Positions 1 to 64,000 of a stretch of 64,000 nucleotides of DNA are shown one piece after another. The translations under genes and the position numbers were made by a program. Source of the stretch: Vampirovibrio chlorellavorus (lineage in GTDB: Bacteria > Cyanobacteriota > Vampirovibrionia > Vampirovibrionales > Vampirovibrionaceae); NCBI GenBank assembly GCA_903866275.1, contig CAIPMU010000016.1, positions 1 through 64,000 on the forward strand, written 5' to 3'. The notes beneath the pieces were generated by a model. The model was not told the origin of the DNA. It did not search any database and saw only the letters and a program-made list of their open reading frames with translations. The first letter of the stretch is position 1, and each line of letters opens with the position of its first letter.

Positions 1-204
1 AATCTGGTATTTCTGGTACGCGGTGGCCAAAGCACCCGTGAATTCCTGAAAATTTGAATTATACGTCTGGTTACGTTGATTGGTCACAATTTTGGGAATA
101 ACCACGGTCAAAATAACGCCAAAGATAGCCAGAGAAATCAGGACCTCCGCCAACGTAAAGCCTCTTTTGGAGGTTTTTGAAAATCTGCCATCAAAATAAC
201 GCAT
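1..204 (-). CDS. Type IV pilin-like protein, N-terminal part (cut by window edge)
   Basis: The first 68 codons of a leftward gene run off the window start. After a short basic leader the protein has the class III signal RGFTLAEVLIS, with Gly15 before the cleavage site, Phe16 as the methylated residue and the usual Glu at +5. A hydrophobic helix of about 20 residues follows (VLISLAIFGVILTVVIP). This is the prepilin-peptidase site of type IV pilins, pseudopilins and minor pilins. The start ATG is at 202-204. The globular half lies outside the window, so pilin, minor pilin and type II secretion pseudopilin cannot be separated. Confidence 0.8.
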   Translation of the reverse strand, partial: MRYFDGRFSKTSKRGFTLAEVLISLAIFGVILTVVIPKIVTNQRNQTYNSNFQEFTGALATAYQKYQI

Positions 205-249
205 TCAATCATTCCCTTAGCACTTTTAGCAGACGAAGCCATCCTCTCT

Positions 250-768
250 TCAAGCCAATGGACGTCTCACTCCCATTATAAGCTTATTTTCCAAATTTTG
301 CAGGACATGGCAACCAGCCCAACCGACAGTAAGCACATCCTTGATCCTTATACTCAAATTTATCACCACTGACCAGACCCACTTAAAATTCAAATCCAAA
401 ACAATAAACAATTGGAGCACCAAAAAAACGAGCATGACCGCTGTCAAATCCCAAGTTAAATTCACCAAGCCGTTATTCAGCTTTTTTTGCAAAAACAGGC
501 GCGCATAAAAATAAACGTATGCACATAGGGTCAACGGGGCAAGCCATTCCCGATATTGAGGATTATAGTTTATTGGCCATGCTCCATAATATTTATGGGC
601 ATATTCTGCCAGATCCAGAAAGCCACCCAGTATCGTAATGACAATGATAGTCAGTGTGACGATTGCACTCATAAGCCATTCAAATGGACTTGAAAGTTTA
701 CCTTTCGGGAATTTATCTTCAGCGCCAATTCTGGTTTGTGCCAGTTTTTCCCAAACACTTAGTTTCAT
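250..768 (-). CDS. Hypothetical membrane protein, 172 aa
   Basis: Family not recognised. The N-terminal 28 residues are polar and basic. Hydrophobic stretches follow at about residues 32-52, 76-94 and 108-128, with a further amphipathic stretch near 130-148, which suggests three or four membrane helices. An AGGTGG sequence lies just upstream of the ATG. The gene runs in the same direction as the pilin-like gene, with 45 bases between them, so they may be co-transcribed. No catalytic motif was seen. The existence of the gene is well supported by length and ribosome site; the function is unknown. Confidence 0.55.
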   Translation of the reverse strand: MKLSVWEKLAQTRIGAEDKFPKGKLSSPFEWLMSAIVTLTIIVITILGGFLDLAEYAHKYYGAWPINYNPQYREWLAPLTLCAYVYFYARLFLQKKLNNGLVNLTWDLTAVMLVFLVLQLFIVLDLNFKWVWSVVINLSIRIKDVLTVGWAGCHVLQNLENKLIMGVRRPLA

Positions 769-851
769 CTATTCCACCTACCAAAAGAAAAAATCTCAAA
801 AATCGTTTCCATGTTGAACAGATTTGCCTCAGGCTTGCGCGCCATACCAAC

Positions 852-881
852 AAAAAAGCCTTCCGGGACAAACCCTGGAAG
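852..881 (-). terminator. Rho-independent terminator, probably the original tRNA-Asp terminator
   Basis: Read leftward the sequence gives CTTCC-A-GGG, a short loop, CCCGGAAG and a run of T. It lies just beyond the left copy of the tRNA-Asp 3' end (911-975). In the chromosome before integration it would have followed the tRNA directly, so insertion of the island has moved it about 11.4 kb away from the intact tRNA. Confidence 0.65.
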
Positions 882-910
882 ACCTTCTGGTATTTGGTTT
901 GACAGCAGTG

Positions 911-975
911 TTTCCACTGAATCAAAAGTGGCGGGGCGGACGGGGCTCGAACCCGCGACACCCTGCGTGACAGGC
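911..975. repeat. Left attachment-site repeat (tRNA-Asp 3' remnant)
   Basis: These 65 bases match 12310-12374 with one mismatch (961 C versus 12360 T). Positions 929-975 are the 3' 47 bases of a tRNA-Asp, from the anticodon loop to CCA; 911-928 continue past the tRNA end. The 5' half of the tRNA is missing here. This is the usual footprint of a tyrosine integrase that recombines in a tRNA 3' end. Confidence 0.9.
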
Positions 976-1299
976 GTGACAGAAAAACTCCTGCAAGACT
1001 GAACTGGCGTACGTTTTGCCATCTTTGATTTCTCCTGACCTTTGCTGAAATGTTGAACTTATGTTGAAGTTGGCTATTTCTATGCCTTCATCCTATGCCA
1101 ATTTGAAACTCAAACTCAAGGGCAAGCCGGGTTAATTTGTGTTTTTGAATAAAGCCTCAGAACAAGCCTTAAAAAAGGGGGGATGCTGGCATATCAGGGA
1201 GGGTTTAAACGCTTGTTCTCGATCATTCTAGCGGGGCTGTTTTCAGAGGGCTGAACCCTCAAAATCTTGCTTTGAGAGTCCTAATCTCAAGGGCTCTTT
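976..1299. other. Left end of island, no gene seen
   Basis: This stretch holds the two left arm-type repeats (1051-1073) and a weak hairpin followed by T at 1275-1300. No convincing reading frame was seen on either strand. Confidence 0.5.
1051..1073. repeat. Left arm-type integrase-site candidates
   Basis: Two direct copies of TGTTGAA(C/G)TT lie one base apart, at 1051-1060 and 1062-1071. The 23 bases 1051-1073 match 12151-12173 at the other end of the island with one mismatch. Matching short direct repeats near both ends of an integrating element are typical of arm sites bound by a tyrosine integrase N-terminal domain or by its excisionase. Confidence 0.6.
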
Positions 1300-1473
1300 T
1301 TATGCGGCTACTGAAAACCATTGCAGGGGTTCAGCATCCGAGAGCATGGGGGCTTCTTCTGCGGGTGGTACCAGTTGCCCGGTCATGATGCCGTGAAACA
1401 TATCCTCATCCGCTTCCCACGGTGTCCAAGTGTCGCGTGGCTCGTTTAAGTAAGCATCCATCAAGTGTTCCAT
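1300..1473 (-). CDS. Very acidic small protein, 57 aa, island left end
   Basis: A short leftward gene starts with ATG at 1471-1473, behind GGAGAG with good spacing. The product has about 12 Asp/Glu and a single Arg, three Trp, and no membrane segment. It is divergent from the small DNA-binding gene at 1650, and both share the repeat-bearing control region 1505-1589. A weak hairpin overlaps its 3' end. No family was recognised. Small, strongly acidic phage-encoded proteins are often anti-repressors, anti-defence proteins or DNA mimics; that role is only a guess here. The existence of the gene rests on the ribosome site and the clean frame. Confidence 0.5.
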   Translation of the reverse strand: MEHLMDAYLNEPRDTWTPWEADEDMFHGIMTGQLVPPAEEAPMLSDAEPLQWFSVAA

Positions 1474-1504
1474 CTGCTATTGCTCTCCATTCTGGTTTTA
1501 TTGC

Positions 1505-1589
1505 TAATGTTTTTCATAAGCTAATGACTGAATGGTAATGCAAAACAAAAGCTATTGCAAGCCCTATTGTTAAGTTAATGATGCTAATG
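1505..1589. promoter_or_regulatory. Divergent control region with five TAATG repeats
   Basis: TAATG occurs at 1505, 1522, 1536, 1576 and 1585, mostly within (A/T)(T/A)GNTAATG, all in the same orientation. They lie between the acidic gene (leftward) and the small ribbon-helix-helix-like gene (rightward). Spacing is irregular (17, 14, 40 and 9 bases), so these may be operator half-sites or iterons. Confidence 0.4.
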
Positions 1590-1591
1590 TG

Positions 1592-1620
1592 TTTCAAAAT
1601 CAAATAGATATTGCTACACT
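1592..1620 (+). promoter_or_regulatory. Candidate sigma-70 promoter of the rightward island operon
   Basis: TTTCAA at 1592-1597 and TACACT at 1615-1620 are separated by 17 bases, 30 bases before the ATG at 1650. It overlaps the end of the TAATG repeat region, consistent with a repressor-controlled promoter. Confidence 0.45.
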
Positions 1621-1649
1621 AGAGCCTATAAAGTGATGGAGTTTTTCAA

Positions 1650-1874
1650 ATGGCACCAAGAGGAGGCGACCGGGGCGGACGCAGACCACTCAAAACACAA
1701 GGCGACCCAAGGCTTTCTTTCACCTGCCGAATCCGGGAATCCAACAGAAACTGGATAAAGCAGGAAGCCGAACGCACTGGGTGGAGCGTTGGGGAGTTAA
1801 CGGATCTGGCCATTGAATCCTTGCGAGAACAGCCAGAAAAACTGCCACCTGACCTAAGCACAGACGAGAAATAA
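1650..1874 (+). CDS. Small ribbon-helix-helix-like DNA-binding protein, 74 aa
   Basis: The N-terminus is rich in Gly and Arg. Residues 21-60 then show the pattern of a ribbon-helix-helix fold: a beta strand (RLSFTCRI), a helix (RNWIKQEAERTG) and a second helix after the turn (SVGELTDLAIESL). The C-terminus is acidic and likely disordered. GGAG precedes the ATG. As first gene of the rightward operon and divergent from the acidic gene, it is a good candidate for the repressor that reads the TAATG repeats, but this is inference. No homologue is claimed. Confidence 0.55.
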   Translation: MAPRGGDRGGRRPLKTQGDPRLSFTCRIRESNRNWIKQEAERTGWSVGELTDLAIESLREQPEKLPPDLSTDEK

Positions 1875-1894
1875 GCAACCAGTGAGCGGGAATA

Positions 1895-2446
1895 ATGAAT
1901 AAAAAGTTGGAAACAACCCTAACACCAAGCGAACCCAGAGTAAAAATTGGGGCCGTCATCTTTTGCTTTTTGCTCGGCTTGTTGTTCTTTGGCGCTTTTA
2001 CTTCTATGGTAACTGATGCTTCATTTGGGAGTAGACTAACCTGCCAGAAAGCAAGTCAAACCTGCTATTTTGAAAATTTCTATCTTTACCCCAAAAAATA
2101 TGAGGTTATTTTTAATTTTTCAGATGTAATAAGCATCTATCCTGTGTTGGACAGAGGCGTCAAAGCTAATTTTAGTTACATGATCATCCAGCTGAATCAG
2201 GGAAACATTCAAATGGGCCGACCTTCTGACTATATAGCCCGTAAAGAGATCCAGAAGTTACAAGCTTATTTAAATGATCCCAATATGCCGGAAATGGTAA
2301 TTACTGAAAACCCAAGTTTGGCTTTGTTTTTCTTTATGTCCCTTTGTTTTTCAATTGGAATTTTTTTCATTGGCCTTCCTCTATTTGGCTTGTACAAGCA
2401 ACGACAAAAAGATCTTTTAAGAAAAGAAACTGAAAAGCATGTTTAA
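1895..2446 (+). CDS. Hypothetical membrane protein of the island, 183 aa
   Basis: Two hydrophobic segments, at about residues 19-38 and 140-168, bracket an extracytoplasmic or cytoplasmic domain of about 100 residues that contains two Cys (CQKASQTCYF). The last 15 residues are basic. The gene is AT-richer than terS that follows, and its last 8 bases overlap the terS start. No family was recognised. The layout (helix, domain, helix, short tail) also occurs in immunity and superinfection-exclusion proteins, but nothing in the sequence fixes such a role. Confidence 0.5.
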   Translation: MNKKLETTLTPSEPRVKIGAVIFCFLLGLLFFGAFTSMVTDASFGSRLTCQKASQTCYFENFYLYPKKYEVIFNFSDVISIYPVLDRGVKANFSYMIIQLNQGNIQMGRPSDYIARKEIQKLQAYLNDPNMPEMVITENPSLALFFFMSLCFSIGIFFIGLPLFGLYKQRQKDLLRKETEKHV

Positions 2447-3179
2447 TAAGGCCGAACAATCACATAACTCACCCCTCACCGACAAACAACGGGCTTTTGT
2501 GCTGGAGTACGTTCAGGATTTCAATGGGACTCAGGCCGCCATCAGAGCGGGTTATAGTGAAGATTCAGCCTCTGAGATTGCCTATGAAAACCTGAGAAAA
2601 CCTCAGATTCGCCAGCAGATTGACCGGCACTTTGAGGACATGGGCCTGACGGCGGATCGCATTCTGGCCGAACAAATGGCGCTGGCCTTTGGGGATATGG
2701 GGGACTTTCTGGAAATTTCCGCCGGGGGCGGACTGACCTTGAAAGACGGGGCCAATCTTGCGGGCAAAACTAAGCTGATCCGCAAGGTGAAGGAAAAGCG
2801 CAAGATTCTCACCAAGGCCGAGGGGGACGGGGATGAGATGATCATTGATTCCCAGATTGAGCTGGAGCTTTACGACCGGCAGAAAGCGCTTGAGATTTTG
2901 GGCAAGCACACCAGCGGCCGGGAGCGAATCAACGCGCCCAAGGCGATCCCGGTAAACCCGAAAGATGATCCCTCCCAACAAGCCGTCAATTTATTGCAGC
3001 AAGCCCTTGGACTGGTGCAAGAGGGGCAACTTGACCCCAAGCTAGCGAGCGGCATAGCCATCCTCACCACGGCCCTATTAAAGGCCAATGAGCAAGCCAA
3101 CATTACCGACCGTTTGGCAGCCTTGGAAAGCGCCCTAAAGAGCCAGTCCCCTATGAGCGGGCTGGATATTGATTTATAG
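2439..3179 (+). CDS. terS: Terminase small subunit (Terminase_2/XtmA type), 246 aa
   Basis: Terminase small subunits bind phage DNA and hand it to the large subunit for cutting and packaging. Residues 14-58 carry the Terminase_2 N-terminal DNA-binding signature: LTDKQRAFVLEY, then NGTQAAIRAGYS and a second helix ending RKPQIRQQI. The middle (Asp-Phe-Leu, VKEKRKIL, DRQKALEILGKH) is also typical of the family, and the C-terminus is helical. The start overlaps the previous gene by 8 bases and has only a weak ribosome site, suggesting translational coupling. No large subunit lies in the island. A terS without terL is a hallmark of satellites that redirect a helper phage's packaging. Confidence 0.85.
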   Translation: MFNKAEQSHNSPLTDKQRAFVLEYVQDFNGTQAAIRAGYSEDSASEIAYENLRKPQIRQQIDRHFEDMGLTADRILAEQMALAFGDMGDFLEISAGGGLTLKDGANLAGKTKLIRKVKEKRKILTKAEGDGDEMIIDSQIELELYDRQKALEILGKHTSGRERINAPKAIPVNPKDDPSQQAVNLLQQALGLVQEGQLDPKLASGIAILTTALLKANEQANITDRLAALESALKSQSPMSGLDIDL

Positions 3180-3188
3180 GAGTGTCTG

Positions 3189-4046
3189 ATGACCCTTGAA
3201 ACTCGCCTGTCTAAACTGGATGGCCTCTTGAGCTTTAAGCAGTACATGCTCACCCTAATTGCTGAAATGCAGCAGTTTGATTCCTTTGAAGCCTATTCCC
3301 TGAGCCAGGTTGTGGGCAAGTGGCACCGCATCCGGGATGACTTTGAAAAAATCACGGATGGCATTGAAGCCAAGCTGAAGGGGCAAGACCGCGAAACCAT
3401 TTACCACACCACCACCAAGGCCAGCCGGGAGGGTGTGTTTTTGTACATGATGCTGAACCGGGTGATTACGGGCTATCGGGGAGAGCATTACCGACATGCT
3501 TACAATGGCCTGTTATTGCATCACCTCTGGCAACGGGCTCAGAATGAGAGCTTGCGCCAATTGGCCCATAAAGCCCACAAGCTGGAGGACTTGCAAGACG
3601 GCCTTGAGGTCATCCGGGAGTTGCTGGACACCTTCAAAGGCAGAGCCAATCGGCATCTTTATCATTTGTTCTCGGAGCGCCGAGTGGTGGAAGCCATCAG
3701 TCAGCGTTACTTTGACGGCCGGGAGCTGATGTTTAAACAAGACCGGGACAAGCTGGAAACCCTGACCCGCGAAGCCCTCGACCTGATTGAAAGGGTTCAG
3801 GATGTGGTGAGCGAGTCTGATTTTCTGCAAAACCGGGAGAGCAATGCAAACAGGGAAGCGGCCCCTTTGGTGGATGTGGAAGCTATTCGCGCCGAGGTGG
3901 ATCGGGATCTGCAACAGCATGTCACCTATGAGGTGGATATGGTCAGGGCGGACGTGTTCACAGAGTTGGGCAACCGGGATAAAGGCTGCGCGATTTATGA
4001 GCATTACGGCACCCTTATTTCAACAGGAGGGCAATTGCGGCGGTAG
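3189..4046 (+). CDS. Hypothetical helical phage protein, 285 aa
   Basis: It starts 9 bases after terS behind GGAG and is clearly in the same operon. The product is almost wholly alpha-helical and charged, without membrane segments or obvious catalytic motifs; the region around residues 170-240 looks coiled-coil. Single Cys occur near the end. Base composition matches terS. The position next to terS might suggest a partner in packaging or capsid-size control, but no sequence evidence supports that. No family was recognised. Confidence 0.6.
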   Translation: MTLETRLSKLDGLLSFKQYMLTLIAEMQQFDSFEAYSLSQVVGKWHRIRDDFEKITDGIEAKLKGQDRETIYHTTTKASREGVFLYMMLNRVITGYRGEHYRHAYNGLLLHHLWQRAQNESLRQLAHKAHKLEDLQDGLEVIRELLDTFKGRANRHLYHLFSERRVVEAISQRYFDGRELMFKQDRDKLETLTREALDLIERVQDVVSESDFLQNRESNANREAAPLVDVEAIRAEVDRDLQQHVTYEVDMVRADVFTELGNRDKGCAIYEHYGTLISTGGQLRR

Positions 4047-4143
4047 TGGGTTGTCCGCCGGGCATTGCAAAGGATAGCAGACAATCGGCGCAATGCTGCG
4101 CCCACCAGTAACGCAAAGGTCAAAAGCCACAAGGACGGCTAAC

Positions 4144-5451
4144 ATGGAAAAATCCCTCGATGAACAATTAAACAAGCTACAAAATTACGGTTACAACCTA
4201 AGTCCACAGAACAAAAATTTTCTTGCAGGATTAAGAGATCCTAAAAAAGGGACAATCTTTACCCGAAAATCCAGACTGCCAATTCTTAAAATTAAAGACC
4301 GCTATGATTTGCAGCAAGCGCTATTACAGGAGTTAATGGACGATAGTGGGTTTGATGCCTATTTCCCATTTGGGCAATCAAAGGGGGATCAAATAGCCAC
4401 TCTTAAACAGGCTGAAGAAGACTCGGATGACATTCATGAGGTCTGGGATAAATTACCCAGAGAGGGAAAAGCTGCTTTATTGGAAGCAAAAAAGAAGTTT
4501 ATCAGCCACTATGAGCAAACCGTAAAAATTGCCAGCCAGCTTGAAGGGCCAAGTCCTTTAAAAGATCGTAGTCTTCATGATGTTCTTAAAATGTCGCTTC
4601 CTCAGGTGAGTCCGGCAGTAAAAGACTGGGATAAGACCAATGCGCTTGCACTGACTTTACTCGTTCATGAGCCAATATATTGGCCAATCTTTAGCGCAGT
4701 AAATCCGACTTGCAATTCAACGGCATTAAGCCGTTTATCAGAAGTCCCGATCACCCAGCTCAAAGACAAATGGGATTGGCATCAGGCTTTTTATGAGCTT
4801 TCTTATGGTAAGGGGCGCATGAACATTGATGCCCAAGATGATGAAGAGGCTTACAAACCTTTCCCTACTGGGCAATCCAAACAAGAGCAGTTGGCTTTTT
4901 TGAAGACCTCTATCAGCCTACACTTGGATTTTAGACCAGAGTTACTAAAGCAAAAACAGGGATTGCCGGATGTTAGTCAATGGGTAGAAGCTGTTCGGGG
5001 TAGCCTTATCATTGCTCAGAGAGAGGGCTTTGGAAAATCATTGGCCCAGCTATGCGGCACACCGCCTACATTTTATGCAGTGGAAGAACTTTGGCATAGT
5101 GTCATTCAAACTCCTTTTGATTTTTTTAACTCTCCCCCGCTATGTCATCTAGAAGCAATCCAGCAAACTTTAGCAGAACCGGAAAATGCCGGAAAAGCAA
5201 CTTTTCAGAACAACTTAGGGCTGTTCATTCCTGATCACTTAACACCCCAGCAGCGTCGCATTGTCGAACATCTCATGAAATTTCCGAATCAATCTTTTGG
5301 ATATGGCGAAAAAGATGGAGTAAATGGACTTGATCAGACTTTAGGACTTGCTGAAAAAACCATTCGAAATTACATAAATGACATCATCAGACTTTGGGGT
5401 GATGGTTGCCCAATCAAGAAAGGCAAGGCTAGCGCCGGATATTACCCTTAA
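4144..5451 (+). CDS. Hypothetical protein with C-terminal winged-helix-like region, 435 aa
   Basis: The ATG at 4144 is chosen over an upstream in-frame ATG at 4093 because AAGGAC stands at good distance before it. Most of the protein is helical with repeated FP(F/T)GQSK-type turns near residues 77 and 240, suggesting an internal duplication of about 160 residues. The last 70 residues (LTPQQRRIVEHLM, then GLAEKTIRNYINDIIRLWG) look like a LuxR/winged-helix DNA-binding unit. The gene is AT-richer than its neighbours and followed by a terminator at 5596. It could be a regulator or replication factor; no family is claimed. Confidence 0.55.
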   Translation: MEKSLDEQLNKLQNYGYNLSPQNKNFLAGLRDPKKGTIFTRKSRLPILKIKDRYDLQQALLQELMDDSGFDAYFPFGQSKGDQIATLKQAEEDSDDIHEVWDKLPREGKAALLEAKKKFISHYEQTVKIASQLEGPSPLKDRSLHDVLKMSLPQVSPAVKDWDKTNALALTLLVHEPIYWPIFSAVNPTCNSTALSRLSEVPITQLKDKWDWHQAFYELSYGKGRMNIDAQDDEEAYKPFPTGQSKQEQLAFLKTSISLHLDFRPELLKQKQGLPDVSQWVEAVRGSLIIAQREGFGKSLAQLCGTPPTFYAVEELWHSVIQTPFDFFNSPPLCHLEAIQQTLAEPENAGKATFQNNLGLFIPDHLTPQQRRIVEHLMKFPNQSFGYGEKDGVNGLDQTLGLAEKTIRNYINDIIRLWGDGCPIKKGKASAGYYP

Positions 5452-5595
5452 AAACCAGATATAGAGAGCTTGGGCAAAACTGAGGCAAAACCAGACTTGT
5501 TGCCCAGGCAAACCCAATGAGAAATTAAGTCCATCGCCAGTTGAAAGGCTGATGGCACAAAGCAAGCCGGTTTAATCGACCTCCAGACTTTGCAA

Positions 5596-5627
5596 CCCGT
5601 CAGCCCAGAGGGCAGGCGGGATTTTTT
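5596..5627 (+). terminator. Rho-independent terminator
   Basis: A stem with two small mismatches (CCCGTCAGCCC / GGGCAGGCGGG) around the loop AGA is followed by ATTTTTT. It separates the terS segment from the PD-(D/E)XK/replication segment of the island. Confidence 0.7.
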
Positions 5628-5655
5628 ATGTTGAATTAATTATAAAGGACATCAC

Positions 5656-6297
5656 ATGACGCAACTCATTTACACCCAATCAGGCCAGCGAGGGCTAACC
5701 CCAGCGGGTGAACGGCTCTTACAACTGGCCTATGAATCCACCGGGATTTTCGAGAGCGATTACAAGCCGTTGGTTCGCTTCTCATCTGATGCCGCTGACA
5801 TCATCCGGCAGGTGTCGGAATGTCGCAAAAAGGAGTACAAAAGCACAACCCGCTGGAATATGGAGGCTGATTTCACGGGCCTCCTCGGTGAGCTGGCGGT
5901 TCAGCGGTACTTGGGCATTACCCCGGAAACCGCACTGGCTGACTTTACCAATGGGCTCCACCAAGGCGACCGGGGCCATGATGTCGAAGCCAATGGACTA
6001 AAGCTGGATTGTAAGGCCACCAAGGGCGACGCATTAAAGTTCAAGTTTTCCAAAACGAATCGCTATTCCAACCTCGCGGACGGCTTCATTTTCGTCCATG
6101 TGGAGCAGTCCGGGCCTGAAGTCTGGTGTCACTTGCTGGGCTACAGTCACCGGGCCGAGGTGAAACCTTTCCAGCGCGACGATGGACAGCGCCTGTTTGT
6201 TCGTGTGGAGTCCCTCCAGCGCGCCGGTGTGCTGAAACCCGTGAGCCTGCTCAAAGAATCCAATCAAACCGTTACTAACCCATTATCCGTTAATTAA
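5656..6297 (+). CDS. PD-(D/E)XK-fold phage protein, 213 aa
   Basis: Residues 73-130 carry the pattern of the restriction-endonuclease-like fold: a helix with Glu (LGELAVQRYLG), then GDRGHDVEANG and LKLDCKATKG, giving E...D...DxK. The protein would be a metal-dependent nuclease or a DNA-binding relative acting on phage or host DNA. AAAGGAC precedes the ATG. It opens the replication segment of the island (5656-9115), which fits a role in recombination or DNA end processing, although such proteins are also found as defence or anti-competitor nucleases. The active-site reading comes from motif spacing alone. Confidence 0.6.
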   Translation: MTQLIYTQSGQRGLTPAGERLLQLAYESTGIFESDYKPLVRFSSDAADIIRQVSECRKKEYKSTTRWNMEADFTGLLGELAVQRYLGITPETALADFTNGLHQGDRGHDVEANGLKLDCKATKGDALKFKFSKTNRYSNLADGFIFVHVEQSGPEVWCHLLGYSHRAEVKPFQRDDGQRLFVRVESLQRAGVLKPVSLLKESNQTVTNPLSVN

Positions 6298-6312
6298 AAG
6301 GAGACCATAACA

Positions 6313-6495
6313 ATGGCAAAGCATGATTCCGCTTTCATGGAAATCGTCACAATCACTCGCCTGTTCATCCCGGTAGATGCTGACGGGGAGGTTTTCCAAG
6401 ACATTACTGAGAGCCTGCGTAAAACTGGCCAAGTCAGTGTCCACAAGCCCAAGTCTTGCAGGAAAGGGGGGCGTAATGCAAAACCCAAAGCTTAA
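6313..6495 (+). CDS. Small hypothetical island protein, 60 aa
   Basis: A strong ribosome site (AAAAGGAGA) stands before the ATG, 16 bases after the previous stop. The first 40 residues look like two beta strands and a helix; the tail is basic (KSCRKGGRNAKPKA). It overlaps the next gene by 20 bases. No family was recognised. Confidence 0.5.
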   Translation: MAKHDSAFMEIVTITRLFIPVDADGEVFQDITESLRKTGQVSVHKPKSCRKGGRNAKPKA

Positions 6496-6766
6496 AAACA
6501 GCAATGCCGCTGGCGCTTGCAACACCAGCAGCATCATTAGAAAAACTTTCCAAACCAATCATAACACCAAGAGAGAGGAAGGGCGCAAGCCCTCCCTCTC
6601 CCGGAAAATGCTGGAATCTGTTTTATTCCCGCTGTGGGCCAGATTGCCCCGCAATCAAGGGCGGCGGATGTTTCAGGTGCTTGGCTTCGTGCTGGGTCGT
6701 AGCAAATTCTATGGCGTCATCGGCGCTTCATATCTCAGATTCTTGATCCAAAAGGAGGCTGCTTAA
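6476..6766 (+). CDS. Basic hypothetical island protein, 96 aa
   Basis: The ATG at 6476 follows AAAGGGGGG and is preferred to an upstream frame extension. The product is rich in Lys and Arg; the C-terminal 40 residues (FQVLGFVLGRSKFYGVIGASYLRFLI) are moderately hydrophobic. The stop codon shares one base with the start of the replication initiator (TAATG), so the two are translationally coupled. No family was recognised; coupling suggests a role in replication. Confidence 0.5.
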   Translation: MQNPKLKNSNAAGACNTSSIIRKTFQTNHNTKREEGRKPSLSRKMLESVLFPLWARLPRNQGRRMFQVLGFVLGRSKFYGVIGASYLRFLIQKEAA

Positions 6767-7779
6767 TGGCCCGTTCCCGCAATTTAAAACCCGGTTTCTA
6801 CAAGAATGAGTTTTTAGCCCAGGTCAGCCCACACGCCCGCTTAATGTTTGCGGGCTTGTGGCTCCTCTCTGACCGCCGGGGGCGACTGGAAGACCGCCCG
6901 CTGAAAATCAAAGGCGAGTTATTCCCGTTTGAAACGGTCGATATTGAAACCCTCTTACAAGAATTGGCCCAAAGCCAAGGCCGGTTTATCACCCGTTATG
7001 TGGCGGCGGGGGAGCGGTACATTCAAATTGAAAACTTCCACAAGCACCAAAACCCCCACAGAAACGAGACTGAGAGCGTGATTCCAGCCTGCATTACTGA
7101 AAACTCGCGTAATGGATCGAACGACTCCAGTAATTACGCGAGCGCTCCAGTAATGGACAGTACCGCTCGCGAAAAGGAACAACCGACTCCGGCTGATTCC
7201 CTATTACTGATTCCTGATTCCCTCACACTGAAACCCGAGATCTCGGATTCCAAACCTGAGGGTTTGGTGTGTGTGAGTCCGTTGGAAAAAGTAACGGATG
7301 AAAACCAACAACTCGCCCAAGCCGGTTTGGATTACCTCTTGTCTTTGAACCATCCCAATTTCTCCAGCCCGCTATGGGTGGCCGGTTATCTGGGCTTACA
7401 GTTTCAAGAGCTAGAGCAAACCCGCCCGGCGATTCCTAAGCCGGAAATATTGCGCTTGTGGCGAGACACATGCGATCTGGCGACCCAGCAGAACAAGCCC
7501 GCGCCTCAGTGGTCGAAAAGCACCTTTAAAAACAAAGTGGAGGCGTGGACACCTGAACAGGCCAAAGCGCCCCTTGCTGATCCAGCCAGCCCGGAACACG
7601 GGGCCAAGGCCAAAGCCTTGCTGGAGTTTCCTTTTGTACTTAACAAGGCTATTGATAAAGTGTTTCCCTCTGAGGCCCTGGAATGGCGGCCCGACTCTCC
7701 CGGTGGCCTGTTTAGTGGGGGAAATTACTTCCCCCTTATGTTTCTGGAAGGTTTAACGGAGGTACCCGCCCATGACTGA
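6766..7779 (+). CDS. Phage-type replication initiator, 337 aa
   Basis: The N-terminus has the opening common to many phage replication proteins: RNLKPGFYKNEFLA, ARLMFAGLWLLSDRRGRLEDRP and a winged-helix-like continuation to about residue 100 (IQIENFHKHQNPHRNE). A low-complexity linker follows at 105-170, then a C-terminal helical domain that probably contacts the helicase. Such proteins bind the element's origin and load a DnaB-type helicase. The gene immediately precedes and overlaps the dnaB-like gene by 8 bases, as in many temperate phages. The origin may lie inside this gene, but no clear iterons were seen. Confidence 0.7.
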   Translation: MARSRNLKPGFYKNEFLAQVSPHARLMFAGLWLLSDRRGRLEDRPLKIKGELFPFETVDIETLLQELAQSQGRFITRYVAAGERYIQIENFHKHQNPHRNETESVIPACITENSRNGSNDSSNYASAPVMDSTAREKEQPTPADSLLLIPDSLTLKPEISDSKPEGLVCVSPLEKVTDENQQLAQAGLDYLLSLNHPNFSSPLWVAGYLGLQFQELEQTRPAIPKPEILRLWRDTCDLATQQNKPAPQWSKSTFKNKVEAWTPEQAKAPLADPASPEHGAKAKALLEFPFVLNKAIDKVFPSEALEWRPDSPGGLFSGGNYFPLMFLEGLTEVPAHD

Positions 7780-9115
7780 GCAATTAGAACAGGAGTCCTT
7801 TGCCCCATTGGCTCCGCATAGTAGGGATGCAGAACAGGCCGCCTTGTCTGCATTCCTCCAGAACCCGGACTTGCTGCAACATGCCATCGGCATCCTTCAG
7901 CCCGAACACTTTTACACCCAAGCCCACGGCTTAATCTATAAAGCCATGACCGATTGCTTTGAGCAGCAAGCACCCATTGAGCCGGTGGCCGTCTCGGATG
8001 CCTTGCGGCGGAGTGGTTCGCTGGAAGCCGCCGGGGGCTCTGGTTATGTTTGGGATCTGGCCATCGGGTCTAACCCGACTGTGAGCATTATCAACCGGGA
8101 ATCCCTTCTTTATTGGGTGAATATCCTGATTGATGACGCCAAGCGCCGGGAAATGATTACCGCTTGTCATGAAATGATTGACTCAGCCCACGATCGTAAT
8201 CAGAGAACCTATTTAGAGCAGGCCGAGAACCTCCTCTTTTGGGTGAATGAGGCCTTCCCGGACATCAGCAAGCCCGTGAATCATAATATCATCGGGTCGG
8301 CCATGGCATTGCTACGCGCTGAGGCCAATGCACCGGGCGGCATTACCGGCTTGTCTACCGGCTTTTCCAGCTTGGATCGCATCACTCACGGGTTCCAGCC
8401 CTTTCAGCTCATCACGGTTTCAGCTCGTCCAGGCGGCGGCAAGTCTGCCTTTGCTCTGAATGTGGCCGTCCATGTGGTGCTGCAGGAAAAAAAGCCGGTG
8501 CTTTATATCAGTCTGGAAATGACCAGTGATGAACTGATGAAGCGGGTGATCAAGCAAGTGGCCAACAGCGAAAACAATATGAGCCAATTTGAAGCGGCGG
8601 AACAAACCTTGCAGGCCCATTCGCATCACTTCTTGTTTGAAGATGCCGCTGGGCTGACTCTGGCCGCCATTCAAAGCCGCATTCTCAAAGCCAGGAAGGC
8701 ACACCCGGACTTGGGCCTGATTGTGGTGGATCATATCGGCTTGATTGCCAGCGACCCCAAAGCCTCCAAAAACCAGCCCCGCGCCTATGAGATCCAGCAG
8801 ATCACCAGCCGCTTTAAAGTGCTGGCCAAGACTGTCGGTGTTCCCATCCTGCAATTGGCCCAGATGAACCGGGCCATAGAAGGACGGCAGGACAAGAACA
8901 AGCCCCAGCTCTCCGACTTGAGGGACTCGGGCAGCATCGAGATGGATAGTGATATTGTTCTGTTCACGCACATAGAGCGGGATGATGACCGGCGGCCAAC
9001 GGGGGCGGCAACGCTAACCCTGGCCAAGCAGCGGGACGGCGTGCAAGCGGAGATCCCCTTGTTGTTCATCCCTCACCTGACCCGCTTTAAGGAAAAACCG
9101 AGCTATTTGAAGTAG
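7772..9115 (+). CDS. dnaB: Replicative DNA helicase, DnaB family, 447 aa
   Basis: The protein has the two-domain architecture of DnaB. Residues 15-120 form the N-terminal helical domain (RDAEQAALSAFLQNP at its start). The RecA-like domain begins near 190 with TGLSTGFSSLDRITHGF, Walker A ARPGGGKSA at 218-226, the LYISLEM motif, Walker B LIVVDHIGLI, and the arginine-finger region QLSDLRDSGSIEMDSD. It is close to the usual family length. It would unwind DNA at the element's origin. The initiator upstream overlaps it, forming a replication module. The chromosomal dnaB is presumably elsewhere. Confidence 0.92.
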   Translation: MTEQLEQESFAPLAPHSRDAEQAALSAFLQNPDLLQHAIGILQPEHFYTQAHGLIYKAMTDCFEQQAPIEPVAVSDALRRSGSLEAAGGSGYVWDLAIGSNPTVSIINRESLLYWVNILIDDAKRREMITACHEMIDSAHDRNQRTYLEQAENLLFWVNEAFPDISKPVNHNIIGSAMALLRAEANAPGGITGLSTGFSSLDRITHGFQPFQLITVSARPGGGKSAFALNVAVHVVLQEKKPVLYISLEMTSDELMKRVIKQVANSENNMSQFEAAEQTLQAHSHHFLFEDAAGLTLAAIQSRILKARKAHPDLGLIVVDHIGLIASDPKASKNQPRAYEIQQITSRFKVLAKTVGVPILQLAQMNRAIEGRQDKNKPQLSDLRDSGSIEMDSDIVLFTHIERDDDRRPTGAATLTLAKQRDGVQAEIPLLFIPHLTRFKEKPSYLK

Positions 9116-9192
9116 ATGTTTGTTTCTCCTTATGGATGAGGTACTATCACTTCAAAATCATTTGTTAAATGCATAGTTAAGAGTTCATAAAT

Positions 9193-9699
9193 TTGCAGCA
9201 AAGGTCTCGAACTATAAAGCAATTGCTTTATAAGGTTTTAAAAATATCGCTTATGCTTTATGCCATTTATTTTTTAGTTGGTGCTGTTTCTGCACCCTTA
9301 CTTGCATATAACCATCATTTAGAGGCCGCCGATTACTTTTACAGTGTGCTTTCTGCCGCATGCCAACAACAACCTTCCCGAACTTTCTGGATTGCCGGTT
9401 ATCCAATGGCGATTTGCTCAAGATGTTTTGGGGTTTATTTTGGTTTTGTGCTTATGACTTTTTGGTGGGCTAAAGGCAACTTAAAACCTAATAAGTCACT
9501 TTTTTTCTGCCTGCTCTCGTTCGGAATTGGTGAAAAGTTTGCAGAATGGTTTATATGGGAGGCAAATAATGGCATTCGCTTTGCCAGTGGAATATTTTTG
9601 GGATGTTCAATTTTAATCGGAGTTGTACTTATCATTCAGTTTATATGGAGGCTACTAAGTAAACATGACTCTCAAAAAATCGCTGTGTCTGACAATTAG
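9193..9699 (+). CDS. DUF2085-like membrane protein (cargo), 168 aa
   Basis: The centre carries the DUF2085 pattern CQQQPSRTFWIAG, then CSRCFGVYFGF, with hydrophobic segments at about residues 20-38, 85-100 and 128-153. The family consists of membrane proteins of unknown function with conserved Cys. The start is uncertain: TTG at 9193 gives a basic lead-in to the first helix, while ATG at 9253 would begin inside it. The gene is AT-rich compared with dnaB. It overlaps the next gene by 35 bases, so the two form a cargo pair. Confidence 0.55.
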   Translation: MQQRSRTIKQLLYKVLKISLMLYAIYFLVGAVSAPLLAYNHHLEAADYFYSVLSAACQQQPSRTFWIAGYPMAICSRCFGVYFGFVLMTFWWAKGNLKPNKSLFFCLLSFGIGEKFAEWFIWEANNGIRFASGIFLGCSILIGVVLIIQFIWRLLSKHDSQKIAVSDN

Positions 9700-10309
9700 C
9701 TCGCTGCTAGTTCTATCAATTACATTGCCTGCTATCTCTAGTACAGGAAACAAAGTTATGCTCTCTGATAAAAGAGTGAGCTGGCAGGAGTTTATCGAAA
9801 AGCATCCAAATGCTACAGTCGAATATAAATATTCAGAAAGTAAAAAACTGGCAAGAATTGCTGCCTCTGGCTTAAAAGCTAAGCTCCCAGCAGGTTCGCC
9901 CGTTCTCATCAAGATAACGGAAACTGTGAAAGCCTCAGATGCTACTGAGGGATCAACCATTACTTTTTCTGTGATTCAGGATGTCAAAATTGACAACAAT
10001 ATTGTGGTGAAGGCTGGCTCTCTAGGGCAAGCCCAAGTTGTTGCAATAGAAGAACCCGGCAGAGTAGGCAAAGCTGGTAAAATCTCAATTACTGACTTTA
10101 GTGTTAAAGCGGTAGATGGAACATTTATTCCGTTAAGAGGCACTATTTCAGGAAAGGGATCTGATAAAGTAGTTACCTCAGGTCTCTTAGCTTGGGTCGT
10201 GTGTCCTTTATTTCTGCTCATGAAGGGTGGGGATGCAATAGTTCCGGCTGGAATGGAAAAGACTGTTTACACGGCTGCCGATGCAGAGGTAAATGTTCAG
10301 TTCCAGTAA
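9665..10309 (+). CDS. Exported hypothetical protein (cargo), 214 aa
   Basis: A signal peptide is visible (KK, then a hydrophobic stretch at residues 7-24 ending AIS/S). The mature part is beta-rich with repeated valine-containing strands (VLIKITETVKAS, ITFSVIQDVKID, IVVKAGSLGQAQVV) and a late hydrophobic segment near 172-188. It ends with IVPAG, a pattern seen in bacterial exported proteins that carry conduit or SH3-like beta domains; the exact family was not identified. It is coupled to the DUF2085 gene, and a strong hairpin follows. Confidence 0.5.
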   Translation: MTLKKSLCLTISSLLVLSITLPAISSTGNKVMLSDKRVSWQEFIEKHPNATVEYKYSESKKLARIAASGLKAKLPAGSPVLIKITETVKASDATEGSTITFSVIQDVKIDNNIVVKAGSLGQAQVVAIEEPGRVGKAGKISITDFSVKAVDGTFIPLRGTISGKGSDKVVTSGLLAWVVCPLFLLMKGGDAIVPAGMEKTVYTAADAEVNVQFQ

Positions 10310-10317
10310 ATAACCAT

Positions 10318-10352
10318 ATGCCAAAGCCCTATAGATTATAGGGCTTTGGCAT
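10318..10352. terminator. Perfect 16-bp hairpin after the cargo genes
   Basis: ATGCCAAAGCCCTATA at 10318-10333 and its exact complement at 10337-10352 enclose a 3-base loop. There is no strong T run, but the position between the cargo gene and the toxin promoter fits transcript end formation. A hairpin with the same outer arms (CCAAAGCCCT/AGGGCTTTGG) occurs at 27256-27289. Confidence 0.55.
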
Positions 10353-10384
10353 TAATCCCACCCCTTCATTGCCTCAATAACCTC
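10352..10384 (-). pseudogene. Relic of an integrase 3' end (EVIEAMKGWD-stop)
   Basis: Read leftward, 10384-10352 encodes EVIEAMKGWD and TAA, identical in protein to the last ten codons and stop of the integrase at 11110-11078. The DNA differs at four of 33 bases, all silent. Nothing integrase-like precedes it. The toxin-antitoxin pair therefore sits between two direct copies of an integrase tail. Confidence 0.7.
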
Positions 10385-10424
10385 CTATTTAAAGCCCTTC
10401 AATAGTTGGTTTTGTAGGATCGTC

Positions 10425-10453
10425 TTGCTTATCTGTAGCCAATAGGCTACAAT
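10425..10453 (+). promoter_or_regulatory. Toxin-antitoxin promoter with palindromic operator
   Basis: TTGCTT (10425-10430) and TACAAT (10448-10453) are 17 bases apart. The perfect palindrome TGTAGCC-AATA-GGCTACA (10434-10451) covers the spacer and -10 element, as expected for autoregulation by the antitoxin or complex. The predicted transcription start falls at or next to the toxin ATG (10460), so the mRNA may be leaderless. Confidence 0.65.
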
Positions 10454-10459
10454 GAGCTT

Positions 10460-10798
10460 ATGGAAGCCCACCCTCTAACAATCCGATATTACCTTGCCTC
10501 CAATGGAAAAGAGCCTTTCCCGGAATGGTTTGAAACCATCAGGGACTCTAAGGCCAAAGCCAAGATCGCAATTCGACTTGACCGATTGCGAAGTGGGAAC
10601 TTTGGAGACTGTAAGTCGGTCGGGGACGGGATTCTGGAACTTCGGCTCGACTATGGCCCGGGTTATCGGGTTTACCTCGGGCAAGATGGTGAAAAGCTGG
10701 TTATCCTGCTCTGTGGCGGCGACAAGTCCAGCCAGATTAAGGATATTGCCAAAGCCAAAGATTACTGGACAGACTACAGGAGCCAAGAAAATGCCTAA
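10460..10798 (+). CDS. RelE/HigB-type toxin (Gp49-like, COG3657), 112 aa
   Basis: Length and motifs fit the phage-derived Gp49-like/HigB family: PFPEWFETIRDSKAKAKIAIRLDRLRSGNFGDCK, then GILELRLDYGPGYRVYLG and a C-terminal LLCGGDKSSQ-D-A-A. Members are ribosome-dependent or free mRNA endonucleases that slow growth when unchecked. The gene overlaps the antitoxin by 8 bases. A palindrome overlies its promoter. On a mobile element the pair would stabilise the island in its host. Confidence 0.85.
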   Translation: MEAHPLTIRYYLASNGKEPFPEWFETIRDSKAKAKIAIRLDRLRSGNFGDCKSVGDGILELRLDYGPGYRVYLGQDGEKLVILLCGGDKSSQIKDIAKAKDYWTDYRSQENA

Positions 10799-11081
10799 AA
10801 AGTCAGCCTCCTATGATGAATTCCTCTTTGAACAGCTCCGGGATAATCCCGATTTCACTAAAGAGTACCTGAATGAAGCCTTGCATGAGGATGACCCTGC
10901 GGCGTTCTACCTGGCCGTGAAAAATGTGATCCAAGCGGGCGCAGGCATGGCCCAAACGGCTCAAGATGCCGATCTGAACCGGGAGAGTTTATATAAGGCA
11001 TTATCCGGTAAACGCAGTCCAGAATGGGCCACTATGCGTAAAGTGCTTCATGCTTTGGGCTTTGAGCTGGCGGTTAGTTAA
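10791..11081 (+). CDS. Antitoxin, HigA-like HTH (COG3636), 96 aa
   Basis: The ATG at 10791 lies inside the toxin reading frame, giving an 8-base overlap. The sequence has the COG3636 pattern: SYDEFLFEQLRDNPDFTKEYLNEAL, DPAAFYLAVKNVIQA, and an HTH of the Xre type near residues 50-95 (MAQTAQDADLNRESLYKALSG, then MRKVLHALGFEL). It should neutralise the toxin and repress the promoter at 10425-10453. Its stop overlaps the convergent integrase stop by 4 bases, leaving no terminator between the two genes. Confidence 0.85.
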   Translation: MPKKSASYDEFLFEQLRDNPDFTKEYLNEALHEDDPAAFYLAVKNVIQAGAGMAQTAQDADLNRESLYKALSGKRSPEWATMRKVLHALGFELAVS

Positions 11082-12316
11082 TCCCAGCCTTTCATGGCCT
11101 CAATCACCTCTTGCTCTGATGTCATGCAGTAGGACATTGTTGTTCTCACGTCAGAATGTCCGCAAGACCTTTGCAGAATGGGGAGGGGCCGCCCTTTATT
11201 GGCGTTAATGGTTACAAATGCCCGTCTTAAAGCGTGGGGGCTAACCTTGACCTTGGCTTTTATTCCAAGCCGTTCCAATCGCTGATAAAGCCCGTTTCTG
11301 TTCATGGGGTGTCCATCCCGATTTGTAAAAACATGACCGGTAGACTTTTTAAGCGTGTCCTCCCGGTGTGCCTTAAAGGCATTCAGTAGAACAGTGGTGA
11401 TTCCCATCCGCCTCGTTTTGTTGCCTTTGCCTAGTTTTACAATCAAGCAACCCTTCTCAAAATCGACATCATTCCAAAGCAAGGCGCAAGCCTCAGAAGC
11501 CCTCAATCCGGTGTGAGCCAATAGCGTGATGATCAGCCTATCCTGCAAAGTTTCACAGACCGCCAATAAACTTTGAATGCCAGACTCGTCTACAGCCTGC
11601 CTTTTCGGTGGCAAGTGGCGCTTTGGATAAAGGGGTTTAATGACCTCTATAAATGATTTCTCAAGTACGTTTTCCAGAATCAGGAACCGGGAGAAGCACA
11701 ACACGGCTTTGTAGTAGTGTTCCCGTTTTGCAAAATGAGCGACCGGAATCGCATTCAGATCCCGTCTCAGGTTGTCGAAAGTGACCATCAGATGCTTTGA
11801 ACAATAAAGCTCGATATAGTGAGAGTAGTCATCAATCGTGCGGGGGCTATAAACCTTCCCGTTCAGTGTGCCCTTGGATATGGCGTTAATCCATGCTTTT
11901 TGATAGTCCACATGAGGCTTAATGCTTTTTGCTTCAGCTTTTCGGGATTCAGGCGCAGCTGTCTCCCTCTCTGTGATGAGATCCAGTGCTTGGGGACTGA
12001 TCAGCCAACTGGTTTTTTCCCCGTAAGGTTTGGCGATTGCTGGAAGCTTACCAGACACACACCAACGCTTCACCGTCATGGAAGTCACTCCAAGTTTTGA
12101 AGCTGCCTCTTTCACGGTCAGGAAAACTCCAACATGTTGAACTTTGGAATGTTGAACTTTTGTTGAAGTTGGAGCCGTTTTGTTGAACTTTGGTGTTGAA
12201 GTTGGGGACTTAGGCGTGTCTCTTTTGAATGATTCTTCTGTCCCATTTGAAACACCCCCAGAAACGAAAAAAGCCTCAGGGCTTACAATAAGCGCTTGAG
12301 ACTGATCGTTTTCCAC
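11078..12316 (-). CDS. int: Tyrosine integrase with N-terminal excisionase-like HTH, 412 aa
   Basis: The enzyme would recombine attP with the tRNA-Asp 3' end. From the N-terminus: a disordered part (1-62) whose residues 36-62 are encoded by the arm-type repeats; a MerR/excisionase-like helix-turn-helix at 65-108 (FLTVKEAASKLG, SMTVKRWCVSGKLP); a core-binding domain at about 135-235; and the catalytic domain with Arg272, Lys300, His361, Arg364, His387 and nucleophile Tyr396. The start is GTG at 12314-12316, inside the attachment repeat and 11 bases downstream of the tRNA 3' end, so transcription from the tRNA promoter can enter the gene. The fused HTH, normally a separate excisionase or absent, is unusual. 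Confidence 0.92.
   Translation of the reverse strand: MENDQSQALIVSPEAFFVSGGVSNGTEESFKRDTPKSPTSTPKFNKTAPTSTKVQHSKVQHVGVFLTVKEAASKLGVTSMTVKRWCVSGKLPAIAKPYGEKTSWLISPQALDLITERETAAPESRKAEAKSIKPHVDYQKAWINAISKGTLNGKVYSPRTIDDYSHYIELYCSKHLMVTFDNLRRDLNAIPVAHFAKREHYYKAVLCFSRFLILENVLEKSFIEVIKPLYPKRHLPPKRQAVDESGIQSLLAVCETLQDRLIITLLAHTGLRASEACALLWNDVDFEKGCLIVKLGKGNKTRRMGITTVLLNAFKAHREDTLKKSTGHVFTNRDGHPMNRNGLYQRLERLGIKAKVKVSPHALRRAFVTINANKGRPLPILQRSCGHSDVRTTMSYCMTSEQEVIEAMKGWD
12136..12204. repeat. Right arm-type repeats inside the integrase coding region
   Basis: Five direct copies of TGTTGAA(C/G)TT lie at 12136, 12151, 12162, 12182 and 12195, within codons for the integrase N-terminus. The closely spaced middle pair (12151-12173) matches the left-end pair at 1051-1073 with one mismatch. 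Confidence 0.65.
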
Positions 12317-12374
12317 TGAATCAAAAGTGGCGGGGCGGACGGGGCTCGAACCCGCGACATCCTGCGTGACAGGC
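12310..12374. repeat. Right attachment-site repeat
   Basis: This is the copy of the 65-bp direct repeat that overlaps the intact tRNA-Asp (12328-12374) and reaches 18 bases past its 3' end into the integrase start. The single difference from the left copy falls just 3' of the anticodon stem, in the variable loop. Confidence 0.9.
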
Positions 12375-12404
12375 AGGTACTCTAACCAACTGAGCTACCG
12401 CCCC
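12328..12404 (-). tRNA. tRNA-Asp (anticodon GTC)
   Basis: Read leftward, the 77-base sequence has acceptor stem GGGGCGG/CCGCCCC, a D arm (AGCTCAGTTGGTTAGAGT), anticodon stem CCTGC/GCAGG around CTGTCAC (anticodon GTC), T arm GCGGGTTCGAGCCCCGT, discriminator G and encoded CCA. All standard pairings are intact, so the gene survived integration, with its 3' 47 bases supplied by the recombined site. It has no terminator before the integrase. Confidence 0.97.
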
Positions 12405-12424
12405 TTGGCCAACTTTCGAGTTAT

Positions 12425-12453
12425 AGCATACCGGCAGAGCATCCGCATGTCAA
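12425..12453 (-). promoter_or_regulatory. tRNA-Asp promoter
   Basis: Read leftward: TTGACA (12453-12448), 17 bases, TATGCT (12430-12425). The tRNA 5' end at 12404 is about 20 bases downstream. This promoter may also serve the integrase. Confidence 0.75.
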
Positions 12454-12547
12454 ACACGGATTGCACTGCGCTTAAACGGATTGCAACCATGCAAGCCCCA
12501 AGCGGGTTTTGCCCGCTTACAAGACACTGGGCCGACCGCCAACGGGC

Positions 12548-12570
12548 AAAAAAAAGCCGCTACCAGCGGC
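12548..12570 (-). terminator. Rho-independent terminator of the terL cassette
   Basis: Read leftward: GCCGCT-GGT-AGCGGC followed by eight T. It lies 275 bases beyond the terL stop and shields the tRNA promoter from upstream leftward transcription. Confidence 0.75.
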
Positions 12571-12844
12571 AAACTAAAAGAGGGGGGATGTATGCCCATT
12601 ATATAGAATTTTTGCAGATTGCAAGCGCCACTACTAGGAACATCACAAGTAAAACAAAGCTGAAACAGAGGCTGGGCTTGAGTTACCTATTTAAAATTTG
12701 TTTTTTAAAACTTATGTATTTTTTATTTTCACATCCAATCCAAAACCGGAAAACCAGCGCAAAGGCCGCGCTGACCCACACCATCAAGGTATCTTAAACC
12801 GGATGCCATGACCAGCGCCGCAGTCTTGTTGCAGATTGGTCCAC

Positions 12845-14335
12845 TCAATAGCCCGTGTATCGGTTTTGAGGGCGATACGGCCTGGATTTGCGCGGCTTGC
12901 GAGTGGTAATGTTACACTTGGCCATCACCGCATAGCGCAGACAGTCCATTACATCTTCATAGGGATGCTCCTGAAGCGGCAGCTCGCCCCCACTGGGCGG
13001 AAAGCGATAGCCGCCTTCAAACGCGGCGATCAGCTGCTCACACCGGCGGTCCACCACTAGGCCGGGCCGCTCCTGCACCCGCTCCGAGAGCTTCATGCGA
13101 ATCAGCTCAATGCCATCCCGAATGCCCGTGCGGTCAAAATACGGGTACACCCCCAGACTGTTCAGAATCTCAATGCAGGTCTGTGTGCTCTTATCCGAGC
13201 GCTGGGCCCCCGCCGGGTCGCAGACATCCTCAAATTGCGCCTCCGGAAAAGCTTCAGCGCACAGGGCCAGCACCCGGCCCGCAAACTCCACCAGCAAATC
13301 CTGCTGCCCCACCAGCTCGCGCAGCACCAGCACCCGGCCATCCAGATCCAGTTGCAGAAACACACAAGCCGGGCAATGATACCCGAAGTCCCAGCTCCGC
13401 ACCACCCGTCGTTCCCGGATATATTGCAGCTCACCCTTGTTGGCCTCGGTGAAATTGCGGAACACCCGGTCTTTCAGCGATAAATGATAGTTAATATCCA
13501 GCTCGCGGGCCAGTTCGTCCTCGCTCATGCGAGTCTGCTGCGTCTGATACCAACGCTCATCCTTCAGCGGATGGCGGCTCCAATGAATGCTCAGTGTTTT
13601 CACCTGCCCGGAGAACCGCAGTTGCGCGAACCGGTTGTTTTTACCGAACGGCGTCCCCACCACCAAACGGCACGGTGACGATTGCCCCGCTGAAGCGTAG
13701 GCCGCATCCTGCATGGGCCAGAACGGAAACTCATCGAACAGCACCGCCTTGTAGCGTCCGCCCCGGCCAAAGTTCTCGTTACTGCTTTCCCCGGTGATGA
13801 CATTGCCATTGGCAGGATTCAACAGCCGCAGCATATTATCGTGCTGATGCCCCTGATAGCCCTCCGGCTTCATCCAGTCTGGCAGCCAGTCCAGGTTGTA
13901 GCGCAACTTTTCCAGCAGCGTGGAAATATCCCCCTTGCGATCCACCGCCTCCTGCTTGCGTGAGCCCAAATGAAAGTTGGCCCCTTCCCGAAACAGCCAG
14001 TAATACTGAAAGACCAGCAAAATCAGCCAGCTGATGCCCATATCCCGGCTCTTTTCGATCAGCAGATCGTGCCCGGTTTCAATGGCCGCTTCAATCTCCC
14101 GGAGCGCCTCCAGCTGATAGGGATACAGCACAAAGGGCCGGTGCGGCTGGGGCAAGCGCGGGTCAAACGTCCAGCAGAAATGATTGAACCAAAAGCCAAT
14201 ATCCTGCTGACACCGGGCCAACAGCAACGCCTGAAGCTCCTCGGAACCCGCCGCGCATTGCAGCAGGTAAGCGCGCCGGGCAACCGGATCAGGCCAGCCC
14301 CCTGGCTCAGCGCTCCAGCGATCCGACTCAGCCAT
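12845..14335 (-). CDS. terL: Phage terminase large subunit, 496 aa
   Basis: The enzyme packages phage DNA by ATP-driven translocation and cuts it with an RNase H-like nuclease. The ATPase half has Walker A IEKSRDMGIS (residues 93-102) and Walker B KAVLFDEF with Asp201-Glu202. The nuclease half has the three acidic strands: VVRSWDFGYH (Asp316), EDVCDPAG (Asp373), and YEDVMDCLRYAV near the C-terminus. All key residues are present, so it appears functional. It lies outside the tRNA-Asp island and is followed by no portal or capsid gene. It may be a relic of another prophage, a captured gene, or part of a split packaging system. Confidence 0.88.
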   Translation of the reverse strand: MAESDRWSAEPGGWPDPVARRAYLLQCAAGSEELQALLLARCQQDIGFWFNHFCWTFDPRLPQPHRPFVLYPYQLEALREIEAAIETGHDLLIEKSRDMGISWLILLVFQYYWLFREGANFHLGSRKQEAVDRKGDISTLLEKLRYNLDWLPDWMKPEGYQGHQHDNMLRLLNPANGNVITGESSNENFGRGGRYKAVLFDEFPFWPMQDAAYASAGQSSPCRLVVGTPFGKNNRFAQLRFSGQVKTLSIHWSRHPLKDERWYQTQQTRMSEDELARELDINYHLSLKDRVFRNFTEANKGELQYIRERRVVRSWDFGYHCPACVFLQLDLDGRVLVLRELVGQQDLLVEFAGRVLALCAEAFPEAQFEDVCDPAGAQRSDKSTQTCIEILNSLGVYPYFDRTGIRDGIELIRMKLSERVQERPGLVVDRRCEQLIAAFEGGYRFPPSGGELPLQEHPYEDVMDCLRYAVMAKCNITTRKPRKSRPYRPQNRYTGY

Positions 14336-14365
14336 GACCGTGCCCCTGACAGCCGCACGCGTACA

Positions 14366-14692
14366 TCATTCCTTCTCCCAGTCTTTCAGGTAGCCCCGAA
14401 TCCGGTTGACCAGTTCTGTTTCCTGCAGCGCCCTCATCTGGGCCAGTGTCAACGCCCGTTTGGCCTTTTTCTCCTGAGGCGTGGGGCCTTTGGGATCCAG
14501 TTCCATTCCGGTGGAGGTGGGCAGTCGCTTCAGAATCCAGTCCACCGCCCAGATTTTATCCTTCAGGTTATCGGAGGCCAACGCCTCGTCAATCACCTGC
14601 AACGCCCGATGATACCGATCGCCCAGCGCCTCGATAAAACTTTTAATCTTGGGCAACAAGCCCTTGGGCGTGGCCGCTTTCCGGGGGGTCAT
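14366..14692 (-). CDS. Hypothetical protein upstream of terL, 108 aa
   Basis: A small helical protein with a basic N-terminus (TPRKAATPKGLLPKIKSF) and a charged coiled-coil-like C-terminus (AKRALTLAQMRALQETELVNRIRGYLKDWEKE). It overlaps the zinc-ribbon gene by 4 bases (ATGA) and ends 30 bases before terL, so the three are one operon. The position is where a small terminase subunit usually sits, and size and helix content would permit that, but no family motif was recognised. Confidence 0.6.
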   Translation of the reverse strand: MTPRKAATPKGLLPKIKSFIEALGDRYHRALQVIDEALASDNLKDKIWAVDWILKRLPTSTGMELDPKGPTPQEKKAKRALTLAQMRALQETELVNRIRGYLKDWEKE

Positions 14693-15075
14693 GGCAAGCC
14701 TCCCGCTTCAACGGCTTCCGAGGAGGCCGCAACCACACCCCCTTGCTCCGCCCGACGAATTTGTTGCAGGTAGGGCTGCAACCCATCGGCCGGTCGACTG
14801 ATGCGCTGTGTGTATTCGCTGGCCATAATCTTCGGCCGCTCGGAGATTGCAGCTCCCCTCGTCGCCGAGGGAGGCAGAGTCACCTTCACGCTGGCCAGCC
14901 ATTCCTGATGGGTGGCCAGTGTCATCCGGCCGTTGGGAATGGTCTTGCGGAGCAGGTATTTAAACTTGCAGCGTTTGCAGCGCTTTTTATAATAAATCGC
15001 CGAATGCTCGGCAGAAATGCGCGTTTCCAGCGTCTTGAAAAACAGACTCTGGCAATGTTCGCATTGATACGACAT
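14689..15075 (-). CDS. Zinc-ribbon protein, first gene of the terL cassette, 128 aa
   Basis: Two CxxC pairs, CEHC at residues 4-7 and CKRC at 33-36, form a zinc ribbon, with basic residues between and after them (YYKKRCKRCKFKYLLRK), suited to DNA or RNA binding. The second half is less ordered and includes an acidic tail. It is translationally coupled to the next gene. Small zinc-ribbon proteins are common near phage packaging genes; no specific function is claimed. Confidence 0.6.
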   Translation of the reverse strand: MSYQCEHCQSLFFKTLETRISAEHSAIYYKKRCKRCKFKYLLRKTIPNGRMTLATHQEWLASVKVTLPPSATRGAAISERPKIMASEYTQRISRPADGLQPYLQQIRRAEQGGVVAASSEAVEAGGLP

Positions 15076-15345
15076 AACACACTGTCCCCTTCGATTGGAT
15101 GGATCACGATGGCTTGAGAAGCTGAAAAAGCAAGAGGCCTCGTCCGTCTCGAGCCAGTCGAGGCCTGAAATCAGGAAGTTAGAGTAAATAGGCAGTAGTT
15201 GAGCTTAGTATGCCTGTTTTTAAAATCAAAAAACAGCGAAGCAAATCAATGATTTTTCAGCCACACCCCAAAAGTCCCTACCCCAAGAAAACTACAACCG
15301 GGAAGACCCGTCACCACCCCCAGAACACTATTCAGCCGGGTCTGA

Positions 15346-16416
15346 CTATACGGACTGCTCCGCGCGGCACATTTCCAGATAGGTTAAGGTAAACACCAAG
15401 GTCCCCAACGGCAGCAACAGTAGCGTAATCGTGAGACCCACCACTGAATCCGTGATGCTCGGCCCTACCGTGAGGAGATCCACATGCAACAGCTTCAAGG
15501 GGGTGGTCACCTGCTGCAACACCCCGGCATTCTGCAGCAACTCTGAAGCATTCCCGGCCAGCACACCCGCCAGCCATTGATGCACGGCATCCAGCGGGGC
15601 CAAAACCCGAATCACCCGAAGCAGCTTCACCACCGGCACAACCAGCACAAAATTGGTACTCACAAACAACACAACCTGAAACAACAGGGTCAGCCAGGGA
15701 TGCCGGACAGCCAGACGTCCACTGCGCCAAAGCAGAGGCCACAACGACTCCCCCTGGCCTTCCAAAGCCACCACCTGAAACCCATAGGTCAGTAAAAACT
15801 GAAGTCCCAGCCAGACCAGGCCGAACAAACCGCCCGCCAAAAAGCCTACGATCATGAGTGCGATCGATACGCCCGGTGGAACCGCCAGAAGCGCGCCAAG
15901 CAGGGGCAAGCCCACCAACGGTAGCAGTGGCAAGGCGGGCAAGCAACACCACAGCACCAGCCATTCCGCCAGGAGCACTTTATTCTGACCCGCGTCAGGG
16001 CCAAACCAGTCGGCATACGCGGCCCTGAAATCGGGCGTCTCCCCGTCCACGAACTCCTGCACATTTCGACACAGGGACACCCAATGCACCAAATACTGCC
16101 AGCTTCCCCGAAAGAACAGAAACAGGCCGCCCCCACCAATGAGTAAAATCGCGATCACCACCAGACTGGGATGCGTCATGGCATAATCGACCTGTGCGGC
16201 CGAGGCCATCCAGGTTTCAAACCAAAGACTGCCCATCATGGCGATATAAATACCGACCAGCAATTGAGCCACCGCAGGGACCAAAGCCCAGGTAAACGAC
16301 AAACCCACCTCACGATACAGGACACCCGCCTGACACAGCAAATCGCCCCAACTCATGGACTCGCTGCCAGATTCGTCCTGAGCGGGTTTTGAGCATTCGT
16401 CCGATTGCTGCGTCAT
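15346..16416 (-). CDS. Polytopic membrane protein, 356 aa
   Basis: A polar N-terminus of about 35 residues is followed by six or so hydrophobic segments, at roughly 40-62, 85-107, 148-172, 180-212, 240-262 and 315-345, with soluble loops containing short charged patches (RNVQEFVDGETPDF). The pattern resembles DUF-type integral membrane proteins that share the glycerophosphodiester-phosphodiesterase membrane domain layout, but no family is claimed. The gene stands alone; a palindrome (AGGCCTCG/CGAGGCCT) at 15144-15174 lies downstream. Confidence 0.6.
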   Translation of the reverse strand: MTQQSDECSKPAQDESGSESMSWGDLLCQAGVLYREVGLSFTWALVPAVAQLLVGIYIAMMGSLWFETWMASAAQVDYAMTHPSLVVIAILLIGGGGLFLFFRGSWQYLVHWVSLCRNVQEFVDGETPDFRAAYADWFGPDAGQNKVLLAEWLVLWCCLPALPLLPLVGLPLLGALLAVPPGVSIALMIVGFLAGGLFGLVWLGLQFLLTYGFQVVALEGQGESLWPLLWRSGRLAVRHPWLTLLFQVVLFVSTNFVLVVPVVKLLRVIRVLAPLDAVHQWLAGVLAGNASELLQNAGVLQQVTTPLKLLHVDLLTVGPSITDSVVGLTITLLLLPLGTLVFTLTYLEMCRAEQSV

Positions 16417-17090
16417 GATTCAGGCGCTTCCTTATATAAACATCTGTCTATTTCCAAACAACCCAAAAAAAAGCCTTTAGGCCTACATGGAGCCCGTATT
16501 CCGCCCTTTTCCCCAAGCGCTGCCCAAGGGTCGACAGCACCGTTCACCGGGCGTGCACAGGGCTGCGTACAGTTCATTATATGCTGCCTGGGGGCCATAC
16601 GTTACAAAAAACATTCTCCCGCCCAAGCTCAAAATTTGGACAGGACGGTCGCCAAAACCAATGCCCACCGCTCTCAAAATCCCAACGATGCCCACAACAC
16701 CCACCCCGCTGTCCTACAACGAACAGAGGAGCAGAGGCCATTCTGGGTCGCGTTTTACAAAACCCTGAAAACACGCTTACCAGAATGAATTTCAGGGATT
16801 TCAGGAGCGTGTCCGCCTCCTGCCCGCAGTGGAGTTTACGGCCGTTGCTATTCAGTTTCCCCAACTCGCTCCGATACACCCATTGTGAGCCAACAAAGCC
16901 GTTGGCAAGCCCGGAACCGCAATGTTCGCATTGTTGTTCTGGTTGTTAGTTGGAAAAACAAGAGATAGATGTCCTCTACCAACGCATTTACAGCCGGTCC
17001 CGGCGTGTAAAGGCCTGGTTTGCGATGCGCGGAAAGGAATTCGACTCGCAAGCAATAGAGGGCTCAAGATGAAAAAGGAGCTTTCACAAT
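16417..17090. other. Long region before the first flagellin
   Basis: The part from 16851 is the flagellin promoter and leader. Between 16465 and 16590 a leftward TATAAT-like element (16576-16581), about 100 G+C-rich bases and a small hairpin with eight T (16465-16482) could mark a small RNA, but the stem is short. No protein gene is supported. Confidence 0.4.
16851..16877 (+). promoter_or_regulatory. Sigma-28-type promoter of flagellin 1
   Basis: TTCAGTTT, 11 bases, TCCGATAC matches the flagellar sigma-28 layout (TAAAGTTT-N11-GCCGATAA) apart from the first bases of the -35. It predicts a leader of about 205 bases. Confidence 0.6.
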
Positions 17091-17954
17091 ATGCCATTGA
17101 CCATCAATACCAACGTTATTTCACTGACGGCGCAACGATACCTGGGCACCAATAGTGCCTCGCTGCAAAAGACCATGGAAAAGTTGTCGTCCGGCTACCG
17201 GATCAACCACGCCGGGGACGATGCAGCAGGCTTGCAGTTATCCGAAAACCTGCGGGCCCAGATTCGCGGTTCTCAAAAAGCACTGGCCAACACGCAGGAC
17301 GGCATCAACGTGCTGAACCTGGCGGATGGCGCATTACAAACCGTAACCGATAACCTGCAACGGGCTCGGGAACTCGCGGTACAAGCATCGAACGATACCT
17401 ACAATACCTCCCAGCGTAGCGCGATGGAAGTTGAGATGACCCAACTGCTTGCCGATATTGACCGTATCTCTTCCGCCACCAAGTTTGACGGCGTGGATCT
17501 GTTATCCAGCAGTTCACCGGCCAACTTCATCCTGCAAATTGGCGCCAACAACGTCGCCGGGGTTGACACCATCGACGTGGCTTCCGCACTGGGGGATTCC
17601 ACGGCCACCACGCTGGGGGTTGCTTCCTGGAACGGTACCAACATTACCAACCCCATCGACAGCGGTGCCAACGCCCGTTCATTCCTGACGGAAGTGGATG
17701 CGGCCCTGACTGCCCTGAACACCAAGCGCGGCAACCTGGGTGCCTTCGTCAACCGACTGGAAGGAGCCGTGAATAACCTGTCGATGGGCGTTGAAAACCT
17801 GTCGGCCTCCGAATCCAGAATCCGGAACGTGGATGTGGCGGCAGAATCTGCCAACCTGACCCGCAACCAGATTCTGCAGCAGGCCTCAACCACCATCTTG
17901 TCACAGGCCAACCAGACGCCGCAGCTGGCGCTGCAACTCCTCAAAGGCGGTTAA
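17091..17954 (+). CDS. fliC: Flagellin 1, 287 aa
   Basis: A short flagellin with complete conserved ends: the N-terminal D0/D1 (PLTINTNVISLTAQRYLG, LSSGYRINHAGDDAAGLQLSE, RELAVQASNDT) and C-terminal D1/D0 (ASESRIRNVDVAAESANLTR, LSQANQTPQLALQLLK). The middle region, about residues 130-200, is short and variable, so the filament surface would be simple. It is the most diverged of the four copies and has a Gly-Gly tail. AAGGAG precedes the ATG. A terminator follows at 18080. Confidence 0.95.
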   Translation: MPLTINTNVISLTAQRYLGTNSASLQKTMEKLSSGYRINHAGDDAAGLQLSENLRAQIRGSQKALANTQDGINVLNLADGALQTVTDNLQRARELAVQASNDTYNTSQRSAMEVEMTQLLADIDRISSATKFDGVDLLSSSSPANFILQIGANNVAGVDTIDVASALGDSTATTLGVASWNGTNITNPIDSGANARSFLTEVDAALTALNTKRGNLGAFVNRLEGAVNNLSMGVENLSASESRIRNVDVAAESANLTRNQILQQASTTILSQANQTPQLALQLLKGG

Positions 17955-18079
17955 ACAGAGCGCGTGACCCCGCGCCCGGCTTAACCCGACTATTTCCCTT
18001 GACCTTTAGTATTCTCAACGTTGTTTATCATATTTCCCAAAACCATTACCACTCTGTTATGGCTTTGTTTTTCCAACTT

Positions 18080-18112
18080 GGGGCTCGGACTTTAAAGACC
18101 GGGCCCCTTTCT
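18080..18112 (+). terminator. Rho-independent terminator of flagellin 1
   Basis: GGGGCTCGG (18080-18088) pairs with CCGGGCCCC (18099-18107) with one wobble, followed by TTTCTTT. Confidence 0.7.
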
Positions 18113-18438
18113 TTATGGAAGCCACCACACTCAAACCCGACAGGCTTGCCCAGGTTCAGCCGCAAGGCCCCTCCGTGGCCCACAGCAGGCAGGCCCGTCG
18201 TGAAAATGGTTGACACCCCGACTTGAAGTTTTAAACTGATAACCACATGAATCCAGACTTATCAATTGTTTTCATTCCCAATCAAAGTGTTAGATCAATC
18301 TCGCATGAACACCACACCCACCTTCACCGCATTACTATCCTATCGCATGATGATGTGTCCTATTACCCCGATGGGGGATAGGCCAAAATGCTGTGAGACC
18401 CGTTAGAGCGTTCATCTCCAACCCAATGACCAGCATTA

Positions 18439-18476
18439 CCGCCGACCTCCACTAGCACAAAGGTCGGCGGTTTTTT
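18439..18476 (+). terminator. Terminator in the leader of the 575-aa gene
   Basis: CCGCCGACCT and AGGTCGGCGG form a perfect 10-bp stem with a 12-base loop and six T. It ends 33 bases before the ATG at 18509, so it either closes a small RNA or acts as an attenuator. Confidence 0.8.
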
Positions 18477-18508
18477 GTTAATACCACATACAAGGAGCCT
18501 ATCCCGTC

Positions 18509-20236
18509 ATGAAGTTACTCAGTCAAAATCCGGCCCCGGCCCTGCTGACCGGGCATTCCCCGCCCCAGGGCGGTCAACTGCCCACTTTACAGACTAACGC
18601 CTCCCAGGCAACGCCAGCTCAATCCTCTAAAACAACGGCCAACGCGCCAAGATTCCAGGGCTTACCAGAAAATGCCCTTTCACAGTTCATCTCCGATACA
18701 CTCGGGGTATGGGCACCCAAAGTCCCACTGACCCGAAGCAAAACCCAATTTTTTGAAGACGCCTTCCTCGAACTCGTGGAAGATGGCGCATTTTATTTCA
18801 CCTTACCCGTGGTGGGACCTCTGCTGGGTGGACTGCTCAATAAAGTCGTCACCCAGAATCAGGCATTTAAACAATGGGGCGAAAGCGCTGAAATCCAGCG
18901 GCTTAAAAAAGAGCTGAACGTAAAGCCCCCGGAATCTCCGGAGTGGTTTAAAAAGCTGAAAACCAAAATAGGCATCAACACCACCCCAGACCCGCACGAA
19001 ATCAAGTGGCTCGTCGGCACGCCTTTACGAAAAGTCACCGCCAAAGTGCGGGAAATGAATTTGAAGTCAGCCGGGAATGCGCATTTCGATGAAGCCCTGC
19101 TTCGTCCTCTGATTGCGACCAAACTGGGCGCATTACTTGGCACGGTGGCCGTAGCCGCTGGCTTTGAGTACATGATCCAGCACACCAAGAACGTCATCAC
19201 CGCCAAACAGTTTAAAACCAAGAACTTTGCCGCCGTCGCCGGCCTGGAGTCCGGCAAGGCCCACACCACTCAAGGACAGACCGATCCGGTGGAAAAAGCC
19301 CGCAAACGCAGCAAGCAGGTGGGTCTTTTTGTACTGGGCTCGCTGGGATTAGCCGCAATCGCCCCCCAAGCGGTACTGCATAACCAGGGGATAGCCAACG
19401 CGGCCAAAAAATTTCTGCATGTGGCGGATTTCGACAAAGGGTTTGATATTTCCAAACCCGCCCTGGCTTTCCTGATTGGCACCGGGGTCGTCAGCTATGT
19501 CGACGCGGCCCGCGACTCGCTGGAACGCAAGGAAACCGCCACCCGACTGGCCGTCGTGGCCCCCTACCTGATGTTTGGCAAGGAAATTGCCGGTTACACC
19601 ATGGCCAAATTCATGGATACATTTAATACGGTGGACGTGGGAAACAAAACCAAGCGCCCTCTGAAAGATTTTGTGCCTTTTACCAATGGAAAAAATCCCA
19701 TTACCCAGGCACTGGATTACAAAAATACCTTCCTCGATATGAACGTTCGCAAAAATACAGAGACGCTGGTTGAAGAACTCGAAAAATCCAAGGTTTTGGC
19801 CGAATATGCCAATAACCCGGCATTGGTCGCCAAAATCCGGGCTGCCGTCATTGGCTCACACGCCAAACTGGAGAATTATTCTTACTTATTAAGCGCGCTG
19901 GTTTGCGGCCTGGGCATTAACTGGATTGTCTACAAGCAAACCCAAAAACGCTACCAGCTTCAGCAGGCGGAACACCAAAACGACTCAAAACCCGCAGCGA
20001 GCTTGCCAACCGCGCCCAGCCAAACCGCCGGGCTTCAAGTCCCAGGACCGGCCTCACTCAAACCCGCCAGCATCCTGCCCACTGCGGCACAACCCTTTGC
20101 CGCCTTTAGCGGACATCCGGCAGGCGCGGCAGCGAACCCCAGTTGGCCTGCCTCGTGGCCAACCTTAACGCCCGCCAGCCCATTCGCCTTGCCGCTCCCC
20201 ACAAATAGAACCATGATACCCGGCTCTCTGGGCTGA
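18509..20236 (+). CDS. Large hypothetical protein with hydrophobic segments, 575 aa
   Basis: The N-terminal 60 residues are Pro/Thr/Gln-rich and look disordered, ending in PRFQGLPENALS. The body (65-490) contains several hydrophobic stretches, notably near residues 95-112, 205-225, 270-295, 325-340, 350-372 and 455-475, separated by basic helical segments. The C-terminal 80 residues are again Pro/Ala-rich. AAGGAG precedes the ATG. Proteins built this way seem specific to the lineage; no family is claimed. It sits inside the flagellin cluster but has no sigma-28 promoter that I could see. Confidence 0.65.
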   Translation: MKLLSQNPAPALLTGHSPPQGGQLPTLQTNASQATPAQSSKTTANAPRFQGLPENALSQFISDTLGVWAPKVPLTRSKTQFFEDAFLELVEDGAFYFTLPVVGPLLGGLLNKVVTQNQAFKQWGESAEIQRLKKELNVKPPESPEWFKKLKTKIGINTTPDPHEIKWLVGTPLRKVTAKVREMNLKSAGNAHFDEALLRPLIATKLGALLGTVAVAAGFEYMIQHTKNVITAKQFKTKNFAAVAGLESGKAHTTQGQTDPVEKARKRSKQVGLFVLGSLGLAAIAPQAVLHNQGIANAAKKFLHVADFDKGFDISKPALAFLIGTGVVSYVDAARDSLERKETATRLAVVAPYLMFGKEIAGYTMAKFMDTFNTVDVGNKTKRPLKDFVPFTNGKNPITQALDYKNTFLDMNVRKNTETLVEELEKSKVLAEYANNPALVAKIRAAVIGSHAKLENYSYLLSALVCGLGINWIVYKQTQKRYQLQQAEHQNDSKPAASLPTAPSQTAGLQVPGPASLKPASILPTAAQPFAAFSGHPAGAAANPSWPASWPTLTPASPFALPLPTNRTMIPGSLG

Positions 20237-20697
20237 AGCAGGGCAGATGCTCCAGCATGCCCGACGCGCTGATGCTGGCGCTGTTCTACCCGAATTTTCA
20301 ATAACGATTTTGCCTCCTCCTCTGAGGTAAACAGTCTGCATATTTTGATCGTCGTACACTCCACCCAACGGTTGAGCGTCACTGATTACAGAAATTGTAA
20401 ACAAATTTTAACAATCGAAACCTCAGACCCTGAGCGGATTACACGCATTCTTCCATATTCTTTTTATATATTTTTTATTTTCACCCTAAAGTTTCTCACT
20501 ACTCCGTCGATACGAGTTTCAAGTCATCTGATCCATCAACCGATGGACCCGATGATCCACTTACTCACACGAATCACACACGAGACGGAGTGCCCCCCAA
20601 AGCAAAGGCAAGGGTAAGCCAACGCACAGCAGGCAATGGACGCCGGTGGTGCCTGGTTGATGGTCACGCGTCTCGCTAACGGAATAGGAGAACGACA
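20237..20697. other. Leader region of flagellin 2
   Basis: It holds an AT-rich tract (20450-20480), the sigma-28 promoter and a 180-base leader with complementary CGAGACG (20581-20587) and CGTCTCG (20669-20675), which could close most of the leader into one fold. No gene seen. Confidence 0.5.
20487..20513 (+). promoter_or_regulatory. Sigma-28 promoter of flagellin 2
   Basis: TAAAGTTT, 11 bases, GTCGATAC: a near-consensus flagellar promoter. The predicted leader is about 180 bases. Confidence 0.85.
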
Positions 20698-21537
20698 ATG
20701 CCATTAACAGTGAATACAAACATTGCGTCACTCAACGCGCAACGTTACTTGTCCATGAACACAGCAAACCTGCAAAAAAGCATGGAAAGACTGGCTTCCG
20801 GCTACCGCATCAACCACGCACAGGATGATGCCGCGGGTCTGGGCTTGTCTGAAAGCCTGAGATCACAAATCCGGGGCAGCCAAAAAGCGCTGGATAACAC
20901 GCAGGACGGTATCAACGTGATGAACATCGCCGACGGTGCGATGCAAACCATCACTGACAACCTGCAACGGATGCGGGAACTGGCCGTGCAGGCATCGAAC
21001 GATACCTACAGCACCACCCAACGGACTTCGATGCAAACCGAATTTGACCAGTTGGCTTCCGGGATCACCCAGATTGCCAAAGCGGTCGACTTCAACGGCA
21101 TCAAGCTGCTGGATGGTACGTCCACTATCACCAGCCTGCAAATTGGGGCCAACACCACGGCAAACGTGGATGACTTCGATGTATCCAGCCTGTTCTCGGA
21201 TACCACGGCAGGGGCCAGCGGTTTGAACATTTCAGCTCAAACCCTATCCAGTCACGCCAACGCACAAAACGCCATTACAGCATTGGATACTGCGATCACC
21301 ACTGTCAACACCAATCGCGGTAACCTGGGTGCTTCGGTGAACCGTCTGGAATCCACCGCCAGCAACCTTGCAACCATGAAAGAAAACACGTCAGCTTCCG
21401 AATCCCGCATCCGCAACGTGGACGTGGCTTCAGAATCGGCGATACTGACTAAAAACAACATTCTGCAACAGGCGGCTGCAGCAATGTTGGCCCAGGCGAA
21501 CCAATCGCCATCGCTCGCACTCCAGCTACTCAAGTAA
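20698..21537 (+). CDS. fliC: Flagellin 2, 279 aa
   Basis: It has the complete N- and C-terminal D0/D1 domains (PLTVNTNIASLNAQRYLS, LASGYRINHAQDDAAGLGLSE, RELAVQASND; SASESRIRNVDVASES, LAQANQSPSLALQLLK) with a short centre, residues 140-190. It is very similar to flagellins 3 and 4; changes cluster in the centre. AGGAG stands before the ATG. The monocistronic unit has its own promoter and terminator, so the copies can be dosed independently. Confidence 0.96.
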   Translation: MPLTVNTNIASLNAQRYLSMNTANLQKSMERLASGYRINHAQDDAAGLGLSESLRSQIRGSQKALDNTQDGINVMNIADGAMQTITDNLQRMRELAVQASNDTYSTTQRTSMQTEFDQLASGITQIAKAVDFNGIKLLDGTSTITSLQIGANTTANVDDFDVSSLFSDTTAGASGLNISAQTLSSHANAQNAITALDTAITTVNTNRGNLGASVNRLESTASNLATMKENTSASESRIRNVDVASESAILTKNNILQQAAAAMLAQANQSPSLALQLLK

Positions 21538-21596
21538 TCTTAAAAAGTACTGGATTGAGAATGGTCTTGGTACCGTAGGGCTTCATCAATGGTGAT

Positions 21597-21635
21597 GCGC
21601 CGGGAGGCAAAACGTCCTCCCGGCGCTTACTTTTT
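21597..21635 (+). terminator. Rho-independent terminator of flagellin 2
   Basis: GCGCCGGGAGG (21597-21607) pairs perfectly with CCTCCCGGCGC (21616-21626), followed by TTACTTTTT. Confidence 0.85.
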
Positions 21636-21833
21636 CAGTCACCGTTGCAATGACCTGGTCAATACTCCCGTTTCCGGAGTAGACCAAAAACATCAGCTCA
21701 CCCCTGCGAACGCCCATAGAGTAAGGGAGGGCAAAGCGCACCCGAAATCCTGAAATTACTCACCTCACAAGCATTTTCAGGAATTCAATCCAAAACGCGA
21801 CTCCTCCTCGCAGGGGAGATTGACAAAAATTTC

Positions 21834-21861
21834 TAAAGTTTCTGGCTTACCCTCCCGATAC
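21834..21861 (+). promoter_or_regulatory. Sigma-28 promoter of flagellin 3
   Basis: TAAAGTTT, 12 bases, CCCGATAC. The start codon lies about 365 bases downstream. Confidence 0.8.
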
Positions 21862-22108
21862 GAGAAACATAAGCAGTTCTACAGCATGAAACGGAGACTG
21901 ACAAACACACCCTTAAACCCCGGATTGAACCTTTTCCCTTCACCTGATTCACTTAACGTTCTATTCACTTTCACCTGTTTAACGAACAACTGATGACTGT
22001 TTTCACCTTGCAGCATCACCGCCACATTCACCAACCCTGGTCAGGGTAATGATTACCCCATTAACCTGACCCATCATTCAATGTCTGCGACCCATTGGCT
22101 TGGGACGC

Positions 22109-22141
22109 CTGTCAACACGCGCCGTTACCGCGTGTTGACAG
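22109..22141. promoter_or_regulatory. Perfect hairpin in the flagellin 3 leader
   Basis: CTGTCAACACGCG and CGCGTGTTGACAG form a 13-bp perfect inverted repeat with a 7-base loop, about 92 bases before the ATG. It has no T run. It could be an RNA stem or a DNA operator. Confidence 0.55.
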
Positions 22142-22233
22142 ATATGCGAATGATCTCAGCCCGCCCTTTGAATCCACACAGCCTTGATAACGATTGCACC
22201 CCCTAATTAATAACAGAAGAAGGAGTTCCTCTT

Positions 22234-23073
22234 ATGCCACTCACAGTGAATACCAACATCGCGTCCCTCAACGCCCAGCGCCACTTGTCCATGAATACCT
22301 CTGCACTGCAGAAAAGCATGGAAAAACTGGCATCCGGCTACCGCATCAACCACGCCCAGGATGACGCCGCCGGCCTGGGCTTGTCCGAAAGTCTGAGATC
22401 TCAGATCCGGGGCAGCCAAAAAGCACTGGATAATACCCAGGACGGTATCAACGTGATGAACATTGCCGACGGCGCCATGCAAACCATCACCGATAACCTG
22501 CAACGGATGCGGGAACTGGCCGTGCAAGCCGCCAACGATACCTACAGCGCCACTCAACGGACTTCGATGCAAACCGAATTCGATCAATTGGCTTCCGGGA
22601 TTACCCAGATTGCCAGCGCGGTAGACTTCAACGGCATCAAGCTACTGAACGGGACCTCAACCATTGCCAGCCTGCAAATTGGCTCCAACACATCGGCCAA
22701 CGTAGATGACTTCGATGTCTCCGGTTTATTTGTTGATACCACCGCTGGTGCTTCGGGCTTAAACGTAGCAGCCGAAACCCTGTCCAGCCACGCCAACGCA
22801 CAAAACGCCATTACGGCCATCGATACCGCCATCACGACGCTCAATACCAATCGCGGTAACCTGGGTGCCTCGGTCAACCGACTGGAAGCCACTGCTACCA
22901 ACCTGGCCACCATGAAAGAAAACACGTCCGCCTCCGAAGCACGCATTCGCAACGTGGATGTCGCTGCGGAATCGGCCGATCTGACCAAGAACAACATTCT
23001 GCAACAGGCAGCGGCGGCCATGCTGGCTCAGGCCAACCAGGGCCCCTCTCTGGCACTGCAACTGCTGAAATAA
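22234..23073 (+). CDS. fliC: Flagellin 3, 279 aa
   Basis: Same length and architecture as flagellins 2 and 4, with all conserved end motifs. Differences include Ala for Ser in RELAVQAAND and SASEARIRNVDVAAESADLTK, and a few changes in the short centre. The ribosome site GAAGAAGGAGTTCC is shared with flagellin 4, which points to a recent duplication. It has its own promoter and a terminator at 23126. Confidence 0.96.
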   Translation: MPLTVNTNIASLNAQRHLSMNTSALQKSMEKLASGYRINHAQDDAAGLGLSESLRSQIRGSQKALDNTQDGINVMNIADGAMQTITDNLQRMRELAVQAANDTYSATQRTSMQTEFDQLASGITQIASAVDFNGIKLLNGTSTIASLQIGSNTSANVDDFDVSGLFVDTTAGASGLNVAAETLSSHANAQNAITAIDTAITTLNTNRGNLGASVNRLEATATNLATMKENTSASEARIRNVDVAAESADLTKNNILQQAAAAMLAQANQGPSLALQLLK

Positions 23074-23125
23074 TCAGCCCACTGAATTCATTCTAATCCT
23101 GTTAATCGGTACAATCGGATTACCC

Positions 23126-23161
23126 AAAGAGGCTTCGGGTAACGGCCCGAAGCCTCTTTTT
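23126..23161 (+). terminator. Rho-independent terminator of flagellin 3
   Basis: AGAGGCTTCGGG (23128-23139) pairs perfectly with CCCGAAGCCTCT (23146-23157), followed by T. Confidence 0.9.
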
Positions 23162-23704
23162 CTCTTTCACGCCAGCGCCCTAAAAACAACACGTGGCCAC
23201 CCATTCAACGCACCAATCACCTTCCAACCCAACACAACACTATGAATTAGGTCTATTTAACAAACACTCAGGACAGCCTTTTTTAAGCCTTGCAAATGAT
23301 CCTGGCATTGCACAGACAGCCCCGTGACAGCCTCAATGTTCTGCCAGTTCAAAAATAGCCCTGTTCAACATAGATCCAGGCGAATTTATTCCTCATGGCT
23401 GGGACATCACCAATACAGCCCAGTCTATTGATCCAAACACAAAACCTGGCAGGCCTCCCAAAGTACAACCAGGACATCGATTGTTCTCCAGTTTACCCCC
23501 CTTTCCTTCCGCCAAGAAGGATCCTCAATTTAATCTACCCCCTATGGTGTAGCGTTCAAGCCAAGCACTCCCCCCAATCCACCATTTTTCAAATTAAGAC
23601 TAGCAATCCTGAAAACAATCTAGAACCAAGCTTTTCCCACCAATTAACACCACCATGTTCTCCCTCCACTGGTCCTCCATTCAGAGGAGGTTTGCGAAAT
23701 AAAT

Positions 23705-23732
23705 TAAAGTTTTTCGTCTACCTCACCGATAC
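23705..23732 (+). promoter_or_regulatory. Sigma-28 promoter of flagellin 4
   Basis: TAAAGTTT, 12 bases, ACCGATAC; the ATG is about 215 bases downstream of the predicted start. Confidence 0.8.
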
Positions 23733-23953
23733 GAAAAATATAAAGCAAAGCAAACAGTTCACACCAACAGTATAACCATCCCTGATTAGTAAGACCAATC
23801 CTGTAATCACCACGAAGTCCATCACACGAAAACCCAACTGTACACAATGATTATCCGGTCCGCCGCAAGCGAAGCCGGAAGCTTCTGAGGCGTGGGTAGG
23901 GCCCACGAACAGGAAGTTGTCCATTTTAAAAAAAGAAGAAGGAGTTCCCTACT

Positions 23954-24793
23954 ATGCCACTTACAATTAATACTAACGTTGCATCACTGAACGCCCAACG
24001 CTACTTGTCCATGAACACCTCTAACCTGCAAAAGAGCATGGAAAAGTTAGCATCCGGCTACCGCATCAACCACGCACAGGATGATGCCGCAGGTCTGGGC
24101 TTGTCCGAAACCTTGAGAGCCCAAATTCGGGGCAGCCAAAAAGCCCTGGATAACACCCAGGATGGCATCAACGTGATGAACATCGCCGACGGCGCCATGC
24201 AGACCATCACCGATAACCTTCAACGGATGCGCGAACTGGCCGTGCAGGCATCGAACGATACCTACAGCACCACCCAGCGGACTTCGATGCAAACCGAATA
24301 CGATCAGTTGGCCTCCGGGATCACCCAGATTGCCAAAGCGGTCGACTTCAACGGCATCAAGTTGCTGGATGGTACCTCCACCATCTCCAGTTTGCAGATT
24401 GGTGCAAATACCACGGCCAACGTGGATGACTTCGATGTATCGGGTCTTTTTGCAGACACTACGGCTGGAGCCACCGGCTTAAACGTTGCAGTTGAAACAC
24501 TTTCCAGTCACGGTAACGCACAAAATGCCATTACCGCACTAGATACCGCCATCACTACCATCAACACCAACCGCGGTAACTTGGGTGCGTCGGTCAACCG
24601 TCTGGAATCCACCGCCACCAACCTGGCGACCATGAAAGAAAACACGTCGGCTTCCGAATCCCGCATTCGCAACGTAGATGTTGCGGCAGAATCGGCCAAC
24701 CTGACCAAGAACAACATTCTGCAACAAGCTTCTGCGGCAATGTTGGCTCAGGCGAACCAGGGACCATCGCTGGCGCTACAACTACTCAAATAA
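23954..24793 (+). CDS. fliC: Flagellin 4, 279 aa
   Basis: Complete D0/D1 ends (PLTINTNVASLNAQRYLS; SASESRIRNVDVAAESANLTK, LAQANQGPSLALQLLK) with the same short centre as copies 2 and 3, and the GAAGAAGGAGTTCC ribosome site shared with flagellin 3. Two terminators follow, closing the cluster. The structural and chaperone genes of the flagellum are not in this window. Confidence 0.96.
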   Translation: MPLTINTNVASLNAQRYLSMNTSNLQKSMEKLASGYRINHAQDDAAGLGLSETLRAQIRGSQKALDNTQDGINVMNIADGAMQTITDNLQRMRELAVQASNDTYSTTQRTSMQTEYDQLASGITQIAKAVDFNGIKLLDGTSTISSLQIGANTTANVDDFDVSGLFADTTAGATGLNVAVETLSSHGNAQNAITALDTAITTINTNRGNLGASVNRLESTATNLATMKENTSASESRIRNVDVAAESANLTKNNILQQASAAMLAQANQGPSLALQLLK

Positions 24794-24837
24794 TCTGGCT
24801 AAACAAGGGTATTCAAAGGGTAATACTAAAGGTGAAA

Positions 24838-24870
24838 GGAACGACCGGAAGGGTTTCCGGTTCCTTCTTC
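24838..24870 (+). terminator. Terminator 1 after flagellin 4
   Basis: GGAACGACCGGAA pairs with TTTCCGGTTCC around GGG (one bulge), followed by TTCTTC. Confidence 0.7.
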
Positions 24871-24879
24871 AATCCTCAC

Positions 24880-24910
24880 GGGTCCGGCAATTTTGCCGGG
24901 CCCTTCTCTT
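24880..24910. terminator. Terminator 2, shared by convergent flagellin 4 and cytochrome genes
   Basis: GGGTCCGGCAA pairs with TTGCCGGGCCC (one wobble), with pyrimidine-rich flanks. It may serve both directions. Confidence 0.6.
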
Positions 24911-24949
24911 ATGAGAAAAAGCGGGATACCCCCAGGGGAACCAGCGCGT

Positions 24950-25459
24950 TTAACCGGCCTTCTCATCCCACTCGCTGGTGCTTTGCGGTTTCAGTTCGTG
25001 CTCCAGGTATTGCAGCATGAGCTTGGTATCCGGCTCTCGCAGGTAAGAACGGGCAGCCATCCGGTTAATGCACTCCGGCCATTCACTCATGGTGTGGGCA
25101 CTGGGCCGGGGCACCGAGTGACACAGGCCACAACGGGTTTCAAACAGCATTTTGCCCTCCCCCACGGGGTCCAGCACGGGAGCCACTTTTTTAGCCCGTC
25201 GCTTCTTTTCTTTCTCGACCAGGGGAGCCTCTGGGATGATCGTCTCGGGAGCGGGTACTATCTGGGGAGGAACCACCGAATTAGGTACTATACCACTCGG
25301 CGAAGCTCCTTTTGGAGTTGTGGTGGCTGGCACGGTCACCGTGGGTGGTGAATCCGCCTGTGGTTCCTCGTCGCTCCCTTGCGCCAGTGCAAAGCCCCCG
25401 GCCATAGCCAGGAAAACAGCCGAAGCCAGTAAGACACGGGTGACAGACGAGGCAAACAT
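24950..25459 (-). CDS. c-type cytochrome-like exported protein, 169 aa
   Basis: A signal peptide (residues 1-26, ending ALA-Q) is followed by a Pro/Thr-rich linker to about residue 85 and a small domain with one heme site CGLCH (near residue 110) and SEWPECINRMA, a distal pattern of small monoheme cytochromes. It would be attached or soluble in the periplasm and carry electrons. The ATG at 25459 follows AGGAGTTC; an upstream TTG is less likely. It is 12 bases after the porin stop, so it is the second gene of that operon. Confidence 0.8.
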   Translation of the reverse strand: MFASSVTRVLLASAVFLAMAGGFALAQGSDEEPQADSPPTVTVPATTTPKGASPSGIVPNSVVPPQIVPAPETIIPEAPLVEKEKKRRAKKVAPVLDPVGEGKMLFETRCGLCHSVPRPSAHTMSEWPECINRMAARSYLREPDTKLMLQYLEHELKPQSTSEWDEKAG

Positions 25460-25471
25460 CAAACAGAACTC

Positions 25472-27055
25472 CTATTGCAGGGAAAAGGTGAGCTGAGTCA
25501 GAATCGCGTTACTATACCGTTCCTGCGCAGAATTGAACTGACTGCGGGGGGTATTGAACTGGTACTCTGTCTTCAGGTAGACATTGTTGAAGGGATTATA
25601 CCGCATTCCCAATGAAATGCGCTCCTGACTGTTTCCACTGGAGCCTTTGTCCAGATTGACATAGTTGAAGGCCGTAATGGCTGTCCACTTGGGCGCAATA
25701 TCGTAAGCGGCCTGTACAAAGTAACCATCCAGACTACCCGGAAAGAGTTTATAGGGCACGCCCTGACTGCTGAGCCCGTTGGCCTTGTTATTCAGCATGG
25801 CGGTGGCGTATTCACCCAAAAACGACCATTTTTTGACGCGATACATGAGCTCCCCGGCCAGCATGGTCATGCCCACCCGGTTGTTGCTATCGATTTTACC
25901 TGTGGAACCACTGACCGCCATCTGTAGTCCCGGGAACGGCGAAAAGCCCACCCGGCCGAACAGCTGCTTGTTGCTGTTATTGTCCCGCCCTTGATCGCTG
26001 ATGACATGCTCACCGGGCCGTAAGTCCCGAATGCCCTGATACTCGACGCTGCTGGATACTCGCTGACCGGCGCCCGCCGCGGCAAAGGCATCGGTGAAGC
26101 CATTGACGACATCAAACTCATAGTTCAGGGCGCTACGGCGACCCACAGGGAGCAACCCGGTGACCCCAACGCCCAAATCACTATAGGTACTGGGAATAAC
26201 CAGTGTGTCCACCAGCGGACGGTCTACCAGCAAGCGCAAGGGCGCATCATGGTTCATGACGGTGGTCGTATAAGGCAGCGTCATCACGCCGGTTTTGAAG
26301 TTGAGCCAGGGGCGATAGGCATAGTTAAAGACGGACTCCTCCATGGAGACTTCGTGTTTGACATCCTCTACTTCGAGTTCGCCGTACCAGCTGGCCCGGT
26401 CGTTAAAATTCATGCGGGGACGCAAGACCACCCGTCTGGCACTAAAATCGTTCCCACTGCGCCCATTGGCCCCCAGAAACTCTTCATCACGCGGCGCGTT
26501 GGAATAAGCCCGGTAACCACTTTCCACATACCCCATCAGGGTAACTCGACGTGAAAGTGACTGCAAAACCGATGCATCATTGCTCAACTGTTCGGAAGAG
26601 GCCGTAATGGCTTTCTGGTTATTCTGGGTCACTTGTTCGGTTTTCTCGATGCGCGCCTGAAGCACCTGCATCTGGGACATCATCTTTTCTTGGGCGCGAA
26701 TGAGCTGTTGCAAGGCTTCTTTAGCCTCGGCCAGATTCATATTGTCGGTTTCCACGGGACGAGCCGCCGCGAGAGGGATCACCGGCATACGAGTGTCTAC
26801 TTCAACAGGCTCAAGCGTTCCGTTTTTAATAACCCTTGAAGCCGGTTTTACCGCAAGCTTCAGCGTTTCAGGGGACGTAACGGACGATGCGGGTTGAGCC
26901 AAGCTGCTGGCAGGCAAACGTTTCGAGGTTGAACCCATTGGCCCCCGTTGTACATCCTGAGGCTGAGGTGCGGCCCAGCCGGTCGCCGGCAACAAACCCA
27001 TCCCCAAGGCGATACCGGAAGACAACAGAATCAGCCGTCGATTACTCAGTCTCAC
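25472..27055 (-). CDS. Outer-membrane porin, OprP/OprO-like, 527 aa
   Basis: The protein has a signal peptide (residues 1-29, ATGWA/A), a linker, a coiled coil at about 112-160 (AKEALQQLIRAQEKMMSQ), then a beta-barrel from about 170 with alternating strands such as LMGYVESGYRAYS and SARRVVLRPRMNF, ending in the barrel-closing LTQLTFSLQ with C-terminal aromatic-rich strand. Such porins let small solutes across the outer membrane; the N-terminal coiled coil may reach the peptidoglycan. Fur-like boxes upstream suggest iron control. The cytochrome gene follows directly. Confidence 0.8.
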   Translation of the reverse strand: MRLSNRRLILLSSGIALGMGLLPATGWAAPQPQDVQRGPMGSTSKRLPASSLAQPASSVTSPETLKLAVKPASRVIKNGTLEPVEVDTRMPVIPLAAARPVETDNMNLAEAKEALQQLIRAQEKMMSQMQVLQARIEKTEQVTQNNQKAITASSEQLSNDASVLQSLSRRVTLMGYVESGYRAYSNAPRDEEFLGANGRSGNDFSARRVVLRPRMNFNDRASWYGELEVEDVKHEVSMEESVFNYAYRPWLNFKTGVMTLPYTTTVMNHDAPLRLLVDRPLVDTLVIPSTYSDLGVGVTGLLPVGRRSALNYEFDVVNGFTDAFAAAGAGQRVSSSVEYQGIRDLRPGEHVISDQGRDNNSNKQLFGRVGFSPFPGLQMAVSGSTGKIDSNNRVGMTMLAGELMYRVKKWSFLGEYATAMLNNKANGLSSQGVPYKLFPGSLDGYFVQAAYDIAPKWTAITAFNYVNLDKGSSGNSQERISLGMRYNPFNNVYLKTEYQFNTPRSQFNSAQERYSNAILTQLTFSLQ

Positions 27056-27137
27056 TGCGATTTCCTTTCAATCTCATGCACAACACCTCGTCAGACTTTG
27101 GGCTTGCCTCCCTTGATCCGCAGGCGTCAACATCATT

Positions 27138-27187
27138 ATTGATAACAGTTCTCAATAAGTAACTTAGATGAGAACGATTTGCAATAA
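27138..27187 (-). promoter_or_regulatory. Two Fur-like boxes upstream of the porin
   Basis: ATTGATAAC-A-GTTCTCAAT (27138-27156) is a 9-1-9 palindrome with one mismatch, in the form of a Fur box. A second, less symmetric match (GATGAGAAC-G-ATTTGCAAT) lies at 27168-27186. Both are 80-130 bases before the porin start. Confidence 0.55.
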
Positions 27188-27255
27188 AAATTTCGGAACC
27201 ACTGAGGCAGGGGATTGATAAACCTTGTCGCCCCCGCACTATCGCATTAAACAAA

Positions 27256-27289
27256 CCAAAGCCCTGACGTTCTGACGTCAGGGCTTTGG
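27256..27289. terminator. Perfect 15-bp hairpin
   Basis: CCAAAGCCCTGACGT and its exact complement enclose a 4-base loop. The outer arms match the hairpin at 10318-10352. It may end transcription from either side, although no T run follows. Confidence 0.45.
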
Positions 27290-27469
27290 CATGAACGACA
27301 ACCTCATGCGCTGTATTGTAGCCATCACCAGATGGCTGGGTGCATACAATTCAATTCAGAAGACCGATCAAAATACCGAACAACCGCATTCAATCTATCT
27401 GAATGAGCTGGGCTCTCAAATCGGGTTGGTGGTTGAATCAACGCAAACTGTCTGCTCGCAACGGGAAAC

Positions 27470-28123
27470 CTAGGAAACCGGGGTCAATTCCGGCGTGGCT
27501 TTTTTAGCCGCCTTCACAGGCTTCACAGTTTTGGTTTTGCTGGTTTTTGCTACGGCAACTTTGGGTGCATTTTTGCTACCCGGTTTGCGACCGCGTTTTT
27601 TAGGCGCTTCGGCCTTCACGGATTTAACCGCTTTGGCAGCCGTTTTAGCACCGGGCTTGGGCCCACGCTTAGGAGCTTCCGTGGCCTTTTTCACCGCAGT
27701 GGCGGTCATTTTAGTACCGGGTTTACGACCGCGTTTTTTAGGTGCTTCCGTGGTGCTTTTGGTCACAGCAGCAATTTTCACGCCGGGTTTGCGACCGCGT
27801 TTTTTGGGCGCTTCCGTGGTCTTTTTCACGACGGTGGCAGTCACTTTAGTGCCCGGTTTGCGACCGCGTTTTTTAGGTGCTTCGGTAGACTTTTTCACGG
27901 CGGTAGCAGCCACTTTAGTACCCGGTTTACGACCGCGTTTTTTAGGGGCTTCAGCGGTGTCTGCAGCAGCAGCATCCACTTTGGCAGCCACTTTCACACC
28001 GGGCTTGCGACCGCGTTTTTTGGGTGCTTCAGGCAGATCCAGTTCATCAATGGATTTACCGGATAATTTAAAAGTTCGGTAGAACGCCTTCAATTCGTCC
28101 AGCGTATCAAACTTAATAGACAT
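27470..28123 (-). CDS. Multi-AT-hook, histone H1-like protein, 217 aa
   Basis: After about 30 ordinary residues the rest is a tandem repeat of roughly 22 residues whose core is EAPKKRGRKPG. Six cores are intact and one is degraded (APKRGPKPG). RGRKPG is the AT-hook that lies in the minor groove of AT-rich DNA. The remainder is Lys/Ala/Thr-rich, as in histone H1-like tails. The protein should bind and compact DNA in the nucleoid. AGGAG precedes the ATG. The gene is monocistronic. A second nucleoid protein, HU, is encoded at 48117-48395. Confidence 0.85.
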   Translation of the reverse strand: MSIKFDTLDELKAFYRTFKLSGKSIDELDLPEAPKKRGRKPGVKVAAKVDAAAADTAEAPKKRGRKPGTKVAATAVKKSTEAPKKRGRKPGTKVTATVVKKTTEAPKKRGRKPGVKIAAVTKSTTEAPKKRGRKPGTKMTATAVKKATEAPKRGPKPGAKTAAKAVKSVKAEAPKKRGRKPGSKNAPKVAVAKTSKTKTVKPVKAAKKATPELTPVS

Positions 28124-28608
28124 AGATGGGAGACTCCTTTATTCCACATATCTCGATGACCATAAACCGTCCCTGAAAAAAGGGACGTGGATAATCAACT
28201 ATCCAGTGCACAATCACTCTAAACTTCATTTCAGACCCACAGGTCTGCACCCCATTTTTTGAGTGTGTCGATTGCGGATCGATTTTAACCGAAAACAGAT
28301 CTTAAAAGCCACTAAATAAATTTAAAAAATTGATTTCAACAAATCCGGGAATCATCAGCCTCCCCGAATTCATCCAAAATAAGCATACCCTAGCACTCAT
28401 ACTCAAAGTCCTCACCGGCCTTCAAATCGAGTCTCTCAAAAAATACAGAGACACTGGAAATCCATCCGTTCGCTGATCATGCCGCAAAAAACACTGAACA
28501 CCGGACAATTCATCGACGGCTTGGCAAAAGGGGTGGCCTCGACGTTTTTCAATGCCTTCTGTGAGAATTCCGCTATAGCCGCCAGCAATTTACACCTAGA
28601 ATACGAAC
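28124..28608. other. Divergent region upstream of the AT-hook and aminopeptidase-like genes
   Basis: It contains the hairpin CGTCCC-TGAAAAAA-GGGACG near 28168-28187 and AT-rich sequence at 28300-28350. No gene was supported; the promoter of the AT-hook gene must lie here. Confidence 0.4.
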
Positions 28609-29394
28609 ATGGGAATTATCAAAAGCCACTCCGATCGCAAAGCACTGCAACAGGCCGGACAGATCACGCAACACGTGCTCGACACCTTGGGCAGCCTGCT
28701 GGTGCCGGGTGTTTCCACCCTCACCCTGGAGGCCGAAGCCAACCGAATGCTCAGTCAGCATCGATCCAGCGCCCCCTTTAAAAGTTATCAGGGCGAACAT
28801 CAGTTGTTCAGTCACGCGATCTGTGTCTCCATTAACTCGGAAATCGTGAACGGGCCGCCGTCGCGGGAGCGCGTGATAGCAGAGGGTGATTTAGTCAGCA
28901 TCGCCACCGCCGCCGAACACCGGGGCATTCATGCCAAAGCGGCGCGCACGTTTTATATCGGTCAAAAGCCACCGCCTGCAGATGTGCAACGCCTGCTGAG
29001 CGGCACCGCCGCCGTGATTGAAGCCGCCCAAGCGAAAGCCTTACAAGTGCAAACACTCAACGATTTATTGGCCGTGATACCTGAAACAGCGGCGGCCCAC
29101 GGTTTAACCCTCATCCACCATATCGGGGGATCGGGCATTGGCAAAAAGCTGCACGATTCACCCGCCGTTCCCAACACCCCCGGCGACTTACCCGACACCA
29201 TTCCCCTGCACCCGGGCCTGTGTTTTTGTATGATGCCCATGTTCTCACTGGGCGAAAGCACAGAGTACCTCACCCACGAGGATGGCTGGACGCTCCTCAC
29301 CGCAGACGGGGCGCTATCGGCTCACTTTGCCGATACCCTGCTGATGACTGAGGCGGGACTCATCAACATCACCCGTGCGGCGACTACAACTTAG
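28609..29394 (+). CDS. Methionine-aminopeptidase-like pseudoenzyme (M24 fold), 261 aa
   Basis: The protein aligns over its whole length with type I methionine aminopeptidase: PGVSTLTLEAEANRML, HAICVSINSEIVNG, EGDLVSI, GIHAKAARTFYIG, GGSGIGKKLHDSPAVPN, LHPGLCF, DGWTLLTADGALSAHF. Yet every metal ligand is changed. Compared with the E. coli enzyme, Asp97 is Ala99, Asp108 is Lys110, His171 is Ser175, Glu204 is Met209 and Glu235 is Ala241. His79 is Asn81. Only the secondary His182 remains. It cannot hold the two-metal centre, so it is probably a binding protein derived from the pita-bread fold. The frame is open and full length, so it is not a decayed gene. The ribosome site is weak. Confidence 0.85.
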   Translation: MGIIKSHSDRKALQQAGQITQHVLDTLGSLLVPGVSTLTLEAEANRMLSQHRSSAPFKSYQGEHQLFSHAICVSINSEIVNGPPSRERVIAEGDLVSIATAAEHRGIHAKAARTFYIGQKPPPADVQRLLSGTAAVIEAAQAKALQVQTLNDLLAVIPETAAAHGLTLIHHIGGSGIGKKLHDSPAVPNTPGDLPDTIPLHPGLCFCMMPMFSLGESTEYLTHEDGWTLLTADGALSAHFADTLLMTEAGLINITRAATTT

Positions 29395-29495
29395 CCCCGA
29401 CTCATCCGGGCTTGACCATGTAGTCAGCTTGACCCGAGTCCTGCAAGGTTGCTAAGGTGGGTCGGTTGACACCGATTAAACGAAGGGGAATTTGC

Positions 29496-30086
29496 ATGGC
29501 CACCATCAGCGAACGCTTACGCACCGAAACCGTCACTCACCACGAATCCATTGAAAACGCCAAACGCCTCAGCCGACTGGGCGCTCCTGATTTCACGCTG
29601 GCCGAGTACCAAGAATTGCTGGAACATTTTTACGGTTTTTACAAACCGCTGGAGGCCCACTTTCAGGCGTTCCCCGATGTGATGTCGGCGCTGGATTTTG
29701 AGGGGCGCTTTAAGCTCCCGCTACTCATTCAGGATCTCAAACATTTTGGCCACACGGATGACACCCTCTCCCAATTGCCCCAGTGCAGCGACTTCCCGCC
29801 GATGGAGAGCTTGCCTCAAGTGCTGGGCTGTATCTATGTGATGGAAGGCTCCACCCACGGGACCCAATTTATCACCAAGCGCCTGCGGGAGCATTTCAAT
29901 TTAACCGATGGCGGCCTGCGCTATTATGAAGGCTACGGCAAAGACACCATGCCCCGCTGGAAAACCTTCAAAACTTATCTGGACACCACGCTGGAGGCAG
30001 GGCCGGAGCCCGAGCAAGCCAAAGCCCAAACCATCCAGACCGCCGGGCTGACGTTTGACGCGCTGCACCGCTGGATGGACAACTAA
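29496..30086 (+). CDS. Heme oxygenase, 196 aa
   Basis: The family opens heme to biliverdin, iron and CO. The proximal-His region RTETVTHHESIENAK (residues 8-22) and the distal-helix signature GCIYVMEGSTHGTQFITKRL near 108-127 fit the bacterial BphO/HemO-like branch. AAGGGGA before ATG 29496 decides the start over an upstream in-frame TTG-like extension. It is an orphan unit; no bacteriophytochrome gene is beside it. With the Fur-like boxes of the nearby porin it may serve iron release from heme, or supply a bilin. Confidence 0.8.
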   Translation: MATISERLRTETVTHHESIENAKRLSRLGAPDFTLAEYQELLEHFYGFYKPLEAHFQAFPDVMSALDFEGRFKLPLLIQDLKHFGHTDDTLSQLPQCSDFPPMESLPQVLGCIYVMEGSTHGTQFITKRLREHFNLTDGGLRYYEGYGKDTMPRWKTFKTYLDTTLEAGPEPEQAKAQTIQTAGLTFDALHRWMDN

Positions 30087-30266
30087 AAAACAGGATCAAT
30101 AGAGATATGGATCGCGAGGTCTGCGTCTCGTAAAATAAACACCGCAGTCTCAAAGGAACTCCTATATTGCGCGCAAAATGGGGCAACGGTCATTGAGCCT
30201 CTCACACTTTCCGCGATTGGGATTACCGCGCTGGTTCTGAACTATTTTTTCAATGGAGAAAGTCTC

Positions 30267-30557
30267 ATGTTTGCAGTCATTTTAGAGTATAAAAAACCGA
30301 TGGAAGACGTGGAACGTCACACCCCGGCGCACCGGGCATTTCTGGATGAGTATTATGCCCAAGGCGTGCTGCTGATGTCCGGGAGACAAACCCCGGCCAC
30401 GGGCGGCGTGATTATCGCCAAGGCTGCCGATCGCCAGCAATTGGAAGCCATCTTTGCCAAAGATCCGTTCAACAAGGAAGGCGTGGCCAATTACCAATAT
30501 TACGAGTTCACCCCTACCAAGTTTCAACCCGAACTGAAAACCCTGATTGAAGGGTAA
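30267..30557 (+). CDS. YciI-like protein, 96 aa
   Basis: Length and pattern fit the YCII-related family, with a ferredoxin-like fold: FAVILEYKKPMEDV, HRAFLDEYYAQGVLLMSGRQ, GGVIIAKAADRQQLEAIFAKDPFNKEGVANY. The conserved His22 and Asp76 common to the family are present (HTPAHRAFLD, KDPF). The family's reaction is largely unknown; some members are dehydrochlorinase-like. GGAGAA precedes the ATG. It stands alone after heme oxygenase. Confidence 0.8.
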   Translation: MFAVILEYKKPMEDVERHTPAHRAFLDEYYAQGVLLMSGRQTPATGGVIIAKAADRQQLEAIFAKDPFNKEGVANYQYYEFTPTKFQPELKTLIEG

Positions 30558-30646
30558 AATCAGCCGAACAAAAAATTCAGGCAGCTGCGTGTTGTGAAGC
30601 ACCGTTGATTCGCTACGCAGTGGTTTGCGCTTGTACTGCCGTCTGA

Positions 30647-31768
30647 TTATTCTGCGGATGACACTTCAAAAAAGCGGAAACCTCCGCCGCCCGCCCATTG
30701 GCTGAGGGCGGTAATGCCGCCTGCGTCCTGTCCATCAATCACTTTTTGCATGCGGGGATGAATATGGGTGAGGCAATGCTCGCCTTGCTCAATCATAATC
30801 CAGCGGCGATTGAGCTTATGGGCCACAGCCCCGGTGGTGCCCGAGCCCGCGAAGGCATCCAGCACCCAGTCGCCGGGTTGGGTAACCGCACTGAGTAAAG
30901 TCTGAATCAGGCGCTCCGGCTTGGGATAATCGAAGGCCGCCGAACCAAACAGGGCTCGGCTCTCCTCGGTGGCGTCCTCGTAGGTGCTCATGCCATAATG
31001 CGCGGCGCTGAGCAGGTTTTTCATCTTCTTGGCCTTTTGCCGGGACTGTACATAGTTGGGCCGAAAGGGCACTTTGCTGATGGTCAGTGGCTCCCCGGCC
31101 TGCATCAATTCATCTAGTTTGGCTTGGGCATATCGCCATTCGCCTTCCAGCCGGAAATCCTGCACATTGCGCCCGTCTCGCACTTCCACGCCATCCAGCA
31201 GGCGGGTGATAATGGCCCCCGCCGACATATCCTGCGGGGGATAATACCCGTCCGGGCAGGCAAATTGCACCGCGCCCGCGTTAAAGCGCAGCACCCGCAA
31301 GCCATTGCCCGCGTTATTGAGGGGATAGCGCTTGTGCAAGGTGGTTTCCCCGCTGACAAAGGGCTTGGCCACAGTGCGATCCTTGGCGTAGGCCAAGATA
31401 AATTCAGTCACCGACCCCAACGTGCGATCCAGAAACGAGGGCTTGCGCTTTTTCTCCCAAACCAGCGTGCCGCAGTAGTTGGCGCGCCCAAACAGATCAT
31501 CCAGCAGAACTTTCAGATAAGCCGCCTCTTCATCGCCGATGGACACCAGCAAAATCCCTTCCGGGCGAAGAAGATCCCGCATCAGGGTGAGGCGCTCCGC
31601 CATCTGGGCCAGCCACTGGGCCGACTGGGCATCATCGTTATAATGGCTAAACTGGTTGCCCGTGTTGTAGGGGGGATCAATATACACACACTGAATCCGC
31701 CCAGCAAACTCCGGGAGCAAGGCGCGCAGGGCGAGCAAATTGTCGCCATGAATGAGCCGGTTCTCCAT
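30647..31768 (-). CDS. DNA methyltransferase, beta class (N6-adenine or N4-cytosine), 373 aa
   Basis: Motif IV (DPPYNTGNQF) near residue 30 precedes motif I (DAFAGSGTT) near residue 320, the order of beta-class methyltransferases and of type III Mod subunits. The DPPY tetrad favours N6-adenine. The start is uncertain: ATG 31768 gives the natural family N-terminus (MENRLIHGD), while an in-frame extension reaches 31903. No restriction enzyme or Res subunit adjoins, so it looks solitary and may regulate gene expression or protect against outside nucleases. Confidence 0.82.
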   Translation of the reverse strand: MENRLIHGDNLLALRALLPEFAGRIQCVYIDPPYNTGNQFSHYNDDAQSAQWLAQMAERLTLMRDLLRPEGILLVSIGDEEAAYLKVLLDDLFGRANYCGTLVWEKKRKPSFLDRTLGSVTEFILAYAKDRTVAKPFVSGETTLHKRYPLNNAGNGLRVLRFNAGAVQFACPDGYYPPQDMSAGAIITRLLDGVEVRDGRNVQDFRLEGEWRYAQAKLDELMQAGEPLTISKVPFRPNYVQSRQKAKKMKNLLSAAHYGMSTYEDATEESRALFGSAAFDYPKPERLIQTLLSAVTQPGDWVLDAFAGSGTTGAVAHKLNRRWIMIEQGEHCLTHIHPRMQKVIDGQDAGGITALSQWAGGGGFRFFEVSSAE

Positions 31769-32330
31769 AGCAGTGGGCTCACCAAGAGTAGGCCTCGCCC
31801 TCAAGGGGGTCAACTGACCATAATCCCACTCGGAAACCGGACGCAATCCGCACGCCGATAAGCCCAAGGCCCCCCATGGCACCTTGCCACTATGCGTCCC
31901 CAAACCCAGCCGCGTTGTAATGAAACCTCCTCATCCCCGGTCGACGGCCATTTGAATCCCGATTGCCCCCACGCTGGCCCGATCCGGTTGGATTCTTCCT
32001 GTCCTGATTATCGCATTTTTTCCACGCGCGGTTGCAAAAAACTCACCCCACCCCCACCCTATCGGTTTATCACCTCACCTCAAAAACGTTTTACTGAGCG
32101 CCATCCAGACCATTCACCCGCAGCATGAATACAGCAGATGGAACGTGAGCCCGGTTTTATATATGACACTAAGCAATTTTATAAATCAAAAAACCTTTAT
32201 TAATAAAGGGCGTAATTCATGAGAACAATGACGGGGCACCCGAGGGGGCCAGTCTGACTGCATGGCGTCCTGAACGGGGAATGGTTCAGCTCCAGACAGG
32301 TTGGTATACAAGCAAGATGTGAGGCGCAAG
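31769..32330. other. Gap between methyltransferase and 32331 gene
   Basis: From 32160 it is AT-rich, with a small hairpin CCTTTATTAATAAAGG near 32193. If the methyltransferase uses the upstream start, it would reach 31903. No other gene seen. Confidence 0.4.
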
Positions 32331-32912
32331 ATGTATCACAATCGTTTTTACGATCAGGATCCGGTCGTGGCACAGGCAGTGCGGTTGCTGCTGATTTTGC
32401 CCGACGAGGTACAGACCCTGACCGCCGAATGTCTCTCCAAGATTGCGGAAAGTGACTACAAAATAGGCAAATGCCTGCAAGAAACTCGCACGCTGGGCAG
32501 CGATAAAATTATGGCGCTCTATAAGTCCAAGCAGAAAAAGCGCAGTTACGACAGCAATCCCGCCATGCACCGGGCCATGAACTACCTGATGCTGATGCCG
32601 GTTGAAAACCGGCGCATCCTGTCGCATCGCATCATGGGGCTGGTGGGGCACTTGCAGGAATACCTGCGATCCTGCAAAAAGTTTTGCATGATGGCCACTT
32701 ATCAGCAGATGGGCGAAGTGGCCGTGGCCTATATGCAGCGAGGCTCCACGGAGGCGAACCACCTGATTCAGGCGATGGAACTGCAAGGCTTTCGGGTAGG
32801 CTACAACCGCAAACCCGGCGAAGTCCTCCCCGCCGTGGGTGAGTTTATCGCCGAACGCAACATCGGCCTACAAATCCGCGCCAACCAGAGAAAACGAAAA
32901 CCCATGTTGTAA
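32331..32912 (+). CDS. Hypothetical helical protein, 193 aa
   Basis: ATG 32331 behind GAGG is preferred to an upstream TTG. The product is predicted to be helical throughout, basic (many Lys/Arg, tail RANQRKRKPML), with several Met and two conserved-looking repeats of the form (Y/H)D..P.(V/M)..A...L.(L/M)(L/M)P near residues 8-25 and 73-90, which suggests an internal duplication. No transmembrane segment. No family recognised; basic charge would allow nucleic-acid binding. Confidence 0.6.
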   Translation: MYHNRFYDQDPVVAQAVRLLLILPDEVQTLTAECLSKIAESDYKIGKCLQETRTLGSDKIMALYKSKQKKRSYDSNPAMHRAMNYLMLMPVENRRILSHRIMGLVGHLQEYLRSCKKFCMMATYQQMGEVAVAYMQRGSTEANHLIQAMELQGFRVGYNRKPGEVLPAVGEFIAERNIGLQIRANQRKRKPML

Positions 32913-32957
32913 TCTCTGATTAAATGCCCCCACCCATAGAGACATGTTTTTCAAATA

Positions 32958-33425
32958 TTATCTTGTATGCATGCTCAATGCTAGTAGAGGCACTCCGGCA
33001 CAAAATGCACCGGTTAGCAGGAGACTGCAACCTGTCACGATTAGAACGCCCAACGTCATATACACTTTCCGGCTGAACAGTGTCACACACACCAGAAATA
33101 AAGTAATGAAAAGCCAAATCGGTACGACAAAGATCATTGAAAAATAAATACCCGTAAAAAAAGCACCCAAAGCATTACTGATACCAATACCCCTGCCTAG
33201 CCCAATCATCATCAACAAAAATGCAATCACAGCAAAAAAACTGAACGCTCCTCCATAATAACGCACGGTTAACCAAATCCCCTCTACCATTTCAGGAGTG
33301 TGGTTTGGCTTTTTTTCAGGCGGAGTTTGCTGAGATTCATTCATCAAAAGAGAAGCCTGAGCGGGAAATGCTTCCTGCTCGTTTAAAGACTCTGCGTGAT
33401 CTGGATTGAATGGCTCTTCATCCAT
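32958..33425 (-). CDS. Small membrane protein, paralogue C of a tandem trio, 155 aa
   Basis: This is the third of three adjacent paralogues (34051, 33492, 32958). Each starts MDEE.(L/F)NPD, has an acidic disordered head, then KKP(N/D)HTPEM(V/L)(Q/E)GI and three hydrophobic helices, ending in LTGAFC or LSGAFC and a short tail. Here the helices are at about residues 58-78, 85-112 and 125-150. The family was not recognised. Tandem copies suggest recent duplication with a shared structural role. Confidence 0.6.
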   Translation of the reverse strand: MDEEPFNPDHAESLNEQEAFPAQASLLMNESQQTPPEKKPNHTPEMVEGIWLTVRYYGGAFSFFAVIAFLLMMIGLGRGIGISNALGAFFTGIYFSMIFVVPIWLFITLFLVCVTLFSRKVYMTLGVLIVTGCSLLLTGAFCAGVPLLALSMHTR

Positions 33426-33491
33426 TAGACTTTGCCCTTGGATTGATCATCATATCATTGTGTTTAACTGGAACTCGGTCTGTGGATATCA

Positions 33492-33944
33492 TCATCTCGC
33501 ACTTATTGAAAAATATACAAGAGGAGCCCCAATACAAAACGCACCAGAAAGCAAAATGCTGCCCCCAGTCACGAGCAATATTCCCAAGGCCCTATAAAAT
33601 TTTCGCTTAAATAAGGAAATTATTAGGAGAATGAGACTGATCAAACCCCAAATAAATATCAAATAGATCACTGAAAAATAAATATACCCTGCGATAGTGA
33701 GTAGAACATTATCCATAGCTGTCGATGTTGCTATAGCGGCTACTATCACTAACAGTTCAAAGATGCAAAAAGCGCCAAAGTACCACCACAGGGTCAACTT
33801 TATGCCCTGAAGCATTTCTGGGGTGTGGTCTGGCTTTTTGGGGGGCGGCGGGGATTCGTACATCAAAACAGAAGCCTGAGCGGGCAACGCTTCCTGCTCG
33901 TTTGAAGATTCTTCCTGGTCTGGATTTAGAGGTTCTTCATCCAT
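33492..33944 (-). CDS. Small membrane protein, paralogue B of a tandem trio, 150 aa
   Basis: Same layout as its neighbours: MDEEPLNPDQ, acidic head, KKPDHTPEMLQGI, three helices, and LLSGAFCIGAPL near the end. ATG 33944 behind GGAGAATG is chosen over an upstream in-frame start. It lies 106 bases after paralogue A. Closest in sequence to paralogue C in the head region. Confidence 0.6.
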   Translation of the reverse strand: MDEEPLNPDQEESSNEQEALPAQASVLMYESPPPPKKPDHTPEMLQGIKLTLWWYFGAFCIFELLVIVAAIATSTAMDNVLLTIAGYIYFSVIYLIFIWGLISLILLIISLFKRKFYRALGILLVTGGSILLSGAFCIGAPLVYFSISAR

Positions 33945-34050
33945 TAAACATTCTCCTGCAGCCATACATTCAATAAAGTTGAATCTAAAAACTAAAATTC
34001 TGGTTGCAAAACGGCTACCCTGTCACTGTCAAAAGTGATCAGGCGTTCAT

Positions 34051-34473
34051 TCATCGGGGATGAGCAAACATCATCCACTCATTGGCACAAAATGCACCGG
34101 TTAGCAGGAGGCTAACACCTGTCACCATTAGAACACCAAGGGAATTATAAAATTTACCTTTCCATAAAAATACCAGAATCAATACAATGGATACTAAAGC
34201 GCAAATAGGCCAAGCAAAGACTAAACCCACAAAAACTCCTATCAAAAAATACCCACCACTGATTCCTGTTACAACTAAAACACTCGCAAAGTAAACGCCC
34301 AAATACCACAATAAGGTTACAAATATGCCCTGAACCATTTCTGCAACGTGATTCGGTTTTTTCGGGGTGGGAGGTATTGAAGAGGCGTCCATTTTTACGG
34401 ATATACCGCCAAGCAATGCGTCTTGAGGGGGAGAATGTTCTGCGTTGTCTGGATTCAGTTGTTCTTCATCCAT
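34051..34473 (-). CDS. Small membrane protein, paralogue A of a tandem trio, 140 aa
   Basis: The first of the three paralogues, and the most diverged in the head (MDEEQLNPDN). KKPNHVAEMVQGI and GAFC near the C-terminus identify it as family. Its ATG overlaps the stop of the radical SAM gene (TGATG), so it is translationally coupled to that enzyme. This coupling is the main reason to suspect that the trio works with the enzyme. Confidence 0.6.
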   Translation of the reverse strand: MDEEQLNPDNAEHSPPQDALLGGISVKMDASSIPPTPKKPNHVAEMVQGIFVTLLWYLGVYFASVLVVTGISGGYFLIGVFVGLVFAWPICALVSIVLILVFLWKGKFYNSLGVLMVTGVSLLLTGAFCANEWMMFAHPR

Positions 34474-35882
34474 CAGACTTTCTCCATTGCGAACGCGGAA
34501 GTGGTCGGGATGCGGCTGGCCAATTGCTCGTTGCGATAAAACAGGTTGTAGGTATCAAAGGGGATGACGCGGCCATCCGGGTGCACGATATGAATGCAGG
34601 AACGCTTCACGGAACGCACATCGAAGTTCCAGGCATCCAGAAATTCCATGATGATCACCCGGAAAATATTTTGATACCCCAGCGCCTCTGGGGCTTCAAT
34701 CTTGGGCAGGCAGCACAGTAAATCGTGCACCGCATGCGAGGTGGACTGCGGCGAATGGTTCAGCGCAAACAGGCCAAACACCTTGCCCCGCACCGAGGGA
34801 TCTTCCTCATAGCGAATGGTATTACCCGCAGCATCCAGCAGCAGGGCCGGGTCCATATACCGCGAGAGGGGATAGGCCTGTCCGTCGGCTTTTAATGCAT
34901 ACGCCATCGCAATGCAATCGGGATGACACGGTACGGGAATGATGTCATCCGGCGTAAACAGCGAGGACTGCTTTAAAATCTGCTGACGCACTTCGGCCAG
35001 CGTCAGGCGATCGGTGGCGGGATCAAAGTTCTCCGTGCGGCCCGCATGCTGAATGGGCTGAAAGGTCACGCCGCGCACGCAGGGCTGCTGAATCGCAAAC
35101 TCCAGAATCTCGCCAATCTCCTGGTCGTTGAGCCCCTGACGCAACACCACCACCAGCGTGGTGGAAATATTAAACTCGTTCAGGTGCGCCAGCGCCTGCA
35201 TGCGCACTTCCAGCAGGTTTTCCCCGCGCAGGGTCTCGATGGGGCCGGGCTTCAAGCTATCGAATTGCAGATAAATTTCAAACCCCGGCCCGTAGTCAGC
35301 CAACCGCTGGGCAAACTCGCGATCTCGCGCGATGCGTACCCCGTTGGTGTTCACCATCAGGTGCCGAATGGGCTTGGATTTGGCCAGATCCAGCACCTCG
35401 AAAAATTGCGGGTGAATGGTGGGCTCGCCGCCGCTAATTTGCACCACATCGGGTTCGCCTTCGTTTTTCACCAACTCATCCATCATAAATTCAATTTGCT
35501 CCAGCGAGCGATGCGAGCCGCGTGTGGGGGCGGAATCGGCGTAGCACACCGGGCATTCCAAATTGCAGCGATCCGTGATTTCAATCAGGGTGAGGCAACT
35601 GTGCTGCTCATGATCCGGGCAAAGGCCGCAATCGTAAGGGCAGCCGCGCTCGGTGGCGGTATTGAAGCGTAGCGGCAACTGACCCGGCTTTAAAAAGGCG
35701 CGGGCTTTTTTGTAGTAATCCGCATCCGTGGAAATCAACACTTTTTGCACCCCGTGGGTCAGGCAATTTTTGATCTGATAAACCTGCCCGTCCTGCACAA
35801 TAATTTTGGCCTCGACTTTGTGCAGACATTGCGGGCACAGGCTATTGGTCAGTTCATAAAAGACATACGGGCGGTCGGTCAT
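34473..35882 (-). CDS. Radical SAM protein, COG1964/Tes-like, 469 aa
   Basis: The radical SAM site CNLECPVC (Cys106, Cys110, Cys113) follows an N-terminal region with CPQC (16-19), NC-L-THG (Cys40), CPYDCGLC (81-88) and Cys96: extra metal sites before the SAM cluster. The GGEP motif and C-terminal Cys pairs (CHPDC, LLCCLP) are present. This arrangement, with a rubredoxin-like head, matches COG1964, the family of the archaeal tetraether lipid synthase Tes (MJ0619), which couples lipid tails. Bacterial relatives are largely uncharacterised. The start overlaps the lgt-like stop by 4 bases, pairing the two enzymes. It may act on membrane lipid chains, but substrate is inference. Confidence 0.82.
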   Translation of the reverse strand: MTDRPYVFYELTNSLCPQCLHKVEAKIIVQDGQVYQIKNCLTHGVQKVLISTDADYYKKARAFLKPGQLPLRFNTATERGCPYDCGLCPDHEQHSCLTLIEITDRCNLECPVCYADSAPTRGSHRSLEQIEFMMDELVKNEGEPDVVQISGGEPTIHPQFFEVLDLAKSKPIRHLMVNTNGVRIARDREFAQRLADYGPGFEIYLQFDSLKPGPIETLRGENLLEVRMQALAHLNEFNISTTLVVVLRQGLNDQEIGEILEFAIQQPCVRGVTFQPIQHAGRTENFDPATDRLTLAEVRQQILKQSSLFTPDDIIPVPCHPDCIAMAYALKADGQAYPLSRYMDPALLLDAAGNTIRYEEDPSVRGKVFGLFALNHSPQSTSHAVHDLLCCLPKIEAPEALGYQNIFRVIIMEFLDAWNFDVRSVKRSCIHIVHPDGRVIPFDTYNLFYRNEQLASRIPTTSAFAMEKV

Positions 35883-36667
35883 TGGGGTTGAATCCTTTCC
35901 TGAACTTGGTTTTGATCTTGGTCTTTGTATTGGTCTTGGCGCGCCATGAGGGTCATCCAGCCCAAGCGGCCATATCTAAAACCATAAAACAGTAAAACAC
36001 CCAGACTCAGGAGCTGGGTGCCGTTGATTCCTCCATAAGGGTGCGGCACGGGTTTAATGAATTCAATGGCCAGCCGAAAGGCGAAGTAGCCCATCATAAA
36101 GTAGCGAAATAACTCACCTTGCGGGTAGGCCGTTTGGCGTCGCCAGTGAATGACCGCCAGTAAACCCGCCAGAAACAACACTTCATACAACTGGGCGGGA
36201 TGCCGCAACACGCCATCCCCAAAATCGACGCCCCAGGGTAATGTCGTGGCGATGCCGTAGGTCTGATCCTGAAGCCCATTCAGGAAACAGCCGATGCGGC
36301 CAATCATGGTGGCCACGATCAAGGGCACCACAAAGAGATCGCCGGTGGCCTGCTTCAGGCCCATGATCTTCTTGGTGAGTTCCACGCCCAACCAGCCGCC
36401 CACCAAAGCGCCCCCAATGCCTTTTCCGGCCAGCAGTTCGAGGCCCGGATGCGTCGCCTGCTGCAAAAACCAGGCCGGATGATCCAGCCAGACCACTGCC
36501 TTGGAGCCCAGCGCCGCCCCCACAATACAGCCGCCAATCACCCAATTGCGATGATCCACGTCAATGGGGTCGCGCACGCGGTCGCGACGCATCAGGCGAA
36601 AGCCCACAAAGTAGGCCAGCCACTCAAAAACCATGTGCAACCAGGGGGGTAATATACCCAGAATCAT
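35879..36667 (-). CDS. Lgt-like membrane transferase lacking the active His, 262 aa
   Basis: The protein has about seven hydrophobic helices and the Lgt signatures GRIGCFLNG, RHPAQLYE and FRLAIEF. The Lgt core motif with the essential His (HGGLIG; His103 in E. coli) is replaced by GIGGALVGG, while the Arg residues matching Arg143 and Arg239 remain. Ordinary Lgt attaches diacylglycerol from phosphatidylglycerol to lipoprotein Cys. Without the His this may be a related lipid-handling protein. It leads the operon, with a 4-base overlap into the radical SAM gene. CGGAG precedes the ATG. The true lgt may be elsewhere. Confidence 0.75.
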   Translation of the reverse strand: MILGILPPWLHMVFEWLAYFVGFRLMRRDRVRDPIDVDHRNWVIGGCIVGAALGSKAVVWLDHPAWFLQQATHPGLELLAGKGIGGALVGGWLGVELTKKIMGLKQATGDLFVVPLIVATMIGRIGCFLNGLQDQTYGIATTLPWGVDFGDGVLRHPAQLYEVLFLAGLLAVIHWRRQTAYPQGELFRYFMMGYFAFRLAIEFIKPVPHPYGGINGTQLLSLGVLLFYGFRYGRLGWMTLMARQDQYKDQDQNQVQERIQPQ

Positions 36668-37037
36668 AACGCTTTACTCCGACGACTACCGCTATCTTAC
36701 CATTGGGAACCTATCCTATCGATTCAAAAAAGACAGTCCGCACCACTGTCACAAATCACCTTGAAACCCACGCGAGCCTTGCGATACCAGACTCAGTGAG
36801 GAGCCTGTTAAAAGCACCGCCATTAGCGTATCAGCTAGCCCGTCCTAGTCTATTGGTGAATTGCGGCCCTGACTGAAAAATGAACAATAGTAAACACACG
36901 CATCGCACAGTCCATTTTTGGACACCAGCCTAAAATTTTTCAGGATCAATTTTAAAAAGCGGGCCACTTGCCATTGAATCGTGCCTGCCCCCGTTTAAGC
37001 TGCGTATTTTATTGTTCAATCGGAAAAGGAGACCATC
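36668..37037. other. Divergent promoter region
   Basis: It separates the leftward Lgt-like operon from the rightward YqjD-like genes. No clear consensus promoter, riboswitch or gene was seen. Confidence 0.4.
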
Positions 37038-37496
37038 ATGGATGAAAAAGATTTAACCTCCGGCTCGCAAAATTACGGCCACACCGGCCCGGGAGGCGTT
37101 GGGCAGGAGCCTGCGAGTCCCGAAGAAATCACCAAAATAAAACGGGATGTCAAAGAGAACATTACCGCCGTTAAGGAAAAAGTAACCGAGCAGGCCAACG
37201 AACTGCGGGAAAAGCTGAACGAACAGGCCACCACACTCAGCAATCAACTGACCCAGCGAATTGATACAGCCCGTGGCAAAACCTCGGCCGGTCTGCGGAA
37301 TACATCTCAACGCATTCAGAATTTGGCCTTATACATGGAAGAACACGATGCCAAGGACATGTCCGATGCCGTGGTGCGCACCTCTCGCGAACTGATCCGT
37401 AAACATCCGGGGAAAAGTCTGCTGGTTGGTTTAATTGCCGGTGTACTGGTAGGCCGGATTTTCTCCATGCCCAGTTTACCGGAACACCGGTATTAA
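37038..37496 (+). CDS. YqjD/DUF883-like membrane-anchored coiled-coil protein, 152 aa
   Basis: A long coiled coil (about residues 30-95, with repeats such as KEKVTEQANELREKLNEQA) is followed by HPGKSLLVGLIAGVLVGRI, a glycine-rich tail anchor of the DUF883 type. E. coli YqjD is a tail-anchored, ribosome-associating inner-membrane protein made in stationary phase; that role is known for the family, not shown here. AAAAGGAGA precedes the ATG. It leads a three-gene cluster with a YqjE-like gene and a third small gene. Confidence 0.72.
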   Translation: MDEKDLTSGSQNYGHTGPGGVGQEPASPEEITKIKRDVKENITAVKEKVTEQANELREKLNEQATTLSNQLTQRIDTARGKTSAGLRNTSQRIQNLALYMEEHDAKDMSDAVVRTSRELIRKHPGKSLLVGLIAGVLVGRIFSMPSLPEHRY

Positions 37497-37591
37497 TCCG
37501 GACTCAACCGTATCAATCCCGGGGAATGAATGGCCGACTAACACCGGCGTTCATTCCACCCCCACAGGTCCAGCACAGGAGTTGACTCATC

Positions 37592-37969
37592 ATGAGCGTT
37601 TCATCCTATCCAGCAGGTTCTGCTGGCCAACCCGACCGGGTGGCCATGAGCGATCTGCTACGCGAACTCTTCGGCAAGATGAGCGACATTATTCAAACCC
37701 AGCTTCAGCTTGCCAAAACCGAAATTAAAGCCAGCAGCCAGAAAATGCTGACGGCCGTATTTTTTGCTTCATTGAGCTTGATTCTGGGCAGCATGGGCAT
37801 CTTTTTTTTCGGGCTGACCGTGCTGTTTGCCTTGTGGCAAGTGCTCAGTCTGGTCTGGGCAACGTTTATCACCACCGGAATTTTTCTGGGACTAACCGCA
37901 GTCGCGATCCTGCTGCTGAGCCGAAACCTTCATCAGAACAGCGCGGATATAGAGGTCGATCTCGGTTAA
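37592..37969 (+). CDS. YqjE-like membrane protein (Holin-X family), 125 aa
   Basis: An N-terminal amphipathic part (LLRELFGKMSDIIQTQLQLAKTEI) is followed by two hydrophobic helices at about 51-76 and 82-108, the pattern of the Holin-X/DUF1469 family that includes E. coli YqjE. Despite the family name it is not evidence of a phage. It sits 95 bases after the DUF883-like gene, as in yqjDE clusters. Confidence 0.72.
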   Translation: MSVSSYPAGSAGQPDRVAMSDLLRELFGKMSDIIQTQLQLAKTEIKASSQKMLTAVFFASLSLILGSMGIFFFGLTVLFALWQVLSLVWATFITTGIFLGLTAVAILLLSRNLHQNSADIEVDLG

Positions 37970-38070
37970 ACCCGGATTTCTGGCATGCTGATGAAAACAC
38001 CCTTGACATGACATTACACAGTCTTCAACCCTATTATTTCGGCGAACAGCCGCAACGAGGAGAGCCCGCC

Positions 38071-38361
38071 ATGACCACGGCATCGGAACTGAAAGCAAAA
38101 CTAGAGAGCCAGAACAAAGAAGTGGGACGCATCGCCCACCAGATCGAGGAACGTCTGGAAACTTATGCCGACTGGCCCAGCAAGGTACGACAGCATCCCT
38201 TTCAAAGTGTGGGCATTGCCGTAGTGGCTGGGCTGGCACTAGGCGGGGCTAACCGTTCCCTGATACAAGGCGCGGGCAAGCAAGTGGGCTCTCTCCTGCA
38301 TGCAGGTCTCACGGCGTCACTGGTTGCAGCCGTCAATCGGGCCGCACAATCATCACCTTAA
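38071..38361 (+). CDS. Small membrane-anchored protein after yqjDE, 96 aa
   Basis: ATG 38071 follows GAGGAGA. A helical head (TASELKAKLESQNKEVGRIAHQIEERLETY) precedes HPFQSVGIAVVAGLALGG, the anchor pattern of DUF883/DUF3618 proteins, and a weakly hydrophobic tail. It occupies the place of yqjK in the E. coli cluster but is closer to DUF883 in form. Confidence 0.65.
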   Translation: MTTASELKAKLESQNKEVGRIAHQIEERLETYADWPSKVRQHPFQSVGIAVVAGLALGGANRSLIQGAGKQVGSLLHAGLTASLVAAVNRAAQSSP

Positions 38362-38572
38362 AATCCTGCGGTTTCAAGTTCTGACTGAAGCCTCAGCGAA
38401 AACACCGGAAAATTGTCCCACCGTGGACGCCTTCCGGGAATGCGTACAAGCATTTGACCCGCATCTGGATGAACAGAATCACGTCAAAACCCAACTCACG
38501 GCGTTACTGGACTTTTTTGAAACCGTGAACAAAGGCTACAAACAAGCCAAAAAGCTGCCACCCCTTTACTGA
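38300..38572 (+). CDS. Possible small protein overlapping the previous gene
   Basis: A 90-codon frame overlaps the preceding gene by 62 bases. The second half reads like real protein (DAFRECVQAFDPHLDEQNH, LTALLDFFETVNKGYKQAK), but the first third coincides with another gene and has no ribosome site. The true start may be a non-ATG codon after 38361. Weakly supported. Confidence 0.3.
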   Translation: MQVSRRHWLQPSIGPHNHHLKILRFQVLTEASAKTPENCPTVDAFRECVQAFDPHLDEQNHVKTQLTALLDFFETVNKGYKQAKKLPPLY

Positions 38573-38824
38573 TCAAGATTTCCAAGATGTAAAACCGGAG
38601 AGAGATACTCTTGTCCATGATTCCGGGCTTCAAGGAAAAACAGAACACTGCAGACTCAACATCCCTGCCCTCCCAGACTCCCCGGTGGCGGTTTTTTTGG
38701 GAGTCTACCCACTTTGACGGAACACTGGCACAAGCCCCACCCTTCCGCTACACTGACAGTCAGCAGCCTCAACCGGCCATTCCAGCATCTTGTCCTCAGC
38801 GTATCATCAGTCCGGGAATGCCTT

Positions 38825-40165
38825 ATGAAAGCGGAAATCATTGCCATTGGCAGCGAACTTCTCATGGGAGACGTGATCAACTCCAACGCCGCCTGGATCT
38901 CGAAGCAACTGGCCCAACTGGGCGTGGATGTCCATTACCATGTGGCTGTGGGAGACAATCCCACCCGGATTCAAGCCGTCGTGACTCAGGCCATCGCCCG
39001 ATCCGAACTGCTGATTTTTACCGGCGGGCTGGGTCCCACCGAAGACGATCTGACTATCGCCACCCTGGCCGATTACTTTAACACACCACTGGAAACCGAT
39101 CCTGAATCCGCAGCCACCATTCAGGGTTACTTTATTGCCCGAGGCATGCCGATGTCCCCAAGCAATCTCAAGCAGGCCAAAAAGCCCACGGGCGCGATCA
39201 CCATCAAAAATCCGGTGGGCACTGCCCCGGGCATTGCCTGGGATGTCTCGCCACAGATCGGCGGACGTTGCCTGATCCTGACCTTCCCCGGCGTGCCCAA
39301 GGAGCTTTATGGCATGTGGCCGCAAGGCGCCGACTGGATTCGAGAGCGCCAACGACAGGCGGGAGAAGCACCCGAAGTATTAATCAGTCATCATCTGCAC
39401 TTCTTTGGCATCGGAGAATCCAGACTCGGTGAGATTTTATCCGACCTGATGCAGCAATCCAACCCCACCGTGGCCCCTTACGTGGGGCAGGCCGTGGTGA
39501 AGATTCGCATTGCCGCCAAAGCCCCCAATGCGAATGAGGCCGAAGCTTTGCTGACCCCGCTCAAGGCCGACATTCTGAATCGCTGTGGCGCCTATTACTA
39601 TGGCGACGATGGCGCGACCCTGGAGGGCTGTGTGGCCCAAAAACTGACTGAGACAGGGCAAGGGCTCTCAGTCGCAGAATCTTGCACTGGCGGTCTACTC
39701 AGCAGTCGTCTGACCGATGTGCCGGGCAGCAGCGCCTATACCTTTATCAATTTCATCACCTATGGCAATGCGGAGAAAACCCGCTACCTGGAGGTCTCGC
39801 CAGAATCTCTGGCCCGGTTTGGCGCTGTGAGCCCAGAAGTGGCAGCAGCGATGGCTCTGGGGGTCCGCAAAACCAGCCAGCAAGACTGGGGGTTGGCCAT
39901 TACCGGCATCGCCGGACCCGATGGAGGCTCTCCTGAAAAACCCGTAGGCCTGGCCTACGTGGGCATTATAGGGCCGGGCTGGACACAGCCCATTGTCAAA
40001 AAGGTATTGGTCAACTCCCGCTACAGCCGGGTAGATATAAAATACTGGTTCAGCCAGTATGCACTCTCCTATTTGCTGCAAGCCCTTCAGGGAATGCTCG
40101 CGGAGGATCTACCGGACAGCAACAACAGTGGGAGAAACCCAGCACCCCCAAGCCCCACGCCATAA
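38825..40165 (+). CDS. cinA: CinA, competence/damage protein and NMN deamidase, 446 aa
   Basis: The two-domain form is complete. Residues 1-170 are the molybdopterin-binding-like domain (KAEIIAIGSELLMGDV, FTGGLGPTEDDLT, NPVGTAPG, FPGVPKE). The C-terminal domain from about 285 carries the nicotinamide-nucleotide amidase motif LSVAESCTGG and ITGIAGPDGG. It recycles NMN in NAD metabolism and has ADP-ribose pyrophosphatase activity in some species. ATG 38825 starts at the natural family N-terminus; an upstream extension to 38714 is unlikely. A Ser/Pro-rich tail of about 20 residues is extra. Confidence 0.93.
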   Translation: MKAEIIAIGSELLMGDVINSNAAWISKQLAQLGVDVHYHVAVGDNPTRIQAVVTQAIARSELLIFTGGLGPTEDDLTIATLADYFNTPLETDPESAATIQGYFIARGMPMSPSNLKQAKKPTGAITIKNPVGTAPGIAWDVSPQIGGRCLILTFPGVPKELYGMWPQGADWIRERQRQAGEAPEVLISHHLHFFGIGESRLGEILSDLMQQSNPTVAPYVGQAVVKIRIAAKAPNANEAEALLTPLKADILNRCGAYYYGDDGATLEGCVAQKLTETGQGLSVAESCTGGLLSSRLTDVPGSSAYTFINFITYGNAEKTRYLEVSPESLARFGAVSPEVAAAMALGVRKTSQQDWGLAITGIAGPDGGSPEKPVGLAYVGIIGPGWTQPIVKKVLVNSRYSRVDIKYWFSQYALSYLLQALQGMLAEDLPDSNNSGRNPAPPSPTP

Positions 40166-40171
40166 GCAACA

Positions 40172-40202
40172 AACAACCCCGATCCAATAGACCGGGGCTG
40201 TT
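40172..40202. terminator. Bidirectional terminator-like hairpin
   Basis: AACA-A-CCCCG and CGGGG-C-TGTT form a stem with an internal mismatch between convergent cinA and the Pro-Thr repeat gene. Confidence 0.5.
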
Positions 40203-40225
40203 AATGTATTCGTTGATGAACGGCC

Positions 40226-41485
40226 TTACTTATTTTGCAGCTTGGTCAGGAAGTTCAGCACCGCAAGACCTACAGTGGACTTGGCATTCGGGTTATTCAC
40301 CAGAGCCTGGGCAAACGCCTTGGTTGCGGGAGTGGCATTGGTCAGACCAAAATCCAGAGACTTCGGGTCGGTTAACGCTGATTGAGCAATCCCTTGGGCC
40401 GTAGATTGCTTATCCAGAATGCGGTGACCCCACATAGAGAAGTTCAGCAGGTCCGTGGCCGATACACCGGAAGTTTGTACAAACTGCTGCAAGCCAGCGG
40501 GCGTCTCAACATTAGGCGTCGTCCTGAACAACTCTGCCGCGTTGAGGCTTGAGTCGGTTTTCTTGAGGCCGGCGGCAAATCCGGTGATGGAAGGGCCATC
40601 GGTCGTCGGCCAGACTTGCTCAATCAGCTTCAGCTCAGCGCTGCCGTTGATTTTGCCATCGTCTTCAAGATCCATCTTGCCCCATTGGCGAACCATATCA
40701 GTGGTTTCCGGGGTGGCATTAAAGGCCGTATTGTTGCTCTGGGTGGGGGCTAACAATGTTCTTAGCGTCACATCACCGTTGATTTTGCCATCATATAAGT
40801 CATGACCCAGCAAGCGAATGCCGACGCGGGCAAACTTGGATAAGCCGGAGGGATCATTGCTATCCAGAATCTGGGTATTGACCGCTTTTTTCGGCGTGAA
40901 CATCGACTTCAGGAAATCCTGAGTCAAATTGCCATTCGCATCCACCGGCACTTTATCTAAAGACAACGTGCCAGGATCAAAGTTACCCGGGGTGGGAGTG
41001 GGAGTGGGAGTGGGAGTGGGAGTGGGAGTGGGCGTAGGAGTTGGGGTAGGGGTAGGGGTAGGGGTAGGAGTTGGTGTGGGAGTGGGCGTTGGGGTTGGCG
41101 TTGGGGTTGGCGTGGGGGTTGGTGTGGGAGTGGGTGTGGGAGTGGGCGTTGGGGTTGGTGTGGGGGTTGGCGTGGGAGTGGGGGTGGGAGTGGGCGTTGG
41201 GGTTGGTGTGGGGGTTGGCGTGGGGGTTGTGCCACCCTGACCCAGAATCAAAGACAACAACTGGGTCAACAGGGTCAAAATCTGAAATAGCGCGGAGTTC
41301 TGAGCGCCACCGCCAACACTCCCAGGCACATTCGGATTACCGGGATATGCCCCAGGCTTCTGATTTCGCCCGATGCCGTAAGACGAGTCGGCTTCATGCA
41401 CATGACCAGACTCTTTCCTCACGCTATGGCGCGCAGTAGATAAAGTCATATTGGGAATATTGGAACGGTTGTTGACCTGTGTCAT
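40226..41485 (-). CDS. Protein with long Pro-Thr repeat and C-terminal helical domain, 419 aa
   Basis: ATG 41485 follows GAGGG. After a polar head and a hydrophobic patch (ALFQILTLLTQLLSLILG, about residues 65-82) comes about 80 residues of alternating Pro and Thr, a stiff extended linker. The C-terminal 250 residues are helical and contain two DGKING motifs (near 245 and 285 from the start), each followed by a helix, plus DANGNL; these resemble calcium-binding half-EF or dockerin-like loops. Cell-surface or filament roles are common for such spacers but there is no classical signal peptide. Function unknown. Confidence 0.7.
   Translation of the reverse strand: MTQVNNRSNIPNMTLSTARHSVRKESGHVHEADSSYGIGRNQKPGAYPGNPNVPGSVGGGAQNSALFQILTLLTQLLSLILGQGGTTPTPTPTPTPTPTPTPTPTPTPTPTPTPTPTPTPTPTPTPTPTPTPTPTPTPTPTPTPTPTPTPTPTPTPTPTPTPTPTPGNFDPGTLSLDKVPVDANGNLTQDFLKSMFTPKKAVNTQILDSNDPSGLSKFARVGIRLLGHDLYDGKINGDVTLRTLLAPTQSNNTAFNATPETTDMVRQWGKMDLEDDGKINGSAELKLIEQVWPTTDGPSITGFAAGLKKTDSSLNAAELFRTTPNVETPAGLQQFVQTSGVSATDLLNFSMWGHRILDKQSTAQGIAQSALTDPKSLDFGLTNATPATKAFAQALVNNPNAKSTVGLAVLNFLTKLQNK
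40990..41230. repeat. Short tandem repeat coding for (Pro-Thr)n, G-quadruplex prone
   Basis: About 240 bases of six-base units (GTGGGA, GTTGGG, GTAGGG variants) on the + strand, with G runs of three or four every six bases. The strand with G runs is the template for the protein. Length changes by slippage would stay in frame only in multiples of three. Confidence 0.9.
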
Positions 41486-41783
41486 TGTCAAAGCCCTCAA
41501 TATTTAAATCCAGCCTAATTCGTATATACTAAATATAAAAATTTGACTGCTTATAGATTGCCTGCTTTTAACAATCTGTAAAAAACTATTTACAAACAAA
41601 GACTCTGCAGATTAACATCTTCGGACGTCGAATCCCGTCATCACAACACAATACGCTCAGCGCACCTGCAAAAACTAAAGCCACAAGCCATGCGACCTAA
41701 CACACTTTCAAAAAAACACATCAGAAATAGGACACTCACTTGCGTAAACCGGCAAGAAGGCCTCTATCGGTATATTTAAGGCT

Positions 41784-43316
41784 TTACTTTCCAAAAATAT
41801 CCGGGGGCAGACCGCCTTGAGGAAACCCGGGCGGTAGTTTCATACCCGGCGGCAGCTTGGGCATCTTCCCCCCAGGAAAGCCACCACCAGAAGGCATGCC
41901 AGGGAAACCACCCCCCATACCAAAGTCACCCAATGGGTCTTTTTTCTTTTTCTTGATACTGCGGGGCATTTTCAAACCGCTCATCAAACTGGGATTGGCC
42001 TCTTTTTTCATGCCATCCGTCATCTTGGTGAGCTGCTTCATCATCATCCGCATCTGGTCAAACTGCATCAGGAAGGTGCCAACGTCCTCCACAGGCAGAC
42101 CACAACCTTTGGCAATGCGCTTTTTTCGACTGTCGTTCACCAGTTCCGGCTTACGACGCTCGGCAAGCGTCATGCTACTGATAATCACCTCGATTTTTTT
42201 CATCTGACCTTCGCCACTGCTGGAGATCATTTCCCGCATATCCTTGGTCAGCCCCGGAATGGGCAGCATGCCCAGAATCTGATCCATTGAACCCAGCATT
42301 TTGAAGGACTTCTGAATCTTCATAAAATCTTCCAGAGAAAATTCGGACTTCCGCATTTTCTCTTCCATGCGCTTGGCCTCGTCCAGATCAAAGGCCTCCT
42401 GGGCGCGCTCCACCAGTGAGATCACATCACCCATGCCCAGAATACGAGTGGCCATCCGCTCCGGATGGAAATTTTCGAGCCCGGTGAGCTTTTCGCTGGT
42501 ACCAATCAGCTTGATGGGCTTACCAGTCACTTCCACCACCGAAAGGGCGGCCCCACCTCGGGCGTCGCCGTCCAGCTTGGAAATGACAATACCGGTCACA
42601 TCCAGTTGACTATTAAACGCCTCGGCCACGGCCACGGCTTCCTGCCCGGTCATGGCGTCAATCACCAACAGCTTTTCCTGAGGCTGCAAGACCCTTTCCA
42701 CCAGCAACAGCTCCGCCATCATCTCGGTGTCAATTTGCAGACGGCCCGCGGTATCCACCAGCAAGGTGTTAAAGCCCTCGGCTTTGGCGCGATCCAGACC
42801 ACTGCGGGCAATAGCCAGCACATCGGTGGAACCTTCAATGGTGTGTACTGGAATATCAATTTCCTTGCCCAACGTCATCAACTGCTGAATTGCCGCTGGA
42901 CGATACACGTCGGCAGCCACCATCAGGGGATTTCGGCCTTCCTTGCGGAGTTTTAGGGCCAGCTTGCCGCAGGTCGTGGTTTTTCCGGAACCCTGCAAGC
43001 CGAACAAAACGATGATATTGAGCGAACCATCCAGACAAAGCCCCTGGCTCTCGCCCCCCAACAGAATCACCAGCTCATCATGCACAATTTTAATCAGTTG
43101 TTGACCGGGTTCCACACTTTTTAAGACATCCTCACCCACCGCACGGTCTTTCACCCGGCTGATAAACGCCTTGATCACCCGCAAGCTGACATCCGCCTCC
43201 AGCAGCGCGCGACGCACTTCACGCAAGGCATCTTCCATGTTGTCTTCCGTGAGCTGGCGCCCGCCCCTGAGGTTAGCGAACACATCCTGCAAACGTTCTG
43301 AAAGCTGATCAAACAT
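41784..43316 (-). CDS. ffh: Signal recognition particle protein Ffh (SRP54), 510 aa
   Basis: The GTPase targets ribosome-nascent chains to the membrane with FtsY. It has the N domain (MFDQLSERLQDVFANLRG at the start), the G1 site LQGSGKTT, DTAGRLQ, TKLDGDARGG and the Met-rich M domain (MRKSEFSLEDFMKIQKSFKMLG, GCGLPVEDVGTFLMQFDQMRMMMKQL). ATG 43316 is the normal family start; a longer frame to 43469 is not credible. The tail is Gly/Pro/Lys-rich (GGGFPGGKMPKLPP) and longer than usual. It follows ftsY in a nusB-ftsY-ffh series. Confidence 0.96.
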   Translation of the reverse strand: MFDQLSERLQDVFANLRGGRQLTEDNMEDALREVRRALLEADVSLRVIKAFISRVKDRAVGEDVLKSVEPGQQLIKIVHDELVILLGGESQGLCLDGSLNIIVLFGLQGSGKTTTCGKLALKLRKEGRNPLMVAADVYRPAAIQQLMTLGKEIDIPVHTIEGSTDVLAIARSGLDRAKAEGFNTLLVDTAGRLQIDTEMMAELLLVERVLQPQEKLLVIDAMTGQEAVAVAEAFNSQLDVTGIVISKLDGDARGGAALSVVEVTGKPIKLIGTSEKLTGLENFHPERMATRILGMGDVISLVERAQEAFDLDEAKRMEEKMRKSEFSLEDFMKIQKSFKMLGSMDQILGMLPIPGLTKDMREMISSSGEGQMKKIEVIISSMTLAERRKPELVNDSRKKRIAKGCGLPVEDVGTFLMQFDQMRMMMKQLTKMTDGMKKEANPSLMSGLKMPRSIKKKKKDPLGDFGMGGGFPGMPSGGGFPGGKMPKLPPGMKLPPGFPQGGLPPDIFGK

Positions 43317-43734
43317 GGGTGAAATCCTGTCGTTCGGGTTGAAGTAGATGACGAGCCAGCCACAGGGGCCGGGGCAAGCAACCTTAGCAGCTGAGGCAGC
43401 TGCTGAAAGCCCAATCCCGAAGCCCTCCGGGCATTGGGCTTTCAGCAAGCGCACGTTCAGGTTGGCCAAGGCTTACCCGCTGAAGCTCCATGATCCTACT
43501 CACACCCTCCACTGTCAAACGAAAGTGCATCCTCCCGCATAGCCCGAAACCGGACACACTGACCGGGCTCGCTGTCACTCAAGGGCTTTCGGGATTGGAT
43601 GGCCTCTTTTTCATCTCCACGATTCTAACTGGGTCAGAGCATGGAGTCACGCGGACCACCCGCAATGCGTTATCCATTCATGCCATCGGAGCACAAACGC
43701 CCCACCCTGTCATACTCTCGGTCAGACCCTCGGG
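43317..43734. other. Gap between ftsY and ffh with a 15-bp hairpin
   Basis: Apart from the inverted repeat at 43401-43447 no gene was seen; an SRP RNA was looked for and not found. The gap may hold a second promoter for ffh. Confidence 0.5.
43401..43447. terminator. Large perfect inverted repeat between ftsY and ffh
   Basis: TGCTGAAAGCCCAAT (43401-43415) and its exact complement (43433-43447) flank a loop that itself contains CCCG/CGGG. No T run adjoins, so it may be a processing stem or attenuator rather than a simple terminator. Confidence 0.5.
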
Positions 43735-44724
43735 TTACTTTTCAAACAGGGCGTCAATAAACTCACGGGCGTTAAAGTCTTTCAGGTCTTCCAGCCCCTC
43801 ACCCACGCCCACCATCTTCACGGGGAGCTTATACTCCTGCGCAATGGTCAGAATCACGCCACCTTTGGCTGAGCCATCCAGCTTGGTTAGCACCACGCCT
43901 GACAGTTCCACGGTTTCCTGAAAGACCCGCGCCTGCTTCAGGGCATTTTGACCCGTGGTGGCATCCAGCACCAGCAAGGCTTCCAGGCGTGCACCTTCCG
44001 GCATCCCCTGATCAATGACTTTACGCACCTTGCGTAACTCTTCCATCAGGTTCAGCTTGTTCTGCAAACGTCCGGCGGTATCCAGTAAAACCACATCCGC
44101 CTGAATGTCTCTCGCCTGCTTCAGGGCATCAAATATCACAGCAGCGGGATCCTTGGTGTTGCCCGCACCGACAAAACTCGCCCCGGCACGCTGCGCCCAG
44201 ACTTCCAGCTGTTCTTCAGCGGCAGCCCGAAAGGTATCACCTGCGCCAATCACCACTTTTTTGCCCGCCTTGATAAAGCGATTGGCCAACTTGCCAATAA
44301 ACGTGGTCTTTCCGGCCCCGTTCACGCCCACCACCAGGTACACGTTCATCACGCCGGGTTGATAAACCAACTGATTGGCCCGCTCATAGGGGGTTAGAAT
44401 CTGGGTGAACTCCTGCTTGAGGAAATTCATCAGGTCTTCTGGATTACCCAGCTCGTGTTTACGCTGACGCAACCGGTTGGTAATCGCAGTGGCCGTGTCC
44501 AGACCCACATCGGCACGGATTAAGATTTCCTCAATCTCATCAATGAGATCGTCGGTCAGGGTGGAATCCTTCAAAAGACCGACAATCTTGCCCACGATGG
44601 ATTTCCCGGTGGTGGCAACCGCAGCTCGCAGTCCAGACAAGGCACCCGCAGACTCGGCGACTGGGGCTTCCGGGGCTACGACACCAGGGCGCTCAGCAGA
44701 TTTTTTACCGAACCAGTTAAACAT
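43735..44724 (-). CDS. ftsY: SRP receptor FtsY, 329 aa
   Basis: The receptor docks SRP at the inner membrane. The N-terminal A domain is very short (about 25 residues), followed by the N domain and the G domain with GVNGAGKTTFIGKLA, DTFRAAAEEQLE, LLDTAGRLQN, TKLDGSAKGG and the closing GVGEGLEDLKDF. It lies 91 bases after nusB and upstream of ffh, placing both SRP GTPases in one transcription direction. The short A domain suggests membrane binding through the N-domain amphipathic helix. Confidence 0.96.
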   Translation of the reverse strand: MFNWFGKKSAERPGVVAPEAPVAESAGALSGLRAAVATTGKSIVGKIVGLLKDSTLTDDLIDEIEEILIRADVGLDTATAITNRLRQRKHELGNPEDLMNFLKQEFTQILTPYERANQLVYQPGVMNVYLVVGVNGAGKTTFIGKLANRFIKAGKKVVIGAGDTFRAAAEEQLEVWAQRAGASFVGAGNTKDPAAVIFDALKQARDIQADVVLLDTAGRLQNKLNLMEELRKVRKVIDQGMPEGARLEALLVLDATTGQNALKQARVFQETVELSGVVLTKLDGSAKGGVILTIAQEYKLPVKMVGVGEGLEDLKDFNAREFIDALFEK

Positions 44725-44815
44725 GCTTTGTCCTTCCTAGATGCACCCCGGCTTGCCTTCACGCTAGCCCGCCTCCTCTCGATGAAGCGCTATCGTGACA
44801 GAGGCAGCAAACGTG

Positions 44816-45538
44816 TTACGGGCGATAAACGCCAGTCAGGGTTTTTCCGGTTTCCTTGGCGTAATCCTCAGCCAGAGCGCCTAACACACCGTTAATAAAC
44901 CGGTAACTTTCTTCACTGGCAAACTGTTTCGCCAGATCGACCGCTTCGTTGATGGAGACACTCAGGTCCACTTTGGGCACATAGGCCATCTCAGCAGCGG
45001 CCACACGCAGAATATAGGCGTCCATCTTCACGAGACGGTCCATGCGCCAGTCATCCATATTACGGTTCAGGGCCTCATCCAGCTCGGGCAGATGCTCAGC
45101 CACCAGGCGGATCAGCTTGACCGCGTACTCCTGGACATCATCCTGGCGCAACAGGGTCACCAGCTCAGGAATCCGGAGGGCTTCAAACAGATACTCAGCC
45201 CCCTGGAGGCACCGCTCAATCTGCTCCACCATCTCACGAGTCGTCGGTATGGGGACCGGTTGAGCTTTCGCGTCCAAGGGCGTCTCCAGATTGGAGGGAT
45301 GCTCCACTTCGTAGGTCAACAACGCGCGACTTACTTCAGCCAGCTTGTCGGCGGCACTTTGAATCTGAAACTCGGCCTCGCCAGACAAGGCGCGCACCGA
45401 GGACAACATCAGTTCCTGAATGCTTTCGCGCTGGAGAACGGCATTGAGGGCGGCTTGTTCGGGGGATCCGTTGCCCTGCTTGTCAATTTGAAACAGAGTC
45501 AGGAGGGCAAGTTCACGAGCAGCGCGTCGGGCATTCAT
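44816..45538 (-). CDS. nusB: Transcription antitermination factor NusB, long form, 240 aa
   Basis: The conserved NusB elements are present: ARRAARELALLTLFQID at the start, and in the C-terminal half RMDRLVKMDAYILRVAAAEM, VDLSVSINEAVDLAKQFASEESYRFINGVLGALA. It binds boxA RNA with NusE for rRNA antitermination. At 240 residues it is about 100 longer than E. coli NusB, owing to an insert between residues 20 and 130 that includes an Ala/Glu-rich helical stretch. ATG 45538 follows AGGA; an upstream TTG is less likely. Confidence 0.9.
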   Translation of the reverse strand: MNARRAARELALLTLFQIDKQGNGSPEQAALNAVLQRESIQELMLSSVRALSGEAEFQIQSAADKLAEVSRALLTYEVEHPSNLETPLDAKAQPVPIPTTREMVEQIERCLQGAEYLFEALRIPELVTLLRQDDVQEYAVKLIRLVAEHLPELDEALNRNMDDWRMDRLVKMDAYILRVAAAEMAYVPKVDLSVSINEAVDLAKQFASEESYRFINGVLGALAEDYAKETGKTLTGVYRP

Positions 45539-45923
45539 AGTCAAAAAATCCTAAAATCAAGCACTAAAATCAAAAATGGGGCAAGGCAACGTCAGTGAGA
45601 CTGAAAAAGAGACTGTTCGCATCAGCCAGACCAGCGGGATCAACGGAATCACGACAGGCAATCGGATCACACGATTCCAAGAATTAATCAGCCATCAGCG
45701 TAAAACAGTCCGGGCCGGGACGCAATCTTTTCTGTGCCAAAAGACGATTTGCTCCAGGTTACCAATTCCCAATCGGGTTGGGTTTATGCTAGAAAGAAAG
45801 CCTTCTTATTGCATTCAAGGGTTTCATCTCAAACGGTCCAATTTTTTAAAATATCCCCATCGATATTGTCATCGGCAACGTTCCAGACAACAAACTCACA
45901 CATCAATGACGAGAGAGGGTTTC
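45539..45923. other. Divergent region nusB / 45924 gene
   Basis: AT-rich near 45840-45860. No RNA gene or clear operator seen. Confidence 0.4.
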
Positions 45924-46367
45924 ATGCTGTCCCGATTATTCGCAGAGGAAAAAAACCGGACTCACGGACATGTGCTGCCGTCCCTCAGCGCCCACAAAGC
46001 TCGCAATCGAGGCAGCAGCCCGGTAGCCTCCCGCCATAGCAGCTCTAAAAGCCTGCCGCTCATTCTTTCTTCCAGCTGGACAACGGGTCCCGTGTTTACC
46101 CTCCCACTCAATTCACTCCCCACCGCAGAACATCGGTCAAGACCAGCCCCCGTCCAGCCACCAACACCACACGTCTATATCAGCTTTCCGCCGCACCCGG
46201 ATGATGAGTTTGACCTGGAGTCCCAACGCCACAGGAGTAACCCCACAAACCGCAATCTGCTTCCCGATTGGATGGTCATCCCCAATCGCTGGCTCAACAG
46301 CATTCAGGATTATATCCGTGACTGTGCCTTACACTGGGGCCCCGCCCCAAAAGACCCGCGACCTTAG
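45924..46367 (+). CDS. Hypothetical Pro/Ser-rich protein, 147 aa
   Basis: GAGAGAGGG before ATG 45924 supports this start. The first 110 residues are rich in Ser, Pro and His and look disordered; the last 35 (LLPDWMVIPNRWLNSIQDYIRDC) may fold as a small helix. No signal peptide or family recognised. A longer in-frame extension upstream to 45576 is not supported by composition. Confidence 0.45.
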   Translation: MLSRLFAEEKNRTHGHVLPSLSAHKARNRGSSPVASRHSSSKSLPLILSSSWTTGPVFTLPLNSLPTAEHRSRPAPVQPPTPHVYISFPPHPDDEFDLESQRHRSNPTNRNLLPDWMVIPNRWLNSIQDYIRDCALHWGPAPKDPRP

Positions 46368-46451
46368 GCACAGTGAACACACCACGGAGTCCCAAATGGA
46401 TTTCAGAATCACAAAACCCTGTTAGCGCTTTCAGGCTTCAACTGATTCTGC

Positions 46452-47027
46452 CTATACCCGGCTCAGAATCAGTTCAACCGCCTCAGGCATATCCGCACAC
46501 ACAAAGTGGGGTTGCTGTTCCAGCACCTGATATTTGCCTGCCAGCACCCGTTCCCCGTAGCCGGTTTTCAGCAGGATGCTCTGGCAGCCAACGTTGTAAC
46601 CAAAGGCCACATCACTGGCCTTATCACCCAGCATATAGGACTTTTCAATCTCGATTTCCGGAAATCTCGCCATGGCCTGCTGGATCATGCCCGGTTCCGG
46701 CTTGCGACAGGTACACGCCACAGCAAGCTCGGGGACAACACCTTTTCCCAAATGAGGACAATAGTAGACTGCATCAAGATGGGCACCAGCCTGTCCCTGT
46801 AATAATTGGGCCAACCGTTCATGCAGGGCATCGATATGCGCCACATCGTAGAAGCCACGGGCGGCACCCGTTTGATTGCTCGCCAGAATCGCCAGGAATC
46901 CGGCATCGTTTAAGCGACGAACCGCCTGGGCCACCCCCGGAATGAGCTCCAGGTCCTCCACGTTCCGGATATACCCTTTTTCCACGTTCAACGTACCATC
47001 GCGATCCAGAAACACAGCAATTGTCAT
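46452..47027 (-). CDS. gmhB: D-glycero-manno-heptose 1,7-bisphosphate phosphatase, 191 aa
   Basis: HAD-superfamily phosphatase of the HisB-N/GmhB type. The nucleophile motif is LDRDGTLN (Asp8, Asp10); SNQTGAARG, the zinc-loop pattern CPHLG...CTCRKPEPGM (Cys-x-His and Cys-x-Cys) and LGDKASDV follow. In the ADP-heptose route it removes the C7 phosphate for the LPS inner core, consistent with an outer membrane. ATG 47027 follows AAGG. It is 117 bases downstream of the Crp-like regulator in the same direction. Confidence 0.85.
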   Translation of the reverse strand: MTIAVFLDRDGTLNVEKGYIRNVEDLELIPGVAQAVRRLNDAGFLAILASNQTGAARGFYDVAHIDALHERLAQLLQGQAGAHLDAVYYCPHLGKGVVPELAVACTCRKPEPGMIQQAMARFPEIEIEKSYMLGDKASDVAFGYNVGCQSILLKTGYGERVLAGKYQVLEQQPHFVCADMPEAVELILSRV

Positions 47028-47144
47028 CAAAAAAACCTTCGACTTGAGTTCATACAATAATCAGGGTTCGCCATTCATCAGGCAAAAAGCGGGCAAAAAA
47101 TGATGACGCAAATCACCAGCAACAGAAAAAAAGACTGATAAGGG

Positions 47145-47852
47145 CTAACGGTCCCCTTTGGCAATTTTAGCCAGTTTCACGGGGTCGGTAATAATCAACT
47201 GTTGATCGGCCACATCCAAAGTCCCAAGCTGCTTCAGATTCTCAACGCTCACTTTGAAAACGTCGGGGGTAGTATAACAGAAAAGCGCCCAATCCTGCAC
47301 AGACAAGGGAGGCATCATGACATGATCTTTCTCGGGGAGGCGCTTCCCCTTGACCGAGAGACTCATCAGGGTATGGGCCACCTTGCACAGAGGACTGGGA
47401 AGGACCTCGGTGACCAACCGCTGATTCATGCCGCGTAATCGACTGGCTAAAGTGCGAGCCAGATTCAGCGCCAGAATGCCACACTCATGCGTCATTCTCA
47501 AAAATTCTCTTTTGTTCAGCGACATCACTTCCAGTTCGGTCACCGCATAAATATCGCCACTGCGTGTCAAACTGGGATCCAGTATCGCCATCTCGCCAAA
47601 GAAATCCCCCGGCACAAACAGAGCCGCATTAAAGGCATCTTTTCGAGCATTGACCAGAGACAACTTGGCCAATCCGCGCAAGACGATAAAAAAGGTCTCG
47701 CCCGGATCCTGGCTGGACAATACCAGGCCACCGGCCTGGTACACAAAACAAAACCCCGTTGACACAAACCGGGCAATATCGGCCGAAGGCATATCGGCAA
47801 ATAAGGGCACTTGGGCCCAATTATAACTGGCCTTATCCACTCTCATCGACAT
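47145..47852 (-). CDS. Crp/Fnr-family transcription regulator, 235 aa
   Basis: An N-terminal cyclic-nucleotide-binding-like beta barrel (about residues 15-130) includes GETFFIVLRGLAKLSL and the PGDFFGEMAILDPSLTRSGDIYAV segment, close to the cNMP-binding cassette (GE, R/S). A dimer helix follows, then a winged helix at about 155-225 (LSVQDWALFCYTTPDVFKVSVENLKQLG). No Fnr-type Cys cluster is present, so it is not an iron-sulfur sensor. The HTH recognition helix departs from the usual R.T..R pattern. Confidence 0.82.
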   Translation of the reverse strand: MSMRVDKASYNWAQVPLFADMPSADIARFVSTGFCFVYQAGGLVLSSQDPGETFFIVLRGLAKLSLVNARKDAFNAALFVPGDFFGEMAILDPSLTRSGDIYAVTELEVMSLNKREFLRMTHECGILALNLARTLASRLRGMNQRLVTEVLPSPLCKVAHTLMSLSVKGKRLPEKDHVMMPPLSVQDWALFCYTTPDVFKVSVENLKQLGTLDVADQQLIITDPVKLAKIAKGDR

Positions 47853-48064
47853 GGGCTGAATCTTCCTCTCACCGGGGCTTATTTAAAGTGCCCATTCAAA
47901 AACCTATGGGTATCAGACTACTTTAACTATAGCAAATTTTTCATTTAATTTTCCAAACCAAGGTCCAAACATCGTGCATGCCCCGCACGTTTTCAAACCC
48001 CAGCGCATGACTCACCCTCGCAAGACTGAATCTGCAATGAAGTAACAGGGATTACATTCGCATC

Positions 48065-48097
48065 AAAAAAACCCCGAGAGTGATCTCGGGGTTTTTT
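48065..48097 (-). terminator. Terminator of the HU gene
   Basis: ACCCCGAGA and its complement around GTGA, flanked by A6 and T6, form a strong symmetrical terminator. Confidence 0.85.
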
Positions 48098-48116
48098 GAA
48101 ACCAGATGGCTGAAAT

Positions 48117-48395
48117 TTATTTCTTGCCAACCAATTCTTTGAATTTTTTGCCAGCGGAGAAAGCCGGAACGGTTTTCGCAGCAATTTTCAGTTCTTTGCC
48201 GGTTTGGGGGTTGCGGCCAACGCGAGCAGCGCGCTTGCGGGGCTCAAACGTACCAAAACCAACCAAGGTGACTTTTTTGCCTTTAGCAACAGTCTTCTCG
48301 ATAGTAGCAATGGCGTTGGTCAGAATCTCAGCCACTTGCTTCTGGGAAGTTTTGGTCTTGCGGGATACTTCTTGTACGAGTTCTTCTTTGTTCAT
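48117..48395 (-). CDS. hup: DNA-binding protein HU, 92 aa
   Basis: Typical HU/IHF sequence: MNKEELVQEVSRKTKTSQKQV, VTLVGFGTFEPRKRAARVGRNPQTGKELKIAAKTVPAFSAGKKFKE, with the beta-arm tip RNPQTG intact. It dimerises, bends DNA and shapes the nucleoid. AAAGGAGAC precedes the ATG, with a consensus-like promoter and terminator, so it is a strongly expressed single gene. Confidence 0.97.
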   Translation of the reverse strand: MNKEELVQEVSRKTKTSQKQVAEILTNAIATIEKTVAKGKKVTLVGFGTFEPRKRAARVGRNPQTGKELKIAAKTVPAFSAGKKFKELVGKK

Positions 48396-48988
48396 GGTAT
48401 TTGTCTCCTTTCCCTTTGTAACTACGAATGATTATAACAGTCCTCTCGGGATGTGCAACATAAAATTCCCCCTTATAGTGTAGTTTTTTCTATTTTCCAA
48501 TCCTGTAGCCAGACACCCTCAGATGATTCAGGAGAATAAAAACCCTGTCATTACTGCCTTTTCAGTACTTTATCGGTTTAAAAATGAGGAAACTAACAAC
48601 AGACAAGTTTGTCAAAATATCGTCACACACGAAAGCCAATCATAGTCTTATTTTTCAACACTTAAGCTTTTTTTAAATTCAAATTTAAATAAAAACAATA
48701 CATTCATCTATTTATAAAACAACTCTTGCTGGCCAGCACTGCATTATGCGGTCAAAATACGCCCTTCAGCCTCTAAAATAGAACATTTTACAACCCGAAT
48801 CGTCTAAGTTAGACTGTGGCAACTTCAAAATCAACAAATGACCCAGCCGCCCTAACAGCCGAACACCTCGGCAATAGCCGCTTTTACGTCATAGCCCCTG
48901 CCTCGTCCAAACGAAGCACCTTTGCAATCCCAGCCTTTATTCACCCAGATTCAGATAACCCGTTCAGCCCTAAAGGACAATCCCCTCA
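48396..48988. other. Long divergent region HU / nadA
   Basis: The HU promoter takes the first 65 bases. The stretch 48530-48830 is AT-rich with several A/T runs and no supported gene. Confidence 0.5.
48431..48458 (-). promoter_or_regulatory. HU promoter
   Basis: Read leftward: TTGCAC, 16 bases, TATAAT, about 36 bases before the ATG. Confidence 0.75.
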
Positions 48989-50017
48989 ATGAGTACGGCG
49001 CCCACCACCCCGGAAACAGATCAATCACAACCTGCCGCTCTCTCTCCCACGGAGCGCAAACAGCAACTCATTCGAGACATCAAGGCGCTCAAGAAAGAAC
49101 GCAACGCCGTCATTCTGGCTCACCTCTATGAACGAGTCGAAGTGCAGGATGTGGCGGATTTTCACGGGGATTCACTGGGTCTGAGCCAATTGGCCGTCTC
49201 CACGGAAGCTGACACTATCATCTTTTGCGGCGTACACTTTATGGCTGAAACCGCAAAGCTGCTCAACCCGGAGAAAACCGTTTATCTGGCCAACCCCAAC
49301 GCGGGCTGCCCCATGGCGGATATGATCACGCGCGAGGAACTGGTTCAGTTCAAGGCCGAGCATCCCGGCATCCCGGTAGTGGCTTATGTGAATACCTCGG
49401 CTGAAGTCAAATCTGAAGCCGATTATTGCTGTACCAGCGCCAACGCCGTCGAAGTGGTGGCCTTTGCCGCCCAGGAATGCGGCGTGAGCGAAGTGCTGTT
49501 TGTCCCCGACAAGCACCTGGGCAACTATGTGCAAACCCAGTTGCCCCAGATTCAGGTCACCTGTTGGGAAGGCTTCTGCCCGACTCACTTGCGGATGAAC
49601 CCGGAAGACGTGATTAAACTCAAAAAAGAATACCCGGACGCCGAAATTCTGGTGCACCCCGAGTGCGACACCCCCATGAAGGAAATGGCGGATTTCATTG
49701 GCAGCACCACCGCCATTGTGAAACGCGCCAAAGAAAGCCGCGCCAAAACCTTTATCGTCTGCACCGAAGACGGGGTGAGTCAGCGCCTGTCTCAGGACTG
49801 CCCCGAAAAAACCTTTTTTACCCCCACCCGCGCTTCGGCGGTGTGCCCCAACATGAAGCTCACCCGGCTGGAGAACATTTATAAGTCCCTGCTAGGCCAG
49901 AATGAGCCCATGGAAATCCCCGCAGAGATTGCCGAGAAGGCTCGTCGCTGCATTGATTCGATGATGCGCATTGCGGGCAGCAAGGGTGGCCCTGCCATGG
50001 TGGGAAAAAGCAGCTAG
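48989..50017 (+). CDS. nadA: Quinolinate synthase NadA, 342 aa
   Basis: It joins iminoaspartate and dihydroxyacetone phosphate to quinolinate in NAD synthesis, using a [4Fe-4S] cluster. Family motifs are complete: NAVILAHLYERVEVQDVADFHGDSLGLS, VHFMAETAKLLNP, NPNAGCPMADM, YVNTSAEVKSEADYCCTSANAV, CWEGFCPTHL, VHPECDTPM and the late CPNMKLT. The three cluster Cys are in the GCPMA, EGFCP and VCPNM segments. NadB and NadC are not in the window. A hairpin (50049-50081) follows. Confidence 0.95.
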   Translation: MSTAPTTPETDQSQPAALSPTERKQQLIRDIKALKKERNAVILAHLYERVEVQDVADFHGDSLGLSQLAVSTEADTIIFCGVHFMAETAKLLNPEKTVYLANPNAGCPMADMITREELVQFKAEHPGIPVVAYVNTSAEVKSEADYCCTSANAVEVVAFAAQECGVSEVLFVPDKHLGNYVQTQLPQIQVTCWEGFCPTHLRMNPEDVIKLKKEYPDAEILVHPECDTPMKEMADFIGSTTAIVKRAKESRAKTFIVCTEDGVSQRLSQDCPEKTFFTPTRASAVCPNMKLTRLENIYKSLLGQNEPMEIPAEIAEKARRCIDSMMRIAGSKGGPAMVGKSS

Positions 50018-50048
50018 CGCCATATAATATTTAAGCTAAATCTGTTTC

Positions 50049-50081
50049 GGCAGGTGGCGAGTGTTTATCGCGCCACCTGCC
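50049..50081 (+). terminator. Hairpin after nadA
   Basis: GGCAGGTGGCG and its exact complement (11 bp) with an 11-base loop; a second stem GCTACCC/GGGTAGC lies at about 50103-50139. T runs are weak. Confidence 0.5.
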
Positions 50082-50181
50082 AATCCAGGTTTTCTATGTC
50101 CTCGCTACCCTATCCCACCGGGGATATTATCCGGGGTAGCGCTCTCCCCACTATCCGTCACACACCTTGTACCACTACTTA

Positions 50182-50358
50182 TTAATGAATCAGAAATAAG
50201 AACATCAACAAATTAACCGCCATCACCACAAACCAAATCTTCATGATGGGGCTCTGGTTCTGCATAAATTCTTTGACCGGATTCAAGTCACCCTCGCCAT
50301 TGAGCAAAGGGGAATTCAAATTCAGCTTGTCCTGGGCCATTAAATCCCGATACGTCAT
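50182..50358 (-). CDS. Small tail-anchored membrane protein, 58 aa
   Basis: ATG 50358 follows AGAGG at good spacing. The polar head is followed by one hydrophobic helix at the C-terminus (IMKIWFVVMAVNLLMFLFLI). No family recognised. Single-gene unit between nadA and the lipoprotein gene. Confidence 0.5.
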   Translation of the reverse strand: MTYRDLMAQDKLNLNSPLLNGEGDLNPVKEFMQNQSPIMKIWFVVMAVNLLMFLFLIH

Positions 50359-50672
50359 AGCTTCCACACCTCTGGCAATTCATGGATCCTGAATGCTAGT
50401 TTTTTCCCTACTTCTCTATTCTATGGGATGATCTCACCGATGCTCATCCACCTGAGGATTAATCTTTGACTTCAAACTATCATAACCCGTTTCTTCTATT
50501 TTAAGTTCTCTCTCTTTATATGTGCAATCACCAGTATTAAAAATGAATTACCGACTCCAATCAGTCTCCCTCCCCGCCCAAAGCCCCCTTTTCGCTTCCG
50601 GGAGTGGATAGTCAGCACCGGGGGTTGAGGCTATAATTTAAGGCATTCAGTCAGGAGAGGCGGAGTTTGCAC
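50359..50672. other. Gap before the oligopeptide-binding lipoprotein
   Basis: AT-rich at 50460-50560. No gene or clear promoter pair was seen, though the lipoprotein promoter must be here. Confidence 0.4.
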
Positions 50673-52559
50673 ATGAAACGTTATTGGGCCGTTATTTTTC
50701 TACTCTTGATGGTCATTTCGCAGGCCGGGTGCGCCCCGCCACCCAAATCTGGAACCTCAGCCCAGACGGGCGCCAACCTGCCCGGTGATGGCGGACGGGC
50801 CGTGCTCAGTGTGAACTCCAAAACCCGCCCAACCTTCCGCACGATTGAACAAAACGGGGAAGAACTGCTGGAAGCTCGCGGCGAAGTGGGTCGTTTTGGC
50901 GGTACCTTCAATACCAGCCAGATTGGCGATGGCCCCAAGACCTTTAACCCCTGGGCCTCGACCGATGCCACCTCTTCCACGCTGGGCGGCATGATGTTTT
51001 CCGGGTTGGTAAATACGGACGCCTACAGTGGCGACGTGGTGCCCTACCTCGCCAAAGAGGTGAAACTGGCCCCCGACAAGATGACCTACACCGTCACCCT
51101 GCGCAAGGGCCTGAAGTGGTCTGATGGCCAACCCCTGACCTCCAAAGACGTTGTCTTTACCTGGAACGAGATCATCAAGGCCGGACTGGGCAACGCCAGC
51201 CAGCGCGATAGCGTGCTGGTGGAAGGGAAATTCCCGGAAGTGAAGGCGCTGGATGATCTGACCATCCAGTTTAAAACGGCCAAGCCCTTTGTCCCCTTTA
51301 TGCGCAATCTGGGCACCAGCATTGCCCCCGAGCATATTCTGAAATCGGTTGTTGCTAAAGGCAACGCGGCCTTTAGCGGTTTCTGGGGCGTCAGCACCGC
51401 CGAAAAGCACCCCGAACAGTTTGTCTCCTGCGGGATGTGGTTGCTGGACAACTATGACCCACGCCTGCAAGTGCGCTTCAAGCGCAACCCCAACTTTTTT
51501 ATGGTGGATAAAAAAGGCCAGCGCCTCCCTTACCTCGATGCTTACCGCATGAGCTTTGTGGGCGATATGAACAATCAGGAGTTGCAGTTTGAACAAGGCA
51601 AATCCGACACCTACAGCGTGCCGGGCAATTTTGTCTCCCGGTTGCGAGGGCTGAAAAAGCCCGCCTACCACCTGTATAATCTTGGGCCTACGGCGGGCAC
51701 TACCTTTTTGGCCCTGAACGAAAACACCCGCAAGTCGCCGCAGGGTAAACCCTACGTCGATCCAATCAAAGCCGCGTGGTTCAACGATGTGAACTTCCGA
51801 CAAGCCATCAACCACACCATCAACCGGAACGACATTGTGGCCAACATCCTGAAAGGCGTGGGCGCGCCCCTGTTTACCTCCGAAAGTCTGGCCTCCATCT
51901 ACCTGAACCAGTCGCTGGCCAAGGGCTTCACGGCGGATCCCAAATACGCCAAAAGTCTGCTGCAAAAAAGCGGATTTACCTGGGATACCAAGGGGCAACT
52001 GCTCGATCCCAAAGGTCACCCCGTGGAATTTACCCTGCTGACCAACAGCGGCAACACCGAACGCGAGGCCATCGGGGTGAATATCAAGCAGGACCTGGCC
52101 GCACTGGGGATGAAGGTGAACTTTAAACCCATCGACTTTAATGTCCTGATTGGTTCGTTGCAGGACGGCACCTGGGAAGCCATGATTATGGGCCTCACCG
52201 GCGATAATCTGGAGCCCCACAGCGGCGTGAACGTGTGGAGAAGCGACGGTTCGCTGCACCTCTTCAACCAGCGCCGGGGCGTGAATGGCAAGCCTGCCGA
52301 CCTGAGCGATCGGTTGCCTTGGGAAAAGGAAATTGATACTTACTTCGAGCAAGGCGCGCAAACCTTTGATGTGGCCGGGCGTCACGCAATCTATAATCAG
52401 TTCCAGCAAGTGGTTTATGATCAGGCACCCCTGATCTACCTGTACTCGCCGCTGGGCATTGTGGCCGTGCGCGATCACATTCACAACTTTGACCCCACCC
52501 CGCTGGAAGCCTTCCACAACCTGGAAGAAATCTGGCTGGATCAAAGCCCCAACAATTAA
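50673..52559 (+). CDS. Peptide/oligopeptide-binding lipoprotein of an ABC transporter, 628 aa
   Basis: A lipobox (VISQAGC, Cys20) ends the signal peptide. The rest is SBP family 5: TFNPWASTDATSS, VVPYLAKEVKLAPDKMTYTVTLRKGLKWSDGQPLTSKDVVFTWN and the late FEQGAQTFDVAGRHAIYNQFQQVVYDQAPLIYLY. It binds peptides or related solutes outside the inner membrane. ATG 50673 behind GGCGGAG is preferred to TTG 50667. The permease and ATPase genes are not adjacent. A terminator follows at 52588. Confidence 0.92.
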   Translation: MKRYWAVIFLLLMVISQAGCAPPPKSGTSAQTGANLPGDGGRAVLSVNSKTRPTFRTIEQNGEELLEARGEVGRFGGTFNTSQIGDGPKTFNPWASTDATSSTLGGMMFSGLVNTDAYSGDVVPYLAKEVKLAPDKMTYTVTLRKGLKWSDGQPLTSKDVVFTWNEIIKAGLGNASQRDSVLVEGKFPEVKALDDLTIQFKTAKPFVPFMRNLGTSIAPEHILKSVVAKGNAAFSGFWGVSTAEKHPEQFVSCGMWLLDNYDPRLQVRFKRNPNFFMVDKKGQRLPYLDAYRMSFVGDMNNQELQFEQGKSDTYSVPGNFVSRLRGLKKPAYHLYNLGPTAGTTFLALNENTRKSPQGKPYVDPIKAAWFNDVNFRQAINHTINRNDIVANILKGVGAPLFTSESLASIYLNQSLAKGFTADPKYAKSLLQKSGFTWDTKGQLLDPKGHPVEFTLLTNSGNTEREAIGVNIKQDLAALGMKVNFKPIDFNVLIGSLQDGTWEAMIMGLTGDNLEPHSGVNVWRSDGSLHLFNQRRGVNGKPADLSDRLPWEKEIDTYFEQGAQTFDVAGRHAIYNQFQQVVYDQAPLIYLYSPLGIVAVRDHIHNFDPTPLEAFHNLEEIWLDQSPNN

Positions 52560-52587
52560 TACGCAAAACGCATAAACACGCTCAAAT

Positions 52588-52621
52588 AACCGGCTCAGAA
52601 CATTTGTTTCTGGGCCGGTTT
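52588..52621. terminator. Terminator after the lipoprotein gene
   Basis: AACCGGCTCAGAA pairs with TTTCTGGGCCGGTT (small mismatch) around CATTTG. Convergent genes flank it. Confidence 0.65.
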
Positions 52622-52682
52622 ATGTGTACAAGAAGGCCAATACCGGCATGGCAGGCCTTCCTGTGTCAAAGCCACACCACCA

Positions 52683-53570
52683 TCAGGAGGCCGGTTGAAG
52701 CAGGCAGTTTTTATCCAGAAAGTTGGGATTCACGTTGGACGATAGCCCCTGTTGGCTACCATTAAACACGCGATTTTTCACGTTTTGCACCCGCACCGCC
52801 AAGGCCTGCGCGCTTTCCATATCGCCCCGTTCACTCAGTGAGTCCACCGCCGCGTCCATTTGCCGATACGCCTCTTCCAGATAGTTTAAATCGCTGAGCA
52901 CCAACCCCAGATTATATCGGGACTCATAACTTTTAGGATTCAGAATAATCGCCTGACAATAAGCCTGAGCGGCTGGCTGCAGATTACTTGTGGCCTGATT
53001 AGTCACCCCCAGATTAAATTGCGTTTGAAATTGCCGACCATTCAGTTTTAACGATGCCCGATAATAATACGTGGCCAAATCAAACAACCACTTCCGATTT
53101 TCTTCACGGGTCTCTTTGGGGTTTTCGGCCGCTGTTTTATAAATGGTCCCAATTTGCGCAATGAGACGGGCATCGTTGGGATGCGTTTTCAGCGCCTGAC
53201 GCAGGAGCAACACCGCCTGATTGATGCGCTGGGGATCTTGAGTCAGCATGGCCGCCAGCCCCATTGCGGCCTCCAACTGATCCGGGTCATCTTTCAGCAC
53301 CTGACGGTAAAGGGCTTCGGCTTCCTGATCCTGATGCGCCATTAAATCCAGCCAGGCCAGACGCAAGGCGATGGGCGCATTACCGGGGTGTTCCCGGTGC
53401 GCCTGCTGATAGAGAGTAATGGCCCGCTCCCAGTTCTGAGCCTCCAGCGCCTTGGCAGCCTGTTGGCTCACAATGCGCTCCTGCCCGATAGCCTTGATCG
53501 TTTTGAAGTTCAAAACCACCACGGCCACCACGCCCAACACGAACAGGAAAATAAAAAACTTGCGAATCAT
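52683..53570 (-). CDS. Membrane-anchored TPR protein, 295 aa
   Basis: One N-terminal hydrophobic helix (residues 3-22) anchors the protein. From about 38 to 255 it consists of TPR-like helix pairs (NWERAITLYQQAHREHPGNAPIALRLAWLDL; QAEALYRQVLKDDPDQLEAAMGLAAML; YESRYNLGLVLSDLNYLEEAYRQM). It should be a periplasmic or cytoplasmic scaffold for protein contacts. The two genes upstream in the same direction encode small membrane proteins, but spacing is loose. Confidence 0.75.
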   Translation of the reverse strand: MIRKFFIFLFVLGVVAVVVLNFKTIKAIGQERIVSQQAAKALEAQNWERAITLYQQAHREHPGNAPIALRLAWLDLMAHQDQEAEALYRQVLKDDPDQLEAAMGLAAMLTQDPQRINQAVLLLRQALKTHPNDARLIAQIGTIYKTAAENPKETREENRKWLFDLATYYYRASLKLNGRQFQTQFNLGVTNQATSNLQPAAQAYCQAIILNPKSYESRYNLGLVLSDLNYLEEAYRQMDAAVDSLSERGDMESAQALAVRVQNVKNRVFNGSQQGLSSNVNPNFLDKNCLLQPAS

Positions 53571-53620
53571 AATACGCTTTGAGCAGACTCTTTCAGATTA
53601 CAGGGGGAATGCAGCAAAAA

Positions 53621-54214
53621 TCAGCCCTCCACCACCGCCGAAGGACAGCAGGAAGGAGACTCCGGATCACTACCGGATTGAGTCCGGGGCTGCACAAAGG
53701 GCGTCAAGGCCAGTAGCAGGAATGCGAAAATTAAATTCAGCTTATAAACCTGCTCGGCGCTTTTATGCAGCGCATCAAAGTGCTGACCGGTTTTGGTCTG
53801 TAAATTCCGATGCGCCCCACACTGATTCATTCGGGCAATTTGCGGATTTAAGACATCCGTGGCACAGTAAATGCCCCCGCTGAGCAAAATCAACAGCAGA
53901 TACCGCACCCAGTTCAACCGCGAACGACCAGAGACGGAATGTGACAAATAACGCAGCATCTCCCCCAGAATGACCGCACTCACGGCAAGGGACAATACCA
54001 GGTCGTAGCGGATAAAAATATGCGCCATCAAGGGCGCTGCCTGTTCACGAGAAATCCCATGAAACACCGCCGGGGCCGTAATCGCACCGAGCGCGAACAT
54101 GCCACCCAGCATCAAAGCCAACCCCACGGACTGCAGGGCAGTCCCGACCGGCCATAAATACTTCGCCCACGGACAACAGTTGGCTTTAGGCGTTGCCGGT
54201 TGAATCACAGTCAT
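53621..54214 (-). CDS. DUF4149/TMEM205-like membrane protein, 197 aa
   Basis: Four hydrophobic helices, at about 18-48, 66-84, 98-115 and 152-172, with the motif pattern of the DUF4149 family: GLALMLGGMFALGAITAPAVF near the start, IFIRYDLVL, and HKSAEQVYKLNLIFAFLLLAL late. The tail has paired Cys (SCCPSAVVEG), and CC occurs near residue 14. ATG 54214 is chosen over an upstream TTG. Function of the family is unknown. Confidence 0.65.
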   Translation of the reverse strand: MTVIQPATPKANCCPWAKYLWPVGTALQSVGLALMLGGMFALGAITAPAVFHGISREQAAPLMAHIFIRYDLVLSLAVSAVILGEMLRYLSHSVSGRSRLNWVRYLLLILLSGGIYCATDVLNPQIARMNQCGAHRNLQTKTGQHFDALHKSAEQVYKLNLIFAFLLLALTPFVQPRTQSGSDPESPSCCPSAVVEG

Positions 54215-54504
54215 GGTGTGCACATCCTTTTCCAAACGCTAAACACGCATATTGAACGCTAAACAACGCTCGTCCCAAACAGGACAGTTTTAAAGAGAGG
54301 CGTTGAAGGAGAACGGCAGAAAGCATAACACTGAAGCCATCACGTCCCGAATGCGCTCTTTGCCCATTATAAAGTGTTCCGGCCGAGAGAGGGGAATCCA
54401 TTTCAAGCCGCAACAGAACACGCCCGCATCCTCGGGCACCCTCGACACTGAATGAGCCCCCCCTAGTATGGGAAAACCCAACCAGTCTCAACTGACGGGG
54501 ATGG

Positions 54505-54981
54505 TTACGGATGAGCCACGTGCTGGAGATTGTTCCGGGTAAACAGCGCTTTCACGGAATCACGGCGCAGCACCAGTATGGCGGATACACCCAGAATCAG
54601 GCCCAGCGGCAACGACAAGCATTCCACCACACTGAGGATCATGCAACTGATGCGAAACTGATGCTGTCGGATAGACCAACCGTTCAGGGCATACACCAGC
54701 GTTTGCAAACTGCCCGCAACCAGGGCTTCCATCAAGCGCCGGGACATCGCCGCCATCCCGCCCGGAGGCAACTGAATCTTCAGCGAGGCGTAGTAATCGG
54801 CACCCCACAGTAAAGGAACAAGCACCAGCAACACCACAACCAACAGATTAAACCCTGCGGCCACCCAGTGAAACACAGACAGCAGCCGCAAATGTTCCTC
54901 ATCACGATCGACCAGGGGACGATGCACGGGAACATCACCATAACCGTGCGTTTGATAAGGCCGTTGAGACAAGCTGGTCAT
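54505..54981 (-). CDS. Hypothetical membrane protein, 158 aa
   Basis: GGGAGGACC before ATG 54981 fixes the start. A polar head of about 40 residues (HGYGDVPVHRPLVDRDEEHLRLL) is followed by a helix at 36-60, a loop, and two further helices near 83-102 and 112-140. The pattern of a DUF-type double-loop protein is clear but the family was not recognised. Confidence 0.6.
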   Translation of the reverse strand: MTSLSQRPYQTHGYGDVPVHRPLVDRDEEHLRLLSVFHWVAAGFNLLVVVLLVLVPLLWGADYYASLKIQLPPGGMAAMSRRLMEALVAGSLQTLVYALNGWSIRQHQFRISCMILSVVECLSLPLGLILGVSAILVLRRDSVKALFTRNNLQHVAHP

Positions 54982-55156
54982 ACAGGGTCCTCCCGGCAGT
55001 CGGGTTGAAAAACCCAAGCGCCGCTTTCTGTAAAAAGTCCAAACCTATTATAAGTGGGTCAATCCCAGAGACAAGCACCATTCGGGCAACCCTGAACAGA
55101 CCAACTGGTGTTTAACCCAGGCATTTCAGCGAAACTACGGCCAACCAGCAAGCCCA

Positions 55157-56965
55157 TCAGGGCTGTACGAACAACTTACTATCGCCTTGAATCACGCAGC
55201 CTTTTCGCACCTGCTGATCCAGATTCACAACCACATAAGAAGCATCAACCTGTTGATCACCCCAATGAAATGGAGAGTCTTCTGATGTGTAATCGTGCCC
55301 GTGCACCATGCATTTTATGACACCTTGCCCATAAAGAGGCATCTTTGCCGGGTTATTCAATGGATCTCGAATCCATAAAAAACCATCACCAGCACCCCGA
55401 TCATGGACTAAAACCGACTCAGCCTCATCGTCCAGAAATCTCCGCCTAGACGCCAGTTCCACATAGGTTGAATAAAACGCATTGGCGTCATTCACAAACC
55501 TGGCCATTATGTCAGGCGACCGAATCTCTTTGAGTGAGTGGACTTTGCGAAAACCCTTGTTCCTCATCACCGCTAACAATGCGGCCAAACTGAATTTGGT
55601 AATGGGCGCATGCACAAACAAGGTCTGCGTATCAGGCTCGTAGTGCATTAACCGGGACTGACCCAAATAATTCTGGTACTGCTGACGAAGCTTTTTAGCC
55701 GCTTTTGTATCGTCTTCCACAGCCAAAATCGCACGATTCATCGAATCCGCTTGCCCCCCCAACAAATGCAGACCTTGCCCCGCTAATAAGCTCAGTGCAT
55801 GGTGATCATGATTGGAAGCCAATCGAATAAAGCGATCCGGGTGATTCCGGGACAAGTGCTCCATGAGTTCTAACGTGATTTTATCGGAGGGTCCACGATC
55901 GGATAACACATCACCGATCAGGATCATTTTCCGATCACCCCCAATCCATTGTATTTGAGGCACCAGCTGACTCAATTGCTGCTGACGCGCTTTGAACGCT
56001 GCTTTTTCCTGAGCACTGAGGGTATTGAGAGGATACAACGCCGCCTCATCCTCACGGGCAAGCTGACAAAACGCCTCAGCGACCGGGAGGGGCATGGTGA
56101 TCAGGTTGGCCGCCACCAGTGTTTCCACCAGTTTGAAATAGGATCCATGCAGATCGCCCAGAGTCACTTGCCTCGCAGTTTGAAGCGCTTGAGCCGCCGC
56201 ATGGGAATCCAGTTGCTGCGCCGTCCGGGTCCCCTGATGATAAAGCTGAAACGTATAAGGGATCTTGAAAGCCTTCAACAACGACGCTTGCGTGGTACCC
56301 ACCCCCTCAATGCCCTCGGCCGCAACAACCCCGGTCGATGCTGAAGCCTCATGGATGGGGGTTGGGACTTGGGCTGAACCCGTTGTCTTTGATGATTCTG
56401 ATGCCTGAGCAGCGCTTCCGGATTTTAAAGGCGCCACAAAACCCGGCGGAGACGCTGGTTCTATGGGTGGTTGTTCACGATCCGACACCTCTACAACCGG
56501 GCGAGTCGACTCAGACGCCGAGCTGACGCCAGGCGCTTTCTGATTCGACTTGAAGAACCACGCCATCACCGCAACAATCGAAAGCCCAGCCGCGCCCCAA
56601 AGTCCGTTTTTAACCGTAAACAGCATGTCTGGATTACGATCATTTGCTTGTTCACCAGAGTTCTGCCGGGCGGGATCTGCATAGCCATCAAGGGGCTCAG
56701 TGGGTCCAGGCGTTCGATCAGGAGGGATCGCCGGACGGGGTGTCATCAATCCAGAACCTGTTCGAATTCCCGAGAACAAAGACGGCAACAAAACGGGCAG
56801 GCGACTCAACGATGAGCCCGCAGAGGATGAATACACCTGATCGGGTTGAGAAAACGCAGCAGGCAAGCCCGCTTGCGCCAAAGAGACAGCGGAAGGCATG
56901 GGCATCAAGCCAGGCCGAGGAGGTAGTCCCGGACGATTGTACGCATTCGGCGCATAAAAACTCAT
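55157..56965 (-). CDS. Metallophosphoesterase with disordered head and membrane helix, 602 aa
   Basis: The N-terminal 110 residues are Pro/Ala/Gly/Ser-rich (MSFYAPNAYNRPGLPPRPG at the start). A hydrophobic helix lies at about 120-140 and a low-complexity stretch at 145-225. The catalytic domain from about 262 has PPP-type metal motifs GDLHG (about 270), GDVLSDRG (about 353), SNHDHH (about 383; usual form GNHD/E) and VHGHD (about 554). It is a serine/threonine-phosphatase-like or bis(nucleosyl)-tetraphosphatase-like enzyme. Gly is replaced by Ser in the third motif but the metal-binding Asn and His remain. Confidence 0.75.
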   Translation of the reverse strand: MSFYAPNAYNRPGLPPRPGLMPMPSAVSLAQAGLPAAFSQPDQVYSSSAGSSLSRLPVLLPSLFSGIRTGSGLMTPRPAIPPDRTPGPTEPLDGYADPARQNSGEQANDRNPDMLFTVKNGLWGAAGLSIVAVMAWFFKSNQKAPGVSSASESTRPVVEVSDREQPPIEPASPPGFVAPLKSGSAAQASESSKTTGSAQVPTPIHEASASTGVVAAEGIEGVGTTQASLLKAFKIPYTFQLYHQGTRTAQQLDSHAAAQALQTARQVTLGDLHGSYFKLVETLVAANLITMPLPVAEAFCQLAREDEAALYPLNTLSAQEKAAFKARQQQLSQLVPQIQWIGGDRKMILIGDVLSDRGPSDKITLELMEHLSRNHPDRFIRLASNHDHHALSLLAGQGLHLLGGQADSMNRAILAVEDDTKAAKKLRQQYQNYLGQSRLMHYEPDTQTLFVHAPITKFSLAALLAVMRNKGFRKVHSLKEIRSPDIMARFVNDANAFYSTYVELASRRRFLDDEAESVLVHDRGAGDGFLWIRDPLNNPAKMPLYGQGVIKCMVHGHDYTSEDSPFHWGDQQVDASYVVVNLDQQVRKGCVIQGDSKLFVQP

Positions 56966-57091
56966 GGTCGCTTTTGCCTTCGCTTATAAAACGCAACTGC
57001 AATGCATCATGCATCACATACAGGCATTTTAAAACCGGGCATGCACATTTTATGCCTGTCAGCCGCTCAGGGAAATACCCCCAACAGCCCT

Positions 57092-60000
57092 TTACAACTG
57101 AGGCATTGCAACATCAATCTGCTTAACCTGAGGCAATCGGCGCAGTTCCAGCCATACCCCCTTGGCTTTCAGATAAAATTCCACGCTGCGGGCCAGATAC
57201 TTGCGACTCACATCGGCGGGCACCGTTTGGGCCAAATGCTTGTACAACTGCCCAACCTCAAAAGCACAAGCGGCAATCAGGGGCTGCCACTGAACCTGAG
57301 TCACGCGAGGCCACACCGGTTCGAGCACCTTACCCGCCTCTTTAAATTGCCCCTGTGCCAACAGGGCACGCGAAATCAACAAACTCAACTGAATCGACTC
57401 ATAGGTATGTTGAATTTCAGGCTTGTTGGCAATCTCCAGTGCACGCCCTGCCAATTCAGCAGCAACCGACGCATTGCCACTCTCCAGTTCAAATTCTGCC
57501 AGAAAGCGCCAGGCCAGCAACGCGGCCGCCGCAAAGCGATGACTGGAACTCAGACTAATGGCCTGCTCCAGCAATTGGCGCGCCTCTTTGCTCTTGCCGG
57601 ATTTTCCGGCGATATAGCCCGCATACGCCTGGGCCACCACCCAGGTGTGATAATCCCGCACCCGTTCCGCCTTGGAAATCACGGTCAGAACTAACTGTGA
57701 GGCGCTGGCCCAGTCTTCCATCTCGCAATGGTACATCATGGCCAGCAAACCCCACTGGGCCAGGAACCAATCCGACTCCGGCAAGGCCTCTATGGCCCTC
57801 AGCAAGGTATCAGCCTCCTGATCACAGCTCTCGTATTGCCCCCGACGCAATAGTAACTGCCCCCGAATGAGTTGCAGGGCAATAGTCATACCATCCAGCC
57901 CTCTCTCACGGGAGATCTGCATACTTTCTTCCAGCACACGCCCCACAGCAGGGTCACATTGAACGAGCAATATCTGGGTTTTCAACAACTGGGCCTGCAG
58001 GTAAGCTTCCATGAAATCGGCATTCCCCTGAGCAACAGGACCTTGGGCTACGGGGTCAATATCCCGTTGCAACAACTCGCGGGCTTGCTGAAACCGCCCG
58101 AGCATCACCAGCAGATCCATCTTGTTGATGCGCATGGAGGCCACTTCCAGCGGGTAGGCTCTGGGATCAATCAGCGCCATCGATTTTTCCAATGTGGCCA
58201 GCGAGCGAGGATAGTCGCCCTGATTCTCATAGGCCGATGCCAGGAAACCCAGGGGCTCAATCAGCTTGGCGGCATCACCCTGCGCCTTGCGGTAATAGTA
58301 GACCCACTCCAACAGGCTGGCGGACAACTGAGGTTGCTCCTCCAGGTTGAAAATCCCCAGACTCTCCCCGATTCGCAAGGCCAGTTCCTGCGTCTGCAAG
58401 GGCTGATCCGGCACAGCCATTTCCAGTACTTCCAGCGCGCGGAACATAGCCACATTCATGCCCAGTAGCGAACCGATCTGCCCCGCCCAAATCCCGGTCA
58501 GGTTCCAGTAATTCATGGCCCGATTGGGCAACTCGCCGTTTTCGGAGTGGTAGGCAATCAAAAGGGGGGTGACACTCAACCCCTGATTAAAATCATTTTC
58601 CAGAGTTTCGCTGACCAACTGGTGCATTTCCACCTGCAGCTCAACATCCATCAGCTCATAGACGGATTCCCAGATCAAGCCATGTCGGAAGCGTCCGGTA
58701 TTGACCGCATCCGGCATAATATAGCCGTGATTAAAGAGCGTGGTCAGAGCCTCGTTAAAAGGCGCCTCTTCCATTTGCGTCAAAGCCATAAGCATGTTGA
58801 CCGCAAATTTTTCACCCAACACCGCCGCCAGACTGAGCACATACTGGGAATCTTCATCCAGATACTCCAAACGATGGCGTACCAGTGTCTTGATGGAGTC
58901 GGGCAACGGGGCGGGCATGCCTTCCGACTCCAGATTCATCACAAACTTGCCTGTCTCCAGATCCACAATCAGGACTTCCTGCAGGTGCAACAGGCGCAAG
59001 GCTTCTTCCAGATAGAGCGGTAAGCCATTGGCATGACGCAAGACCGCATCAATCAGGGTTGCCGGGAATTGATTCAATCGCCCACCCAGCGGGCCATCAT
59101 CCAGAAAACACCGGGCTTCCACTGCGGTCATTTCCGCAATCACCAGCTCCTTGACGGGCCCCTTTTGCATGGCCTCTGCCAGAACACCGGCGGGGTAAAA
59201 ATCTCGAGACTGGGTCAGGATCAGATAAACGGGTAGTTCCAGCAACCCCTGATCCAGCAAATGGGCCAGCAGATCCAGAGACGCCGAATCGGCATACATC
59301 AGATCTTCCATCACCAGCACCAGCGGACGCTGAGCAGCCAGGGCCCGGAACATCTCCAGCAGAAAACGCGTCAACCGGCCAACGTTCTCCCGGGATTCCA
59401 CCGAGAGCGGCTGTGGGGGCTGCACCGATAAAAAATCTTTGAGCAGGGTCTCTGCCTCAGGCGGACAGGCACCGTCATAGACATGCGCCAGAAACTGTAC
59501 AATCCGTTCCCGAACCTCAGTGGCGGGTTGACCTTCAAAGACGAGGCTCAACAGGTTTTGCACCAGCTCCAGCCAGAAGATCAGTGGGAGGCCATCGCGA
59601 TGAAAGCATCGATAATGCTGAGCACCCATCCAGAAGGCTCGCTGCCCCTCAGGGTCAATTTTTTGACGGGCGAGGTGCACCACGCTGGATTTGCCCAGAC
59701 CATCGGCAGCGCAAATGCTGAGAATTCGCCCTTTATTGTTGTTCACGCCCTGCGCCAGAAAGCCACTCAAATCGGAAGCCAGGGCGTCTACCGCCTGCTC
59801 ACAACTCAGGTTAGGCTGACGGACAGCCTTGGATAACCCAAGCACCGGGGACATATAATGTGGCAGTTCGGGTGCAATTGTTCCTGAGGGGGGGGCATCC
59901 GCCGCAAAGGCGGACGGTGTCGTTGTGCCTGACAGTTCAGGACTTGCCTCTGCCGGTGACGCCGAAGCCTGAGGCGCGACAGACGACACAGGCGAGATGG

Positions 60001-61186
60001 GGACTTGCGGGGACACAGGCACCGCTTGATGTGCGCTTTCGCCTGGGATGGGTGCAGGCGGCACCGTAAAAGATACAGGTTCTGGCGATAAAGACGAAAC
60101 AGACTCTAAAGCACCGCTCGACACTGAGGATGAAACAGCCCCTGGCGCCACAGGCGACACGGGGGTCCAGGTAGCGAGGGGCTCAGCGACAGGGACCCCA
60201 AAGGATTGACCCGCAGTCAGATTCAGCACTTCATCCGCAGCAGGCAAAGCCTGAGCTTCTGGCAGCACGCGATAAAAAGTCATCATCTGCTTGCCCAGAG
60301 GCAAGGGGCCAATGGTCTCGAAGGAAAACCGGGACTGGACTTGCTGATACACCAGATCGCTGACGGTTAAGGTTTCAGGAAGCCCCACAGTGCGCTCAAT
60401 CGTGGATGTCAGAGGATTACGCGCCTGAGCAACTTCAACATCCATGCCCATCCGCAACTTGAGCGGTCTGCCCTGACACTCAAAATTCAAGTCAAAGAGC
60501 GTTTGAGCCACACGAATGGCATGCGCCAGCGAGTGAACCAGATCGACCTCCCGTTTGAAGGCCACAAACAAAATACCCCGTTTGCTTCCGCTAATCGTGC
60601 CATTCGCAGCTAAAATCCGTTCTTCCAGCAAAATGAGGGACTGTTTTCGGTAACGCTCCAACGCAGCAGGATCAGACGACTCTGCCACAGACTGTTCCCA
60701 GTTGGCAAAATCAATCGACAGCAAGGCATAGGCGGGTAAATCCTGCTGGGCGTCAAAATGGGACACATCGCCCGGAATCAGCTCTATCTGTGAAGCTGCG
60801 GGATGCAAGCTCCCCTCAAAGAAGCCATGCGGTAGGGCTTGGGTAGTCAGCATCGCAGAATGCAAATCACTTTGCACACTCCTCGCCGGATCGGGTGCTG
60901 CAACACGGGGCAAAGACTGAACAGGCGAGCTCATCTCGCCCTGAGATACGGAAACAGCGGGTGCCACAACAGGCTCATGCACGGGTGAAGCAGGGGGGGC
61001 CTGCGGTGCAATAAAGGGCAAACCAGAATCCGTGGATAACTGCTTGCCGCAATTACCGCAAAACTTCTGCTCCCACAAGTTTTTAAACGCACAGGCAGGA
61101 CAGTTGTTATTCAGTCGGTTGGCGCAATGCCCACAGAAAATGGCTTCTTCTGAGTTGTGATTGCCGCACTTGCCGCAAAGCTGCAT
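57092..61186 (-). CDS. Zinc-ribbon, cyclase-like, AAA ATPase and TPR protein, 1364 aa
   Basis: ATG 61186 behind GGAGAGGGAG fits the zinc-ribbon start (MQLCGKCG). Four CxxC pairs (4/7, 18/21, 29/32, 43/46) make two zinc ribbons. Residues about 150-310 follow the class III nucleotide-cyclase fold; the first metal Asp (SIDFANW, Asp159) is present but the second site, normally GD, reads RGI (203-205), so catalysis is doubtful. Then a Pro/Ser-rich linker, an ATPase with Walker A ADGLGKSS near 495 and Walker B VLVMEDLMYAD near 625, and TPR-type helices to the end. The layout is that of large signal-transduction ATPases of the MalT/adenylate-cyclase-linked kind. Confidence 0.82.
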   Translation of the reverse strand: MQLCGKCGNHNSEEAIFCGHCANRLNNNCPACAFKNLWEQKFCGNCGKQLSTDSGLPFIAPQAPPASPVHEPVVAPAVSVSQGEMSSPVQSLPRVAAPDPARSVQSDLHSAMLTTQALPHGFFEGSLHPAASQIELIPGDVSHFDAQQDLPAYALLSIDFANWEQSVAESSDPAALERYRKQSLILLEERILAANGTISGSKRGILFVAFKREVDLVHSLAHAIRVAQTLFDLNFECQGRPLKLRMGMDVEVAQARNPLTSTIERTVGLPETLTVSDLVYQQVQSRFSFETIGPLPLGKQMMTFYRVLPEAQALPAADEVLNLTAGQSFGVPVAEPLATWTPVSPVAPGAVSSSVSSGALESVSSLSPEPVSFTVPPAPIPGESAHQAVPVSPQVPISPVSSVAPQASASPAEASPELSGTTTPSAFAADAPPSGTIAPELPHYMSPVLGLSKAVRQPNLSCEQAVDALASDLSGFLAQGVNNNKGRILSICAADGLGKSSVVHLARQKIDPEGQRAFWMGAQHYRCFHRDGLPLIFWLELVQNLLSLVFEGQPATEVRERIVQFLAHVYDGACPPEAETLLKDFLSVQPPQPLSVESRENVGRLTRFLLEMFRALAAQRPLVLVMEDLMYADSASLDLLAHLLDQGLLELPVYLILTQSRDFYPAGVLAEAMQKGPVKELVIAEMTAVEARCFLDDGPLGGRLNQFPATLIDAVLRHANGLPLYLEEALRLLHLQEVLIVDLETGKFVMNLESEGMPAPLPDSIKTLVRHRLEYLDEDSQYVLSLAAVLGEKFAVNMLMALTQMEEAPFNEALTTLFNHGYIMPDAVNTGRFRHGLIWESVYELMDVELQVEMHQLVSETLENDFNQGLSVTPLLIAYHSENGELPNRAMNYWNLTGIWAGQIGSLLGMNVAMFRALEVLEMAVPDQPLQTQELALRIGESLGIFNLEEQPQLSASLLEWVYYYRKAQGDAAKLIEPLGFLASAYENQGDYPRSLATLEKSMALIDPRAYPLEVASMRINKMDLLVMLGRFQQARELLQRDIDPVAQGPVAQGNADFMEAYLQAQLLKTQILLVQCDPAVGRVLEESMQISRERGLDGMTIALQLIRGQLLLRRGQYESCDQEADTLLRAIEALPESDWFLAQWGLLAMMYHCEMEDWASASQLVLTVISKAERVRDYHTWVVAQAYAGYIAGKSGKSKEARQLLEQAISLSSSHRFAAAALLAWRFLAEFELESGNASVAAELAGRALEIANKPEIQHTYESIQLSLLISRALLAQGQFKEAGKVLEPVWPRVTQVQWQPLIAACAFEVGQLYKHLAQTVPADVSRKYLARSVEFYLKAKGVWLELRRLPQVKQIDVAMPQL

Positions 61187-61465
61187 TCTAACTCCCTCTC
61201 CAAAGGAGAGACTCTCTCTACACCTTATCAGTATAGAGGAAAATCCGCCCCGAAAAAAAGCCAAGGCCGGGCGACCGGGTAAAAGTTACAAAACTTATCC
61301 GGATCACACTGAAACACACCCATTTAAAACCAGAGCTTCAAGCCTGATTAGAAGCCACAGCATCCAGTCCCGACCGGGGCCAGGAACGTCACCCACGACC
61401 CCTCATGGCTATTCACCCCATCACACCCTCGCAGGGAACGATGGCGCAAGGCGTGTTTCAAACGG

Positions 61466-62347
61466 CTAGAGCAATTCTCGCGTAAAATCCGGACGCTTGT
61501 GCGAAAAGAGGAACTGTAGCAGTGACTCATCCGACTGGGTGTTCCAGTCCTGCCATTCGCCCGCAGTCGATCGATTTTTCACATTCGACAGAGTACCGGT
61601 CAACACCATTCCGCGCGAGGCATGACAGAAAATTTCCGAGGGCAAGCCCAAACCGCCGGGACTCTGAAACAACACGGGATTGTGATAACCCAACTCACTC
61701 AGCATGGCACGCAAACAGGCCGATAAACTTTTCTTGTCCCACCAGAGTGGCAATAATTCCTGCATCAGTATCAGATTTCGGGCCACCGCAAAGGGAGATT
61801 CCTTAATCAGGAAATCGCCTTCATCCACCAGCCACTGAGACGTTTTAAGAATCAGTTTTTTATAGGCGTAAATATTATTCTGACGGCTGAGACAGTGGTT
61901 ATAAATAATGCGATCACAGGGAATTTCCACCAAAACCGCCGCGTTGGCGCATATAAACTTCAAATTCTGGCGATGACCAATCGTCGCCCGCGCTGCGCGG
62001 ATTTTATCCGCATCCATATCAATCCCGATAATTTCAATATTCGGGAATAACAAGGACAAGACGTTGGTAAACACCCCATCGCCGCAACCGATTTCAATGA
62101 TCCGCCGCGAACGCGCGTCGGTGTGACGCACGATAAAATCAGGAATCAGCGGGCCATTCAACCATTTCCACGGGGGCAAATCATAATGCTTTAGGCGTGG
62201 ATACAAATGCAGCAGCGCCTTTTCAATAAATAAGCGCTCGGTAGGTTTTAAACCCATCTCGCCGAGTTCGTCATCCATGAAGCCTAGCGCGCCCGTTGGA
62301 TTCGAGTGTTTGTCTATCGACACACTAACATCGCCTATAAAATCCAC
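61466..62347 (-). CDS. Class I SAM-dependent methyltransferase, 293 aa
   Basis: A helical lead (residues 20-75) precedes the Rossmann core: motif I IIEIGCGDGVFTNVL at about 88-102, the acidic loop IIGIDMDADKIRAA, and the post-II strand KFICANAAVLVEIPCDRIIYNHCL. The C-terminal 100 residues are family-specific. The substrate is unknown; the layout fits small-molecule or lipid methyltransferases. It stands between the large ATPase and the dioxygenase, all leftward but well separated. Confidence 0.78.
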   Translation of the reverse strand: MDFIGDVSVSIDKHSNPTGALGFMDDELGEMGLKPTERLFIEKALLHLYPRLKHYDLPPWKWLNGPLIPDFIVRHTDARSRRIIEIGCGDGVFTNVLSLLFPNIEIIGIDMDADKIRAARATIGHRQNLKFICANAAVLVEIPCDRIIYNHCLSRQNNIYAYKKLILKTSQWLVDEGDFLIKESPFAVARNLILMQELLPLWWDKKSLSACLRAMLSELGYHNPVLFQSPGGLGLPSEIFCHASRGMVLTGTLSNVKNRSTAGEWQDWNTQSDESLLQFLFSHKRPDFTRELL

Positions 62348-62686
62348 TCACCTGAGGCCCTTCAATTTATTTGAAAGACCTCCACTGATTGTAGCGGGGA
62401 GCTCAGGGGGCTGCCCTCATCCAAATAAAGGGTTTGTGCATTGAGCCCGATGTAACCGGCAAGTCCCGTTGACCTGTAAGCCTGGCTGCACTGCTCCAGA
62501 GGCGCTTCATGTGGCAGAGCATCGGTTCACACAAGGCATCAGCCGAAGCCGAAACACGCCACTCGGCCCAGCCCAATCCATGGATCAGGGGTTACTATAC
62601 TGCGTTTTGAACAGCCCCTAAGCGCTGTTTACAGAACGCTCAACCGATGACCCAGCGTTCCCTGAACCCGCGATAATCTTGCAAAC
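62348..62686. other. Gap between methyltransferase and dioxygenase genes
   Basis: No gene, hairpin or promoter of note was seen. Confidence 0.4.
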
Positions 62687-63481
62687 TTAATCGGCGAGGG
62701 GTTGTCCGCCATAGGCCACACTGCTCTCATTGGTGAGGGTGCTGCGCAGTTCCAGCAATTCCGGGAAGAAGCGGGTTTTTACGCCCTTTTGCAGCACCTG
62801 ACTCGATAAGCCCTTCAGGGAGTTGGATTCCGCGCCAATGGTGCGGGCCACCAGCGCAAAGTGGTGCGCGCGCCACTTGTGAAAGAGATCGTCAAAATCC
62901 ATCAGGGCTTCGGCCAAGGTGTGCATTTCGATATTTTTCTCGTAGTCCACGTAAATGGCCCGCAGATCCAGTTGTTGGCGCTGCATGAGGCCGGTAAAAT
63001 GTGCCCACAGCGAGGGGGCGGTTTCCAGCAGCCAGTTAAAGCCGGGGGATTCCATACCGCTGCCTTGCCCCAACACCGTGCGGATTTTGCCGTATTCCAC
63101 GATGCTGATATTGCGCGCAATGAGATCGACTTGCAGCATCAGCACTTGCACGCATTCATTCACCAGACGCAGGCAACGGCAAGCCATCAGGGGCTGATCA
63201 CTATCCATAAAGGCCAGCGCGCGCTTGAGTTCTATTAGCATCAGCTTCATCCACAGTTCTGAGGCCTGATGGGTGATTTGAAACAGGGGTTCTTCCGGGC
63301 TGATGGCTGATTCTACCGGGGTTTGCAGACTGAGAAGTTGCACGGTGTGCAGGTATTTTTCATAATCGGTCTTGCCTTCGCCAATGGGGAAACCCGGTAC
63401 ATAGTAGCGACCGGTCACATCGGGATGCGGCGAGGGCGTGGGGGTCTGGTACGCAGGTTCAGGTGCAGTCGAGTCATTCAC
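62687..63481 (-). CDS. Tryptophan 2,3-dioxygenase family protein, 264 aa
   Basis: Heme dioxygenase fold. The distal His lies in FQITHQASELWMKLML (His71), and the axial His in WRAHHFALVARTIG (His207). YEKYLHTVQLLSLQ corresponds to the family lead (YLxLDxLLxLQ). In place of the substrate-carboxylate Arg (Arg117 in Xanthomonas TDO, in SGFQSxQYR) the sequence SGMESPGFN has Asn149. The C-terminal Gly-rich loop of TDO (GTGGxS) is also not seen. Family is clear; whether tryptophan is the substrate is not. Standard kynurenine-pathway neighbours are absent. Confidence 0.78.
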   Translation of the reverse strand: MNDSTAPEPAYQTPTPSPHPDVTGRYYVPGFPIGEGKTDYEKYLHTVQLLSLQTPVESAISPEEPLFQITHQASELWMKLMLIELKRALAFMDSDQPLMACRCLRLVNECVQVLMLQVDLIARNISIVEYGKIRTVLGQGSGMESPGFNWLLETAPSLWAHFTGLMQRQQLDLRAIYVDYEKNIEMHTLAEALMDFDDLFHKWRAHHFALVARTIGAESNSLKGLSSQVLQKGVKTRFFPELLELRSTLTNESSVAYGGQPLAD

Positions 63482-63764
63482 GGCAAAGCCTTCCGGTTGA
63501 GGGCAGGGATCATGGCATCATTATGCGCTAAATATCATGCCACGCCAAGGTGATTTGGGGCGTAATCCAGTAAGCCTCACCATCAGCAACCATCCAGTTA
63601 CCCTCGTGCTAGATTCGCGTGTACAAGCACTCTGATTGCCAGCAAGGGTTTCCTCGACTTAATCTAGCCACCATTATTCCAATTCAACTAGCACCTTTTC
63701 AGCTGAGCCGTTTTATTACTAACAAGATTCGTTCCCAACCCTGAACCTTTGGCAGGATCCTCTC

Positions 63765-64000
63765 ATGCAGCAGACGCCTTTCTCGCCCAGCCCGCTCTAT
63801 GCTCCATATATTCAACCCGCGTTGCCCATGAGACAAACCCTGCCGCTGCGCCCCATGCTGCCCCCTGCGTTGCAACAGCCCTTGGCGCCTTTGCCAGCCT
63901 TTCCGCAAAACCAAATTGCAGCACTGCCTTATGTCTACACGGGACAACCCGCCGCATGGCCCAATACCGCTCCGATGAATTTGGCGCCCCCGATGGGCTT
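63765..64000 (+). CDS. Proline-rich protein, N-terminal part (cut by window edge)
   Basis: The last 78 codons of the window open at ATG 63765 behind CAGGA and run off the right edge. The visible part is Pro/Leu/Ala/Gln-rich and probably disordered (QQTPFSPSPLYAPYIQPALP), in the style of the head of the phosphoesterase at 55157-56965. There is no signal peptide in the part seen. Function cannot be assigned. Confidence 0.55.
   Translation, partial: MQQTPFSPSPLYAPYIQPALPMRQTLPLRPMLPPALQQPLAPLPAFPQNQIAALPYVYTGQPAAWPNTAPMNLAPPMG

Follow-up and report, generated by a model that had tools for sequence, protein, structure and literature searches.

The radical SAM tetraether synthase Tes (GDGT-MAS; MJ0619, PDB 7tol/7tom; NCBIfam NF045702) carries a rubredoxin-type site, an N-terminal auxiliary cluster and a CX3CX2C motif, and binds E. 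coli phospholipids (PMC9433317), and another NCBIfam family, the radical SAM (seleno)protein TrsS (NF045646), has no assigned function. Prolipoprotein diacylglyceryl transferase (Lgt; E. coli, PDB 5azb) finds the Cys of a lipoprotein signal at the outer end of a helix that follows basic residues, and its H103 mutants, H103Y included, are inactive in E. coli (PMC4728403). Modular terminal tags with a dedicated enzyme are represented by the CTERM sorting systems, such as MYXO-CTERM, in which an invariant Cys precedes the C-terminal helix (PMC11980579), and the name of NCBIfam NF058595 (invert_tail, lipo-invert putative C-terminal anchoring domain) suggests the idea of an inverted C-terminal lipid anchor. 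Here, a locus joining an Lgt-like and a Tes-like gene was analyzed in a 64,000-nucleotide stretch of Vampirovibrio chlorellavorus (assembly GCA_903866275.1, contig CAIPMU010000016.1, positions 1 to 64,000; hereafter the window). A first-pass annotation had noticed that the two genes overlap by 4 bases, that the radical SAM protein has the multi-cluster COG1964 head of Tes and that the Lgt-like protein keeps the lipid-head Arg residues but lacks the essential His, and had proposed lipid chain chemistry, possibly giving membrane-spanning or modified lipids.

This observation was confirmed. Both ORFs are on the minus strand, i.e. the Lgt-like gene at 35879-36667 (262 aa; Pfam PF01790, 86 bits versus a cut-off of 24.9) and the radical SAM gene at 34473-35882 (469 aa; PF04055 and the HMPTM zinc ribbon PF23545), and share an ATGA overlap at 35879-35882. 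However, the operon does not end there, and a third part had been missed: the radical SAM stop and the start of the next gene share a base (TGATG at 34475-34471), and three small co-directional minus-strand genes follow downstream (32958-34473), each encoding a small membrane protein with a Cys near its C terminus. These are copy 1 at 34051-34473 (140 aa; Cys129, codon 34087-34089), copy 2 at 33492-33965 (157 aa as listed, its real start perhaps being Met8 at 33944; Cys144, codon 33534-33536) and copy 3 at 32958-33425 (155 aa; Cys142, codon 33000-33002). They are about 41-52% identical to each other and belong to no Pfam or NCBIfam family, with one DUF7937 hit below its cut-off; searches with the small proteins against both collections gave only weak, below-cut-off membrane-protein hits, except a B-box zinc finger in one clade. 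The three small genes have about 42% G+C, against about 55% for the two enzyme genes. Elsewhere in the window, a 424-aa ORF at 40226-41500 (-) has a very long Thr-Pro dipeptide repeat followed by a different C-terminal region.

The best solved relative of the radical SAM protein is Tes (7tol, phmmer E 4e-73), and its AlphaFold model, in which the stretch 343-397 is of low confidence and was read from the alignment only, gave a Foldseek TM of 0.82 (7tom). The multi-cluster head is real, and three of the four metal sites of Tes are shared: C16-x2-C19-x20-C40-x2-H43, C81/C85/C88 plus His, and C106-x3-C110-x2-C113 are invariant in 38 of 38 family members. Nevertheless, the protein scored 297 bits with the Tes model (cut-off 450; other cassette members 283-299) and 343.5 bits with the TrsS model (cut-off 490; two others 337-338), the latter being its best NCBIfam score and a match along the whole length, so that it can be filed under neither. 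In a tree with M. jannaschii Tes and 17 above-cut-off acidobacterial Tes, but with no true TrsS, 23 cassette enzymes formed one clade with 100/100 support, across well-supported branches from Tes. The C-terminal domain differs where Tes does its special chemistry: three C-terminal Cys positions conserved in the acidobacterial Tes are 55%, 0% and 0% Cys in the cassette clade, the conserved Tyr459 is replaced by Ile in 38 of 38, and an insert of about 22 residues is missing, while C96, C319, C390, C391 and C429 are the clade's own and invariant in 38 of 38. In this comparison the numbering of the PDB chain and that of the paper were mapped by a 20-residue offset (C9 in the paper is residue 29 of the chain), and which Tes Cys are ligands is inferred from conservation. 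Thus, the enzyme is built on a Tes-like scaffold but is not a Tes.

The Lgt-like protein is a second copy, as the genome also has a canonical Lgt (182 bits) on another contig (C19:104456-105181). Its model is confident (pLDDT 90) and has E. coli Lgt as its only significant PDB match (5azb, E 1.4e-6, TM 0.55), although its 41.4 bits are below the equivalog cut-off of TIGR00544 (118.9 bits). Aligned with E. coli Lgt, it keeps R143, Y235, R239 and E202 as R124, Y194, R198 and E162, the first three equivalents being invariant, but has Lys at R246, Val at H103 and a GKTIVGG-type motif instead of the HGGL region; within its own family, identity is about 42-47% in distant phyla. The phosphatidylglycerol pocket (Arg143, Tyr235, Arg239) is therefore kept, and the protein probably still binds a phospholipid, as inferred from these residues. 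The existence of a second, His-bearing lgt had been named as a check, and the canonical Lgt of the same genome was found to have Tyr at that site, so the missing His is no clear sign of a dead or re-purposed Lgt, although the E. coli H103 mutants fail.

To evaluate whether the genes belong together, relatives of the radical SAM protein at 60-74% identity were collected from Cyanobacteriota (Melainabacteria-type and Sericytochromatia), Bacillota, Bacteroidota, Verrucomicrobiota, Acidobacteriota, Planctomycetota and Myxococcota, with the phylum labels being those of the tree rows and some MAG names doubtful. Of 80 such loci in genome_contigs, 75 have the Lgt-like gene next to it and 76 have a small ORF with the Cys tag next to it. 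An HMM of the tag-protein family found 65 ORFs beside the cassette and 0 of 4897 elsewhere in the same loci, and a looser tag rule found 82 of 449 ORFs beside against 44 of 4897 elsewhere; it should be considered that the 80 loci were chosen by likeness to the window, that the HMM was trained on the same loci and that the ORFs are mechanical. In 289 genomes of the class, the two enzyme genes mark the same genomes, with 10 having both and one lone hit each, at a contig end. In a separate acidobacterial sample chosen with the Tes model rather than by likeness to the window, all 9 members of the clade (52% identity or more) have an Lgt-like match on the same stretch, in one of them only a fragment 2.6 kb away, while the 5 more distant ones (39% or less) have none. 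True Tes genes exist separately in Acidobacteria, and besides these, several further Tes/TrsS-like radical SAM groups below both NCBIfam cut-offs occur in those genomes (e.g. loci L204-L210 and L200-L202), with L200-L202, L197 and L199 having no Lgt-like gene nearby.

When the set is split, the parts still co-occur: a planctomycete (L180) has its Lgt-like gene beside a tagged protein on another contig, three Saprospiraceae without an adjacent Lgt-like gene have a full-length one elsewhere, and locus L112 has no tagged protein in its flanks but one elsewhere in the genome. A few cassettes (L052, L193, L194, L203) showed no clear tagged protein nearby. The cassette also looks accessory, as four other species of the same genus lack both enzyme genes; in one of them the same neighbours flank a gene for a likely metallo-beta-lactamase-fold protein in place of the cassette, and two more keep part of the same gene order without it. 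In the slot matching window 32958-36667, such loci (L240 5628-6575 and L241 9085-10220) hold a gene for a 224-232-aa protein, resembling the metallo-beta-lactamase fold by eye, plus a small protein of 74-107 aa, so the cassette looks like a swapped-in accessory block.

The small proteins of other genomes are only 11-25% identical to the window copy and, besides Met1, have one near-invariant column, the Cys. In 83 tagged proteins, the Cys follows a helix preceded by Lys/Arg (0.145 per residue before the helix versus 0.035 after the Cys), usually lies 3-15 residues from the C terminus and has mostly small residues at -2. This predicts an inside-to-outside helix, as for an Lgt substrate, with the orientation resting on the positive-inside rule only. 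Position and predicted orientation are those of a lipoprotein signal with the Cys outside, but the motif that signal peptidase II would cut is lacking, as only 6 of 83 fit the canonical lipobox [LVI][ASTVI][GAS]C. The tag differs from MYXO-CTERM as well, since the Cys follows the helix in 83 of 83, and from invert_tail, which gave a weak hit to one member but no match over its 37-bit cut-off in 32 cassette genomes, with hits elsewhere looking like any membrane helix. The same tag ends unlike proteins, i.e. three-helix proteins in most phyla, B-box zinc-finger proteins upstream of the Lgt gene in Paenibacillus and Saccharibacillus (loci L095, L097, L098, L109), and ~240-aa proteins in Obscuribacterales. 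In an acidobacterium (L190), two small proteins lie between the two enzymes and have a comparable Cys at the end of their first helix, and odd third parts are a zinc-ribbon protein with Cys inside its helices (L010 3606-4055) and a lipoprotein-like 68-aa protein upstream of the Lgt-like gene (L105 3033-3239).

Taken together, the locus is a five-gene operon of a conserved three-part cassette, i.e. an Lgt paralogue, a Tes-like radical SAM enzyme of its own clade and one or more small membrane proteins carrying a putative modification tag. We propose, with about even confidence, that the Lgt paralogue binds phosphatidylglycerol in the conserved Arg/Tyr pocket and transfers diacylglyceryl to the tag Cys, and that the radical SAM enzyme acts in the same pathway, most likely by radical chemistry on the lipid chains to be attached or just attached (new C-C or C-S bond, or chain alteration), which would give a membrane protein with an unusual covalent lipid. 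The multiple tagged copies per cassette are as expected for substrates. What the analysis itself establishes is the gene set, its conservation, the tag, the folds (by models) and the residues, whereas the helix orientation is a prediction, and it is inferred, in falling order of confidence, that the tagged proteins are substrates, that the Lgt paralogue is catalytic and lipidates the Cys, and that the radical enzyme changes the lipid or the adduct. Beyond the absence of supporting biochemical or lipid data, the Val at H103 and the rarity of lipobox-like tags, the weakest point is how a cytosolic radical enzyme would meet a Cys predicted to be on the opposite face of the membrane. A bolder form of this view, which can be held only tentatively, is a widespread, previously undescribed protein-lipidation pathway in which the dedicated Lgt paralogue attaches diacylglyceryl to the Cys of a non-cleaved transmembrane tag and the Tes-type enzyme forges a new carbon bond on that lipid, so that a membrane protein carries a radical-modified, perhaps cross-linked, lipid. 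Literature searches on Tes with Lgt, radical SAM with diacylglyceryl transferase, lipo-invert, and diabolic acid with Paenibacillus found nothing describing the cassette, though only among open-licence papers, so an existing description elsewhere cannot be ruled out.

Among the alternatives, radical SAM peptide maturation survives best but appears unlikely; in this view, the enzyme modifies the tagged protein itself, for example by a thioether at the Cys, and the Lgt-like protein is a non-catalytic membrane receptor for it. A small, fast-evolving, often multi-copy partner with one invariant Cys beside a radical SAM enzyme fits this, and peptide-modifying enzymes such as SuiB and SkfB are among the weaker structural matches; however, no leader-binding domain or precursor-like leader was seen, the partner is a membrane protein, and the Lgt-like pocket residues are conserved as if used. 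Somewhat more doubtful is that the tagged proteins are subunits or membrane anchors of a complex with the two enzymes: the operon coupling through the TGATG junction and the steady co-occurrence fit subunits as well as substrates, but partners of an enzyme conserved at 60-74% identity diverge to about 11-25% with a single conserved residue and are replaced by B-box or ~240-aa proteins that share only the tag. The least likely is the first-pass proposal in its membrane-spanning form, with the radical SAM enzyme joining acyl tails into free lipids, the Lgt-like protein presenting phospholipids and the small proteins being accessory; it is favoured by the Tes fold and head, the phospholipid binding of Tes and the kept pocket, and is not excluded on present evidence, but nothing here requires it, and it is opposed by the separate clade, the missing Tes C-terminal Cys, Tyr459 and insert, the separate true Tes of Acidobacteria, the unexplained invariant Cys of the third part, and carriers (Paenibacillus, Neobacillus, Chitinophagaceae) that are known for ordinary ester lipids and not for membrane-spanning ones, no paper on diabolic acid with Paenibacillus having been found among open-licence papers.

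Thus, the first-pass interpretation is only partly supported: the two genes belong together, the radical SAM enzyme has a Tes-type fold and metal-site head, and the Lgt-like protein probably still binds a phospholipid, but the synthesis of membrane-spanning lipids is not supported, and above all the Cys-bearing small membrane proteins point to protein modification. If the proposed reading is right, it adds a protein-lipid modification with radical chemistry to bacteria as common and tractable as Paenibacillus and Neobacillus. It also has a practical consequence now, because bacterial Tes homologues are counted in genome surveys as possible producers of the branched tetraethers used in palaeothermometry (PMC8941075, PMC11868695), and the loose cut-offs of PMC8941075 (E < 1e-50, identity > 20%) would probably be passed by this clade, although it is a separate group tied to a protein-tag cassette. 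Bacterial "Tes homologues" of this clade should not be read as tetraether markers.
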